Shown one piece after another: positions 1-64,000 of a DNA stretch of 64,000 nucleotides. Both the position numbers and the translations under genes were made by a program. Position 1 is the first letter of the stretch. Each line of letters opens with the position of its first letter. Origin of the DNA: Bolinopsis microptera. Its lineage: Eukaryota > Ctenophora > Tentaculata > Lobata > Bolinopsidae. The DNA lies in the NCBI RefSeq assembly GCF_026151205.1, contig NC_087079.1, positions 5,413,230 to 5,477,229 of the forward strand. Direction: 5' to 3'. The notes beneath the pieces are model-generated. The model searched no databases. It was given only the letters and a program-made list of their open reading frames with translations, and had not been told where the DNA came from.

Positions 1-61
1 CCAATAGCTGATTAGTCACGGTGAAATCAAAATGGATGCCTATTGCCTTGTGACAAGATAT

Positions 62-177
62 TGGTCAGAAATTACGTGATCGCTTGATAGCTCACCGTCC
101 ATATTATGTCCGCCCAAAATTATGTCCGCCCATGTATTTTCCGCCTAAATAAGGTCCGATAAGTTAACCTGATTGCT
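62..177. repeat. GTCCGCC-type dispersed repeat, one end
   Basis: Short units of the type ATTATGTCCGCCC recur here and end in AAATAAGGTCCGATAAG. The same ending is found at the right end of the inverted-repeat element at 21465-22287, and in reverse orientation at its left end. This is probably the right end of another copy whose rest lies to the left of the window. Confidence 0.5.
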
Positions 178-184
178 TATCCAG

Positions 185-2759
185 GGGATCTTCATATTTC
201 TCTTCTACGTTGTTCTTAAAGAGGACACACGAAACTTCTGGTTGCAAAAGTTCAAACGGCAGAAGAAGAAGGTTCCAGGAATATCGTACACTGGTGTAGA
301 CTCAAAAGGTCTGTACAGTAAATCAAAAAAATTCCTCGATGTTACATAATGAAATTCTTCGCTGATATCTAATTTTAATCTTGATTTAAAATCGTTAAGT
401 TTGCTTCTTGTTTCTTATAATAAATCAACGTCTAGCGACTCTGATTACACTTCACCCGCGTTCCAGGTCAGAAGAAGAAAGACATCAACAGCACCACAGC
501 AATATCCCAGGTTGTTTCCAACCAGTCGGTGATGAACACCCAACTCAGTATAACACCTAACATAACACCTTATACAACACCCCAGAATACACCTCTCCTA
601 ACACCTCGTCACGTGACTAAACCTGTTGTTAATAATACTGACACTGCTAGTGCTCTCAGCGTGGAAATTCATATTCCTGTCTCCAGTTCAAAACATTTGG
701 TAGATAGTGATCCCCCCGATGGACGTATTGGTAAAGTTGGTAATTTAGAAGTAGAGTCAAAACTTTCGGGTGATGAAGTGTCGAGGACAAGTAGTGATCA
801 AGTTGAAGATGAGAGGATTTATTTTGATCCCGACGAAATTAATTTGGAGTCAGAGGAGGTTAAGATAGAAATGGAGCATTCATTCCCTGATAATACTGAA
901 GTCGTTGACATTGATATAAATGTGAATAAAGGCTTACCCGCAGAAAATGAATACACCATTAATCTTTCAATCGGGGACAGTAACACCATAGAAAATGTTT
1001 CGATTGAAGGCAGTGAATCTAAAGATGTTTCATCCTCGCAAAAAAGTGAATCAGTAGAAAATGTATCTTCTTTGGTTAGTGAATCAAAAGAAGATACACC
1101 TTCTATAGTCAGTGAATCAGAAGAAAACGTACCTTCCCTACCCAGTAAATCAGAAGAAGATTTATTTTCTATGGATAACGAATCAGTAGAAGATGTAACT
1201 TCAAGGGGTATTGTATTTATAGAATATGAACCTTCTATAGAAATAGAAACAGAAAAAAATGCACCTACTATTATAGATAGTGACTCAATAGAAAATGCAC
1301 CCTCTTTAGAAAATGTATCAATAGAAGATGAACCTGTTGTGGATAATGAATCCTCTATAGAACCAGAACCAGAGTTTAGCCATCCAGCACTAGATACCGA
1401 ACCTAACATCCCATTAAAAAGACCCCGTGGGTTTAAAAGCCGAGTAGTGCAAGTTGTTGCTGCAATGCTTTTTAAGTCGGGAAAAGAACGAAAGAGTGTT
1501 AAAGATAAACCTAGCTGGATGTAAGTTGTATATATCAGATAATATGTTAAATATACTAATTATGTCAGATATCCTATCTGCCTAGCCAGTAACTATAACT
1601 TATTGAATAAGTAAATTATTCAGTACTGAGTACATGATAAATAAAGTTTCTATGACAACCCCAGTTCTATTTCATTCACAATACACACTCCAGTCTTGGA
1701 TTTCTCTTTCTAACACACAATTGTTTCATTTTATGAGCAACAAAACATTGCAATAAATCAAAAGTGAAACCATGCTCCTTATTCAGTAGTTTAAACAAAG
1801 CCAGAAAGGACGACGCTGAAGAGGCTGAAGACAAAGAAGATGATTACCATGGTCTCAGACTAAACAAATTCGGGAACTTCAATGAGGTGAGAAAACGGAA
1901 TGTTAGAACGATCGGGAAAATTGCTCAGTTTCCCGAGATATGCTGCTGCTTCAACTGTAGTTTTAAAACCACTTATCATAAATTAGAGATAATCTGTAGC
2001 TATCGTTTCCTATTTGAAGATAGACTGATGCCTGATTGTCCTAAACATAATTTCAAATGCAGCATTAAATCAGTAAAAGTTGTAACTGTTTGACGGACCC
2101 CTTTTAAGGTAACGATAATGGAAGAGAAAGATAAGACAATAGAACGGAAACTAAAGTCACAATTGAAGAGAGTAGAAAGTGGTCAACCCGTTATAGTAGA
2201 GGAAGATCAGTACGAAGCACCCAAACTAAAACAGGTTAAGAGAATAATTATAATCTTTAATAAAACGGAGCGCTGGAAATTGAAATTGTACGGGGTCAGA
2301 GGTTCATGAAATGGTCGCTCATGAAATACAAACAATTATATTCATAACATTATCTATTCACGATTATATTCATAATATTTGTTTATTAACGATTAATATA
2401 TTCGTTAGGTTACCCCACTTGAGGAGACAGAAGAAACTATAGAATTGAACGAATTAGAAAACAAGTTGGAAAAGCAACTCGAGAGGATTGATAGTGAAAA
2501 ACATCCTGGAGATAATATTCTGGACGATTCAGAAAAATTCGATCATAAAGGTGAACGGCTGGAAACAGAGGAGTTGTCTAGCAAGCTGGAGGAACAGTTA
2601 AAAAAGATTGAACTTGGAGAGGATGGACTCCTTGATATATCTCAATCGGACGAGGAAAAACACAATCACAAAGGCGAACAGCTGGAATCTGAGGAGTTAG
2701 AAACCAAGCTGAAAGAGCGATTAAAGAAGATTAATAGCGGCGAATTTCTTGATACATAG
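185..2759 (+). CDS. Acidic, low-complexity protein with a C-terminal helical repeat (3' part of gene)
   Basis: I do not recognise this gene. Five exons join in one frame: 185-317, 467-1520, 1787-1886, 2109-2234 and 2409-2759 (stop TAG). They total 1764 nt, 587 residues plus stop, and the 5' end is missing. The first visible exon is basic (NFWLQKFKRQKKK). The second is long, acidic and Ser/Glu-rich, with diverged repeats of the type SESxExxPS. It must be spliced at AT|GTAAGT (1520/1521), because unspliced reading meets TAA at once; this donor is phase 2 and fits the acceptor at 1786. The last two exons begin with Val-Thr and carry four copies of LxxKLxxQLKRIxSG, e.g. IERKLKSQLKRVESG and LETKLKERLKKINSG. 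These are probably amphipathic helices. The first exon could instead start at an acceptor near 222. The splice chain is well supported by phase; the function is unknown. Confidence 0.65.
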
Positions 2760-3171
2760 ATTATTAAAAATATATATCTCGCTGTGTAAGATGGACATCG
2801 CAATGCGCGTTTCACCTGATTTTAACTGATTGAGGAACCTCCAAGTGTATGTACGGATAGCCGGATACACTGTACACCCTAAACAACTGTTTACTATAAT
2901 TTTCTCTCCGTTGATCACGGACTTTTGTTATAAGCGGATTTTAAACCAGAATAAAGATCTGATTGTAATTTTGAGCTTTCTTATAATACACTTTGATATT
3001 ATCATTTATTTGTCGCATGCTCACTTGAAATGATCTTTCTTTTAAGACTTTTTGGTTTTTTAATATTAGATTCATGTAACTGATAATAAATGTTAACGAA
3101 GTATTGCCATTTTTAAAGACTTATTCAATGATTATAATGAGTTAAATTGTCTTTGACATTTTTATCATTAT
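2760..3171. other. Intergenic, nothing recognised
   Basis: AT-rich sequence downstream of the acidic-protein gene. I see no convincing exon or repeat. Confidence 0.5.
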
Positions 3172-3179
3172 AGCAAAAC

Positions 3180-4620
3180 GGCAACTTGGTCGTTTAGCTC
3201 CGGACAGTCTATGCAACGTCTATGCAACGTCCATGCAACAACAAAAGAACCGTCTATGCAACGTCTATGCAACGTCCCTGCACAATGAACACTCTATGCA
3301 CACTCCCTGCACGGTCAGTCTATGCAACGTCTATGCAACGTCTATGCAACGTCTATGCAACGTCTATGCAACGTCCCTGCACAGTACCATATGAACACCG
3401 GCTACTAGCCGGCTACTAGCCGGCTACTAGCCGGCTAGTAGCCACTTTTGTAATAACAGCTCCTCAACTTCACATTACCAACCGGCTACTAACCGGCACT
3501 TGAAAAGTGGTCACTAGCCGGCTACTAACCGGCTACTAGCCGGCTAGTGACCACAAAGTGGCTACTAACCGGCTACTAAGCGGTCACTAGCCGGCTATTA
3601 GCCGAGCTCTAAAGCAGACCTACTAGTAGCCGGTTCCAAACCGGCTACTAGCCGGCACTTAGAAAGCGGTCACTAGCCGGCTACTAACCGGCTACTAACC
3701 GGCTAGTAACCACCAAGTGGCTACTAACCGGCTACTAACCGGTCACTAGCCGGCTCTTAAGCGGACCTACTAGCCGGCACTCGAAAAGCGGTCGCTAGCC
3801 GGCTACTAACCGGCTACTAACCGGCTAGTAACCACCAAGTGGCTACTAACCGGCTACTAACCGGTCACTAGCCGGCTATTAGCCGAGCTCTAAAGCAGAC
3901 CTACTAGTAGCCGGTTCCAAACCGGCTACTAGCCGGCACTTAGAAAGCGGTCACTAGCCGGCTACTAACCGGCTACTAACCGGCTAGTAACCACCAAGTG
4001 GCTACTAACCGGCTACTAACCGGTCACTAGCCGGCTCTTAAGCGGACCTACTAGTAGCCGGTTCCAAACTGCTTTAGAGCCGGCTAGTGACCGGTTAGTA
4101 GCCGGTTAGTAGCCACTTGGTGGTTACTAGCCGGTTAGTAGCCGGTTAGTAGCCGGCTAGTGACCGCTTTTCAAGTGCCGGCTAGTAGCCGGTTTAGAAC
4201 CGGCTACTAATAGGTCTGCTTTAGAACTCGGCTAATAGCCGGCTAGTGACCGCTTAGTAGCCGGTTAGTAGCCACTTTGTGGTCACTAGCCGGCTAGTAG
4301 CCGGTTAGTAGCCGGCTAGTGACCACTTTTCAAGTGCCGGTTAGTAGCCGGTTGTTAATGTGAAGTTGAGGAGCTGTTATTACAAAAGTGGCTACTAGCC
4401 GGCTAGTAGCCGGCTAGTAGCCGGTGTTCATATGGTACTGTGCAGGGACGTTGCATAGACGTTGCATAGACGTTGCATAGACTGACCGTGCAGGGAGTGT
4501 GTATAGAGTGTTCATTGTGCAGGGACGTTGCATAGACGTTGCATAGACGGTTCTTTTGTTGTTGCACGGACGTTGCATAGACGTTGCATAGACTGTCCGG
4601 AGCTAAACGACCAACTTCCC
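3180..4620. mobile_element. Foldback element with 8-bp target-site duplication
   Basis: The 1441-bp element is flanked on both sides by AGCAAAAC (3172-3179 and 4621-4628). Its termini are imperfect inverted repeats: GGCAACTTGGTCGTTTAG on the left, and the complement of CTAAACGACCAACTTCCC on the right. Subterminal blocks of CGTCTATGCAA units (3210-3370, mirrored at 4440-4590) lead into a core of CCGGCTACTAG / CTAGTAGCCGG units that changes orientation near 4065. There is no coding capacity. An 8-bp duplication with short inverted termini is what hAT-type transposition leaves, so a non-autonomous hAT-like foldback is the best guess. Confidence 0.85.
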
Positions 4621-4628
4621 AGCAAAAC

Positions 4629-5467
4629 AAATTTGATGATTTTTAACACTAAGCAATAGTATAACATGACTTGTCCACCCTACGAATCTGGAAAATACCC
4701 CAAGAATTACGGTGACTGTTAAAAATATCGGACAAAGAAATCAACTGCAACAGAAGTATATTCAGATCAATTACATAACTATATCTTCACATTAATTATG
4801 TACATGGTAGCATATTCAGATTAATTGCATAATTATTGGTGAACATAGTACAGATCAATTATTCAATGATCAAAATGATAATTTAAGCAAAACGAATCTC
4901 TAAATATACATAAAGCAACAGTTGGTAGCACAATGATTGTCAGTAACATTGGGGACAGTTTGCACAGCTAGTGGAAATATAATTATAGGCGGGAACAGCT
5001 ACATTTGTAATCGAATCTGCGACGAGAACGTAACCAGGATTTGACCAATTTCTGCAAAAAACGTTAATTTTTGGCGGAATGGTTCAATCTTTTGCGCAGA
5101 ATTGGTTTAATCTTTATAACGTTTCGTTACAGCAAGGAGTAGTGAATTAATCACACTGTTAATTCATTGGTAATTTTATTGGTTTGAATAATATATATCA
5201 GGCAAAACACGACGTTATTTTAGGACGTATTGATTAAATGAGCAACATCTACAGCCGCTAAACAATTAATGGACGATGAAAGGCGATTAAAGTGTTTTCA
5301 GATCAAATAGACAGCTGACACGACTGTGAACACTCTTCCTTTTTCTAACTGTACGTCATTTAATGTAACAAGAGGTAGTACCATAACAAATATCCTCCTC
5401 TAAAAAACACTTCATATTAACTTGGTAGCTTGCGATTGGACATAAAGCAAAGTGTGATCAGAGCTTG
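4629..5467. other. Intergenic, nothing recognised
   Basis: AT-rich unique-looking sequence with no supported exon. Short echoes of GATCAATTA occur near 4760-4860 without a clear unit. Confidence 0.4.
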
Positions 5468-5539
5468 CGATTGCGCGGCTCAATTAGCTTTTTCAGCACT
5501 GCACGATTGCGCGGCTCAGGTAGCTTTTTCAGCACTGCA
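5468..5539. repeat. Two tandem 36-bp units
   Basis: Units 5468-5503 and 5504-5539 are nearly identical and begin CGATTGCGCGGCTCA. The second unit contains the last codons and stop of the proline-rich gene on the minus strand, so the duplication copied the end of that coding exon. Confidence 0.8.
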
Positions 5540-6242
5540 TTTTGGGGGCAGTAGCGACTGAAACCTGATGATAATAAAGTCGCCTCGAAGCTGTTCTACT
5601 GGAAGGATGGTAACCAGGATCACTGACGACAGACCCTTTCTGAGAACAAAAGGGATATAGTTTCATGTTTACTAAGAGGGCTCGCTTGTTTTGTGGATAG
5701 AGCTCCGGATTATTCTCATCGTTTAAAATTGTACCCACTATTGTAACTCATTGCAGTTTACCTCTTCTAACATAATTAGACACACAAAATAACACATGGA
5801 TAGAAATAACCCAGGGGAACTAAGAGCCTGACGGCTGACACCTTATCCTGACACCTTATCATAGTACTCACCATGGTTGGAGTTGCAGGGGAGACCACAA
5901 CCTTTTTGGCGCTGCCTGCAGTGATTGTTGTCGACTTCGGTGGAGGAGGGCTGAGAGAAGAGATGAACGTTATTTTACTTCTTGTCAGAAACGTGCTAAT
6001 TTCAAGTTAAAGTCTAAAAAAATCGGTTGCTGTCGGATGAAATAATATCAAATAACTCATAATAAAAATTCTTCAACCGCCTTAGAGTTCAGACTTCTGG
6101 TTTGTGATTTGTATGCATTTTCCACCAAATTACGTATTTTAAGCCAGGTAACTCACGTATTTCTCCTCATAGGGGGAGGAGGAGGGGGTGGCGGTGGCGG
6201 GGTCGTCTTCTTTTCTCCTTCTTTTCCTTTATCTTCTTCTTT
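5529..6242 (-). CDS. Proline-rich protein, last three exons
   Basis: Three minus-strand exons are phase-compatible: 6242-6157, 5950-5872 and 5639-5529 (stop TGA). Each has clean AG/GT borders, with donors CGTGAGT and GGTGAGT. The predicted piece starts KEEDKGKEGEKKTT, runs into ten consecutive prolines and MRRNTPPPPK, then TITAGSAKKVVVSPATPTM, and ends SVATAPKMQC. Lys/Glu-rich plus polyproline sequence suggests an SH3, WW or EVH1 ligand, but no domain is visible and I do not recognise the family. Earlier exons should lie to the right, and the transposon at 6379-9262 would then sit in the upstream intron. Confidence 0.55.
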
Positions 6243-6378
6243 CTGCAATAATAATTTTGAGACTAAGTTACTACAATCGCGATCAAATATCATCGGGACG
6301 ATTATATCAATATTTCTACACATGTTTGGTGTTGCTCTTGCTTTAAATTGTCGATAAATAACTTTTATCTTTGTATTT

Positions 6379-9262
6379 GACCCTGGTCATTAGGAAAGTT
6401 TGCACGAGATGGACCACATTTTCCCATTTTAACTTTAGAAGATTGTCACAGGAAGAACTTTTAAGATAGGCATATGATATTTCACATATCTATAGTTCAA
6501 CTAATTTTGTTTCGATTAATAAAAGTTTTGAAGCATTTAGTCGAGGGCAAATTGAGGCTAACGAGTCATTTACATTTTGTCTCCTAACAACAGCTTCCAA
6601 GCATGCTATAAAAGTTTAAACATGTTTAATCGATTCATCAGATCTCACTCTTTCAGAATCCAGAGAGAAGAGGGAAATTTGTTCACTAATTGAGGGAAAA
6701 ATGAGGCTAACAAGTTATTACTAATTTTTGAATTATTTTTGAATAATAGCGTCTATCAAAGTATCCTCTGACCTAAAGTAGATGAGATTGATGCTCTAGA
6801 TCGAAGGCTTGCCCAACCGACCCATTGTTTTCTTCTAATGGAGGGTAAAGTGAGGCTAACAGATTATTTATAATTTTGAAATTATATTTGAATAATAACG
6901 TCTATCAAAGTATCCTCTGACCTAAAATAGATGAGATTGATGCTCTAGGTTGAAGGCTGGCCCAGCCGACCCCTTTTTTCTTTCCAATGGAGGGGGAAAT
7001 GAGGCTAACAAGGCATTACTAAGTTGTGAATTATGTTTGAACAATAACGTCTATCAAGGTATCCTCTGACCTAAAATACATGATATGGATGCTCTAGGTT
7101 GAAAGCTGGCCCAGCCGTCCCCTTTTTTTCTTCTAATTGAGGGGGAAATGAGGCTAACAGATCTTTTCTCATTTTTTAATTATGTTTGAACAATAACGTC
7201 CTTTAAACTATCCTTTGCCCTGGTATACATGAGATGGATGCTCTAGGTCGAAGGCTGGCCCAGCCATTTCCTTCTAATGGAGGGTAAAATGAGGCTAACA
7301 GATCTTTTCTGATTTTTGAATTAAGTTTGAACAATAACGTCCTTTAAACTATCCTTTGCCCTGGTATACATTATATGGATACTTTAGGTCGATGGTAGAC
7401 TCCACCTACCCTTTCTGTCTTTTGATGGAGGGTAAAATAAGGCTAACTATCAAGGTTTAGTTCATTTCTTGTTCTACTGCTTCTTCGGACTAGCCCTTCA
7501 ATTTCAAATTGTTTCTGCCTAACCTTTATTCATTTGAGAGGTAAGATTGAGGCTAACTCCTGCTTATTATAATATTTTATAAGCGATAGTTTTAATGCTG
7601 AATGCTTTTATTTTCTTTCTATAATTACACTTTTGACCTATATGACAGCCACTTATTATTTTCAAATTCTTACATTACAAAACTAATTGCACTGCTTTCT
7701 AAGAGCCCTGTCACCAGCTGTACTACCATTAAGAGGTATTGAATTGAATATTGGTATAAATCAACAACTTGACTTAGGTTTATTATTTGTTAGTGCATAA
7801 ATCAGATTGATTTTATATTCAGACAAAAATTTATTATTATAATTTGTTTAAAAATTTTCCTTGCGTTTGAGATGTGTCAAGCGAAATAAAACCTTCCCTT
7901 GTAAAACTTTCTCAAACAGTTCCATTTTTATTATACTTTATAGTTTAGAGCCTAATTTGGCATGATATCAGATTTCACCCTCTCAAAAGGTAGTTAGCCT
8001 CATTTTCACCTCGAATATTTGAAGCTATAATCCCAAGGAATTTAATGAGCAACATAGATATCAAGTAACTTGTGAGTTGTTAACCTGTTACCGTACATTA
8101 AAGTTAAAATGCGGTCAAATTCTTTATTAGCCTCATTTAGGCCTCCTACAAGTAGACTCGGCGATTTCTAAAATGTTGAGCTTGAAGAGGATGAATCAAT
8201 TTTTATTGTTGACATATTAGATAGTCACGATATCGAACCTACTCGAAAATATACACAACAGTATACTTGTTAGCCTCATTTCACCCTCTCAAAAGGTAGT
8301 TAGCCTCATTTTCACCTCGAATATTTGAAGCTATAATCCCAAGGAATTTAATGTGCAACATAGATATCAAGTAACTTGTGAGTTGTTAACCTGTTACCGT
8401 ACATTAAAGTTAAAATGCGGTCAAATTCTTTATTAGCCTCATTTTGGCCTCCTACAAGTAGACTCGGCGATTTCTGAAATGTTGAGCTTGAAGAGGATGA
8501 ATACATTTTTATTGTTGAAATATTAGATAGTCACAATACCGAACCTGCTCAAAAATATACACAAAAGTATACTTGTTAGCCTCATTTCACCCTCTCAAAA
8601 GGTAGTTAGCCTCATTTTCACCTCGAATATTTGAAGCTTAGATATCGATAAAGTCTCAATAACCTTCGGGCTTCAATAACAAGTTTATTAATGGGTCTAT
8701 AGCATGTTTCCGTACATTAAAGTTAAAATGCGGTCAAATTCTTTATTAGCCTCATTTTAGCCTCCTACAAGTAGACTCGGCGATTTCTGAAATGTTGAGC
8801 TTGAAGAGGATGAATACATTTTTATTGTTGAAATATTAGATAGTCACAATACCGAACCTGCTCAAAAATATACACAAAAGTATACTTGTTAGCCTCATTT
8901 CACCCTCTCAAAAGGTGGTTAGCCTCATTTTCACCTCGAATAATTAAAGCTTAGATCTCGATCAAGTATAATCACTATGAATTATACTTGCAACTTGGAT
9001 ATCATGGACGTAACACGAGAATGTTCTTTTTTGAAAATAATGAGTAAATTCGTTAGCCTCAATTGTCCCTCGTAGTTCAATCACTCCTACTGAGTCTTGT
9101 GAGTGAGCTAGGAGGTCGCCGGACATCTCATTTTTAAGCCGTATTGATTTTCTATACGCATACAAAAAATTGAATGCGTAACTAAAACAGAAATGAAATT
9201 ACGGATGTTTTAAATTTTTTTTCAAAAACGAACTTTTAGGGGTGTTTCTAATGACCAGGGTC
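6379..9262. mobile_element. Inverted-repeat element with two opposed arrays of an AGGCTAAC motif
   Basis: The termini are inverted: GACCCTGGTCATTAG starts at 6379 and CTAATGACCAGGGTC ends at 9262. ATTT lies directly outside both ends (6375-6378 and 9263-9266), a possible 4-bp target duplication. The left half has about eight copies of TGAGGCTAAC, the inner ones spaced 140-150 bp (near 6551, 6701, 6849, 6999, 7147, 7288, 7437, 7550), in repeats of about 145 bp. The right half has about eleven copies of the complement GTTAGCCTCA (7990-9060), mostly in 300-bp repeats. No long ORF is present, so it is non-autonomous. Ordered motif copies facing each other resemble transposase-binding subterminal repeats. 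The superfamily is unknown. Confidence 0.75.
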
Positions 9263-9263
9263 A

Positions 9264-9722
9264 TTTGTACCACAAGACCATACAAATATTTGACCAGTAT
9301 TTTAATTTATGTAGAACAAGGGTTTTCGTTATTATACTCCCAGGGAGGGGGTCCCAACTTTTCGAACGGAGATGTGTTCACTCGCAGATAATAAAAATTA
9401 ATAACGCCATTTCCTGCCCGAACCTCTGCCTAATTGCACTAATTCTTTAATGTCTAAACTGAAAAATATACCGTCCATGATCTGGCTATAATTTTAATCG
9501 GGTGAGCTGATGATAAAATAAGTTACAGCTACTTTAGAAAATTAATAACGTAATTTCCTGCCGGAGAGTCTGCCTAACCTTTCTTTAATGTTATTGTGAT
9601 CTAAAGCCAATGTGTATTGCGTGCGGCAGCCTCACTTTTTTGTCACTGGACAAATTTCATAGCTTTGTTTTACCACATTTCAGAGATTGGCCACTCAGCA
9701 GCTGAATCAGCTCACTATAACT
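9264..9722. other. Intergenic, nothing recognised
   Basis: No supported gene. A phrase of the type AATAACGYMATTTCCTGCC occurs twice (near 9400 and 9546), a weak diverged duplication. Confidence 0.4.
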
Positions 9723-9803
9723 ACGTGCGTGATTTTGGTTGATCACTGTCACGTAATTTTGGTGGATCACTAACACGTGATTTTGGTTGATCACTATCAC
9801 GTG
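9723..9803. repeat. Three tandem units of about 29 bp beside the Penelope-like element
   Basis: Units of the form CACGTGATTTTGGTTGATCA occur about three times and end just before similarity to reverse transcriptase begins. They may mark the truncated 5' side of the retroelement or an older microsatellite. Confidence 0.7.
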
Positions 9804-11090
9804 TCATTAAAGATATGTCCCACCTCCCGACCGGTATCCATCTCCTCCTTTGAAAAGAACCCCTCTCGTCTTCCCTCCAATGTCACCACCACCACCATAG
9901 GCTCCCTTATCAACTTTTGCCTTGACAACTCATACCTTGAATTCAACGGCTCCTTCTACTCCCAAGACGAAGGTGGTACAATGGGATCCCCCCTCATTGT
10001 TGAACTAGCTGAAATCCGCCTTGCTGAAATCGAGACCTTAGCTTTATCCTCATGTCCTGACCCTCCGAACACTTACTCCCATTTCGTTGACGACGGCCTT
10101 GGATCTTTCAGAGACAGAAACCACGCAGAATCCTTCCTTACATTCCTTAACTCCCTTACTGAAGACCTCAACTTTACCCAAGAACATCCCTCTACAGACG
10201 GAACTATACCCTTCCTTGACGTTCTCATCCACCCTGACAAATCCACATCAGTCTACAGAAAACCCACCCACACCAACCTCTACACCAAGTACTCCTCCTG
10301 CACCACCAACTCATCTAAGAACGCAGTCATCCGATCACTGACCAGAAGAGCCCACAACATCTGCTCACCCCAACACCTTGACGACGAACTCCAAACAGTA
10401 CGACACGTTTGCCTCCAGAACGGCTTCCCTCCTCACCGCATCACCACCATCATGGACGAAGTACAACGGAAATTCACCAACCCCTCTCTTCACCAATCCC
10501 TAGCCTCATTCAACCGACAGACCCGTGAACATGCCCTTAGTGTTTCTCTTCCTTTCCATCCCTCCCTATCCAAACCCATCTCCAAGATACTCGGACAACA
10601 CGACATCAAAGTCACCCACTCCTCTGCTACCTCCCTCCGCAACCTCCTCACCAAAACGAAGACCACACCCCCTACTCACCTCACCCCCAACACCATCTAC
10701 GAAATTTCCTGCTCACAGTGCCCCTCCAAATACGCCGGACAGACCTACAGACCCTTGGTCCACCGCATGAAAGAACACGAACGATGTTACAGACTCAACA
10801 ACGCCATCGACGAATCCACAGACAGAATCAAATCAGCCCCTGCACATCATGCCCTGACCACCGGCCACACCATCTCCTGGAACAACATCGAAGTCCTCAA
10901 ATCCCTCACCTCACGCACCCAACTAGACCTCACAGAACACGCAGCTATACAAATACGACAACCAGCTATGAACAGAACAGACCGCGCACCCAAATGTAGT
11001 TCCCTCTGGGACCCCATTCTTCCTAAAATTGCCAAATCCTTAAAGTCCAGACCATCTGGCATTTCCTTCTCAACCTCAACAGAAGACTAA
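9777..11090 (+). CDS. 5'-truncated Penelope-like element: reverse transcriptase C-terminal half plus GIY-YIG endonuclease
   Basis: One open frame of 437 codons. RT similarity starts at about residue 35. Visible motifs are QDEGGTMGSPL (the Q..G.xMGSPL box), the catalytic box YSHFVDD (about residue 105) and IPFLDVLIHPDKS followed by VYRKPTHTNLYTKYSS, all typical of Penelope-like RTs. After a linker, YEISCSQCPSKYAGQTYRPL (about residues 305-325) is the Cys-containing GIY-YIG signature, followed by HRMKEH and the distal TEHAAI region. The N-terminal RT motifs are missing and the first codons come from the tandem repeat upstream, so there is no genuine start and the copy is 5'-truncated. The remaining frame has no stop, which implies a fairly young copy. 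The usual SP before LAEI is replaced by IV. Confidence 0.9.
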   Translation: MILVDHYHVSLKICPTSRPVSISSFEKNPSRLPSNVTTTTIGSLINFCLDNSYLEFNGSFYSQDEGGTMGSPLIVELAEIRLAEIETLALSSCPDPPNTYSHFVDDGLGSFRDRNHAESFLTFLNSLTEDLNFTQEHPSTDGTIPFLDVLIHPDKSTSVYRKPTHTNLYTKYSSCTTNSSKNAVIRSLTRRAHNICSPQHLDDELQTVRHVCLQNGFPPHRITTIMDEVQRKFTNPSLHQSLASFNRQTREHALSVSLPFHPSLSKPISKILGQHDIKVTHSSATSLRNLLTKTKTTPPTHLTPNTIYEISCSQCPSKYAGQTYRPLVHRMKEHERCYRLNNAIDESTDRIKSAPAHHALTTGHTISWNNIEVLKSLTSRTQLDLTEHAAIQIRQPAMNRTDRAPKCSSLWDPILPKIAKSLKSRPSGISFSTSTED

Positions 11091-11265
11091 ATTTTTATTG
11101 ACATTGTACTGTAATTTTCACTTTCCCACCCACACCTCCCCCACCCTCCATCCCTGACACCACTCAATCACATATAAGCATTGTCCACCACATCACATTC
11201 AGCTGACGACGATTAACACATGTTTATTGAAAGCTTCTACAAGTTAAATCATCGTATCTCTTATA
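11091..11265 (+). mobile_element. Probable 3' UTR of the Penelope-like element
   Basis: C-rich sequence follows the stop and leads to CAGCTGACGACGATTAACAC and then TTGAAAGC (about 11200-11235). CTGACGA followed by GAAA resembles the catalytic core of hammerhead ribozymes known from this element class, but the closing stem is not evident. The 3' boundary is not marked. Confidence 0.4.
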
Positions 11266-11339
11266 TGTTTTTAACCCAACTCCACTCAGCGGTATCCATC
11301 TGTTTGTCAAAACTACCAAACTTGTCTAAACTGTCATTT

Positions 11340-11480
11340 ACTGAGTTTTGAGGTAAAACCTTCACCAGGTGTGTCCCTACAACTAGATCGTTTATAGTGA
11401 GTTCGAGTGACCTGACAGATCACTTGTGAAGTAGGAACATGAACATGTTGACAATCCAGATTCCTGTTACATACAATTCA
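11340..11480. repeat. Diverged duplicate of 14495-14620
   Basis: Both stretches contain CACCAGGTGT, GTCCCTACAACTAGA, a CTGACAGAT / CTGTCAGATG block and CAATTC-type endings in the same order. This fits a larger tandem duplication that also produced the two WxDNYxC/sushi genes. Confidence 0.5.
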
Positions 11481-12211
11481 TCGTTCTGTATCTGCCATTC
11501 GATATTATTGTTGTTGAACAAGTAGACACAGCTGCTTTGTAGGTAAAGTAAATTTAAATTATGGTTCATTGATTTATAAAAGAGACCAACATTAATGCCA
11601 TTTAGAGACTATTTAAGTTATTACTCAGTTTTTAATTTTCCAGTGTTATGATAATTCAGTGCGAGCAGACCTGTGTCTCGAACAAAAAATTATCAACCAT
11701 CTTCTTCGTTGACGATTTGAATTAGTTAAATCGCAAATTTCCCAAGTCATCTCAGCTGCCCTACTTGTGCTATATTATGATAATTTAGATTGCACTGCGG
11801 GTGTCAGCTTTTACAAAACAATTCAGATCATTTCAGATTCCTGTTGTAAAATTCACTGTTCTCTCTTTGCTACTCGATAATATTGTTGTTTTTAATTGTA
11901 AGCAAGTACCACTTGCTCCATGAGGGCTCTACAAAGGACACAATGGACGAGGTGTCTTTATCAGGAGTAGTCTATTTACGGAGTTATATCAAACGTGTTG
12001 TTCGGGCACAGTGTCCGCAGTGTACTATTACTCTATTAGTATTTGAGCAGTTTATTGTAGTTTGTTTGAGCGTTATTGTCTTTAGACGGATGATTGTTGT
12101 GAAGTATTTCAAGCAGAAATCTAAAATAAACTATAAACGATGGACAAGTGCAGTTAAATTAATTTGTCCAATGTAATATCTGGTATTTATTCTATTGATT
12201 TTATCCTTAGA

Positions 12212-13919
12212 ATGAGAATTGAAAAGAAGCACAGTGCTATATTCGCTGTGGTGTTTTTGTTGCTTGGTACTTACCCTTGTAATGCAGGTTCGTTAAATAA
12301 CGTTAAATGTAGAACAATACAAAAGGTACCTTTTCAATCCTTTTATTAACGGCCTTATTCAGAAATTTAGACTCTCTTGCAAGTTTTATCAAACTCATAC
12401 CTGACAGCTGCCACGTTTCATAACTCAAACTGTAAAATTTACCAGAAATTTCCAAAAGAAACTTAACCAGTAATTTCAACAGGATCACTGCCGATCTGGC
12501 CTGACGACTTTAAGTTCTGTAGCTCTGGACCGTGTTCCTCAACCCAATACGAGTGTCTCCACATATACGAGCCGGACGATCTGGATGACGGTTGGGGGGA
12601 TAACTACTATTGCTGGAGGAGTGACCGTGTGGATCCTAAACTGTACTGGACTTATAATGGTGGATTTATTAGATTCATTTCTATGGGATTAACCAGCACT
12701 TTGTTAACTCAGATAACCATATAAACACATATATTATAACCATATAATCTCACGATGTAGTGAAATTAACACTGTTTCCAACTCTATCTTATACAGTTGA
12801 TAGAATGATGCATTGTTAACTTTTGCGAGCTCAACAACCAATCAGTAACAGTATTTGTCATAACAAATAACTATCGTTTACAATACTCTCCAATTACAGG
12901 CGATCAAAAAGAGAAATGTACAAAAGTAGAAGAAGGAGGAAGAGGCTGGGGTAACACCTACATCTGTGTCCCTAACAACTCTCACTATAACTTCGTGTGG
13001 GGCAGGTGGGGTCTTGTTCACGTTGTAGATTCTAAATTCACTTATCTGATCATGCTATTCCATAATATTGTCATTACATATGAGCAAACAACACGTGTTG
13101 GTCCAACTGTTGGACTGGATATTGCGCGGCGCTACCGTGCAATTTATCAAATCTCACTATACTTGCATGTTCTGCAGGTCGGGTGAAGTAAGTGGATATA
13201 GTTGTAGCAGGTGGAATGAACCAGGTGATAACAAATGGCAAGACAACTATCTGTGTGGTACGGTGTCTACTGGTAAGTCTGGAACTTTATCTACTTATAC
13301 TTATAGGTGAAGACATATGGAAAAATTTCATAGACCAAGGCTTAAAATAGCTTTCTTGAGATTTGAACCATTGTAGAAGTGGAAAAAAAATTCATCTCTG
13401 CTTTCAGCAAAATGCTCTGGTCTATTGTCCAGCTCGAGACTGAGCACATCAGAGCGGTTCCCTGTCTACAAAGGGTCCACACTATCAGTAGAATGTACCA
13501 CCCCGGGTTATTCTACCTTATCTATCAGCAACAATGTTCTGACTTGTCAAGGAGGAACTACTTTCAGCCCTGCTGCCTCATGTCTTATTGGTGGGTAAAA
13601 TAAAAGGGGGAAAGAATTAACCAAATGCTGTTGCGATTATCAGTTGATTTTGAGAAGACTTAAATACCAGACACTCTTTCGAAGTTTCTTTTACATAATA
13701 TTTTGTTTAATGAAATATCAACAACCCCAGATACCTGCAGTGGGTGGCCAGAATCAGTGTCTTTCCTAACACCCGACATCAGCATGTTCCCTGTGAACTA
13801 CGGGGATACAGTTGAGGTGAAGTGTAAGACAGGGTTCAGGGTGACTTCAGGGGACGCTCAGATCACGTGCAGCAAGGGGAACCAGTTCACTTGGACCAGC
13901 CCTCCCGTCTGCACGCTCG
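12212..13919 (+). CDS. Secreted WxDNYxC plus double-sushi protein, paralogue 1
   Basis: Exons 12212-12287 (signal peptide MRIEKKHSAIFAVVFLLLG...CNA), 12483-12659, 12900-13005, 13178-13272, 13408-13590 and 13731-13919. All introns are phase 1 except that between exons 3 and 4 (phase 2). Exons 2-4 encode a cysteine-rich domain with internal repeats of the form WxDNYxC (GWGDNYYCWRSD, KWQDNYLC). Exons 5 and 6 each encode one four-cysteine sushi (CCP) domain: KCSGL...VECTTPG...VLTC...SCLIG, and TCSGWPE...VKCKTG...ITCSKG...PVCTLG. A secreted or surface-bound recognition role is inferred. Reading through the last donor gives a stop after six codons, so it may end there or have unseen exons. The sushi-1 exon is almost identical to that of paralogue 2, while other exons are clearly diverged. 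I cannot name the WxDNYxC family. Confidence 0.75.
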
Positions 13920-14829
13920 GTAAGAAAGCAGGTTAAATTAATTTTAAGGGTTGAATTATGTGAGTTTCATAATTCCCCGCAGAGCAACCATGTGAGCGAG
14001 CCATTCTAGTCTCCAAAACCCCGCGCCCCCCCCCCCCCCCCCTTCCACCAGGCTTGCCTACGTTTTATAAGAGCGACCTCCTATTCATTATAAAGTCTAG
14101 TTTATTAACTCAGATATCAATGATAATTCCTCAAACTTCAAAACACCTGGCGAGCTCGTCTTACAGTTACTCGCATACGTTCAATACTTCAACACTACTA
14201 TGTGCTAAATAAATAGAGCTCACTATGTTATCAGGACGAAATGCCTGAAACTGGCTGGAGGGGGCTCGTAGTACCCCCAGCACAATAGCAAACCTGTGTT
14301 TCATTTGTTAATGTTCAAATAAATCTTATAGATATGGAATCCTAGATTTGACGTGGTTCCTGGGACTATATTATGAGAATTACTCTTAACTGACAAGAAT
14401 CACATGAGTTTATTCACAGATGGTTCCATGATTAGTTCTATTATCTTTCACTAAAACTATCAGTATATTTACCGTGTTTTACGTGAACAGTTCACCAATC
14501 ACCAGGTGTCTGACAAAGTCCCTACAACTAGAATATATTGTGAACTGTCAGATGACTACAGTTCTTTGTAAGAACAAGTTGGAGTCTAGTTGCAAAATTG
14601 AATTGTCATCAGTTCATCTTACTATGTTGCAAGGTAGTTCTCTGTGATATAACATGAATAGAAATTGAGATCTTTATAGCTTTATACAGTTCGATGCAAA
14701 TTTTGATTTTTCAGATCGTTATCATTGTTCAAGATGTCAAATAAAACGACAGATATTAAATTGCAAGGCAATTAATGATAAATTGCAATTTTACGAATTG
14801 TTAAGACGTGAAAACTGTAAAGTTGTAAA
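13920..14829. other. Intergenic, part of the tandem duplication
   Basis: Contains a C run (14027-14042). The blocks GAGCAACCAT...GAGC and TTAACTCAGATATCA...ATAATTCCTC (13980-14135) reappear at 19480-19560 downstream of paralogue 2, and 14495-14620 matches 11340-11480. No exon is supported. Confidence 0.5.
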
Positions 14830-16086
14830 TTAACACATGTGTTCGTGTTTGCAGATTCCATCAGGACACAGTGTCGTGCCACCAGGACAGCCATCATCTT
14901 CACCATCATCTCCACCATCATCACACTCAGGATTACATGTCTTCTGGCAGTATTCCTCAACAATGTAGGCAGGGCCGCACCAACTCTTAATGCAGTTTGG
15001 GTGGGTATCTTTGCAGCCAGGAGCGGAAGTAGGATCAGGAGTAGGATCAGGAGTAGGACCAGATGTGGGTTGGGCTTTGTCATCGTCAACATCACCAGTA
15101 CGAGTCAGCCTGGGATAACTGCTGTAGTTCCACAGGTCACAGTTGTGGTGGTTTCGTGCAAACCTCACGTATCCAGCATCTCCCCAATATTCACCCCAAG
15201 AGTTCTTTACCAGAACATATTCCTTGGTGTATCCCACTGCAGTGACTGCATGGTTAGGCCATCCTGAGCAGGTGCCGTCTCTGAATGTTCCACTTTGGTA
15301 ACTTTGGAATCTGTTGGTGACCTCAAAGGCTACAGCAAGAGATCCGTGTGCCAGAGCTTCGATGTTCGACTGCTCACTTCGTCCAACTGGAACATTCCCT
15401 GCGATCTTTGCGGCGATCATGGCATCAGGCTTGCTGGAACCCTGACAGTACCAGTCTTGTTGAGTGTATGGGTAATCTGCTGCTTTAGCGAGGCGTCCTC
15501 CTGCTTGGGCTGAATATTCGTAGCAATCCTTCATCCAACCTCCCCCACACCCGTCTCTCTGTCCTTCATAGACACAGTCCAGATACTCCTGCTCAGAGAA
15601 CGTCTTCAGAGTGTTGGTTATTATAGCGTACCTTGTCTCCAGTCCACCAACTCCTCCGAAGGTCCAGCAGGATCCGCAGCCACCTTGGTTCTTTACAGCG
15701 GTCACTTTACCTTCTTCAGTCCAGAGTTTTTCTTCTGGTATATCCTTTTCCTCAGAGTTTAGTTGAGGGAGAGGGTTTGGCTCTGCACCAGTAGCGTTAA
15801 ACCCTAGCCAGGATTGTTTCTCAGATTCAGTCATCGTAGAGAAGAAATTAAGAGCGAATTCGGCCGTTTCTCCTTCAACAGAGTTTTCTTCTGCCACAAA
15901 CTCCGCACTTTTTCTGAACAGTCGGAATCTCATTCGATCTTCAGCTGCTTGAAAAGACAGTTTCTGCTCGCCTTTAAAGGAATTGTAGAGTTTCAGAGTT
16001 TCCACGAGAGATCGCAGAATTGCTTTAAGTGGGGACTCCTTAGCCAGTGTAGCTCCGACAAGGAATAGGACGAAGAGGATCTTCAT
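14830..16086 (-). CDS. Secreted papain-family (C1A) cysteine protease with C-terminal ShKT domain
   Basis: A single 418-codon exon. Residues 1-15 are a signal peptide (MKILFVLFLVGATLA). A short I29-like prodomain follows (about 20-115; FRLFRKSAEFV, then GFNATG). The mature protease begins near 120. The oxyanion Gln134 and catalytic Cys140 lie in QGGCGSCW, His279 in NHAVTAVGY and Asn295 in VKNSWGEYWG. GCGGGWM is the usual disulfide and substrate-cleft segment. After the protease comes a Pro/Thr-rich linker (GPTPDPTPDPT, about 343-356), then a six-cysteine ShKT domain (Cys358, 365, 370, 380, 384, 388). An Asp/Gly spacer and a short tail CPGGTTLCPDG with four more cysteines finish the protein. 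All catalytic residues are present. The gene is intronless among intron-rich neighbours and lies opposite to the two flanking paralogues. Digestive or secretory-gland use is likely but inferred. Confidence 0.92.
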   Translation of the reverse strand: MKILFVLFLVGATLAKESPLKAILRSLVETLKLYNSFKGEQKLSFQAAEDRMRFRLFRKSAEFVAEENSVEGETAEFALNFFSTMTESEKQSWLGFNATGAEPNPLPQLNSEEKDIPEEKLWTEEGKVTAVKNQGGCGSCWTFGGVGGLETRYAIITNTLKTFSEQEYLDCVYEGQRDGCGGGWMKDCYEYSAQAGGRLAKAADYPYTQQDWYCQGSSKPDAMIAAKIAGNVPVGRSEQSNIEALAHGSLAVAFEVTNRFQSYQSGTFRDGTCSGWPNHAVTAVGYTKEYVLVKNSWGEYWGDAGYVRFARNHHNCDLWNYSSYPRLTRTGDVDDDKAQPTSGPTPDPTPDPTSAPGCKDTHPNCIKSWCGPAYIVEEYCQKTCNPECDDGGDDGEDDGCPGGTTLCPDGICKHEHMC

Positions 16087-16149
16087 TTTGTTTGCAATAC
16101 TCGGACGTTTCTGTTGGTCTGTAATGATATCTCATGATCTAGCTCGACC

Positions 16150-16159
16150 CTTAAATATG
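16150..16159 (-). promoter_or_regulatory. Possible TATA-like box of the protease gene
   Basis: On the minus strand CATATTTAAG lies about 65 bp upstream of the protease ATG, a plausible spacing for a short 5' UTR. The assignment rests on position and sequence only. Confidence 0.3.
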
Positions 16160-17144
16160 TACCCTGATCCAGCCAGATGGACTACTAATCAAGCAATTCT
16201 CACTGAAGAACAAGGGTGTTAGGTCAGTTGACGTCTCCTTAGTTTTATTGCTTAAACCACAATAACGCTGTACTTAACACGTTTCCATCTCATTATGATA
16301 TGCTAATAGCATGACTATAATATTATGAACTGAGGGTTCGTAAAGTTAAAGTAGTTTTCCCTGCTGTAGTAACCGTGTCTTCGCGGAAAACAGTCTTACA
16401 GAAACAGCTGTCACCCACAGCCATGACAATTGGGTTTGTAGCAGCTCTAAATTGATTAAAAGCGGCGGACTCTTTTTGTAGGGTTCTTGGATGGAACACT
16501 CTTTCTAGGTACAGCTTAATGCTGACAGTCGCTTACGGAGGGGAGGGTAAAAATGGCCAAAAAACTTGCTGACGTAGTATGTGAAGGCTCCCTAACGTAC
16601 GTTACGTAACGGTGGCTGAAACGACCATGATTATCAGTTATCATTAACACTGGAACCTTCATGGCACCTGGTGAACAAAGATAAAGTTAGTTCCTTGAGA
16701 GTGAAACCAGAACATTAGCTTAAATTAGAACCAGGAACTATTAGACTCTGAGTAACCGCTAGTGCACGGGGCGACATCCGAGACACCTCATTGGCTGCCA
16801 CCTTTACAAGCTCATCACGTGACTACCGTGTAACTAAGACGACGGTTTGCACGTGGGCGGCCATAGTTGTACGTGTGTGGGATGTTCCAAGAGGCAGGAT
16901 CTGAGTATGGCTGTTTCCGCACCATTGCTAGAGTGGTTACGTTTTTCTCAGTATGATATTATGATAGTCAAAAGGGCTCTTAGTAAATCTCCCTTATAGC
17001 TGAAACGTCGAATCGCAATAGTTCTTCTTGTGATCAGTTTCTGAGTTTCTTAGCATCAACTATTTGAGTAGATAAGACTTAAGAGCGACCATGGTTCGAC
17101 TAAATTCATAGCATCCTATTGGGTATTAACTTTTATTTCTTAGA
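16160..17144. other. Intergenic, nothing recognised
   Basis: Between the divergently transcribed protease gene and paralogue 2. I see no exon; weak similarity to sequence upstream of paralogue 1 is possible but was not resolved by eye. Confidence 0.4.
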
Positions 17145-19209
17145 ATGATATACGCAAAGAAGCGCTGTGCCCTTATAACGATGGTGTTCTTGTTGCTTTG
17201 TACTAAGCCATGTCGGGCAGGTTTGTTATTTACTTAATAAATAACAATAATATAAACTATCTTAAATTTGATCCTTCGAACAGCTGTTGAGCAATGAAAC
17301 GCAAACATAATCTTAACATAATATAAACTAAGATGGTTAAATTGGATGTTGGTGAATGTTGAATGATATTCGATCTGACACTGTGATTCTGGATTTTGAT
17401 TGGTCGATAATAATTAATTATCATTACTTTATCATAACTAACTATCACACTAATACTTTAAACAGGTTCACTGCCAATCTGGCCAGAAGACTTCCTCTTC
17501 AGTAGCCGTGGTGAGCCGGTCCACTACAACTATGTGCAGATCTACGAGAGTGGTCTAGTTGACGGGTGGGATGACAACTACTTCTGCTGGAAGAGTGATC
17601 GTATCTCACCTCAACTATACTGGACTAATAATGGTCATTTCCTTGACGCTAAAAATGTTTGAATGCCATAAGCCGGCTGAACTGATACTTACATATCGCG
17701 TCCAATAAAAAAGACACAGTTTAGCTATGCAATCCCACCACTTCCATCTCTCCAAGATCAATCAGTTATCAGACGTAATAAAGAAACTGTAAGTAAAATT
17801 CATTAATCATTAACAGTAGTTTCCACTCGCAGGGAAGGAGGTATCAGCTGGGAAATGTGTTAAGATAGAAGAGAAGGGGGGTGGTTGGCAGTTCACCTAC
17901 CTCTGTGTTCCCCCAACGTCTAACTATAGCTTTGTGTGGAACAGGACTGGTCCGGTGGAGGGGTTAGGTTGTGCTAGGTGGAGTGAACCTAATGATCCTA
18001 GATGGCAGGATAATTACCTGTGTGGTAGTGTGTCTACTGGTTAGTCCGGGGAGTCCCTCCTTACCTCTTTACCTCCTTACCTCTTCACATCCTTACCTCT
18101 TAACCTCTTTACCTCTTTACCTCTTCACCTCTTCACCTCTTAACCTCTTAACCTCTTTACTTCTTCACCTCTTAACTTCTTCACCTCTTAACTTTTTCAC
18201 CTCTTAAGTCAGTATCCATACGTTGTGTCTAGCTTTTGGACCCCCTCTATTAATTTTTTAGAGCAAGCTTGATATTAACCCTATATCTTGTTGAAGTGGT
18301 TATTTCACATTTCTTTGTTTTCAGCAACATGCACTGGTCTACCTGTAAGTTCGGAAATGAGCACATCAGAGCGGTTCCCTGTCTACAAAGGGTCCACACT
18401 ATCAGTAGAGTGTACCACCCCGGGTTATTCTACCTTATCTATCAGCAACAATGTTCTGACTTGTGGAGGAGGAACCACTTTCAGCCCTACAGCCTCATGC
18501 CTTGTTGGTGGGTAAAATAGTCTTATCTCTAATACTTAAACACCTTCAGGCAGCTAAAATTGTTGTTATTTTGACCGAATGGCAAATCGTGGAACTATCA
18601 AATACCCTAAAAATTACATCCGTAACAACTTCTTATTCATGCTGACAAAATTGGTAAATATGTGAGAAAACTGTCTCATAAAATTTATTAATCAAAAATG
18701 GCTAAACGACAACAAATTGTTCAAATACTCGACTAAAATTAGAATCAAAATCTATATTATATATACACCACTAATCGATCTGCTATTCAATAAACTTAAA
18801 ACATCCACTAAACAGCAAGTACGTGATTGTGATCGTGTGATGGAATGACATGTACAGTGATAACAGATGATAAGATGTAAGTGATAACATATGATGAGGT
18901 AAAAGATACAATACATGTGAGATGGTGTATACACAATGTGAGTGAAATTATAGTGAGTGGTTACTGATTGTGAGCGAGATGTGAAAAAACATTAAAAATC
19001 CAAAAAAACACTGGTAAATATTTCAGATATGTGTAGTGGTCTACCATCAGGAATACCCTACAAAACAGCCACGAGGTTTCCTGTAAACCACGGAACTGAA
19101 GTAACCATCAGCTGTCACAAAAACTACATTCTATCCGGTTCCAGTGTTATCACGTGTAATACAGGAACAGACTTCAGTTTCATAACAGAGCCAGAATGCT
19201 CCGGCTTAG
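17145..19209 (+). CDS. Secreted WxDNYxC plus double-sushi protein, paralogue 2
   Basis: Exons 17145-17220 (signal peptide MIYAKKRCALITMVFLLLC...CRA), 17466-17633, 17833-18039, 18325-18507 and 19027-19209, all separated by phase-1 introns. Exons 2-3 encode the WxDNYxC domain: GWDDNYFCWKSD, then KCVKIEEKGGGW, then CARWSEPNDPRWQDNYLC. Exons 4 and 5 are sushi domains (TCTGLPVS...VLTC...SCLVG; MCSGLPSG...ISCHKN...ITCNTG...PECSGLG). Signal-peptide and first-sushi exon lengths (76 and 183 nt) match paralogue 1 exactly. Exon 3 is one exon here but is split by a 172-bp intron in paralogue 1. No terminal exon is evident, and reading through the last donor remains open for about 40 codons. Confidence 0.75.
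18050..18205. repeat. Pyrimidine-rich microsatellite
   Basis: Irregular array of CTTACCTCTT / CTTCACCTCTTAA units inside intron 3 of paralogue 2. Confidence 0.85.
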
Positions 19210-20470
19210 GTGAGAATTACACTACTATACTTGCTGCGCGGCGTAAGCTATCTTACAGTATATTAAGTGTAACACTAAGCTATCTTACAGTATATTATAA
19301 TGTAACATGGATAGGTAGAACCGTGTGAGCGTTCCTAGGTAACATGGAGCGTCAATGTAAAATCGTTCTAATATGCGTCAACTACCTTTCCCTTACATAC
19401 CTTACATAACTTTCCCTTACGGCTTCCATACCTTCAACACAATTAAAACCCGACTCATCTGAGTTTGCGATTCCCCTGCGGAGCAACCATTGGGGTGAGC
19501 CTACAACTGAGTCGTTACAAATACTTGGTTTTTAACTCAGATATCAGTTAATAATTCCTCGAAAACAATAAGCCCCGGCCCCAAAGACGACTGAAAGCCA
19601 AACTGTGTCATGCATGACAGCCAACTACAAGATTAAGTACGAGTTTAGCATGGCCTACATTCTTCAACGGTACAATGCAGCGGTGAAACATACCGACTTC
19701 TCCCTGAACGTTACACTTACCATGGTTACAGTGTTTACCATGGTTACCGTGTTTACCATGGTTACCGTGTTTACCATGGTTACTGCAAACGACGAACACT
19801 ACAAAAACGCGAATAATACCCATGAGAAGAGTCCTACCTCGACACTCCCTCGCTAAACATCACTCATTAAACCTAAAGATTCAAATATTTTATGATTTTG
19901 TAGCTGATACAGATGATAATGGGGGCCCTGGAATGCGTGCTGTTATTAAAAGTTTGATATCATTTCCAAATTAGTATTCTTTTTCTTTTGATGAGTCGAA
20001 TCCAAACTCTTTAAAATCAGATAAATTCTTTGTGAGACTCCAAAACTATGCGTCATGCAGATCAATCGAGACAAATTATTGACGTGATATTAAAACTTCA
20101 AATATCTTTTTCGGAGCTCACCTACTGTAATTCTTAATTGGGTGCCCAATCAGCCTAAATCCCAAAACGACAACTGAACCCAGGTCGAAATACAACAACT
20201 GTTCAACCCAACATTTTTGTAGATCATATTTTCAGGTTAGAGCCGCATTTGGAAACCTGTTTGACTGTTATTTCTAGTGACGATTGGGTTCTTACAGCCC
20301 TTTACTAATAGCATACGTTTGCCAGTACACTAATAGCACACGTTTCAATTCAGCCCTACACTAATAGCATACGTTTGTTTAATTCGCTCTCTTATCTGCT
20401 TTCTTATCTCGCCTTGTTTAACGGCGAGATTTGTGCCTCTCACTTTGTACTTGTAGCTTAGCCTTACATC
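19210..20470. other. Intergenic with duplicated blocks and short repeats
   Basis: Holds the counterpart of 13980-14135 (19480-19560), a duplicated AAGCTATCTTACAGTATATTA phrase near 19250-19300, and three copies of ACTAATAGCAYACGTTT around 20305-20375. No gene is supported. Confidence 0.45.
19717..19786. repeat. 18-bp minisatellite, about four units
   Basis: Unit TTACCATGGTTACCGTGT repeats head to tail. One diverged copy of the same phrase appears at 23516-23540 in a cystinosin intron. Confidence 0.85.
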
Positions 20471-21260
20471 ATGGCAGCTGTGGACGACACGGAGATTGAC
20501 AGTATTATGTTTAAAGCTGAGGATTGGATGGCAAAAGTTATGAATCAGTTCGGTTTTGAAGCACCAGTTGACATGAATTCTGTATTGTGCAAACATTTTT
20601 TGCTTAAAAAGTTATTAAATTTGGAGGATAAAGAAAAGTTTGCAGCGTTTCTGTCAGAATCGTTTCATTTCATTTGGTTTGCTTTCAAAATGACAAATTA
20701 AAGAGGATGAAAAACGGACTGAGCTCAATCAAGAATCAGTTTAGTGGGAATCAGAAATTGGTTATCAGCGCTCAGTAATCAATAATTGACTGCAAAGAAA
20801 AACAGTTGCAGGAAGTGCAGACCATCGGTAGAAAGTCAGTTTAAATCGTACAGCGATGAAGTTCAGGAAAACGTCATGGTTTTTCAACCTGAAAGTTCAG
20901 TTAGCCCCGAGACTTTGAATGAAGTCGTCAAGTTTGTGGTGCAAGCAGAAGACCGGAGCAAGAACATTATGATTTTTGGTTTGCCTGAAGATTTCAGTAA
21001 AGACATGCACAGAACTGTCGGAGAAATATTTGAGGAGATTGGACTGAAACCAGCAATGGATCTCAGTAGAGTTGGCAAGTCGTAGGAGAAAACTACTCGG
21101 CCAGTCAAGGTTACTCTGTCTAGTTCCAGTAGGGCCTATCAAATACTCAGTCAAGCTCAAAAGCTGCGACAATCAGAGAAGTTCAGCTCAGTCTTCATTA
21201 GTCCAGACCGCTCTTTGAAGATCGAGTTAAAGGTGCACACCGAGATAGGGCAAAATTTTT
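20471..21260 (+). pseudogene. Degraded LINE ORF1-like sequence
   Basis: A readable stretch starts MAAVDDTEIDSIMFKAEDW and continues in pieces through several stops: KKNSCRKCRPSVES, ENVMVFQPESS, then AEDRSKNIMIFGLPED (RRM-like core), then GEIFEEIGLKP, then RPVKVTL...ILSQAQKLRQSE and SSVFISPDRS. This order matches the nucleic-acid-binding ORF1 of CR1/L2-type LINEs. Stops at about 20701, 20710 and 21085 break the frame, and no RT follows. Confidence 0.6.
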
Positions 21261-21464
21261 AACGAAATTTAGACACCCACCATGCCAGTGAGAGTATCGC
21301 CCACTAATTAGTAATTGAATAATAAAGTTAGGGTCGCTCGATACAGTATACCATGGTTTTCTCTACTCTTATTTCACTATTACATTGTTTACATTTGCAT
21401 TTCCACGTTTACCTCTGTTCACGCAATCATGACACATTCGTTTTACCCGTTAATACTGACCACC

Positions 21465-22287
21465 ACCTTATCGGACCTTATTTGACCGGACATTAAATGA
21501 ACGGACATAATTATGAACGAACATTAAAATTAACGCTCGAAGGCATTCAAAACCATCAAAAATCCAAATTTGTTCATCTTTTTTTTGGCGGTTTTAAATT
21601 TTAGCAGATAATTTGTAAATTAATTTTTCATACAATGAGCAGGAAAGGCAGTCGTTCAGCAGTAAAAGATGTTAAAACATTTGTAGATCAGTGTCTATGA
21701 TTATGAAAGTTGTTTAAAAACAACAGATACGAAATATGACCAGATTTGATGATCATATCACAGGTCATCTTCTTACCTGGAGACCCCAGGCTATTATGTT
21801 CATAAATATAGAGCTCATAGAGCTCATAAACATTCCTGACAGGCTGAGCGCCGCCCATGGTAAGTCATCTTCCTCAAATAAAATGGGTTATCGTGTATCA
21901 AATATTCCATGCTTAAAGCATCATATCAGTAATACCTGCTTTTTGAAAACAATTTTTTATTTGACCACCTCGGTCCTGCATTTCAGTGTAAACTTATACA
22001 AGATGTGGATGTAATTAATAACTCCGAAGAAGTGAACGAGGAAGCCAAAGGTAAAGAAATTAGTGATCATGCCATAATGTAATACTTAGAATATTTAAAT
22101 TGTATAATAACTCAATGTCATATTATCCTAAACATGAGTTCGCAGTGGAATAATTTTGGAACAAATCTCAACGGACTTTAACTTGGACGGACCTTAAACG
22201 GACGGAATTTATTTGAACGGACATTAAAATGAACGCTAGGACCTCCAGCGTTCAATTAATGTCGGTTCAAATAAGGTCCGATAAGGT
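21465..22287. mobile_element. Inverted-repeat element with GGTCCGATAAGG ends
   Basis: The left end begins ACCTTATCGGACCTTATTTG and the right end is its complement finishing AATAAGGTCCGATAAGGT (823 bp). Subterminal GGACATTAAATGAACGG units repeat inside both ends. I found no convincing target duplication. Its internal exon-like open frame (21736-22014) shows no recognisable domain. Confidence 0.65.
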
Positions 22288-22959
22288 ACTTAGTTTGTTA
22301 TTGTTTACACGGGACGGTAGTGTTTGTATGAGGATGGGGACTTGTCCCGTTGTGATACAAAATTTTGTTTGTTGAGTCATTCATTCTGGCCGTTGGAGCA
22401 TTACATACAAAACTTTAATTTTTGGCGATATTTGTCAGATGAGGTTTAAATTCCGTCGTTAAGTGCTGATCCACACAGTGTGGCATTTTACTATTAAGAG
22501 CGCAGTGCCATTGTGAGGGGTTATTACTATTTTTATTATATATTTGTTAAGATTAAAATTGGTCATTAGAACCACACGGGCACCGTCTCGGTTTACAATC
22601 AATCACATGATAACTGATGGGGCTGATCGAATTTCACAATCCTTGAATTTCACAATCCACAAACATTAGATAAGCTACTTTTCAAGAAAAATAGTGCTAT
22701 TTTGCTGAATCTTAAAGTGAGATGGTATCATTTATTTGTACTTAGTATTATAGTGCATGCGGTGCTGGTTTACAAGGGCCAAAAGATGTTGTTATTTGTT
22801 CAGATTTCTTGCTTCGAAGATGTTATATTTTATTCAATCATAGAATGCCAGGCTTCATTCGTTTTTAATCTTTTAAAAACTTTCTTTCCGTAACCCACTA
22901 TCCTAGTCTTTATCTCCACTTCAATAATTCCCTCTCTAACAACCACTATTAAAACAAAG
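22288..22959. other. 5' flank of cystinosin copy A
   Basis: No exon recognised. The last 60 bp before the ATG (AATTCCCTCTCTAACAACCA and following) are nearly the same as the sequence upstream of copy B at 47433-47475, so the duplication included the proximal promoter. Confidence 0.5.
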
Positions 22960-25475
22960 ATGTACGGTCCTCTGTTGTTACTAACAACCCTGTTAACAAC
23001 AACATTTTCCCTTGAGACTACCCTGGTCACTCTGACTACCCCTCATTCTAAACTACTGAGAAATGAAACCAGCACCCTCACTCTCCAGCTCAATGAAGTT
23101 GTAAAACAAGATCTCCTCTTCAACTGTACTCCTTCATCACAAGAGCTCCTTGTGATAAATAACGGCCATCAGATAAAGGTTTCATCACGACGTTTTCTCG
23201 AACTTTCCGTCAGGGATAATGTGGAAATATGGTCTCTATACGACCTGACCTCTATACGTCTTTTATATATACGTTAACGGGTCAAATTTAGGTATACATT
23301 TTTACAATTTGTCCGTTTAATTTTCACAATCGTCAACTACAACTCTACCCCACTTAAGGTAAAGAAAGGGACTAACAACAGGACAGTTAGCATTAAAGCT
23401 GGAGGTGAAGTTGGCACGTTGTACATCTCAACTAAGCTGCTGCAACACGACTCACTCAACCTTACCATGCTTACAAAGTATATTCCACCGATTAGAGGTT
23501 AGAAGATAGCATCGTTACCATGGTTACTGTGTTTACCATGCTCACAAAGTATATTCCACCAATAAGAGGTTAGAAGATAGCATCGTCCACTGATTGACTG
23601 GTGAACAGGCCGTAAAAGCACTTAAAAAGAACAGGTTCCAAGACGTGTTATCTTCTAGATTGGTCTGCTAATCTGAACAACATTCCTCTTCAGAATTGGA
23701 GGTGTTTGTGATACACTCTAAGAAGGTAGAAACTGTTATTGAAGTGTTGGGATGGCTCTACGTTGCTTTTTGGTCCATCTCCTATTATCCTCAAATCTAC
23801 CTGAATTGGTCCCGGAAAAGTGTTGTCGGTAGGATAATTAACGATTAATGGGGGATGGGGGGGGGGGGGAGCAACCGAGGGAAGCATCTTATCTTGTGAT
23901 ATCCGTTGTTCTGCTTGAATTTTCACCCGGGCTAAACATTTTTGTTTTCCCGATATCACACCAGTAGCAAATCATTACAATCCACAACTCTTCTCCTACC
24001 AGGACTAAGTTTTGACTTCCTGTTCTACAACGTATTCGGGTTTATGTGCTACTCAGCCTTCAACTTCTCTATGCTGTGGGTAACCCCGGTCAGGAACCAG
24101 TACTATGATGCTTTTCCTCATGGTGTCATCAACGTTCAGTTGTCTGACTTCTGTTTTTCCTTCCATGCGCTTTTCATATGCGGTGAGTGTCAGAGCTCTT
24201 TTATTTTCTTTATTCACACAATCAGTTGTACTATTAACGATTGTTCTAGGAGATTTATTTTCTTCAAAGAAAAATGATTCTAGAAATCTGAAATTCTAAA
24301 AATATAATTGTATTTGTGGAACTGCTAATGAACCAAAAACATCTAAATAATGGTAATACCATCAGCGTTCACGATAATACAGTGTGTATGTTACAAGAAA
24401 GGTGGACACAGGCCTAGCCCGCTGTGTTTAATAATCTTGTCAGGTAACAAACAACTCAACAATCCTAATTGAAAATAAAATGCAGCTATTTCTTAATAAC
24501 AAAACTTGATGCTATCAATGTTAGTGATTAACGGGTCCGGGACTCGTCGGTGTAAAAAATGAGGGTTAGGGTGGGAAATAATTATCATATCCTAACCTTA
24601 ACGCTCATGCCAAAGAGTCCAGACCCAGAATTAACAACTGCTACCCCTTTCTCCACAGCGGTTGGGTGTGGTATGGTACTAATGTTGCTAGTAGCCACCT
24701 TATCCTACATCACATGGTTCCAGTACGTGTCTATGTTCAGTTATGTTAAACTCGTCATCACTGTTTTTAAGGTTTGTTAGTTGTGAGATTGGGAATGTTT
24801 GTAGAGAATGGTTCGATTTGCTATTCATGTTTTCTCCACACCCATCACTACTGCGCTTTTTCCACAGTTAATTCGTCAAATATTTACTAACTCGGTTGTA
24901 ACAGCTGCCTACAAATTTGTTTAAATTATTCCTACAATCTTAATTTATAAACGTTGATAAAATGTTTCTCAGTACTCCCCGCAAGTGTACATGAACTTCA
25001 AGAATAAGAGTACGGAGGCTGTCTCAATCTATCAGTTCCTCCTGGATCTTTCTGGCGGAGTTCTCTCTTTGATACAGGTAACAAAATCAAATATGATTTT
25101 ATGACAAATCTTTTAGTAAATAATGGGATACGTATTATTGGGGTCACCACCAATCTGAAGTGAAGTTCACCACCAATCAAAGGTCGTCATTTAAAAGCTC
25201 TGTGTGATTAGGCAACTAGTGTAATTTTCGAAACTTCTAATAGGACGATTATGACCTATTCAGAATTACTCATAAAACTCCTCTTTCCTCAGATGGGACT
25301 GATAGCCTACAACTACGACGACTGGATGACCTTCCTTGGAGACTTCACTAAGTTCGGTCTGTCTGTCCTGAGCATCCTCTACGACCTCATCTTCATCACC
25401 CAGCACTACATACTGTACCGTGTACCAGCTTATAGTAACCTTAGAGATACGGAGAGTGAAGCGTTACTAAAATAA
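22960..25475 (+). CDS. CTNS: Cystinosin, copy A (lysosomal cystine/H+ exporter)
   Basis: Complete eight-exon gene: 22960-23178, 23359-23497, 23694-23828, 24003-24182, 24366-24443, 24659-24771, 24973-25077 and 25293-25475. It encodes 383 residues; human cystinosin has 367. An N-terminal signal peptide (MYGPLLLLTTLLTTT) and a luminal domain with NxS/T sites (NETS, NCTP, NRTV, NLTM) precede seven membrane segments. The two PQ-loop motifs are clear: GWLYVAFWSISYYPQIYLNW in exon 3 and YSPQVYMNFKNKSTE in exon 7. GLSFDF after the first loop and TKFGLSVLSILYD in exon 8 match the family closely. The C-terminal AYSNL fits the lysosomal YxxL sorting signal at the same place as in vertebrates. No defect seen. 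An inverted second copy lies at 41507-47432 with the same intron positions and phases. Confidence 0.93.
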
Positions 25476-25477
25476 CA

Positions 25478-25565
25478 TATTATGCTCATATTATGCTAAG
25501 ATAAGATATTATGCTCATATTATGCTAAGATAAGATATTATGCTCATATTATGCTAAGATAAGAT
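25478..25565. repeat. Three tandem units of about 31 bp
   Basis: ATATTATGCTCATATTATGC followed by TAAGATAAG repeats three times directly after the cystinosin stop codon, probably within the 3' UTR. Confidence 0.85.
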
Positions 25566-26952
25566 AGTGTGCTCCAGTTTATCAACTAGAGTAGAAGAAG
25601 AAGGAACATGATTCAGATAGGATTTTACTGTTCCTGTAAATCAGCCTCAGTTATTCTAAGCGTGATGTTTCATTGTACGATAATCTTTTCATTTGATACA
25701 GTTCATTATTTATATTTACTTTTTATAAATAGTTATATTTATACCTAATTTAATTTTTTCTATTTTAATTTATGCTGATTTTTAAAAGAATTAAATGTTT
25801 TTATAGTGTCAATGAACCTTCGTGTGACCAATTTATTATTATTTTTTTCATCTTCGTCTTTTTTTTTGTAAACCTACCTAATTATATAATTAAACGACAG
25901 TTTTTTTCCCTTCTGTTTGTCCGTCTATCTGACTGCCCAGTGCCCACTTGCAAATTGGATAAAAATCAAAATGTTGCAGAGTAATAAGGGCGGAACGGAC
26001 ACGTGCACATGCAAAGATTACTGTATGGCATTTTTATCGGTTTCTGGTTATTACGTTGTGTATTTAGTGTTTGGCACAATAATTGTCTGTATCTTCCGTA
26101 AGGATAGATATTTTTTTGATGCGATAAAAACTGGTTTTCTAGTATGTTATAAAAGTAAGAACAGCACACATCAAGTCTACAGGCGCCATGGATAGAAAGG
26201 ACAATACAAACCCGTGCTTCGTCGCCCCTCACAGCTCGACTACAAGAGTATTCAATTGGTTGCTGTGAGATAGATTTCTACGTGAGTCACGTCTTTTTCT
26301 TACAGGTAACAAGCCTCTACTCAGTCCGCTCACATCATAGTCTAGTTTCACCACGGATAAGAAGGGTGACTCATGACTCACCGTTTATCTGTGCTAAACC
26401 CGGGTGAGCCGTTTAGTTTATCTGTGCGTGGTTGCTGACCCGGGTAGAGTTAAGTGTGTGAGTTTATATTTATAAGACATGACATCTGTGCAGAGCCAGT
26501 AGTTTGCACACACGACTGACCTAGATAGTTGGATTAAGTTATTTAAACTTAATTAATTTAAAAAACTTAGTTAATTTAAACTTATTTATTTTATTCCCGT
26601 GCTAAGTGTATTCAAGGGGGTTAAAAAACAAGACCATTATTGTAATTAAAACCTCACATGTGTGGTCGCCGCATTTATTATTATTTGCTGTCGTGTTCAG
26701 CGTATGTTTGAATTTATATTTTTTAGGAATTTCTCGAGTATTTCGTTATTTTAAGTAATAAGTATGGTCTGAAAAGAAATTCAAGTATGGACTGAAATTA
26801 TTAGAGGACAACAATAATTTGATTTGTCCACCATATTGCTAATGATTTTGCCAACAGGCTATGATTCGTGCTTTTTTGTCTAGCCTTTTAAACACTTTTA
26901 TTAGACTTTGAAAATTTTATATATTGAAACCATCTTGCAGTGTACATGTACA
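25566..26952. other. Intergenic, nothing recognised
   Basis: AT-rich, with no supported exon. Near 26330-26460 the phrases GGTGACTCATGACTCACC and ACCCGGGT occur without a clear element boundary. Confidence 0.4.
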
Positions 26953-29900
26953 ATGAAGATTGACAAGTTGTTACCTTTGATTGTAACGTTCGTCATAACT
27001 ATTCAGGCCAGGTAAGCCTTTTATTGTTTATTTATTTCTCCAGTCCTGCACGCCGCCGCCGAACGCCACCGCCGCCGATGATTTTCCAGCCACGCCGCCG
27101 CCGCCGTTTTCAAATGGCGTACACGGCGTGAGCCTGTTTATAGTTACTAGCAGGAACCCGTCTACCCTAAAGTGGTGTCAAGACTCGAGAGACTAAAATA
27201 ATTATTACCTATTTAATTCGCGTTTTTGACATCACTTGGGAGTCCAAATTTTGGGCACTAAAATTCTTATTCCTTGGCCTATTTTTTATTTTTTCATGCT
27301 GATTTGAAGGCCATTAAAGCATTTGACCCAGTCAAAAAAGTTTCAGTTGTATATCTTTTATGGTTTTTGCGGGAAGTCGTGTTAAAGTTGATGCCATGGT
27401 GTCAGTAAAATGGCACGGAACCATATATATCGTCTCGCTTTATATATAGTAAGATACGCCGAATGCGCCCTTTCGTAATTTTGGCAAGAATATTTTGAAC
27501 GAAATCCAACATTTTAGACCATATCATTTTCTATATGATTTCTACACGAGTGGATACTGTAGCAGGCATCGCTAATGTCGATATTTTGCCGTTTATCTAC
27601 ACATGTTTAAGCAATATAGTTATACTACGTCACGCTATAAAGCTATAACCGCGTCACGTAAAGTTGTGCATCGAAAGTTAGCTTCAGATATGTTTGTAAG
27701 TGTTAAGTTTACCAGTATTTTTACCAGTAGTTAATTACCATAGTAGTTCACCAGTATTGTTTATCAGTAGATAGATTGTTTATCAGTTATTCTGATAGTT
27801 GATATTATTATATTTATTTATCTTTTTACAATTTTTAAAAGCTCCGAACGGATATCACCTAGTTACAGAAAGCAATTTCTCAACTTCTATCCATGACTTC
27901 GCGTTGACTTGATCAAACCTTTTAATGTCGCAAAAATGTAAACCAAAATTGGACTAATGCTATTCTGATTCTTTGACTTTTTCTTTTACGTTTCCTTACT
28001 TACGTTTTAAATTATAAACTGCGATAATATATATAGACACGGTACGCAAACTTATCTATAATATATTTCAGGCTGTTATACAAGCTACGAGCAGAATGTT
28101 GGTATGTTTCCGGACTCCCAGAAATTATCAACGAGAGAATTCAGGAGTTTAGAAAGTTGTCAGGAATGGTGTGATGATACTCCCCGCTGTAAAGGAGTAG
28201 CCGTGAGTCCCGCGAATTGGGCTTTACGAGAGTGCTTTCTGGTGGGCACTACGCACATAACAGCAAGGAGTGGATGGACTGCTAGTTCTCTAACTGATTG
28301 TGACCAGGGTAAATTACAAAACACATTTTTCCTTTTTAAGCTCTAGAGTTTTTATCGTGCATGGTTTTCCGTGGGCCTCAAGGGCCTCAGTGCGTCACAA
28401 GGTTATCTGAAATGAACTCACAAATATTAAATACAAGCTTCGTGTCAAAATTCAAAACTGCTAAAAATTGCTCTCCGCATGGAATTATTCAAGAGGAAAA
28501 TTTAATCTGCGAAATCACGTGACCTTTCGCCGATTACGCCGCCGCCGCCGACGATTTTAACCACACCGCCGCCGTTTTGAAAAAAAACGGCGGCATGCAG
28601 CACTGTCATCTCCGCAGCAAACCAAACCGATATTATTATTTTAGGATAAATAATTTTATAATAATAATGGAAAGCCCGTGATCAATGATCTTTGCATGTG
28701 CGTGTTATAATATTGGTAACTTTTCCACTTCCTATTTCTCATCCATTTTGCACGTGCAGAAAGAAACTGTTGAATATGAATATCACAAACACTTTTATTT
28801 ATTCCTTCTTGCAGGAGCCGAATTAGAGAAAATACCAATAGTAAAATCTGACGCAGCAAACTGGTATCGTTACGACATGACACCGGACAAAGCTCACGAT
28901 GGAGATTACAGCACGTACTACAGTGCTCGACACGGTGATTTGCAAAACTGGCTAAAACTTTCCCTATCAGGGAGGTACGAGATAGCAGTCGTTAAGATAA
29001 CCAACAGGTTAAGTTGCTGTCAAGAGAGGATTATTGACACTGCCGTCAAGGTCTACAGTGGCGGGATAGAAACGGGCGACTGCGGCACAATCTCAGGTAG
29101 TTAAGTCTTCTCATAATTTATTATATTATAAAGAATTCATACAAGCTTGCAAACCTAAGGGAAAACTAAAACACATACAAACCATACGATTGACAGTTAC
29201 TTGACCACACTCTACAGTTACCAAGTAAAACATAAAATCCCGTCTAATGACACGTACTTTAGCTTCAGATATTGACTCTGATCACCCAACGGATCCAGAA
29301 GCTCAAACATACACCATGAACTGTAACAATGCGGAAGGAGATATGATCATGATAACAGATTCACCCTCGGACAAGTTGGGCCATGCTATCTCTGAAGTGG
29401 TGGTATATATAGGTGAGTCTCCTTTTTTCAAGACCAGATGTGAGGTTTAAGTAAGGGCAGATATGGGTAAACAGTAAACAGTAAAACATATATTTGACAA
29501 AAACCCATAATCATGGGTAGAGTGGACCGCTGCCAGTGTCTCTCTTTCCCAAACAAAAGGAAATGATATTAATTTAATTGACCGTCCGCAAATGCAAAAT
29601 GATACCGAGAATAAAATCGGTTGCTCGCCTTTCCCATTCATTCACGATCTACGAATTTTTATAAGTTACGATTAATTACATCATGCTGTAAAAATTGCTT
29701 TGGGTTGCTTTTGGGTCGATACCTAATATTTCGGAATAAGGGTGGTAGTTAGTGTCCAATTATAAACTGATGTTTATTGAATCATTATTGCCCAGTACAG
29801 TTGCCTTCGGGTATTTCTTCTTAATCTATTACAATTATGTTATATGAATGGAAAAAAGCGAGCGATGATGATGATTATGGGTTTCGGTCAAATATAGTAT

Positions 29901-32486
29901 TAGTAGTGTTGATAGTATTAAAACGGTTTATGTCAACAAATAAAATATACCCTCTAGTCTGGCTTTAATTCGCTGTTTCATTTCAGTTTCATGTGAAGAA
30001 GGCACCTATCGGGATGCTTCTATGACGAAATGTGCTAAATGCAACATTGGAGAGCAACCTAACAATGCAAAAACGGCTTGCAGTAAGTTCCTAAAAATAT
30101 ACTCTTGAAAATAACACATCACAAGAGTGACCCAGTTTATCTCAGCAAATATAAAACAATATACCCTCTCTTATTCTGGTTGGTGGTTTACTAACCAAAC
30201 ACCAATTCCAGTTCCATGCAAGGCAGGGACCTTCAAGGACGGTTCACTGTCAGTATGCAAGCAGTGTCCCACAAACAGTTATAGTGCGGAGAGAGCAGGG
30301 CTGTGTATCACGTGTCCTAGAGGGTCGCATGCTTCCGAGGATCACATTCGTTGTGGTATATTTCTTTCAGTTAGCATTTCATATACTTCGCCTGGGTCAA
30401 ATCAATATTGAGACCAACAAAGTTTGATTTAAAATGATTTCTTTTAGCTTGCACTATTTTATATATAATTATCAAAATCGCTCAGTTTCTTGCGAGAGTC
30501 TGCCTTCTAACTGGAAGGAGATTATAACAGAAACACAGTTCCCCCTCCCACCTGGAGCTGAAGTTTCCCTGAAGTGTAGTCCCGGGCACACTCTGACTGG
30601 AGACAGCACTCTCACATGTGTTGAGGGAACTAACTTTTCCTCAATGAACACCCCCCTCATGTGTGCTAGGTTTGTCTGGTGATTATTAAAAGTAATTTTA
30701 GCAAGTTTAAACTTTCTAAGCAGTTAAGTCACTTAATTGGACACTTTTAACGGAACAGATAGAATTAACATCTCATCATCATAGACACGTGCGGGTCCCT
30801 CCTGGACACAGCAAACCTAGGAACAAGTACAGAGTTCCCGGTGCAGTACGGTGTTGTGATGACAGTGGACTGTGAGACTGGGCACTATCTGTCAGGAGCA
30901 GACACTATCACCTGTATCAAGGATAGGATATACAAGTCGCACCAGGATCCTCTTTGTATTGCAAGTGAGTAGTCGAGGGTTTGTGAATCAACAGACTGAG
31001 TGAACTCGAGCAGGATTTCTGATGTGCTCTAAGTATTAAAAAGCCTTTAAAATTGAAGATAAACATAAAATTACAGTACTATCTTACCAGAGAGCTGCAC
31101 GCGGCTGCCCCCTGAGATCACACACCTACAGACAGACACGCAGTTCCCGGTGACTTACAGCACTACAGTACAAGTACAGTGTTCGGAGGGAAGGGAGCTA
31201 AGGGGGGACCTTGTGATCACGTGTGACCAGGATACTGACTTCCTCTTCCAGGAGAAACCTCGCTGTAATGAACTAGGTTTGTGAGCTGATCCTCTAAGTT
31301 TCAAATGTATCAATTTTCTTCAATCTGTTTAAACCGTATAGCTTGAAATTAAAACAAAATCGTTATTCTGGAAATCTATATTGTGGGCTTTATCTGAATC
31401 TTAGTCATCTTTTACGCGGAGTTTTTAAACATAAGATAATAACTCCATTGTACAGGAACTTGCTCGGGATTAAGGCTAGACAGTAATCTCTACAGTGACT
31501 CCCAGTTCCCCGTGAAGAAGGGGACACCAGTGGATGTGAACTGTGTGGCTGGATACTCCTTAACTGGAGACAGAACCATCATCTGCGTCCAGGACACAGA
31601 CTTCAACTCCCCCCAGAACTTCCCTAGCTGCTCTATTGACAAGTGCACTGGGTTACCGGATGAAATGTTCAACTTGAAGACAAACATCCCACTTCCAGTG
31701 GACTACGGAACAAAAGTGGAACTGGAGTGTATCCCGGGGTACAGTCTGTCAGGAAACGGTCTGATCACCTGTATCAAGAAAAGAACTGGCAGTATGAAGA
31801 CACTCCTCACTGTGTTTTAAGTGAGATCCCGGAACACAGATGATTTTTGCTGAATCATTGTTAATTTGTTAATTAAAGACCTAACAACGAACTGTTCCCC
31901 ACAGACACGTGTACAGAACTTCCAGCAGCTCTCTCAGACATGACAACGACCAGCACCTTCCCCTTAATAGTAGGAACAGTGGTGGAAGTTGCCTGTAAGC
32001 CGGGTCACACTCTAGCTGGGGGCAATACCATCACATGTGAGAGGGGAGTAGTATTCACCCTGGAGCAACGTCCTACTTGCACCATAGGTTTGTTAAATAG
32101 TGAATGCATATCGTATGGTTGGTCATAGGTAGAAATAAAATCCCTTTTGATATAATTTGATTCTTTCAAGGCTGTTTCAATTACTCAATATTGCTTTGAA
32201 GAACAATTACTGTTGCATTCAATTATAAAAGTCACAATCCCAAAATATTAATCATTTCGGTCTTTTTATTTTTATCTTTTACCCCCATTCTTTCCCTCAG
32301 ATCAGTGCAAAAGATTGTTGACTGAGAACTATCTCATCACTAACTCGAGTTTCCCTGTCGTATACGGGACCACGATCTCAGTGTCCTGTGAGCCAGGCTA
32401 CTCCTTGATGGGAAGTAAGGAGATCACATGTGAGCAGGGAATATTGTTCTCTCACCAATACACTCGTCCTAAGTGTGTCAATCCAG
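26953..32486 (+). CDS. Secreted mosaic protein: PAN/apple, F5/8C-like, ephrin-receptor-like, multiple sushi
   Basis: Exons: 26953-27011 (signal peptide MKIDKLLPLIVTFVITIQA, tentative), 28072-28308, 28815-29096, 29269-29412, 29987-30082, 30212-30355, 30486-30669, 30785-30964, 31091-31276, 31456-31820, 31905-32087, 32301-32486. Exon 2 is a PAN/apple-like domain (CYTSYEQN...SCQEWCDDTPRCKGVAV). Exons 3-4 form an F5/8C or fucolectin-like domain (AHDGDYSTYYSARHG...AISEVVVYIG). Exons 5-6 are ephrin-receptor-like Cys repeats (CKAGTFKDGS...CKQCP). Exons 7-12 hold seven sushi domains, two of them in exon 10. Almost all introns are phase 1. Three oddities: exon 1 does not match exon 2 in phase, so a small exon may be missing; the exon 7 donor is phase 2 where phase 1 is needed; exon 10 has a one-base frameshift near 31780. 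Reading through the last donor stops after a few codons. A carbohydrate or surface-recognition role is inferred. Confidence 0.75.
27040..27126. repeat. GC-rich CGCCGC island, copy 1
   Basis: CACGCCGCCGCCG clusters around the phrase CCGATGATTTTCCAGCCACG and end with CACGGCGTG. The sequence is very different in base composition from its surroundings. A second copy lies at 28533-28600 in the next intron. Confidence 0.7.
27140..27465 (+). repeat. Dispersed repeat of about 320 bp, copy 1
   Basis: Begins GCAGGAACCCGTCTACCC and ends TATATATAGTAAGATA. The same order of phrases (TGGTGTCAAGACTC, AATTCGCGTTTTTGACA, CATGCTGATTTGAAGGCC, TCAGTAAAATGG) occurs in opposite orientation at 52203-52530. It is non-coding and lies in intron 1 of the mosaic gene. 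Confidence 0.75.
28533..28600. repeat. GC-rich CGCCGC island, copy 2
   Basis: GCCGCCGCCGCCGACGATTT and ACCGCCGCCGTTTTG recur as in copy 1, followed by AACGGCGGCATGCAGC. Copy 1 has CAGTCCTGCACGCCGCC, the inverted form of the closing phrase, so each island looks like a small inverted-repeat insertion. Confidence 0.65.
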
Positions 32487-33491
32487 GTGAGACTTAATCT
32501 ATCACTAACTCAGTCCACTGGATAGAAGTTTCCATACCGTTACTTAATAAATAATATTCATTGATTCTTATTTCCATACCATTACTTAATAAATAATATT
32601 GATTGATTCTTATTTGTATCACTGTAACTAACAGTACGTCTTTTATCTACACACTGATTAGTGATTGTTGTCCTGTAGTTATGTTCAATACCGTGATTTC
32701 GTATTTCGACTATCTTAACAACAGATATCCCCAAATTCAAAGAGTGAATTGGGAGGGCTCCACAAATTGGGATAGTAAATAGATAATATAATGCTGATTT
32801 ACGATCCGAGCAACAAATATGCTTTTCTGGTTTTCTTTTCACTAGATTAAATATTAGACTGATCATTTTGGAAATGGAAGCCTTTGAGAAGTGATCCGTA
32901 ATGTGGATTAATTTGAATCAACCACTAAAAATGTATAATCACGTCGAGTAAGCCCCCCCCCCCCCCCTCCTCGAGTAAACTCACGGTAAAAACAAAACAC
33001 GTGTGTGAGCGTTTTGGAAATTTATTCGATTTTGAAAATCTTGGACCTCTATTTTTGGCAATTTTTGAGGTCCAAGATTTTCAAAATCGAATAAAAAATT
33101 TTTCTGGGTGATTGCTCAAAAAATGTAGGAGATAGATTTTTAGACTCGATTTTCAGGGCGTGCGATTGAATATCGCTCGCGCAATACAATAACACATAAG
33201 CACTGACCTTTGACCGGCAATAATTTCGGCTAGGAACAATATTTTTCCATGGGACCAAATGCATTCGATACATATTACCCCCCTCCATCAGAAACAACTA
33301 TAAAATCAATTTCGAGACAATTTTGATGAAGACCCTCCGGCCCCCTTAAAACGCACCTTCAATCACGTTACAATGCGTTTAACTGTAATAAACCTTTACT
33401 TGAAGACTTGACGTATCGAGTTCGAATTCAAAGTCAGTACGAAAGTATCAATACAGCATACAGCATACAGAATTGCAGAACATAAGTTTAC
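32487..33491. other. Convergent intergenic region
   Basis: Separates the 3' ends of the mosaic gene (+) and the SR-like gene (-). It holds a duplicated TTTCCATACCRTTACTTAAT phrase (32530 and 32572), a C run (32950-32966) and the hairpin at 33030-33096. The last exon of the minus-strand gene should be here but I cannot identify it. Confidence 0.5.
33030..33096. repeat. Hairpin with 25-bp arms
   Basis: ATTCGATTTTGAAAATCTTG plus GACCTC on the left is matched by its perfect complement GAGGTC plus CAAGATTTTCAAAATCGAAT on the right, around a loop of about 15 bp. It may be the core of a small palindromic element bounded by the C run at 32950; the other boundary is unclear. Confidence 0.8.
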
Positions 33492-36400
33492 CTTATCTTC
33501 AGGCTTCTGAGGTTCAGTTTTGTACACTTGAACTAGCTCCGGAGAAGGGGACCTGACGTCGGGGGAGCGGTCTCTTTTCCTGGACTTTTCCTGGGGTCAC
33601 GTGGTTATAATATGGGGTCACGTGGTTATAATATGGGGTCACGTGGTTATAATATGGGGTCACGTGGTTATAATATGGGGTCATGTGATCATAAGATGGA
33701 GTCCTGCTATTTTAAAATGAGGATAGGGGTCGTGGAAGGACCGTAACAGACATAACTGATAACATAAACGAGACCATTCCATAGAATATAAAAATAAATT
33801 TTCGTTTAATTGTTCATCTCAGGGCAATTGAAGTGGTCATAAAGTGGACCGATTGACGCATCGTATGAGTCACACTTCAAAACACCGCAAGAAGACCAAA
33901 TCTCCCCAATAATAACAAACCTGGTCTCTTTTGTCTTCTCCTTGTGGTTCCTTCTTTCTGGGGTGACCACCGCCATAACTCATAGACAGAGCAGTTAGGA
34001 GATCAGATGGGGCTTGGCTCGTGGTCGGGGGCGGGGTTTTCGGTCCTGGAAGGTTTGATTGATAACAAATAGATTATTGGCACCCGGGCCCCTCATCATA
34101 ATATTATTTCAAAAACTGCTCTCCTCTATTCTGAAGCTAAAACGTTGTCCCGGCCTTAAACCTCGCCCAATTAAAACCCCACGCGTCACAGGACCATTGA
34201 CCCTTAGCTGCAACTCTAACCGCTAACATGCACGTTAACCCAAGCCATGAATCCTAATTTTTAAAAATAACCGCCCAAAAATAAATAGCAACAGAGTTAT
34301 AAGGACATGTTGACACACATATTATAATAATGATAACAGATAACAGATCCTCAGTCCCACCTTGCGGAGGAGGGGCAGCGCCAGGAGTAGGAGAAGCAGC
34401 CTCTTTGTCTCCGAACAGTGTGTTCCCAAAGAGAGCGGACTGGAATGCGAACTCCAACAGAGAACTCCCGGAGGAGTCAGCACTTTCCTTCTTGCCAGCC
34501 GGCTTTTTGTCCACGTCGGGAGGTCTTTCTCCTGTCTGGGGAGGGTTTTAAGCTAGGTTACAAGCACGGTAGCTGTAGATTTGGGAGGGGTCTGTTCTAT
34601 AATTGTATATTTGTTGTCCAGTCAACAATGATAAGACTGGTAAAAAAGAATAAATTTTGATTTACGGGTCACTCAACTCTTGAAAGCTTGAATATGACTT
34701 GCTAAAAAAACGTACCTTTCTAGCAAAAGGATGAGAAGTGGGCCATGACATAACTTTTGAATGGATTTCTGCTTTACTAATCTTGATAACTGGTGGCAAG
34801 TCAGACACCTCTTCTTTTCTCTGTTTCAACTGTGGGCTGTGAGAAGATGTCGTAAACAAATATTAAGTTTAGAAATGTTACCAGATTAACTTGTTTCCGC
34901 ATGACAAGGGAGTGATCACTGATCGTACAGAACCAATTCTAACACGTGCTACTAATTCTTTCTTAACATATCACCATTTCACGGGCAGTGTGTTTTCTTA
35001 CCTTTCAGGAGGATGCTTCAGGCATAGTACAGACAGATCCGTCTGAAAAAATCGATCTGCCGACACACAAAGCTTACAAAGGATTTTTGACGTTTTTGAG
35101 TCCTAATAGATGTCCTTTATGGCTGACCAACTTTTCCAAACTTTTCCACGTGTCTTAAGGCCACTTTTTGCCACTTTACCACTTTTTACCACCTTTCTTG
35201 TTTGTCGAATATCTTTAGTTGTGAACATCGTAAAAGGTTGCGGATCAATCGACTGTGTTCATATTACCATGAAGAAAAACTTTTGTCATAACAATTTTTA
35301 CGTCAGATAATCAGTTAATTGGATAATTATCAATTAGCTAATTAGCAAAATTCTAAAAATTTTTTATTGGCTCAAAATGATCGGAATAGCTTAAAACACG
35401 GAGAAAAGTAGTTTTTAGAAAAACTTTGAAAATTTTTCACTTACATTTTTTTTCGAGACTTGAAAAATTTCGAAAATTCAAAATATTTTTTTCCGCCAAA
35501 AGTGATCAAATTGCATGAAACGCGGAGAAAAATGCTTTTCAAAAAAACTTAGTGAATTTTTCGTTTCAAGAATACTTAAATCACCAATATTTGTAGTTGG
35601 AGTTCAGTAAATCGCGGCAGATTTTAGTAATCAGGAATTACTAAGTGGAAAGGTCTGAAACTGAAAAACGTTAACCATACGATATAAGAGTTTCATAACT
35701 AATTACAATACAGCCTTATCGATTTTCACAGAAACTGCACCAATGGCACAGTCAAGATCGAAAGACGAAACGATAGCCTGCTGTACTATCATTTTATTGA
35801 TTTCAATGATGAATCAGTGGGGTTAAGATAATCACATTTGTAATAAATAAAACCTCTCTGTACCGTCAATTGTGCTAATCTAAACCGGCCTACCTGGATT
35901 ACCAGACCTCTTCTTTTCCTCAACAATCAAGCCAAGTTGTTCATATCGCATTTGGTGGACGATGTAAGTACATATCGAGCTGTATTCAATCACAATACGA
36001 CACAATGCAATACGTGTATATTATATTATGGCCCTTAATGAGGTATATGAAACGTTCTATACCGTACACTTCTCGTTTAATTTCTCCCGTGATAGGCCCG
36101 GTATGGAGAGGTTTTACAGTTTATCACGAAAACGTCTACTTGGTCTCATGACTCTTTGACAGCTCAAAGAAGGCAAGAAAAGACCAGAAAGCTTAAAATG
36201 TCAACTCGCTCTTTTCAATGCTCTTCGATCTGTCCCACATTAATCCCGAGCTGATCATCATGGGCCCCGAATATCCTGTCGGGAGAACCTGTATTTTTAC
36301 TTCACGACTTCCGGATTTCAAATCAACATCCTCAATAACATTAACAATCCTTCCTGATCAGGATCTGTCTCTATTAGCAATTTCCAAAATATCCTGACTC

Positions 36401-39400
36401 TCGTGGAACATTTTACTGAATGAATTATTACCGGTTCTTTACTACCCCTTGCCCGACGCTCGTATCTAAATCTTATCCTTGCCCGTATGTTATCCTTGTT
36501 GATTTTACTTTTAGCCGACCCTGACATATGGGGGTGATTTTATAGGTACCGCATAGCAAATGAAGCAGTATGCAGTACTGCAATACAAAACAAGTCACAG
36601 TAGATGTTGGAAGGTGTATTTACACTTGCTTCCTGGATCTGGCTGTACCTTAGTTTCCCTGGTCTGTTCTTGCCTTCTTCGAACTGTAAATGAGCCATGA
36701 GACCAAGTATACGTTTTCGTGATAAACTGTAAAACGTCTCTATACCGGGTTTCTCACGGTATTAAGCGTTTCATAAACCTCATTAAGAGCCATATAATAT
36801 ACACGTATTGTGTCGTATTGTGATTCAATGAAACTTACATCGCCCACCAAATGCTATATGAACAACTTGGTTTGATTGTTGAGGAAAAGAAGAGGTCTGG
36901 TAATCCAGGTAGGCCGGTTTAGATTAGCACAATTGACGGTACAGAGAGGTTTTATTTATTACAAATGTGATTATCTTAACCCCACTGATTCATCATTGAA
37001 ATCAATAAAATGATAGTACAGCAGGCTATCGTTTCGTCTTTCGATCTTGACTGTGCCATTGGTGCAGTTTCTGTGAAAATCGATAAGGCTGTATTGTAAT
37101 TAGTTATGAAACTCTTATATCGTATGGTTAACGTTTTTCAGTTTCAGACCTTTCCACTTAGTAATTCCTGATTAAAAAAATCTGCCGCGATTTACTGAAC
37201 TCCAACTACAAATATTGGTGATTTAAGTATTCTTGAAACGAAAAATTCACTAAGTTTTTTTGAAAAGCATTTTCTCCGCGTTTCATGCAATTTGATCACT
37301 TTTGGCGGAAAAAAATATTTTGAATTTTCGAAATTTTTCCAAGTCTCGAAAAAAAATGTAAGTGAAAAATTTTCAAAGTTTTTCTAAAACCTACTTTTCT
37401 CCGTGTTTTAAGCTATTCCGATCATTTTGAGCCAATAAAAAATTTTTAGAATTTTGCTAATTAGCTAATTGATAATTATCCAATTAACTGATTATCTGAC
37501 GTAAAAATTGTTATTACAAAAGTTTTTCTTCATGGTAATATGAACACACTCTATTGATCCGCAACCTTTTACGATGATCACAACTAAAGATATTCGACAA
37601 ACAAGAAAGGTGGTAAAAAGTGGTAGTGGCAAAAAGTGGCCTTAAGACACGTGGAAAAGTTTGGAAAAGTTGGTCAGCCATAAAGGACATCTATTAGGAC
37701 TCAAAAACGTCAAAAATCCTTTGTAAGCTTTGTGTGTCGGCAGATCGATTTTTTCGGACGGATCTGTCTGTAGTAGCAGTGTGTTTTCTTACCTTTGAGG
37801 AGGATGCTTCAGGCAATGTGTTTTCTTACCTTTGAGGAGGATGCTTCAGGGAGGCGACAGAAGAGTTAGACTCTGTTCCACTGATAGACTTCCTTCCCTT
37901 GTTAACAGCCGTGTGTTCCACCCTCCTCGGTTCAGGTACCTTCCCATCTCCTCTTTTCGGCACCTCTGATGTTTTCAGCTCCGGTTTTCTCACTGCTTCA
38001 GGTGATCTTGGCCTTGCTCCAGGTGATCTCGGTCGTGCTGTAGGTGATCTCGGTCGTGCTGTAGGTGATCTCGGCCTTGCTCCAGGTGATCTTGGCCTTG
38101 CTCCAGGTGATCTTGGCCGTGCTGTAGGTGATCTCGGTCGTCCTGTAGGTGATCTCGGTCGTGCTGTAGGTGATCTCGGCCTTGCTCCAGGTGATCTCGG
38201 TCGTGCTGAAGGTGATCTCGGCCTTGCTCCAGGTGATCTCGGTCGTGCTGCTGGCTCCGGTTTCTTAATGTCTGGAATATCTTTAGGTTTGTGTTTAGGA
38301 CTGAGCAAGGAGTCCGGCTTTAAGGAGGGAGCAGGTGCAGGATCAGCAGGTTTCAGAGGAGAAGGATGAGATTCAGGGTTGGAGTCTGTCTTGGTGGCAC
38401 TCTCCAGGGACATGTTCAGCTCTGACATCATTGCCTTGCTGATCGTATCTGTAAACGCTTTGGTGAAGGAATCTATCCTGTTCTCCCTAGTCTCTGCGTA
38501 CTTAGTGGCAGCTGAGGGGGTGGAGTATTCACTGGAGGGGAACTTGTTGTACTGGTCGTGAGTGTCCGATTCCGGGGGTTTGCTGACCGGACTGATGTTG
38601 TCCCAGCTCCTGTTGTACCCGCTTCTTTCGTGACTGCTTATTGGGCTCATGTCCGAGGGTTTCATGATCTGCCTGTCTCCTTGCATCTGAAAGAGGTCAC
38701 TGTTAGAAAGGCATGATTGTTATGGATATTCGGAAATCCTGCTTCTATAAATGAATCAGCATTCTGGCGGCAAATTGAACCGTGAGAAGCACTCTGGGTT
38801 TTGATTCGTCAACACTGGAAGCTGATTTGTTAACAGCAAAATAATTCCACGATCGAAAATCTAAGTTGAAATAAAACGTACGGGGCTCATCTCGGAGGGC
38901 TTCTTGGGAGTGACAGGCTCGGTAACAACTGAGTAGGGTGTGGAGGAGTAGGGAGGAGCGTAGGGAGTGGGGTGGAAGTTGGGTACAGAACCCACTGGAC
39001 CGGGGTACCCTGGGGTTCAAAGTCAATATTTACACAATTATCATCATCTGAATCTTCTAAATGCATCAACATTTCTGACGCTAAAATTAAATTAAAATAC
39101 TGACTGAATTTGAAGATGCCATTTATCTAGTGACTCCCCATTAATAGCAATATAGCAATATGTAAGTCTCTTAGTACCCCATAATTACCAGGAGTAACAT
39201 TAAAAGAGGGCTGGTAGCCAGGTTGCTGGGGTAGGTAGCCTCCTTGTTGATATTGGGGGAACTGTTGCTGGTTCTCATCTTCTTCTGTGGCAGGGAGCAG
39301 GTTCTTCAGCTGCTCGAACAGTCTGTGTTTCTCTTCGCACTGCAGAGGGTTGTTTAGGAACTCTAACAGATGTAGTAATAACAATGTGGGGTTGTAGCCT

Positions 39401-40022
39401 GCTGTTCAACGGATCTAGTAAAATTATCGATAAATAATGAACGAAAATATTATCACGTGGATGAAAGTCATAAATAAAGCTACTGTAAGACTCTTTAATC
39501 CGAGAAAAGTCATACGAGTAGCACATCTAACTGCACCAACCAAACTCTCTCTTTTCTTCTTGAGTTCCTCTAAGCTAGACTCTGATATCTCTATCCCCTC
39601 CAGATCAGGATCTCTCTGGTTCAAATCCTCCAACCACTTGTACTTCCGGCTGATGATAGCGTCCTTCTTCTCATAACCGGACCTGACAGGAGATATTGGA
39701 GTTAAGTGTATTTATTCCAAATATGTCTGTGATGTCATAGCAAGTGTGCTGATTTAATTAAGTCATCAGACAAATATGTCTACTCAATAAAGCTATAACG
39801 CTAAAACAAAAGGGGGTTTGCACTTTGCAGCCCAATATAAACAAAACCCAAATTGAGATTATATTTCGCTTTATGTTGCTAACCCCCTTTCTGTATATTA
39901 GGGGACAGAAGGGAGAAAGAGGGTGTCACAAACCTTTTCTTCTTTATGAAGAGTGTGAGAGCACGTCTTTGAAAATCACTGAGCGGCGGGGGAGGAGCAA
40001 TGATAACGTTATTTGGAGACAT
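33492..40022 (-). CDS. Proline-rich, SR/RP-repeat nuclear-type protein (3' end not found)
   Basis: Nine phase-compatible minus-strand exons: 40022-39934 (ATG at 40022, MSPNNVIIAPPPPLSDFQRR), 39682-39537, 39362-39189, 39009-38882, 38686-37830, 34836-34716, 34535-34361, 34045-33921 and 33590-33492. They encode 638 residues and stay open at the 3' side. The N-terminal third is charged and helical (GYEKKDAIISRKYKWLEDL; EELKKKRESLVEFLNNPLQ; CEEKHRLFEQLKNLLPATEE). A Gln/Pro/Tyr-rich part follows, then about 15 tandem ARPRSPG/T units, then PEPRRVEHT. The end is basic-acidic (EKSRKRDRSPDVRSPSPE). The composition suggests a nuclear RNA-processing or transcription protein, but I do not recognise the family. 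The intron after exon 5 is 3 kb because of a palindromic element, and the exon 5 donor region is present in three tandem copies. Confidence 0.75.
33593..33698. repeat. 21-bp minisatellite, five units
   Basis: GGGGTCACGTGGTTATAATAT repeats, the fifth copy degenerate. Each intact unit holds a CACGTG palindrome. It lies in the SR-like gene, directly at the acceptor of exon 33590-33492, and the first unit overlaps the polypyrimidine/AG region. Confidence 0.85.
34987..37850. repeat. Three copies of an exon-end plus 5' splice site unit
   Basis: The unit GTGTTTTCTTACCTTTSAGGAGGATGCTTCAGG occurs at about 34990-35022, 37780-37812 and 37816-37850. Read on the minus strand it is the end of exon 38686-37830 followed by GTAAGAAAACAC. 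Two copies are adjacent; the third lies on the other side of the palindromic element. The first in transcription order (ending at 37830) serves the gene model. Confidence 0.8.
35028..37772. mobile_element. 2.7-kb palindromic (long inverted repeat) element
   Basis: The left end TACAGACAGATCCGTC (35028) and right end with its complement (to 37772) bound arms of about 1.15 kb. The arms match almost base for base (e.g. CCTTATCGATTTTCACAGAA at 35714 and its complement at 37071) around a spacer of about 0.45 kb (roughly 36200-36650). No coding sequence is recognisable. It lies in intron 5 of the SR-like gene. AGT lies next to both ends, a possible 3-bp target duplication, but this is weak. Confidence 0.8.
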
Positions 40023-40051
40023 TGACTTTATCTACTTTATCAGATAGGTAT

Positions 40052-40129
40052 CTTCTTCCTTATCTGTGGAACCTTCTTCCTTATCTGTGGAACCTTCTTC
40101 CTTATCTGTGGAACCTTCTTTCTTATCTT
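40052..40129. repeat. 21-bp minisatellite, nearly four units
   Basis: CTTCTTCCTTATCTGTGGAAC repeats head to tail. It starts 30 bp upstream of the ATG of the SR-like gene, so it lies in its 5' UTR or promoter. Confidence 0.85.
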
Positions 40130-41506
40130 ATTTTCATGTTTTCCTTGACTTCATTCAGTCATCTTTCTAGTGTAAGATTCGTAAGTTAAATATCATTCAG
40201 TCTTTTTCATTTGTTCAGCAGCACTAGTTTGTTAAGTCACGTGATAACATCCATAGGCTTTAAAAACATAACCAATCAAAGCAGATGTTTACAAATGTTG
40301 TCGGGTAAGAATTTAGTCACGTAATAATTTAGTCACACGAACTTTACGCTTCATTGAAACTGCAGATATATCAGCTGTTTTTTTAATCGATTTATTCAGA
40401 GAGACAGACTTGACTAAACGGGAGGAGGTGACATTTTAGAAGAAAATGGATGTCACCTCCGCATCAGTTAGATATCAAGCCCACAGAAGATAATATGAAA
40501 TACACAACTGTTTTTATCATATTCACAACGACAATCATTATCACTTAATAAATTTTGAATTCATTCATCACAAAATAACATATTTACATAAAACAAACTT
40601 GAAAAAATAATCATTAGATTGGCCACCTGTACCTTTACTGTCACTATAAAACCGTCTTATTTGCTTAAAATATCAACACAATGATAATAATATGATGATA
40701 AAGTAAAATAGATAAAATCAACATAAAAAATAACTGATTCTGATGACTGACTAATGATAATTATATGAACTGTCAAAAATGAGTTGCATCTTTGAAAAAG
40801 AACTGTTAAATTAACATTTTGTTAATAACTGAACACGGGATAAAATACGAGCAAAATGTGATCATAATGTGCAACAAAGAAGATCAGAAACATAATATCA
40901 TCCCTTCAAGGATTACACCAAATAAATAATGTCGAATCAAAACTAACGGAAATTCCTCCCAAGACATCACCAAATCTACAATTTCATTTGTAATCATGCA
41001 GCAGCTCATATAAAAGGAGGAACCGGACAGTAACCGATTTCTGAAAACAAAACAATCTTTCATATAACAAAATCAGAGTCAAGTCAATCACACAACCTTT
41101 ACAGAAGACACAAACACGTGCACCAACACACAAACTCTTGAATGAGCCTACAGAGTACTGAACAAATGCATTTATCCAGCCTTTAAATGATAAACCCTCC
41201 TTCCTGCAGAGAGTGCATCAACCACCAACACATGCACTAACACGTGCACTAACACGTGCACATCTTCAACCCTATTTGTTCCTATTGCTCATGTGTACCA
41301 GAATAACTTGAATAACGAGGAAGAGATGGAACTAAAGGGAGAACATCAGAAAAAGGAGGAGAAAAAGAAGGAGGAACAAAATAAGGAGGAGAGGTCCAGA
41401 AAAAGGAGCGAAAGGAGGGGAGGGAGAAAAAGGAGGAGCAAAAGAAGTCCGAGGGGAGCTGCTGAAAGAGGAGCCTTGTGAGGAGATAAGGGCTGTGAGA
41501 GTGCAG
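40130..41506. other. Intergenic, nothing coding
   Basis: Upstream flank of the SR-like gene and 3' flank of cystinosin copy B. Contains a hairpin with arms GGAGGTGACAT / ATGTCACCTCC (40424-40465), a short run of CACGTGCACTAA-type repeats (41218-41262), and a purine-rich stretch (41310-41460) that is open on the plus strand only because of its composition. Confidence 0.5.
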
Positions 41507-44500
41507 CTATCCCAGCTGATCTACAGGAGCAGATATTATCCTATCAGAATCCTGTCCCTCCTCTGCCTGGAGTAGCGCCTCACTACTCTCACTCCTGATC
41601 CTCTCCTCTCCTAGTCTACTATAGGCTGGTACACGGTACAGTATGTAATGCTGGGTGATGAAGATGAGGTCGTAGAGGATGCTCAGGACAGCCAGACCGA
41701 ACTTGGTGAAGTCTCCAAGGAAGGTCATCCAGTCGTCGTAGTTGTAGGCTATCAGTCCCATCTGAGGAAAGAGGAGTTTTATGAGTAATTCTGAGTAGGA
41801 GTAGGTCATAATCCTCCTAATAGAAGTTTTTAAAATTACACTAGTTGTTTAATCACACAGTGCTTTTTAATGTCGACCTTTGATTGGTGGTGAACTACAC
41901 TTCAAAGTTCAGATTGGTGGTGACCCCGACAATACCGACCCCAGAATTTACTAAAAGATTGATCATAAAATCATATTTAGTTTTGTTACCTGTATCAAAG
42001 AGAGAACTCCGCCAGAAAGATCCAGGAGGAACTGATAGATTGAGACAGCCTCCGTACTCTTATTCTTGAAGTTCATGTACACTTGCGGGGAGTACTGAGA
42101 AACATGTTATTAAATCTGGAAAATTAAGATTGTAGGTACAATTTAAATACAAATTTAAGCGGATGTTACAACTGAGTTGATCAATTTTTGGAAAAAGAGC
42201 ACTAGTGATGGGTTTGAAGACTGAGGTTAAAACAAAAACAGCGAATACAACCATTTTTGACACTCATTCCACCATTATTTCAATAACATTATTTCAATAA
42301 GCAAACCTTGAAAACAGTGACGGCGAGTTTAACGTAGCTGAATATAGTGACATACTGGAACCAGGTGATACAACAGGAAGTGGCTACTATCAGCATCAGT
42401 ACCATCCCACATCCAAACGCTAAGGAGGGAGGGGTAGACGTTGCTGTTTAATTAATTTAACAGCATCTTATCATCAAGATTTAGCATTTCTTAGTCAGGA
42501 ATTAAGTATTAACAATTGATAACCAATGACAGTTGTATTTTAGCACGGTTATTAAACCCCACAGTGAGGAGAGAAAAGTTTTTGTTAAATATTTAATTTA
42601 CCCTAATTTGATACCATTATAGGGGGGGGTGTCATGTCCGTCTATGTCCGCCTATGTCCTGTCCTTTTTGGATTCTATGAGACAACGGACGTGTTTTTTG
42701 GGACATAGGCGGACACGGACGGACATTGGCGGACTCGGACGGACATTGGCGGACCCGGACGGACATTGGCGGACTCGGACGGACATTGGCGGACCCGGAC
42801 AGACATTGGCGGACTTGGATGGACATTGGTGGACATTAGCGGACAAACATTTTTAGGACTGAAGAGTACTGAGGAGGATGGCTGAGAAGGATGGTTGAGG
42901 AGGATGGCTGAGGAGGATGACTGAGGAGGATGGCTGAGAGGGAGGAGAAGGATCAGGAAGACCCAGGAGGAGGAGGAGGAGGAGGACCCAGAAGGATGAC
43001 TCAGGAGGAGGAGGACTCAGGAGGAGGACTGAGGAGGACTGAGAAGGAGGAGGACTGAGGAGGATGGCTGAAGAGGATGGCTGAGGAGGATGACTGAGAG
43101 GGAGGAGGAGGAGGAAGAGGAGGAAGAGGACTGAGGAGGAGGAGGAGAAGGACTGAGGAGGAGAAGGAGGACCCAGGAGGAGGAGGACCCAGGAGGAGGA
43201 GGACCCAGGAGGAGGACCCAGGAAAAGGCCCCAGAAGGGGGAGGAGGACTGGGGAGGAGGAGAACTGTTGAGGACTGATGAGGAGGACTGAGGACGAGGA
43301 GGAAGAGTAGGATGAGGACTGAGGAGGGGAGGAGGAAGAGGACTGGGGAGGATCAGGAAGACCCAGGAGGACCCAGGAGGAGGAGGAGGAGGAGGAGGAC
43401 CCAGGAGGAGGAGGAGGACTGAGGAGGACTGAGGAGGAGGACTGACGATGACTGAGAAGGAGGAGGACTGAGGAGTACTGAGGAGGATGGCTGAGGAGGA
43501 TGGCTGGGGAGGATGGCTGAGGAGGATGACTGAGGAGGATGACTGAGAGGGAGGAGGAGGAGGACTCAGGAGGAGGACTCAGAAGGAAGAGGAGGAGGAC
43601 TCAGGAGGAGGACTTAGGAGAAATGAGAAGGAGGACTGAGGAGAACTGAGGAGGAGGAGGAGGAGGAGGACTGGGGAGGAGGAGAACTGTTGAGGACTGA
43701 TGAGGACTGAAGACGAGGAGGAAGAGTATGAGGAGGACTGAAGAGGGGAGGAGGAAGAGGACTGGGGAGGATCAGGAAGACCCAGGAGGAGGACCCAGGA
43801 GGAGGAGGAGGACTGAGGAGGACTGAGGAGGAGGACTGACGATGACTGAGAAGGAGGAGGACTGAGGAGTACTGAGGAGGATGGCTGAGGAGGATGGCTG
43901 GGGAGGATGGCTGAGGAGGATGACTGAGGAGGATAACTGAGAGGGAAGAGGAGGAGGACTCAGGAGGAGGACTCAGAAGGAAGAGGAGGAGGACTCAAGA
44001 GGAGGACTCAGGAGGAGGACTTAGGAGAAATGAGAAGGAGGACTGAGGAGAACTGGAGGAGGAGGAGGAGGAGGAGGACTGAATAGGAGGAGGAGAAGGA
44101 GGGGGACTGGGAGAGGACTGGGGAGGAGGAGGACTGATGAGAAGGATGAGGAGGAGGACCCAGGAGGAGGAGGACTGAGGGGGAGGACTGAGGAGGACTA
44201 AGGAGGATGGCTGAGGAGGATTACTGAGAGGGAAGAGGAGGAGGAGGAGGAGGAGGAGGTGGACTGAGGAGGACTGAGAAGGAGGAGGAGGAGGAGGACT
44301 GAATAGGAGGAGGAGGAGGGGGACTGGGGGAGGACTGAGGAGGACTGAGGACTGAGGAGGAAGAGGAGGAGGATGAAGAGGAGGAGGAGGACTGGGGAGG
44401 AGGAGGACTGTTGAGGACTGATGAGGAGGACTGAGGACGAGGAGGAGGAGTAGGAGGAGGACTGAGGAGGGGAGGAGGAAGAGGACTGAGGAAGATCAGG

Positions 44501-47432
44501 AAGACCCAGGGGGAGGAGGAGGAAGAGTAGGAGGAGGAAGCATCTAAATGTTATTTCCATTTTTGTCCGTTTTTGTCCATTTTTGTCCGTTTTTGTCCGC
44601 TCTATTTTTTGTCCGTTTTGAAAATATAGGGTACCGAACGGACAAAAAACATGATCCCCTATAACAGCAAAAATTGAACATTTTATTTAGCAATTGAGGT
44701 GTCCATTAATGTCTGCCTATGTCCGCCTATGTCCGCCTATGTCCGTCTATGTCCGCCTATGTCCGCCTATGTCCGCCTATGTCCGCCTATGTCCGCCTAT
44801 GTCCGTCTATGTCCGCCTATGTCCGCCTATGTCCTGTCCTTTTTGGATTCTATGAGACAAGCGGACATAGACGGACGTGACACCCCCCATTATATTATTA
44901 AAATTTACACTAAAAAGAAGCTCAATTTAATTTTCAACTGATTTAGTATTATCTTGTTTGTTACCTGTCAGGATAAATAAACACAGCGGGCTAGGCCTCT
45001 GTCCACCTCTCTCGTAACATATACACTGTAGTATTGTGAATGCTGGCGATAATAAAAGATATTAAATAGAAGCCAATAGTTGGTTTCAGACTACAAACTT
45101 AGACCCATGGACATATCCACGTGGTACGATCAAATTTTAAGAATATCTGTGATTTATTTTTGGAAGAAATATATTCCTAGAATAATCATACTCATAGCAG
45201 CACAACTGATGATGAGAATAAATTAAGTACACAGTGAAAGAGTATTTTCACTCACCAGTTATGAAAAGCGCATGGAAGGAGAAACAGAAGTCAGACAACT
45301 GAACGTTGATGACACCATGAGGAAAAGCATCATAGTACTGGTTCCTGACCGGGGTTACCCACAGGAGGGAGAAGTTGAAGGCTGAGTAGCAGATCCACCC
45401 GAGTAGGTTGTACCCGAGAAAGTCAAAACTTAGTCCTGGTAGGACAGGGTTTGAGTGTTAGGGATAATAGCGTTTGAGATTGCATTTTTTCTAAAAATTG
45501 AGATAGGTTCAAGGATTTTAACTTTTAAGAAAAAGATAGAATCTGCTCTTCCGTTCGCAAAGGGCAGCCATTTCCAAAAGATAGGTAGTCTTATAATTGC
45601 TATTAATTAATAGTGACTGTAAAAAATCCTACCAAAAACACTTTTCCGGGACCAATTCTGGTAAATTTGTGGATAAAAGGAGATAGACCAAACGGCAAAG
45701 CAGAGCCAACCAAGGACTTCAATAACAGTTTCCAACTTCTCAGAGTGTACCACACACATCTCCAAATCTGGGAAAGAGTTCTGTTAACATCTGGGGACAA
45801 AGCAAGAAGTGAAGGGAGCGGGGTTAAAACTTGAATCCCCGAATAAAGATATTCATAAGTCAATATAATAGCCCTGTTTCAGTTGATCGTCTAGCAATGG
45901 ATGAATTAATATTTTACCGGGGTGAGCACAGGGCTCCAATGCTCTATCTTACAGTGGTCATGATCTATCCAATAGTGTTAATGACCACAGCTCCCTACGA
46001 AGAAGAAGTGGATGAGTGGATGATATGATTTTTTAACCTCAAGAGCATTTCTTACATTGGGCCTAAGTTATATAACCAAACAGTCAACATTATTAACAAG
46101 GACATAAAATATGTCACCACTTGCCTACAAGACAAATTCCTAAATTCATTCAAGTCTACTGTCAACAAGCATGTGCTTACTGCACAAGCACATAAACCGG
46201 ATGACAAGGACTGGGACAACTCAAATTTCGTACTTTTAGAAATTTAAATAATTTGGTACAACGTACGTTGATCATAATAACGAGCAACAAAACTTTAACC
46301 TCATAACAAAATATGACTATCTTCGAGCATTTTTTACAATGCTATCGACACCGCGCAATTTCACTGTCATTTACAACTTTTAAAAGATAAAAATATCACC
46401 GCGCATTCTTCAGACCCTGTGTCGCTGTTCTAAATTTATGTCAAGAGATAAGAGTTATTTAAAATTCTTAATAGTACTATTTAAATTTGCTAATAGCATA
46501 ATCATATTTTATACATTATTAATACTTTATACATTGTGTGCATATATTTATATTTGATTGTAATTAAAGATTTTAAGGCGTTAGTGCCGAGTAATGCCTT
46601 CGGGTAGTGCTCCTCAATCAATCAGAAAAAGAGTTTTCAGTTAAATGAACCTGGTATGGTTAGGTTGATAGCTTTATGTTAAATGAACCTGGTATGGTTA
46701 GGTTGATAGCTTCATGTTAAATGAACCTGGTATGGTTAGGTTGATAGCTTTATGTTAAATGAACCTGGTATGGTTAGGTTGATAGCTTTATGTTAAATGA
46801 ACCTGGTATGGTTAGGTTGATAGCTTTATGTTAAATGAACCTGGTATGGTTAGGTTGATAGCTTTATGTTAAATGAACCTGGTATGGTTAGGTTGATAGC
46901 TTCATGTTAAATGAACCTGGTATGGTTAGGTTGATAGCTTTATGTTAAATGAACCTGGTATGGTTAGGTTGATAGCTTTATGTTAAATGAACCTGATATG
47001 GTTAGGTTGATAGCTTTATGTTGCAGCAACTCTGTTGAGATGTAGAAAGTCCCACCTTTACCTCCAGTTTTAACATTCACTGTCGTGCTGTTAGTTGTAT
47101 TCTTTACCTATAATTGAATGGAGCTGCTGTTAGCTAGGATAATTATAATTATACCTATTATCTATGAATATAAATCGTTTAAAAGATAAAATAAGTAGAA
47201 CATAGCCTACCGTGATCTGTTGGCCACCATATATCGTGAGGAGGTCTTGTGATGAAGGAGTACAGTTGAAGAGGAGATCTTCTTTTACAACTTCATTGAG
47301 CTGCAGAGTGAGGGTGCTGGTTTCATTTCTCTGTAGTTTAGAATGAGGGGTTGTCAGAGTGACCAGGGTAGTGTTGTCAAGGGAACATGTTGTTGTTAAC
47401 AGGGTTGTTAGTAACAACAGAGGACCGTACAT
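41507..47432 (-). CDS. CTNS: Cystinosin, copy B (lysosomal cystine/H+ exporter)
   Basis: Complete eight-exon gene: 47432-47211, 47107-46993, 45767-45633, 45435-45256, 45042-44965, 42419-42307, 42094-41990 and 41761-41507. It encodes 400 residues. Exons 3-7 have exactly the lengths of copy A (135, 180, 78, 113, 105 nt), and exon 7 encodes an identical peptide. PQ loops: GWLCFAVWSISFYPQIYQNW and YSPQVYMNFKNKSTE. Exon 2 is 24 nt shorter than in copy A and ends at a donor that is the first unit of a 38-bp minisatellite. The C-terminus is extended after AYSRL (again a YxxL signal) by an acidic tail ending APVDQLG. The frame is intact. Introns 2 and 5 are greatly enlarged by a LINE fragment plus minisatellite, and by a GGA-satellite element. 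Confidence 0.92.
42622..44888. mobile_element. G-run-terminated element carrying a GGA-rich polypurine satellite (copy 1)
   Basis: The direct repeat ATTATA flanks it (42616-42621 and 44889-44894). The ends are inverted: a G run, then GTGTCATGTCCGTCTATG on the left; the complement, with one change (CACGTCC), before a C run on the right. Inside the left end come about six units of GGACATTGGCGGACYCGGAC (42692-42844). Then comes about 1.7 kb of irregular GGAGGAGGACTGAGG repeats, almost pure purine on the plus strand. It is followed by a TTTTTGTCCG block (44560-44650) and 13 units of TATGTCCGCC (44705-44835). The phrase TTTTTGGATTCTATGAGACA appears in the same orientation near both ends. No genes. 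It lies in intron 5 of cystinosin copy B. Confidence 0.85.
46040..46615 (+). pseudogene. LINE 3'-end fragment
   Basis: GPKLYNQTVNIINKD...LQDKFLNSFKSTVNKHVL (46058-46180) has the form of the RT C-terminus of CR1/L2/RTE-type LINEs (GPxLWN, then Fxxxxkxxl). A stop codon follows at 46245, and a 3' tail leads to GTAATGCCTTCGGGTAGTGC near 46590. A TGA at 46026 breaks the upstream frame. It lies in intron 2 of cystinosin copy B, antisense to the gene. Confidence 0.55.
46641..47020. repeat. 38-bp minisatellite, ten units, each containing a copy of exon 2's end and donor site
   Basis: Ten head-to-tail 38-bp units beginning TTAAATGAACCTGGTATGG. On the minus strand each reads CATAAAGCTATCAACCTAAC then CATACCAG|GTTCAT. 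That is the last coding part of cystinosin-B exon 2 followed by its 5' splice site. The exon-proximal unit (46983-47020) has TCAG|GTTCAT and gives a phase-1 junction that fits exon 3. Confidence 0.93.
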
Positions 47433-47948
47433 CCTTGTTTTAATAGTGGTTGTTAGAGAGGGAATTATTGAAGTGCAGATAAAAGACTAGGTAGACGAGG
47501 TATTTGTTATCAAAATTTGTGGGTCATGGAAAGAAAGTTGTTAAAAGATTCAGAACAAACCAATGCAAGACTCATATTCTATGATTGAATAAATAGTTTG
47601 ACTGATAGTGATATAACATTAAACATAACATTTTCGAAGCAAGAAATCTTTAAAAATGACAAAATATTTTGAACCAGGACCCCCTCAATAAGTGAACATC
47701 ATCTCACCGTAAGATTCAGTAAGATAGTAGTACTGTAATTATAAGCTGGTGTTCTTAATGACTAATGTTACATTGAGGTAGCAACATTTTGATATAGAAT
47801 TTCATGAAATGTTCTGTGGATTGTGAAATTCGATCTGCCTCATCAGTCATCATGTTACATGTACGGTCAACGGACAAATAGCGTAAAAATAATGTCGCTT
47901 TGAATTAATTAATTTCCGTCAGTAGAGTGACCACGTGACCACGCGACT

Positions 47949-49124
47949 TCAGTCTTCTTCTTCGTCTGAAAGAATGTACTAAAATATCTTGAAATTTACA
48001 ATACGACAAGGTGAAAAATAAATACTATTTAATGTTACAAATATTTTTTGCAAGAATACCTGACCAATGACCATATCTTATGAACAGTGGACTGAAGTAA
48101 AGTACTAAAAATAGCAATAAGATAAAGCAAAATAAGATATCAGAAAATTTTGTACAAGAATGCTTGGCCATATTATATGGGATCGAATGACAGTAGATAA
48201 GCTTCATAACCGTTTTTAGAAGCTTCAATATTACGTCAATAATATCCGTCATAGAGATAAATTTCTACGACTAAGCGCCTGTTTCAAATATCATTAACGG
48301 TCTAGAGATAAATTGTTAAGTTCTAAATGAACTCCATAACGAATTATTAATAATAATCTAGGACTAAAATTAATTATTCTTCGATGTAATGGCTAAAAGA
48401 ATGTTAAGAAAATGCATGATAGTAAAGCAATATGTAATCAACTCATACGGGCTCATACCATCTAAATAGCACGCCGTCATTCTTCCGCGTTCTTTTCCCT
48501 TCCCTGAACTTTTACTATCACGTGACTGTTGCTGCCGCGCAGGATCCACGCCATCTGCACGTGCAGGAGCCACGCCAGCTGCACGTGCGTGTTTCTTAGA
48601 CACGGATTTTGTCTGTCCAATTACATACTCCTCCTGTACCACTGCATTCTTATGCTTACTGGGACCTTTTGGAATTTCCTCGTCACCCTGATGACGATCA
48701 ATCGTTAGGATGATTTTAAACACTACAGAAATCACCCAACAAATTAATTAGTTGAATCTACCGCCCGTTTCATTAGGAATAAAAATTTGAACAATTTTCC
48801 CTGAAAAATCCGGGAAACTAATAAATCGGTGTTTTATCTACATCAAACATGAGCAAACTATATATATAGTACCACATAAATAAGATTTTGTTTGCGTGTG
48901 TCCCATTTTTTTAAAGACCCTTTAAATTGCTATTTTCAAACATTTTGTCGCTTAATATTTGGTGCATTTATGCAGGATTGACCGGACTGCACGTCACCTG
49001 GTTTTCACTAGTGCGAGCCCGTTTCCTAAAGACAATCTTCCCCTCTGAGGACGGTGTTGGTTCGAGCTCCGACTTGCTTTCTTTGAGGTCGTTCAGGAAA
49101 CTCAGAGCTATCGCTTTGTTATCC
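47949..49124 (-). CDS. DUF4604 / KIAA1143-like protein, last three exons
   Basis: Exons 49124-48998, 48687-48459 and 47965-47949 (stop TGA) are phase-compatible. The first reads DNKAIALSFLNDLKESKSEL then EPTPSSEGKIVFRKR, resembling the EPTPADGRIIYRKP region of vertebrate KIAA1143 (DUF4604). The second is Lys/Ser-rich with an internal repeat ARAAGVAP / ARADGVDP. The junction of exons 2 and 3 gives MTACYLDDEEED*, matching the short acidic C-terminus of the family (LLSF followed by acidic residues). The conserved N-terminus (a YVKP...FL..FK-type segment) is not found in the window to the right, so the gene is partial or its first exons were missed. A nuclear protein of unknown function. Confidence 0.65.
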
Positions 49125-49804
49125 CTGAGGTTTGGCTGGGTTTAATGATAATTTGATGGTGTTAAGCGCAAACATAAACATGGAAAATTTACCATATTAT
49201 CTGTGAGGTTTGGCTGAGCTTAATTTGATTCATGATAAACATGGAAATTTCGCCACATTTTACCCTATTTTACAATATTTTACCTGATTGGATAATTGTG
49301 ATATAAATAATGGCGAATGGTTTTATGAACAATTTTTATGAAAAATTTTATGAACAATTTTTGCGCATATGACTCTAACTTTAAATGTTTTCATGAAACA
49401 ATTAATTAATTGGGTTGACTAGTTCTGCTCTTTCATTTTGATCTCTTATTTTAATTCGTCATTTTTAATTTGTAGTATTTAAAGTTCTTGAACAGCATGT
49501 GCGGGAAACCAAGGAAACTGTATCACAATTAAAAGCCCTGAAATGGCGTCAGGGTAGTAGGTAATGATTCTTATTCAAACCCAGAGAAAGTGTGCAAGAG
49601 AGAGGTGAGAGAGAAGGAAGAGAGAGGGAGAGGGAGAGAGAGAGAGAGAGTTATTGAGTGACTCCGTATTACAGCTTGCTAATTATCAAGTTTTTGACAA
49701 TGTCATGACAACGAAAATCCAAACAAAATAAAAAACCAAACTTCAATCAATTAAAAAAAACTAAAAATAAATGTCATCCTCGTCCACCCAACATACACCC
49801 CCTC
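49125..49804. other. Intergenic, with GA microsatellite
   Basis: GAGAGAGGGAGAGG-type microsatellite at 49600-49650. GTGAGGTTTGGCTGAGCTTA at 49202 repeats the acceptor region of the DUF4604 exon (49125-49142), a small tandem duplication. Confidence 0.5.
49476..49564 (+). CDS. Possible terminal exon, coiled-coil-like
   Basis: After the acceptor TTTGTAG the plus strand reads FKVLEQHVRETKETVSQLKA then LKWRQGSSR and a stop. Heptad-like and charged, but no upstream exon was recognised, so this could be chance. Confidence 0.2.
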
Positions 49805-50212
49805 TCAGCAAGTGTACCCAGCAGCGCTCCAGTACACATCACACCTGTACCTCACCATTTCCTCACTATCCGTCATCTCTCTCGTCTCCACGTGCAGGAT
49901 GGTGTTGGTATTGAAGTTATTCCTGATGTAGATGGAGGGACAAGCCATCTTCCCTCCCCAACCTCCACTCACTGTGGCGGTAACAACTGGTTTGGTGTTA
50001 AATCCACAGTCCGTTATGTTGATGGCTTTGTAAGCTTGTCCGCCCCAGTTTATCCAGCTATAGTCGCCGGTGTCGTTGTATCTGGCAACACCAGAGCAGA
50101 TCAAGGCACAGGGTGGGGGGCGCCATGCACCGTCGGGGGTGTTTAAGATCTTTATTTCGCTCAGGGCGAGGTTTAAAAGCGTCATAGTTAACAGAGATCC
50201 CAGCAGCTTCAT
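49805..50212 (-). CDS. Small secreted Cys-rich protein, family member 1
   Basis: Single exon, 135 residues from the ATG at 50212, chosen because MKLLG aligns with the starts of the paralogues. Signal peptide MKLLGSLLTMTLLNLALS. The mature part starts with the family phrase KILNTPDG, then PPCALICSGVARYNDTGDYS, DCGF..KPVVTATVSG, CPS and CDVYWSAAGYTC. The Cys pattern (C..C......CGF......C....C......C) and the CGF-x-PVV and DVYW motifs resemble invertebrate secreted domains of the type CGFxxTPxxxTSLGG...WIAxG. That comparison is from memory and tentative. Function unknown; probably secreted and monomeric. Similar upstream sequences (50380-50530 versus 51630-51780) show segmental duplication. Confidence 0.75.
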   Translation of the reverse strand: MKLLGSLLTMTLLNLALSEIKILNTPDGAWRPPPCALICSGVARYNDTGDYSWINWGGQAYKAINITDCGFNTKPVVTATVSGGWGGKMACPSIYIRNNFNTNTILHVETREMTDSEEMVRYRCDVYWSAAGYTC

Positions 50213-50251
50213 CTTGAAATGGAACGAAGAACGCTTAGCTATTAGATTCAA

Positions 50252-51043
50252 ACTTTCTTGATTTTCAAAGACAAATTATGATTTTGAATGATACGTTTGA
50301 CCTGTATATATATATTATATTGAAACCACGTACAGTCTTTATACAGACCATTCTCAAAGTTTAAATTGGTAAATTCTATTGTCAGTACTCAACAGCTGTC
50401 GTAATTCAAATTCGCGATTTGATATTTTCATAGCGGTTATTCACTTTAGCTAATTAAAGTGGAGGAATTTAATTTCAGCAAAGGCTAATTTGAACATATC
50501 ATATCTGTGCCGGCAAATGTCTTTCATGATGATTAAGTTGCATAGTACTGAGTAAAAGTCTCGGATTTGTAGCAATAGTCGTAGTACCTAAGTGGCAACT
50601 AAATTGAAACTGTCGAAGCTCATGTCACTTTATTTAATATCCTGGATCAGTATTCTTACTGTTTTAATAAAAATAGAGAAATTTTTTTCTCCCTTCGAAT
50701 CAATCAAAGAATCAAGCTAGATGATTTGTTGTAAATACTGAGATCAAACTATCAATTTACAGGCTATCGTCAAACATGTTGCAAGCCGTCATCTTCAGTG
50801 ACATAAGCCTCAAATTATTTGTTATATAGTAGTGTTGAAAGTATTGATACTGTTTTAATAAACGTATAATATCAAATCTAACCATGGTAACCAACCTGTC
50901 AGTTCTTAGACAGAAAATTACTAGATTATTTATGGTTTGAAAAAAAAATGCTTTAGTACACAGAACAATCAATAAAACACTGTATTGCTGGTTTGCAAGA
51001 TAAATACATTTAAAGTAACTAGAATATAATCCCGCGTGTCTTT
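50252..51043. other. Spacer between secreted family members 1 and 2
   Basis: 50380-50600 is closely similar to 51630-51850 (shared TACTCAACAGCTGT, ATTTTCATAGCGGTTATTCA, TGCCGGCAAATGTCTTT). No exon recognised. Confidence 0.5.
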
Positions 51044-51454
51044 TCAACAGTTGTAGCCGTTTGCAGTCCAGTACACGTCACATTGCTCACGCACCATTTG
51101 ACTGGGTGTTGCGTTCCCCACCGTGATTACAAACAACAATGTGTTGCTGACACCAATTATGCTGATGGAGGGACAGTTATAACTATAGTGAGATCCTCTG
51201 ACTGAAACAGTTACTACAGGTACGGAGACAAATCCACATTCTTTAAAGTCAGTAATTTTGAGTGCTTTACTATCAGCATGATTCCGCCATCCGTAGCCAC
51301 CACTTTCGCTGTATCTTGACACGCCAGAGCAGGTCAGGGCACAGGGTGCAGGACCAGTTTGACCCTCTGGAAGATTCAATATCTTCAGTTCACTCGAGAG
51401 AGTGTGGCTAACTATCATCACAGTGAACAGGCATCCGAGTAGTTTCATCTTCAA
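51044..51454 (-). CDS. Small secreted Cys-rich protein, family member 2
   Basis: Single exon, 136 residues. Starts MKMKLLG (either Met could serve), signal peptide to about residue 20 (LFTVMIVSHTLSS). Then LKILNLPEGQTGPAPCALTC, SGVSRYSESGGYGW, ECGFVSVPVVTVSVRG, CPSISI and CDVYWTANGYNC. Spacing of cysteines and the CGF/DVYW motifs are as in the other three members. The 100 bp upstream of the ATG are nearly identical to those of member 3, so expression is probably shared. Confidence 0.8.
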   Translation of the reverse strand: MKMKLLGCLFTVMIVSHTLSSELKILNLPEGQTGPAPCALTCSGVSRYSESGGYGWRNHADSKALKITDFKECGFVSVPVVTVSVRGSHYSYNCPSISIIGVSNTLLFVITVGNATPSQMVREQCDVYWTANGYNC

Positions 51455-51590
51455 ACGATATGATATACGCTACTAAAAACAAACTTATTTGACTTTTTAA
51501 AGATAATGATGATTTTTAGAGATAAGTAAAACCATTATATCCATTCTCACACTCCCTAACATAAAATGGTCTAGACCGTGACAATTTACA
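51455..51590 (-). promoter_or_regulatory. Conserved proximal promoter of secreted family member 2
   Basis: Closely matches 56230-56365 upstream of member 3: CGCTACTAAAAACAAACTTA, TTGACTTTTTAA, GATAATGATGATTTT, ATATCCATTCTCAC and TCTAGACCGTGA in the same order and spacing. Whether this is selected or just recently duplicated cannot be told by eye. Confidence 0.5.
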
Positions 51591-52202
51591 GATGGCTCAA
51601 TCTTATTAGTGACTAAATTAATTAATTCTATTGTCAGTACTCAACAGCTGTGGTAATTCAAATTCGCGATTTAATATTTTCATAGCGGTTATTCACTTTA
51701 GCTAATTAAGGTGGAGGAATTTAATTTCAGCAAAGGTTAATTTAAACATATTGCACCTGCGCCGGCAAATGTCTTTGATGGTGATTACATTACACGGTAC
51801 TAGTTTCGACTGAGTAAAAGTCACAGATTTGTAGTAGTAGTAGTGGTAGCTAATTAGCTAAGTAGCAACTAAATTGAAAGTACCGTGGTGCATGTCAATC
51901 TATTTAATATTCTGGTGGCTGGCGCTAACTTGGTATATACTCTCAAAACTTAAGTTCAATTTGTAAATTTAGAAAAATTAAATCCAATATGTCAGAATAT
52001 CTACCATATATAACAGTCTAAATGTCAATATTGAGATTCTAGGATGTTGTCATGTTCATTCTGATCCGAATTTATACTTACTGAACATTGTCTCTAACAA
52101 AAAACGTTGACTCTAACAAAAAACGTTTGCTAGAAATTGGAAAATCAGACGATTGTCCTTTTATTATTAGTAATTAGTAACCCGCTCTTTATTGATTTTG
52201 GG
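51591..52202. other. Spacer, duplicated upstream sequence
   Basis: 51600-51920 is the counterpart of 50370-50650 and 56400-56660. The rest shows no gene; AACAAAAAACGTT is tandemly duplicated near 52095-52125. Confidence 0.5.
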
Positions 52203-52530
52203 ATAGCAATATCTTACTATATATAAAGCGAGACGATATATATGGATGGGTGGATCCGTACCATTTTACTGACACCACGGCATCAACTTTAACGTGACTT
52301 TCCACAAAAACCGTAAAATATACACAACCGAAACCTTTTTGACTGAGTAAAATGCTTTAATGGCCTCCAAATCAGCATGAAAAATAAAAATAGGCCAAGA
52401 ATTAGGAGTTTTAAAGCCCCAAATTTGGACCCCGAGTGGTGTCAAAAACGCGAATTAAATAGGTAATAATTAATTTAGTCTTTTGAGTCTTGACACCATT
52501 TTAGGGTTATACGGATTCCTGCTCGAAAAA
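52203..52530 (-). repeat. Dispersed repeat of about 320 bp, copy 2
   Basis: Opposite-orientation counterpart of 27140-27465. Begins TATCTTACTATATATAAAGC and ends near GGATTCCTGCTCG. Confidence 0.75.
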
Positions 52531-52796
52531 GTTAATAAAACAAAACTATTAACGTATAAAGTATTATACTAACTTCTAATAACATTAATATAGATTTTGT
52601 AATATTCCCTGATTATTGTTTATAATTACTTAACTTTATAGAACCATGCAGTTTTAATTTATACTTTGTCACATATCCCCCCAATGCAATGTACATTGTA
52701 ATAGTAAAACAACTAGGATTTATTAAACCATTTAAGTCAGCATTGTGCTAATTGATATTTGATTTCAACCAGAAACTTCGTCCCCATCATAACATA

Positions 52797-54056
52797 TCAC
52801 ATAAATGTTGATAAACGCCCCATGGTCGCTGAACTGGCACGAAATATGAGAGGGGAAGGAAATGTTGTAGAGTATAAGGTAGCTGGGACAGTGGGAGCAG
52901 GTGTGAAAACAGACTCACCAGGTGAGAAGGTGAGAGGAGCTGCAGGGTGAGACTTGTGAGATGCTGGTTGGTAACTGGAGAAGGAACTGGGAGGTAAGCT
53001 AGAACTGGAAAGAAAGGGGTCATCGAAGTACAGAGGCTTTACAAATGTGAGAGGCTTCACGAAAGGTAGAGGCTTAACAAAAATGGGTCCTCGAACACTA
53101 TCTTTTTGAGAGAAAGTCGAAGCCTGACCGCTTTCATGAAAAAAATTTGAGTTATTCTGTTGATACAGTTTTTCGCCAGTATGAGTCATCCGATGGCGAA
53201 CTAAGAGTGAATTTTTGATTGAATTGTAGGAACATTCAGAACATTTATACGGTTTTTCACCGTTATGAGTCATCCGATGGTTAACTAGGTCTGATTTTTG
53301 GCTTGAACTGTAGGAACATTCGGTGCATTTATATGGTTTTTCACCGGTATGAGTCATATAATGGCGAACCAGGGTTGATTTCCAGCCAGTACTAAAGGAA
53401 CATTCAGAGCATTTATACGGTTTTTCGACGGTATGAGTCATCTGATGACTAAGCAGGTTTGATTTTTTGCTTGAACTGTAGGAACATTCAGAGCATTTAT
53501 ACGGTTTTTCACCGGTATGAGTCATCTGATGTCGAACCAGGGTTGATTTTTGACTAGTACTTAAGGAACATTCAGAGCATTTATATGGTTTTTCACCGGT
53601 ATGAGTTGTCTGATGGCGAACTAGGTGTGATTTTTGGCTTGCACTGTAGGAACATTCAGAGCATTTATATGGTTTTTCACCGGTATGAGTCATCTGATGT
53701 CGAACCAGGGTTGATCTCCAGCCATGGCTAAAGGAACATTCGGAACATTTATATGGTTTTTGATTTTCACCGGTATGAGTCCGCTGATGTGAAACTAAAG
53801 CTGTTTTTTGGTTTGCATTGTAAGAAAATTCGGAGCGAATGTAAGCATTTTCACTGGTATTAACCCACTGGTGGCAAGCTATTGCTGACTCCTGGTTGGG
53901 ACAATCCAACTGAGAAACTGCATTCGAATACACTTCTGATTTAATAAGAAAATTATCTTCCTCCTTCTTAGTCTCTGTCTTGATCAATTCTGGTGGAAAA
54001 CTTTCTTCTTTCATCTTCATCTCATCTTTAACGTCTGGAACATTTTTCTGCTCCAT
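52797..54056 (-). CDS. C2H2 zinc-finger protein with seven intact fingers
   Basis: Single 419-codon frame from ATG 54056 (MEQKNVPDVKDEMKMKEESF). The N-terminal 80 residues are acidic, without a visible effector domain. One degenerate finger (YIRSEFSYNANQ...HQRTH, about 72-94) has lost both zinc-binding cysteines. Seven fingers follow (about 98-297) with KCSECS/KCTECS knuckles and RHxMTH-type histidine pairs, joined by TGEKPYK linkers; two linkers are altered (TVEKPYK, NGEKPYK). The tail has the repeat FVKPLPFVKPLTFVKPL and is Ser/Pro-rich, ending GRLSTFM. A nuclear DNA-binding regulator is expected. The finger units are nearly identical in DNA, pointing to recent unit duplication. The gene lies between members 2 and 3 of the secreted family, on the same strand. 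Confidence 0.85.
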   Translation of the reverse strand: MEQKNVPDVKDEMKMKEESFPPELIKTETKKEEDNFLIKSEVYSNAVSQLDCPNQESAIACHQWVNTSENAYIRSEFSYNANQKTALVSHQRTHTGENQKPYKCSECSFSHGWRSTLVRHQMTHTGEKPYKCSECSYSASQKSHLVRHQTTHTGEKPYKCSECSLSTSQKSTLVRHQMTHTGEKPYKCSECSYSSSKKSNLLSHQMTHTVEKPYKCSECSFSTGWKSTLVRHYMTHTGEKPYKCTECSYSSSQKSDLVNHRMTHNGEKPYKCSECSYNSIKNSLLVRHRMTHTGEKLYQQNNSNFFHESGQASTFSQKDSVRGPIFVKPLPFVKPLTFVKPLYFDDPFLSSSSLPPSSFSSYQPASHKSHPAAPLTFSPGESVFTPAPTVPATLYSTTFPSPLIFRASSATMGRLSTFM

Positions 54057-55827
54057 TTCACTAATAAGTCAAGGACTGTACAAAACTAAATGTCAGTGTT
54101 TATTTGAAGAGCTTTTCGCTTTGTTTACATCTGACATCAGGCAGAAACAAGCTTTTCAAAAGTGATGGTAGTAACCCAGAAAATAGAAAACAAGCGAATG
54201 TGGTTATCAAATTTGAAACAGGTTCAACTTAATGTTAACAAGGTATTCGGATAATGCTGATACTTGTAAAGCTACATAAAGCTATTAAACCACTAAACTT
54301 AATGTTCTAAACATTTACTAGAAGTGATCTCCAAACTAAAGCTTCAGTACAACTGTTAGTTTGAGCTTCGCTTCGCACTATGTGTTTTAAATAACAGCAG
54401 TTCAGATGTTATATGAGCTAGCCTCTATGTGGTCCACAGGGCGGAGGAACAATACTGTGTGTGTATAATAAGTGTATAACTGCAAATTACATTGTCTAAA
54501 GCCAAATGTTTAACTTAAAATTCTCAATTTCAATGAGGTTCAGGAATTGCAATCCAGCTTGAGGAGTTATTAAATTTTCCAAGTTTCGCCCTCTTTTATT
54601 CTTTTTCAGGTATTGATATAAGTATAATTTGCCATCTGATAAAATGCATTAATTATTATGAAATTACTAGGTACATTTTTGTTGCAGGAAATTTGTTTTT
54701 AATATACTTTCTTTCACATGTTTTTGATGTTACGTCATCAACAACTTTTGACTCTAAATATAGTTATCACAATACAATGACGATGCAATACAGATTACGA
54801 TAAATCATTCAACACTAGTCGAATAATAATAATCTAATATATAGACACAATACGCAAACATATCTATTTCAGATAGACCCGGTTAGCTCTATCTCACAGC
54901 TACGACTGAGCTCACACGTGAACTAAGATTCTATATTAATTAAATGCTTTTGGACAATTTTAAATTTAAAGCACTCTATCAAGTAAAATCCGTATAGACT
55001 ATGTACACCTATACAGCAGGGTGTCATAATTATTGGCGCGTAGACAATTTTGCGTGAAATTTTAGCTCATCCAAGCTTTTAGAAACGATCATTACTTGAC
55101 TTCTGAGGGTCAGTTTCCTGTTACGGAGTCTTGATCATTCGAGAGATAATCCTTTATGCTACAGTTCAGTCTAAAAAGAAGTTCGAAAGAAGTTAAATTT
55201 CGTCGATAATCACGACGAAAGAGAAACATTTTGATTATTGGACTTGAAGCCTTCGGCTGCTTCCCCTGAATTCCGGGATGAGTCCGCCCGACTATATTTT
55301 ATTGCGTCAGTTAGAGGAGAAAGATAGCTTTTATAAAATTTATAGTTTTTTATATAATTCGCTATCGCCTATTTAAAGAACGGCCTAAATTATGTGTTTT
55401 GAGGTACATCAACACAAAATTCTGAAATTAAGAAAAAGTTCTCCAGACCAGTTTTTGACTTTTGTAATCTCGATATTCAGAAGTAAAGTTATGACCCGTC
55501 GAAAAATATTGATTTCATCATAAAATACACATAAAATTTCAAACACGCCAATAATTCTGACACCTTGCTGTATAATCATCATAGTTTATATATAGGATTC
55601 TATATTTGTGCAAAGTGTCTATGAATTGTAGATGAGAGCGGAATTATTTATAACTATGTTTATACTTTATTTGTGTTTTGAAAAATGCTTAGGCACACGG
55701 AATAATCAATCAAACACTGTAAGAGTAACATTAAACTGGTTTGCAGAATGAATTAAAATATTCTAAATTCAGCAAAATTCATTAATTGGGATTAATTAAT
55801 CCACAAAATATCATAACTTGTGTCTTT
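54057..55827. other. Intergenic, nothing coding
   Basis: AT-rich. 54835-54935 and 55600-55740 are near copies of 56755-56860 and 56860-56990 (AATATATAGACACAATACGC, CAGATAGACCCGGTTAGC, GAGCTCACACGTGAACTAAG), so a later sequence of about 650 bp (54935-55600) interrupts one copy. TCTGACACCTTGCTGTATAA (55556) and its near complement TATACAGCAGGGTGTCATAA (55010) bound that insert as inverted ends. Confidence 0.55.
54998..55575. mobile_element. Probable small inverted-repeat element
   Basis: The left end TACAGCAGGGTGTCATAATTATTGGCG (written here in two parts: TACAGCAGGGTGTCA, ATTATTGGCG) and right end CGCCAATAATTCTGACACC then TTGCTGTATA are inverted. It interrupts a block that is continuous near 56755-56990. 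Boundaries are approximate (55011-55574 by the inverted ends). No coding sequence. Confidence 0.6.
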
Positions 55828-56229
55828 TCAACAGGTGTACCCTGTTGCAATCCAGTACACGTCACAATTCCACATGACCATGTCACTAGCTGTTGCATCC
55901 TCCGCCGTGATTACACTCAACCTTGTGTTGCCAGCTATAAGTATGCGGACGGGTGGGCAGTAAAAATGGTAAGGTGATCTCGTCGAGACAGTTACTACGG
56001 GTATAGAGACAAATCCACATCCTTCAGTGTCAACGTATTTGTATGCTTTATCATAATAACTCCCCCATGCGTAGTCACCAGTATCGTTGTATCTGGCAAC
56101 ACCAGAGCAGGTCAATGCACATGGTGGGGGACCGGTTACACCGTCGGGGGTACTCAAGATCTTCAGTTGACTTTGAGTGGGTATGGCTAATATCACAGTA
56201 AACAAACAGCCGAGCAGTTTCATCTTCAA
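55828..56229 (-). CDS. Small secreted Cys-rich protein, family member 3
   Basis: Single exon, 133 residues, MKMKLLGCLFTVILAIPTQS signal peptide. Then LKILSTPDGVTGPPPCALTC, SGVARYNDTGDYAWG, GCGFVSIPVVTVSTRS, CPPVRILIAG and CDVYWIATGYTC. Closest to member 4 in the PDGVTGPPPCALTC and ATASDM segments, and to member 2 in the promoter. All family cysteines are present. Confidence 0.8.
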   Translation of the reverse strand: MKMKLLGCLFTVILAIPTQSQLKILSTPDGVTGPPPCALTCSGVARYNDTGDYAWGSYYDKAYKYVDTEGCGFVSIPVVTVSTRSPYHFYCPPVRILIAGNTRLSVITAEDATASDMVMWNCDVYWIATGYTC

Positions 56230-57053
56230 AAGATATGATAAACGCTACTAAAAACAAACTTATTTGACTTTTTAAGATAATGATGATTTTAAGTGATAAA
56301 AAAAAACCTTTGTATCCATTCTCACCGTCCTTAATATAACATTTTCTAGACCGTGAAAGTGTACAGATGGCCCAATCTTATTACTATTAGTGGCTAAATT
56401 AATTAATTCTATTGTCAATACTCAACAGCTGCAGTAATTCAAAATACAAGTCTACTTCACTTTAGCTCATTAAAATGAAGGAATTTAATTTCAGCAATGG
56501 TTGATTTAAACATATTGCACCTGTGCCGGCAAATGTCTTTGATGGTGATTACATTAAACGGTACTAGTTTCAGTAAAAGTCACGGATTTGTAGTACTAGG
56601 ACTGGTACCTAAGTAGCAACTTAATTGAAAGTACCGTGGTGCATGTCAATCTATTTAATATCTATTTCAATCATCATTAATTGGTACCATTATAATGCAG
56701 CTGAAAAGCATTAGTAACCCGTTCTTGATTGATTTTGGGATATCGATATATGATCTAATATATAGAGACACAATATGCAAACATGTCTATTTCAGATAGA
56801 CCCAGTTAGCCCTATCTCACAGGTACGACTGAGCTCACACGTGAACTAAGATTCTATATTTGTGCAAAGTGTCCATGAATTGTAGATGAGAACGGAATTA
56901 TTTATAACTATGTTTATTTGTGTTTTGAAAAATGCTTAGGCACACGGAACAGTCAATCAAACACTGTAAGTGTTAAACGCTACACTGATTTGCAAAATGA
57001 ATTAAAATACAAATTCATCAATTAATCCACAAAATATCATAAATTGTGTCTTT
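56230..57053. other. Spacer between secreted family members 3 and 4
   Basis: 56230-56365 is the member 2-like proximal promoter; 56400-56660 matches 51600-51920; 56755-56990 is duplicated at 54835-55740. No exon. Confidence 0.55.
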
Positions 57054-57443
57054 TCAACATGTGTACCCTGTTGCAATCCAGTACACGTCACATTCCCAAC
57101 TGATCATGTCACTAGCTGTTGCATCCTCCGTCGTGATGAAATACAACGCTGTGTTGTAGAGAAGCAATATTCGGATGGGAGGACAGTAAGATTCAGAGGA
57201 AAATCCTCTCACAGAGACTGTCACAACCGGTTCAGAGACAAATCCACACCCTGTAATATCAGCCCGTTTGTGGGCTTTACTGACCATTGTCTGCCACCCG
57301 TAATCACCATCGTATTTTGAGACACCAGAACATGTCAACGCACAGGGTGGAGGACCAGTCACACCGTCGGGGGTACTCAAGATCTTCAGATCACTTCGAG
57401 TGGGGTTGATTAAGATAACAGTCATTATGCAGCCGAGCAGCTT
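57054..57443 (-). CDS. Small secreted Cys-rich protein, family member 4
   Basis: Single exon, 129 residues from ATG 57443 (MKLLGCIMTVILINPTRS signal peptide; an upstream in-frame ATG at 57506 would spoil the signal). Then LKILSTPDGVTGPPPCALTC, SGVSKYDGDYGWQ, GCGFVSEPVVTVSVRG, CPPIRILLLYN and CDVYWIATGYTC. It lacks two residues of the YNDTGDY segment. The sequence upstream of the ATG differs from that of members 2 and 3, so regulation may differ. Confidence 0.8.
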   Translation of the reverse strand, partial: KLLGCIMTVILINPTRSDLKILSTPDGVTGPPPCALTCSGVSKYDGDYGWQTMVSKAHKRADITGCGFVSEPVVTVSVRGFSSESYCPPIRILLLYNTALYFITTEDATASDMISWECDVYWIATGYTC

Positions 57444-58033
57444 CATCCTCGGTACTAGTTGAAAAGTTATCACAAGAAGATAATTATACGATAGGTTTGC
57501 AATCAATAAATGACAACTAACAGAGTTGAGTTGAACTTCTTTTTTGTGCGCCGGATTTTCTCATTTTTAACGCTTTTAGATAGCAGATGGTCAGATTACT
57601 CATTGTGATTCTATGGTTTTACTTTAAAAGATTCAAGGCATGAGTGGTTTGACGATATTTTTATGGAACAGCAATAGCATCTTTAAACTCATTTTCATGG
57701 TTCACTAAGCTAGTTCACGGTTATAACGCGTTCCTTTGTTTCCCAAATGTTACATTTTGTCCCAATAAGTCTCTTTTCTCTGAATTTCTCACTACCCTAG
57801 TTCTGAGCAGCAGCTGTCTCATTGTTACAAGGTATTCTTTAAATTTTATTCAGGATTTTATTCTTCAAAATCCTGAGGTCCCCGGGTAAGAGCTTCTGCT
57901 TATTTAATATTTTTATAACACATACAGAGTGGGTGACTCTAATATTCCTTTGCTTTACTTTGCTCTCTAGAACGACAATATAGTATGTACAAGTTTCTAC
58001 ATACGTCCTTAGTCCTTAACCGGGCGAGTAGAC
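57444..58033. other. Intergenic, nothing recognised
   Basis: No gene or clear repeat up to the 68-bp array. Confidence 0.4.
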
Positions 58034-58269
58034 AGTGAGCTACCAGCTAACTAATGGTATTGGGACTGCTGCAACGAAACGATATACTGGTCTTTCTGAA
58101 TAGTGAGTTACTAGTTCACTAATGGTATAGGGACAGCTGCAACGAAACGGTATACTGGTCTTTGTGAATAGTGAGTTACTAGTTCACTAATGGTATTGGG
58201 ACAGCTGCAACGAAACGGTATACTGGTCTTTGTGAATAGTGAGTTACTAGTTCACTAATGGTATTGGGA
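58034..58269. repeat. 68-bp tandem repeat, about 3.5 units
   Basis: Units start at 58034, 58102, 58170 and 58238 with AGTGAGTTACTAGTTCACTA. Each contains GCTGCAACGAAACGGTATAC; the first unit is the most diverged. Confidence 0.9.
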
Positions 58270-58581
58270 GAGCACGGTAATCTTGACCCCAGGCAAAGAG
58301 CTGCACCGCATACGCCCCATTCATCCAGCCTTATATAGTTGAGTCAACTGGAATCTAACCATTTTTTAGTTGAAAAGTGATCTGTATGCACGATCATAGA
58401 TCCACTGATTCAGCATGATGACAAAGTTCTCAGACATCTTCACCTCTTGTTGTTGAGTTATAACCTAGTTTTAATGCTCTCGTGAGTAGCAAGTTGAAGT
58501 AAAGCACTTAGTTCAAAATATTCCAGCTTCTCACGAAACTTGTGTTAATCTTAGGCAGACTCCAGGATGTATTATAACTTT

Positions 58582-58934
58582 GGGGTCGTTCACATATTAC
58601 GTAATCAATATTTTGGCAATTTTTACCCCCCCCCCCCTCCCCCTCCGTAATCAACTGTAATCAAGACCGAACCCCCCCCCCCCCCCCCCTATATCACAAC
58701 GGATTAATGAATGAAATAATCGCAAAGCACTTATTAAAAGAAAATCGGTTTAAAAAACGAAAATTTTGATTACATAATTAACGAAAATTGTCCAATTGGT
58801 ATTTCGAAAATCGGTAAAAAATTAAAATTTTGATTACGTAATCAACGACCAAAACCCCCCCGTAATCAACCGTAAGCATTTGAAACCCCCCCCCCCCCCC
58901 TCGGCTGATTACGTAATATTATGTGAACGACCCC
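58582..58934. mobile_element. Palindromic MITE with GGGGTCGTTCACATATTACG ends
   Basis: The left GGGGTCGTTCACATATTACG is mirrored by CGTAATATTATGTGAACGACCCC at the right end (58912-58934, given here minus its first bases). Internal C runs (58628, 58673, 58886) and repeated GATTACGTAATCAACG phrases lie between. It is non-coding, about 350 bp. Confidence 0.8.
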
Positions 58935-59049
58935 TTACTCAAATGTACATTGTACAAATTCATAGAATATGGTTGTCAAGATATTTGTGCACAATGCAGT
59001 ATGCATAATCGACACACGACACATTATTCTTCATTTTACTGATGTCCCT

Positions 59050-59246
59050 CAGTTACCATTCCATTTACCACCCCATTTACCATCCTATTTACCACCCCAT
59101 TAACTACCCCATTTACCACCCCATTTACCATCCCATTAACCACCCCATTAACCACCCCATTTACCATCCCATTTACCACCCCATTTACCACCACATTTAC
59201 CACCACATTTACCACCTCATTTACCATTTTATTTACGCCCCCATTA
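59050..59246. repeat. CCATTTACCAC satellite
   Basis: CCCATTTACCAC and variants (CCATTAACCAC, CATCCCATTTACC) repeat about 17 times. The array resumes for one unit at 62917-62934 on the other side of the inserted G-run element. Confidence 0.9.
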
Positions 59247-62200
59247 GGGGGGGGGTCCAACCCGATCATTTCCGATCATTCCGATCCCGATTTTGGCCTC
59301 ATCAACCCTCATATCGGAAAAATCGGGAAAATTTAAATCTTCCCTCTGAGGTTTCTAGGCGATATAGGTAGCTATTTCTGTACTTAAATATGACAAGAAA
59401 TCGATTGGTGGTGGTCCCAGAACCCCAAAATGGTATCTTGTTCCAAACTAGAATCGTTTCGTCCGAAAAACAACACAATGTCGTATCAACTCTTGTTTGA
59501 CAGAAACATCCACCCCAGTCCACGGTTGGTAATAACAATCGTAACAAATAGCGAACGCTTTAGTAACTTTTGATTTAAATTGTCTCCACAATTTGTAACA
59601 GGCTATCTGCAGAAATGGGTAGCACGGTTAATGACTATGGTCCTTTCTCAAACTTCCAATCCTCAGTTAGATACAAAGAATAGTCTACACAATTTTCAAT
59701 AACATTAAAAGGGATGAAAATCACTTTATTTATCAAAATCTTTATTTATCATGTAACAACTTTTCCATAGTACTGGAGAGTAAAACTCTGTTAAACAAAA
59801 AAATTCTCGAGCACATTTTGAGTCAGTAACAGTAACATGTCAATATGTTACAGACTCAAATGCGTTTAAAAACATTTTAGTAACAATAAATTGTGTAAAC
59901 TGATGAGGAGGAGGAGGATAAGGAGGAGAATGAGGAGGAGGAGGAGGATGACTCAGGAGGACTCAGGAGGTGGAGGAGGACGAGGAGGAGGACTCAGGAG
60001 GAAGACTGAAGAGGAGGAGGAGGACTGATGAGGAGGAGGAGGAGGAGGACTAAGGACGAAGAGGACTGAGGAGGAGGACGAGAGCGAGGACGAAGAGGAG
60101 GACTGAGGAGGAGGACTGATCAGAAGGAGAAGGAGGAGGAGGACTGAGAAAGAGGAGGACTTGGGAAGGACTGAGGAGGAGGACTGGGGTAGGACTGAAG
60201 AGGAGGAGGACTGGGGAAGGAGGAGAACTTAGGAGAAGGAGGAAAAGGAGGAGAAGGAGGAGGACTGGAGACTGAGGAGGAGGAGGACTGAGGAGGAAGA
60301 AGATGAGGACTGAGAAAGAGGACTGAAGAGGATGAGGAGGAGGAGAAGGAGGACTGGAGGAGGACTGAGGAAGAGGAGGACTTGGGGAGGAGGAGACTGA
60401 TGAGGAGTATGAGGACTGAGGAGGAAGACTGAGGAGGATGAGGACGAGGACTAAGGACGAGGACTAGGAGGATAAGGACAAGGGCTAATGTAGAGGAGGA
60501 GGACGACTGAGGAGGAGGACTGATTAGGAGGATAAGGAAGAGGAGAAGGAGGAGGAGGACTGAGAAGGAGGACTGAAGAGGAGGAGGATAAGGAGGAGAA
60601 TGAGGAGGAGGATGAGAAGGACTGAGGATAAGGAGGAGAATGAGGAGGAGGAGGAGGAGGATGACTCAGGAGGAGGACTCAGGAGGTGGAGGAGGATGAG
60701 GAGGAGGACTTAGGAGGAGGACTGAAGAGGAGGAGGAGGACTGATCAGGAGGAGGAGGAAGACTCCAGAGGAGGAGGACTCAGGAGGAAGAGGAGGAGGA
60801 GGACTGAGGACGGGGAGGAGGAGGAGGAGGACTAAGAGGACGCGAGGACGATTGAAGAGGAGGACTGAGGATGAGGAGAAGGAGAAGAAGGACTGGGGGA
60901 GGACTGAAGAAGAGGAGGACTTGGGGAGGACTGAGGATGAGGAGGAGGAGGAGGAGGAGGAGAAGGAGGACTGGGAAGGACTGAGGAAGAGGAGGACTAG
61001 GGGAGGACTGAGGAGGAGGAGGACTTGGGTAGGACTGAGGAGGATGATGAGGAGGAGGACTGGGGGAGGACTGAGGAGGAGGACTTAGGAGTAGGAGGAG
61101 AAGGAGGAAAAGGAGGAGAAGGATAAGGAGGAGGAGGACTGAGGAGGAGGAGGAGGACTTAGCAGTAGGAGGAGAAGGGGAAGGAGAAGGAGGACTGACG
61201 AGGAGGAGGAGGAGGACTGACGAGGAGGAGAAGGACTGAGGAGGAGGAGAAAAAATGAGGAGGAGGACTGACGAGGAGGAGAAGGACTGAGGAGGAGGAG
61301 AAGGACTGACGAGTAGGAGGAGAACTGGGGACTGAGGAGGAGGAGGAGGACGGAGGAGGAAGAGAATGAGGACTGAGGAAGAGGACTGAGGAGGATGAGG
61401 AGGATGAGGAGGATGAGGAGGACTGAGGAGTAGGACTGAGGAGGAGGAGGAGGACTAAGGAGGAGGATGAGGAGGAGGAGGCTGAGGAGGAGGAGGACTG
61501 GTGAGAAGGAGAAGGAGGACTGAGGAGGAAGACTGAGGAGGAGAAGGAGGAGGACTTAGGAGTAGGAGAAGGAGGACTGAGGAGGACTGAGGAGGAGGAT
61601 GAGGAGACTGAGGAGGAGGAGGAGGACTGTTGAGGAGGAGGAGGATGATGAGGATGAGGACTGAGGAGGACTGAGGAGGAATACTGAGGAGGACGAGGAC
61701 TAAGGACGAGGAGGAGGACGACGACGACTGAGGAGGAGGAATGATTAGGAGGAGAAGAAAGAGGAGAAGGAGGAGGAGGACTTAGGAGTAGGAGGAGGAG
61801 GAGGAGGAGGAGAAGGAGGAGGATGAGGACTGGAGGAGGACTGAGGAGGAGGATAAGGAGGAGGAGGACTAAGGACGAGGATGAGGACGATTATGAGGAG
61901 GACAGAAGATGAGGACTGATGAGGAGGAGGATGAGGAGGAGAAGGAGGACGAGGACTGGGGGAGGACTCAGGAGGAAGAGGATGATGACTGAGGAGGAGG
62001 ATGAGGACTCAGGAGGAGGACTCAGGAGGTGGACTCAGGAGGTGGAGGAGGATGAGAAGGACTCAGGAGGAGGAGGACGACTATGAGGAGGACTGAGGAG
62101 GACTGATGGGGAGGAGAAGGAGGATTAGGAGGAGAAATGAGGATGAGAAGGAGAAGGAGGAGGACTGGGAGTAGGACTGAGGAGGAGAAGGGGATTGAGG

Positions 62201-62882
62201 AGGAGGGTGAGGAGGACTGAGGAGAAGGACGAGGACGAGGACGAGGAGTCAGGAAGAGGACTGAAGAGGACTGAGGAGGAGAAGGACTCAGAAGGAGGAA
62301 GACTTAAGAGGAGGAGGAGGAGGACATCTAAATGTTTTGTCTGTTTTTGTCCGTTTTTGTCCGCCCTACTTTTTGTCCGTTTTGAAAATACAGGGTACCG
62401 AGCGGACACAAAACATGATCCCCCAGCCAAGCATGTGTTACGATACAAATGTACTTGACTATACATTTAAGGTGCAGTGTACTAGTGATATTATGGTATG
62501 TTTAAAGACCGGACCACAAAATATAACCCGGTACCTAGTGTTGTACTAATACATAATAACAAGTAACAGGGATAAAATTAATGAGCAGAAACAATCGATC
62601 TCACGTCAAGAGGCCAAAGCACTCGGGTCTGGGAGTACATGACAACTCCAACTAGTAGTGAGCATACTAGCCCCTGGCCTGCAGTGGAAAAACACATAAA
62701 ACATACTATTGGAATGTCCAATTAGTTCGTTTTCTCATAACAATATAGCATATGTAGGGTTTTTTATCACTTCTGAGAGGTTTTAGAGATCGATTCTCTA
62801 AAATTTCTCAATTTTCCGATTTTTCCGATTTTTCCGATTCCGATTTTGGCCTCATCAACCCTCATATCGGACATCGGGTTGG

Positions 62883-62918
<36 letters not shown>
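59247..62918. mobile_element. G-run-terminated element carrying a GGA-rich polypurine satellite (copy 2)
   Basis: Ends are inverted: GGGGGGGGGTCCAACCCGAT at 59247 and ATCGGGTTGGACCCCCC at the right, with the C run extended to about 35 (62884-62918). The phrase CGATTTTGGCCTCATCAACC occurs in the same orientation near both ends (59286 and 62841). The interior has a unique 0.6-kb part, then about 2.4 kb of GGAGGAGGACTGAGG repeats (59905-62320). A block follows (CATCTAAATGTT, TTTTTGTCCG, TTTGAAAATACAGGGTACCG, ACATGATCCCC; 62325-62425) shared with copy 1. It interrupts the CCATTTACCAC satellite. No genes. Confidence 0.8.
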
Positions 62919-63080
62919 ATTTACCACCGCATTTCAATAAGACACCCAGCTGATATCCGGGGATATAATATAGCTCTTCTATTGATTATTTAACTGTCGT
63001 TATTTGCTGTATAATGTGGCCTATTTTCCAGTGTAGTTTTTAGAATTATAACGGAGGTTTTCAACGTATCATTTCGTATC

Positions 63081-64000
63081 ATGCGGATAATCTTGCTGCT
63101 GTCCCTTCTCTTTATTGAAAATGCTACTGAGGATCTAGATGAAGGTAGGATCACCATGGTATTTACATAATTTATATTGTTATTAGTCAAATAATATTTT
63201 TAAATAATATTTGTAGTCGATTGAACTATGAAATGGACAATCGATCTAATATATTCATAACACAACAATCGTCGAGTAATTTCTATAATTGATAATATTT
63301 TACTTGTGATATTATTATCTACCAGCTGATGTACTGTAATCTACTTTAATAATAATAATAATAAGAAGGAATTTATACATCGCTTTATAGCCATAAAGAA
63401 CTCAAAACCCAAAGATTCAGTTCAAACCATCTAAAGCGACTCATGAGTAACATGTACATAAGAACTTATTTTTATGAAGTATGGATTTTATGAGAGAGGT
63501 AATACATGATACTTATACAAATATGTTTTCAAAGAGATGAGTTTTTAGTTTCTTTTTAAATAAGACGATATCAGTTAGTGTTCTCAATTGATAAGGAAGC
63601 TGATTCCAAACAGAGGGTCCACAGTAGCTGAAACTTCTCTCGGTTTTACTATAGTTTGAAATAGGAGGAACATTTAGGAGGAAATATTCTTCCTCAGTTC
63701 TTTAAGATAATAACGTGGTTATAACAACAGGATGGGTAGCAGTACAACGTACAGATACTTTATACTTCAATCTGGAGCAGTATTCTCTTGAAATAAAGAC
63801 TGATAGCACGCTAGGGAGTTTAGATAAAGTGCGTGTGTTCTTCTACACTTCAAATGAAGATCCTGCAGGAGGACTCTACCTCGAATTCTACTCTCCTCCT
63901 AAGTACTTTACCACATATTGCAGAGAGGATTACACTTACTTCCCTACCGACCTTATACCTACTGCAACAGACAAGGTATGGAGAGTAACGTTAACTAGAA
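63081..64000 (+). CDS. 5' part of a secreted-protein gene
   Basis: Exon 1 (63081-63144) encodes MRIILLLSLLFIENATEDLD, a signal peptide, and ends in a phase-1 donor GGTAGGA. Exon 2 starts at 63731 after ATAACAACAG and is open to the window edge: WVAVQRTDTLYFNLEQYSLE, then STLGSLDKVRVFFYTSNED, then GGLYLEFYSPPKYF and TYCREDYTYFPTDL. The phase-1 junction fits. It looks like a beta-rich extracellular domain, but I do not recognise it. The 586-bp intron contains a LINE fragment. Confidence 0.65.
63340..63660 (-). pseudogene. CR1/L2-type LINE 3'-end fragment
   Basis: On the minus strand ERSFSYCGPSVWNQLPYQLR then LTDIVLFKKKLKTHLF is the typical RT C-terminus of this LINE group. It is followed by a 3' tail with ATAAAGCGATGTATAAATTC and an ATT microsatellite (63345-63365), the usual end of such elements. 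No RT core is present. Confidence 0.75.

Follow-up and report, generated by a model that had tools for sequence, protein, structure and literature searches.

The predicted end of exon 2 in a ctenophore cystinosin gene is repeated ten times in tandem, and every repeat unit carries the same candidate 5′ splice site. The gene, here called copy B, lies together with its paralogue, copy A, in a 64-kb window, the term used below for the whole stretch of DNA that was analysed. On balance, the array is probably an exon-intron-boundary minisatellite of the kind named "mirage" in amphioxus, mainly passive and likely a passenger of variable length, with a small leak into unproductive messages.

Anatomy of the array and of its host gene

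The units of the array (Table 1) follow one another head to tail and all ten measure exactly 38 bp. Each consists of 27 nt from the end of exon 2 and 11 nt from the start of intron 2, which meet at a CAG/GT junction (the slash marks the predicted exon end). The donor CAG/GTTCAT is present in 10/10 units, and the consensus unit contains a single GT. As TRF returned 10.1 copies with 98% matches and a score of 745, the array is not a product of chance. In a pattern search of the 264.65-Mb assembly allowing up to 3 mismatches, the unit gave 10 matches, all of them at this array. The first-pass annotation had described a minisatellite made from an exon end, with ten exact-length 38-bp units, CAG/GTTCAT in each, identical 5′ splice sites and one productive member of the array, and this anatomy was borne out by reading and by script. 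Its extent, given as 46641–47107, needs correction: the repeated part occupies 46640–47019, and 47020–47107 is the unrepeated part of exon 2.

Seven of the ten units are identical. Unit 1, which is proximal to the exon, alone reads ATATCAG for ATACCAG, with a T for C four bases 5′ of the junction. The only variation among units 2–10 is an A-to-G change common to units 4 and 9 (ATGAAG for ATAAAG); shared by two units that stand five apart, it suggests one block duplication. Unit 10, at the far edge of the array, shows no divergence, unlike unit 1. Because the triplet AAC stands directly ahead of unit 1 and closes every unit, the first duplicated stretch appears to have been bounded by a 3-base microhomology, and slippage or unequal exchange would be the simplest start of the array. 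Under the reading that we favour, the 38-bp stretch of exon end and intron start was duplicated, probably by slippage between the two bounding AAC triplets, and would then have been expanded and homogenised into ten units.

Copy B looks like a real gene. Its eight exons join into an open frame of 400 codons. A search of the structure database with the product retrieves cystinosin (E 2.7e-76, query residues 24–360), and the NCBIfam model TIGR00951 (lysosomal cystine transporter) gives it 225.2 bits, against a cut-off of 192.35. The similarity to cystinosin is full length and includes PQ-loop motifs, the first match to which begins at residue 128 of the query. Between copies A and B, dN is 0.101 and dS is 0.264 over 375 codons, the mean dS being only a rough figure because the exons range from 0 to 0.955. 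The divergence is patchy, with exon 7 free of any difference (dS 0) and exon 6 at the upper extreme, a pattern that suggests local gene conversion.

It is very unlikely that copy B is instead in decay, with repeats piling up unopposed at its splice sites. Decay would fit the great length of introns 2 and 5 (1225 and 2545 nt, against 103–228 nt for the remaining five), the dispersed repeat that sits in intron 2 and the last rank of the array donor in the splice matrix described below. Against it, all 400 codons are open, every splice site is in phase, and dN is lower than dS, rough as that average is.

Table 1 Features of the two cystinosin copies, the array and the neighbouring repeat, in positions of the window.
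Feature	Position	Strand	Remarks
Cystinosin copy A, 8 coding exons	22960..25475	+	Own gene model; convergent with copy B
Copy A, two 54-nt copies, spacing 71 nt, 94% alike	23462..23586	+	First copy spans the predicted exon-2 donor
Cystinosin copy B, 8 coding exons, 400 codons	41507..47432	-	Open frame and homology; model built by anchors and phase
Copy B exon 3, acceptor TTTCCCAG	45633..45767	-	Phase 1 entry
Dispersed repeat in copy B intron 2	46040..46624	+	Antisense to the gene; LINE-like, apparently 5′-truncated by its shape
Array, ten 38-bp units	46640..47019	-	Reading and script; TRF
Units 2–10	46640..46981	-	Predicted intronic; donors GT 46954, 46916, 46878, 46840, 46802, 46764, 46726, 46688, 46650
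Unit 1, exon-proximal	46982..47019	-	Donor GT 46992; sole array donor leaving the frame open; one base off the other units
Copy B exon 2, 115 nt	46993..47107	-	Prediction based on homology, phase and an open frame; entered in phase 0 and left in phase 1; ends at the unit-1 donor
Upstream phase-1 donor in exon 2, AAG/GTGGGA	GT 47054..47055	-	Predicted; splicing here would remove 21 codons and keep the frame

The end of exon 2 and the choice of donor

Frame, phase and homology together place the end of exon 2 most plausibly at the unit-1 donor. The cystinosin alignment passes over this join with no gap at the junction. Similarity between copies A and B ends 5 nt before the donor: the two are identical at 84/115 positions of exon 2, at 0 of its last 5 nt and at 12/55 positions in the next stretch. 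Over the last 60 aligned positions of exon 2 they differ at 5, 1 and 9 sites in codon positions 1, 2 and 3, respectively, as expected of coding sequence; the first 51 nt of the exon show 4, 4 and 4 differences, without codon-position bias.

Exon 2 might truly end further upstream, at 47056 or 47062, in which case the array would be all intron and the luminal domain of the protein would be shorter by 21 or 23 residues. The donor at 47055 outscores the array donor by both measures applied (9.5 against 0.1 bits, and −8.8 against −5.6 kcal/mol for pairing with U1), is in phase 1 and leaves a 379-codon open frame to the normal stop. A second phase-1 donor at 47061 (GAG/GTAAAG) scores 0.8 bits and −6.9 kcal/mol, with a 377-codon open frame. 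We nevertheless regard an upstream end as unlikely, since exon-like similarity to copy A extends beyond 47055 (44/58 positions identical, counted as far as 5 nt short of the array donor), the codon-position bias of 5, 1 and 9 lies past that site, the segment in question aligns with solved cystinosin, and copy A has no equally strong site at that place.

When exon 3 is joined to the unit-1 donor, it is entered in phase 1 and the frame stays open. Donors 4, 7 and 10 of the array are likewise phase 1, as they add 3, 6 or 9 units (114, 228 or 342 nt), and the first-pass annotation was therefore wrong in reserving this phase for the exon-proximal unit. What makes the later array donors unproductive is an in-frame TAA contributed by unit 2; in scripted joins, all nine donors from 2 to 10 led to a stop after codon 121, in any frame. 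The early stop that had been predicted for the next donor is thus real, but its cause is this TAA and not a shift of frame. The phrase "only the exon-proximal unit" is valid for the productive donors of the array, not for phase and not for exon 2 as a whole.

With an exon that ends at unit 1, the spliceosome would mostly join exon 3 to the unit-1 donor, and the nine other units would be lost along with intron 2. Splicing now and then from one of donors 2–10 would add units together with the TAA of unit 2, so that reading stops after codon 121, short of the first PQ-loop match; such a message would presumably be degraded or yield a useless luminal fragment. Our guides to first-donor use and to a small unproductive leak are the published cases of the same layout in amphioxus, ABCA7 and CBS. 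By the same analogy, the label "passive" may be wrong, given the length-linked effects reported for boundary VNTRs in humans.

Splice-site strength was scored left-one-out with small matrices made from the 14 donors and 14 acceptors of copies A and B. CAG/GTTCAT was the weakest of the 14 donors, with 0.1 bits against 4.9–10.6 for the others, and 48/310 intronic GT decoys (15.5%) scored at least as high. By predicted pairing with U1, two of the 13 other donors are weaker than the array donor (copy A donor 1, −4.1 kcal/mol; copy B donor 6, −4.9 kcal/mol). No other GT site from the exon-2 end to the start of exon 3 does better by this prediction than the ten array donors, which stand at −5.6 kcal/mol each, with the next site at −5.5 kcal/mol. 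The predicted fold of the RNA from exon 2 through the array is no better than that of shuffled sequence (z 0.19; at least as good a fold in 55/100 shuffles), and the idea of the array as an RNA structure was rejected on this comparison. A U12-type donor or branch site was also rejected, as no fit to the consensus was seen by eye.

These values bear on an earlier proposal from the first-pass annotation, by which the repeated donors, all alike and weak, would compete with one another or draw U1 away as decoys, and the number of units would set the productive share of copy-B mRNA. Such a tuning ladder would be well served by ten equal donors that are the best U1 partners between exon 2 and exon 3 and of which all the later ones are unproductive, and effects of VNTR length are reported for human ABCA7 (PMC5954066) and CBS (PMC5188458). 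We still hold it to be improbable. Retention of one unit in ABCA7 is reported at 2 ± 1% and as independent of length (PMC5954066), the amphioxus mirages are reported as splicing-neutral (PMC3087553), the RNA fold of the array is ordinary, and its donor ranks last of 14 in the matrix, though not in U1 pairing. Tuning by unit number is possible, without support in this analysis.

The units could also be spliced to one another, each CAG/GT serving as acceptor and donor, and stepwise removal of units or zero-length exons would then restore the same message. Every unit does hold both CAG/GT and a CTAAC branch-like motif. However, introns as small as one 38-nt unit would be exceptional in animals. 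The array acceptors, at 4.3–4.7 bits, fall within the range of the real ones (−3.2 to 16.7 when scored left-one-out), yet the 90th percentile of decoys (10.4, n = 240 intronic AG) lies far above them. We give splicing between copies very little credence, even with its published precedent: tandem duplication of AGGT is a described route of intron gain, for which fission-yeast 24-bp arrays, spliced across copies, and ATP2A1 are the cases (PMC4974935). In human duplicated genes, tandem repeats of exon-intron boundaries are likewise reported as possible sources of new introns (PMC2812944). Copy B resembles these cases in having a repeated AG/GT stretch within a gene and a duplicated-gene setting, and is unlike them in that its AG/GT is an existing exon end (PMC4974935, PMC2812944). 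In terms of the Rogers model of intron gain through AGGT, GT and AG sites are both present in the copy B units, the acceptor scores being middling by the 14-site matrix.

The paralogous exon 2 and the repeats of the window

Copies A and B have the same seven intron phases. Copy A, in which the last base of exon 2 is predicted at 23497, is without an array like that of copy B at this exon; its two 54-nt copies (Table 1) repeat the donor, which is also found in the second copy, and an in-frame stop follows the first donor. By eye, the duplicated sequences of A and B are unrelated. By prediction, exon 2 of copy A exceeds that of copy B by 24 nt (8 codons), and similarity is absent beyond the last ACCAT that the two have in common.

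Among the 28 splice sites of the two genes, the 24-nt surroundings recur within 300 bp, at up to 4 mismatches, at only two, which are the two exon-2 donors; none of the other 26 sites has a nearby copy within these limits. As background, such a copy was found for 27/1112 exonic and 51/1364 intronic positions of copy A, for 26/1163 exonic and 2087/4723 intronic positions of copy B, and for 367/3000 random positions of the window. The coincidence between A and B is suggestive only, because one random site per gene among 14 would agree in 1 case of 14. It is conceivable, if doubtful, that this gene pair is prone to repeats at the end of exon 2, where boundary repeats move the splice site and rewrite exon ends while keeping the intron phase, the array being a snapshot of donor migration under way. 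If this reading is true, the tandem duplications of the exon-2 donor in the two paralogues would be independent.

The dispersed repeat next to the array looks like a 5′-truncated LINE. The assembly yielded 243 candidates; the 40 of them that were scored, among which is the copy in the window itself, showed 97–100% identity. In ten fetched copies (97.0–99.7% identity), similarity starts at 46040 in eight, at 46035 in one and at 46305 in one, and it ends at 46624 in five and at 46626–46637 in the other five; none reaches unit 10 at 46640. The array as a part of this repeat was rejected, as the unit matches only here (10/10) and the fetched copies end short of the array (10/10). No target-site duplication of the repeat was seen by eye.

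TRF arrays with a period of at least 6 make up 17.3% of the window, and TRF repeats are given as 13% of another ctenophore genome (PMC8527503). Within the window, 39/2355 exonic nt of copies A and B lie in such arrays. No enrichment of them was found at splice sites, 1/28 being hit against 4.8 expected by circular shift (P(≥1) 0.91), in a count that omits the duplication of copy A, which TRF did not list. With 4.8 of 28 expected and one hit, an array over a splice site is unsurprising in number; what is noteworthy is the regularity of the array and the matching event in paralogue A, rather than the overlap with a splice site as such.

Other repeats were observed elsewhere in the window. Two long purine-rich arrays with GAG/GGACTGA-like units lie at 42897–44538, where the first occupies much of copy B intron 5, and at 59905–62325; their strand skew is strong, with a GC skew of 0.48 and 0.78, respectively, in the nearest 2-kb bins. 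The segments 35789–35926 and 36876–37013 have the same translation on opposite strands and thus form an inverted duplication. A 21-bp array at 37994–38251 lies within a 297-codon minus-strand open frame with ARPRSPG/T repeats. At 53163–53761 there is an 84-bp array, the reverse complement of which resembles the linker of C2H2 zinc fingers. Two glutamate receptors were also compared with the structure database: the best matches of one were kainate, AMPA and delta receptors, with no ctenophore entry among the hits listed, and the best match of the other was ML032222a iGluR of Mnemiopsis leidyi, in keeping with a lobate ctenophore.

Known boundary repeats and the meaning of the array

Amphioxus mirages are described as minisatellite-like tandem duplications of exon-intron boundaries, in Adh3 and in the globins BflGb6 and BflGb9; in that account regular splicing is undisturbed, length varies, and the boundary units escape homogenisation (PMC3087553). 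The copy B array shares with them tandem units that span a boundary (placed here by homology), AG/GT signals within the units (in many there, as CAG/GT in 10/10 here) and homogenised inner units next to a divergent edge unit, which applies to unit 1 and not to unit 10. Its 38-bp unit falls inside the published range of 10–72 bp for units of Adh3 (PMC3087553). It is unlike the mirages as described in having ten near-perfect units, at a 5′ splice site, in a cystinosin gene of a ctenophore.

Two human VNTRs come close in layout. That of CBS, with a 31-bp unit and the name c.1444_1467+7(16_21), also repeats an exon end together with its donor (24 exonic and 7 intronic bases by the name) in a unit that is not a multiple of 3 (PMC2630376). 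It lies in a different gene and is further unlike the copy B array in that its 16–21 units vary between people and are linked to activity, more units being reported with lower enzyme activity (PMC2630376, PMC5188458). The 25-bp VNTR of ABCA7 includes the donor of exon 18, so that here too an array is placed at a donor, and retention of one of its units shifts the frame and leads to a stop (PMC5954066). In contrast to the copy B unit, the ABCA7 unit starts at the GT and has no exonic part; the array has 12 to about 427 units, and the chief effect of length described for it is skipping of exon 19, which rises with VNTR length (PMC5954066). As far as these accounts go, splicing in the published relatives with this layout proceeds mostly from the first donor (PMC3087553, PMC5954066).

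The VNTR in intron 6 of TERT has a 38-bp unit as well, and its effect on splicing is reported at nine or more repeats, a number that the copy B array also reaches (PMC3948165). Unlike the copy B array, it lies more than 1 kb from any exon junction and is reported to act through RNA pairing (PMC3948165). The common unit length is probably a coincidence.

By these published accounts, repeats at exon edges have precedents in amphioxus and in human genes, and the copy B array would be a further case. As a passive element, it would add to the exon-edge minisatellites that genes tolerate, here in a ctenophore. Its interest is modest unless the parallel with copy A turns out to be recurrent turnover. 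Should the choice of donor be leaky, nature would have provided ten identical 5′ splice sites in series, a single one of them productive, and with these a clean test of how position alone decides between donors. Together with paralogue A, the array may show how boundary repeats shift the end of an exon.
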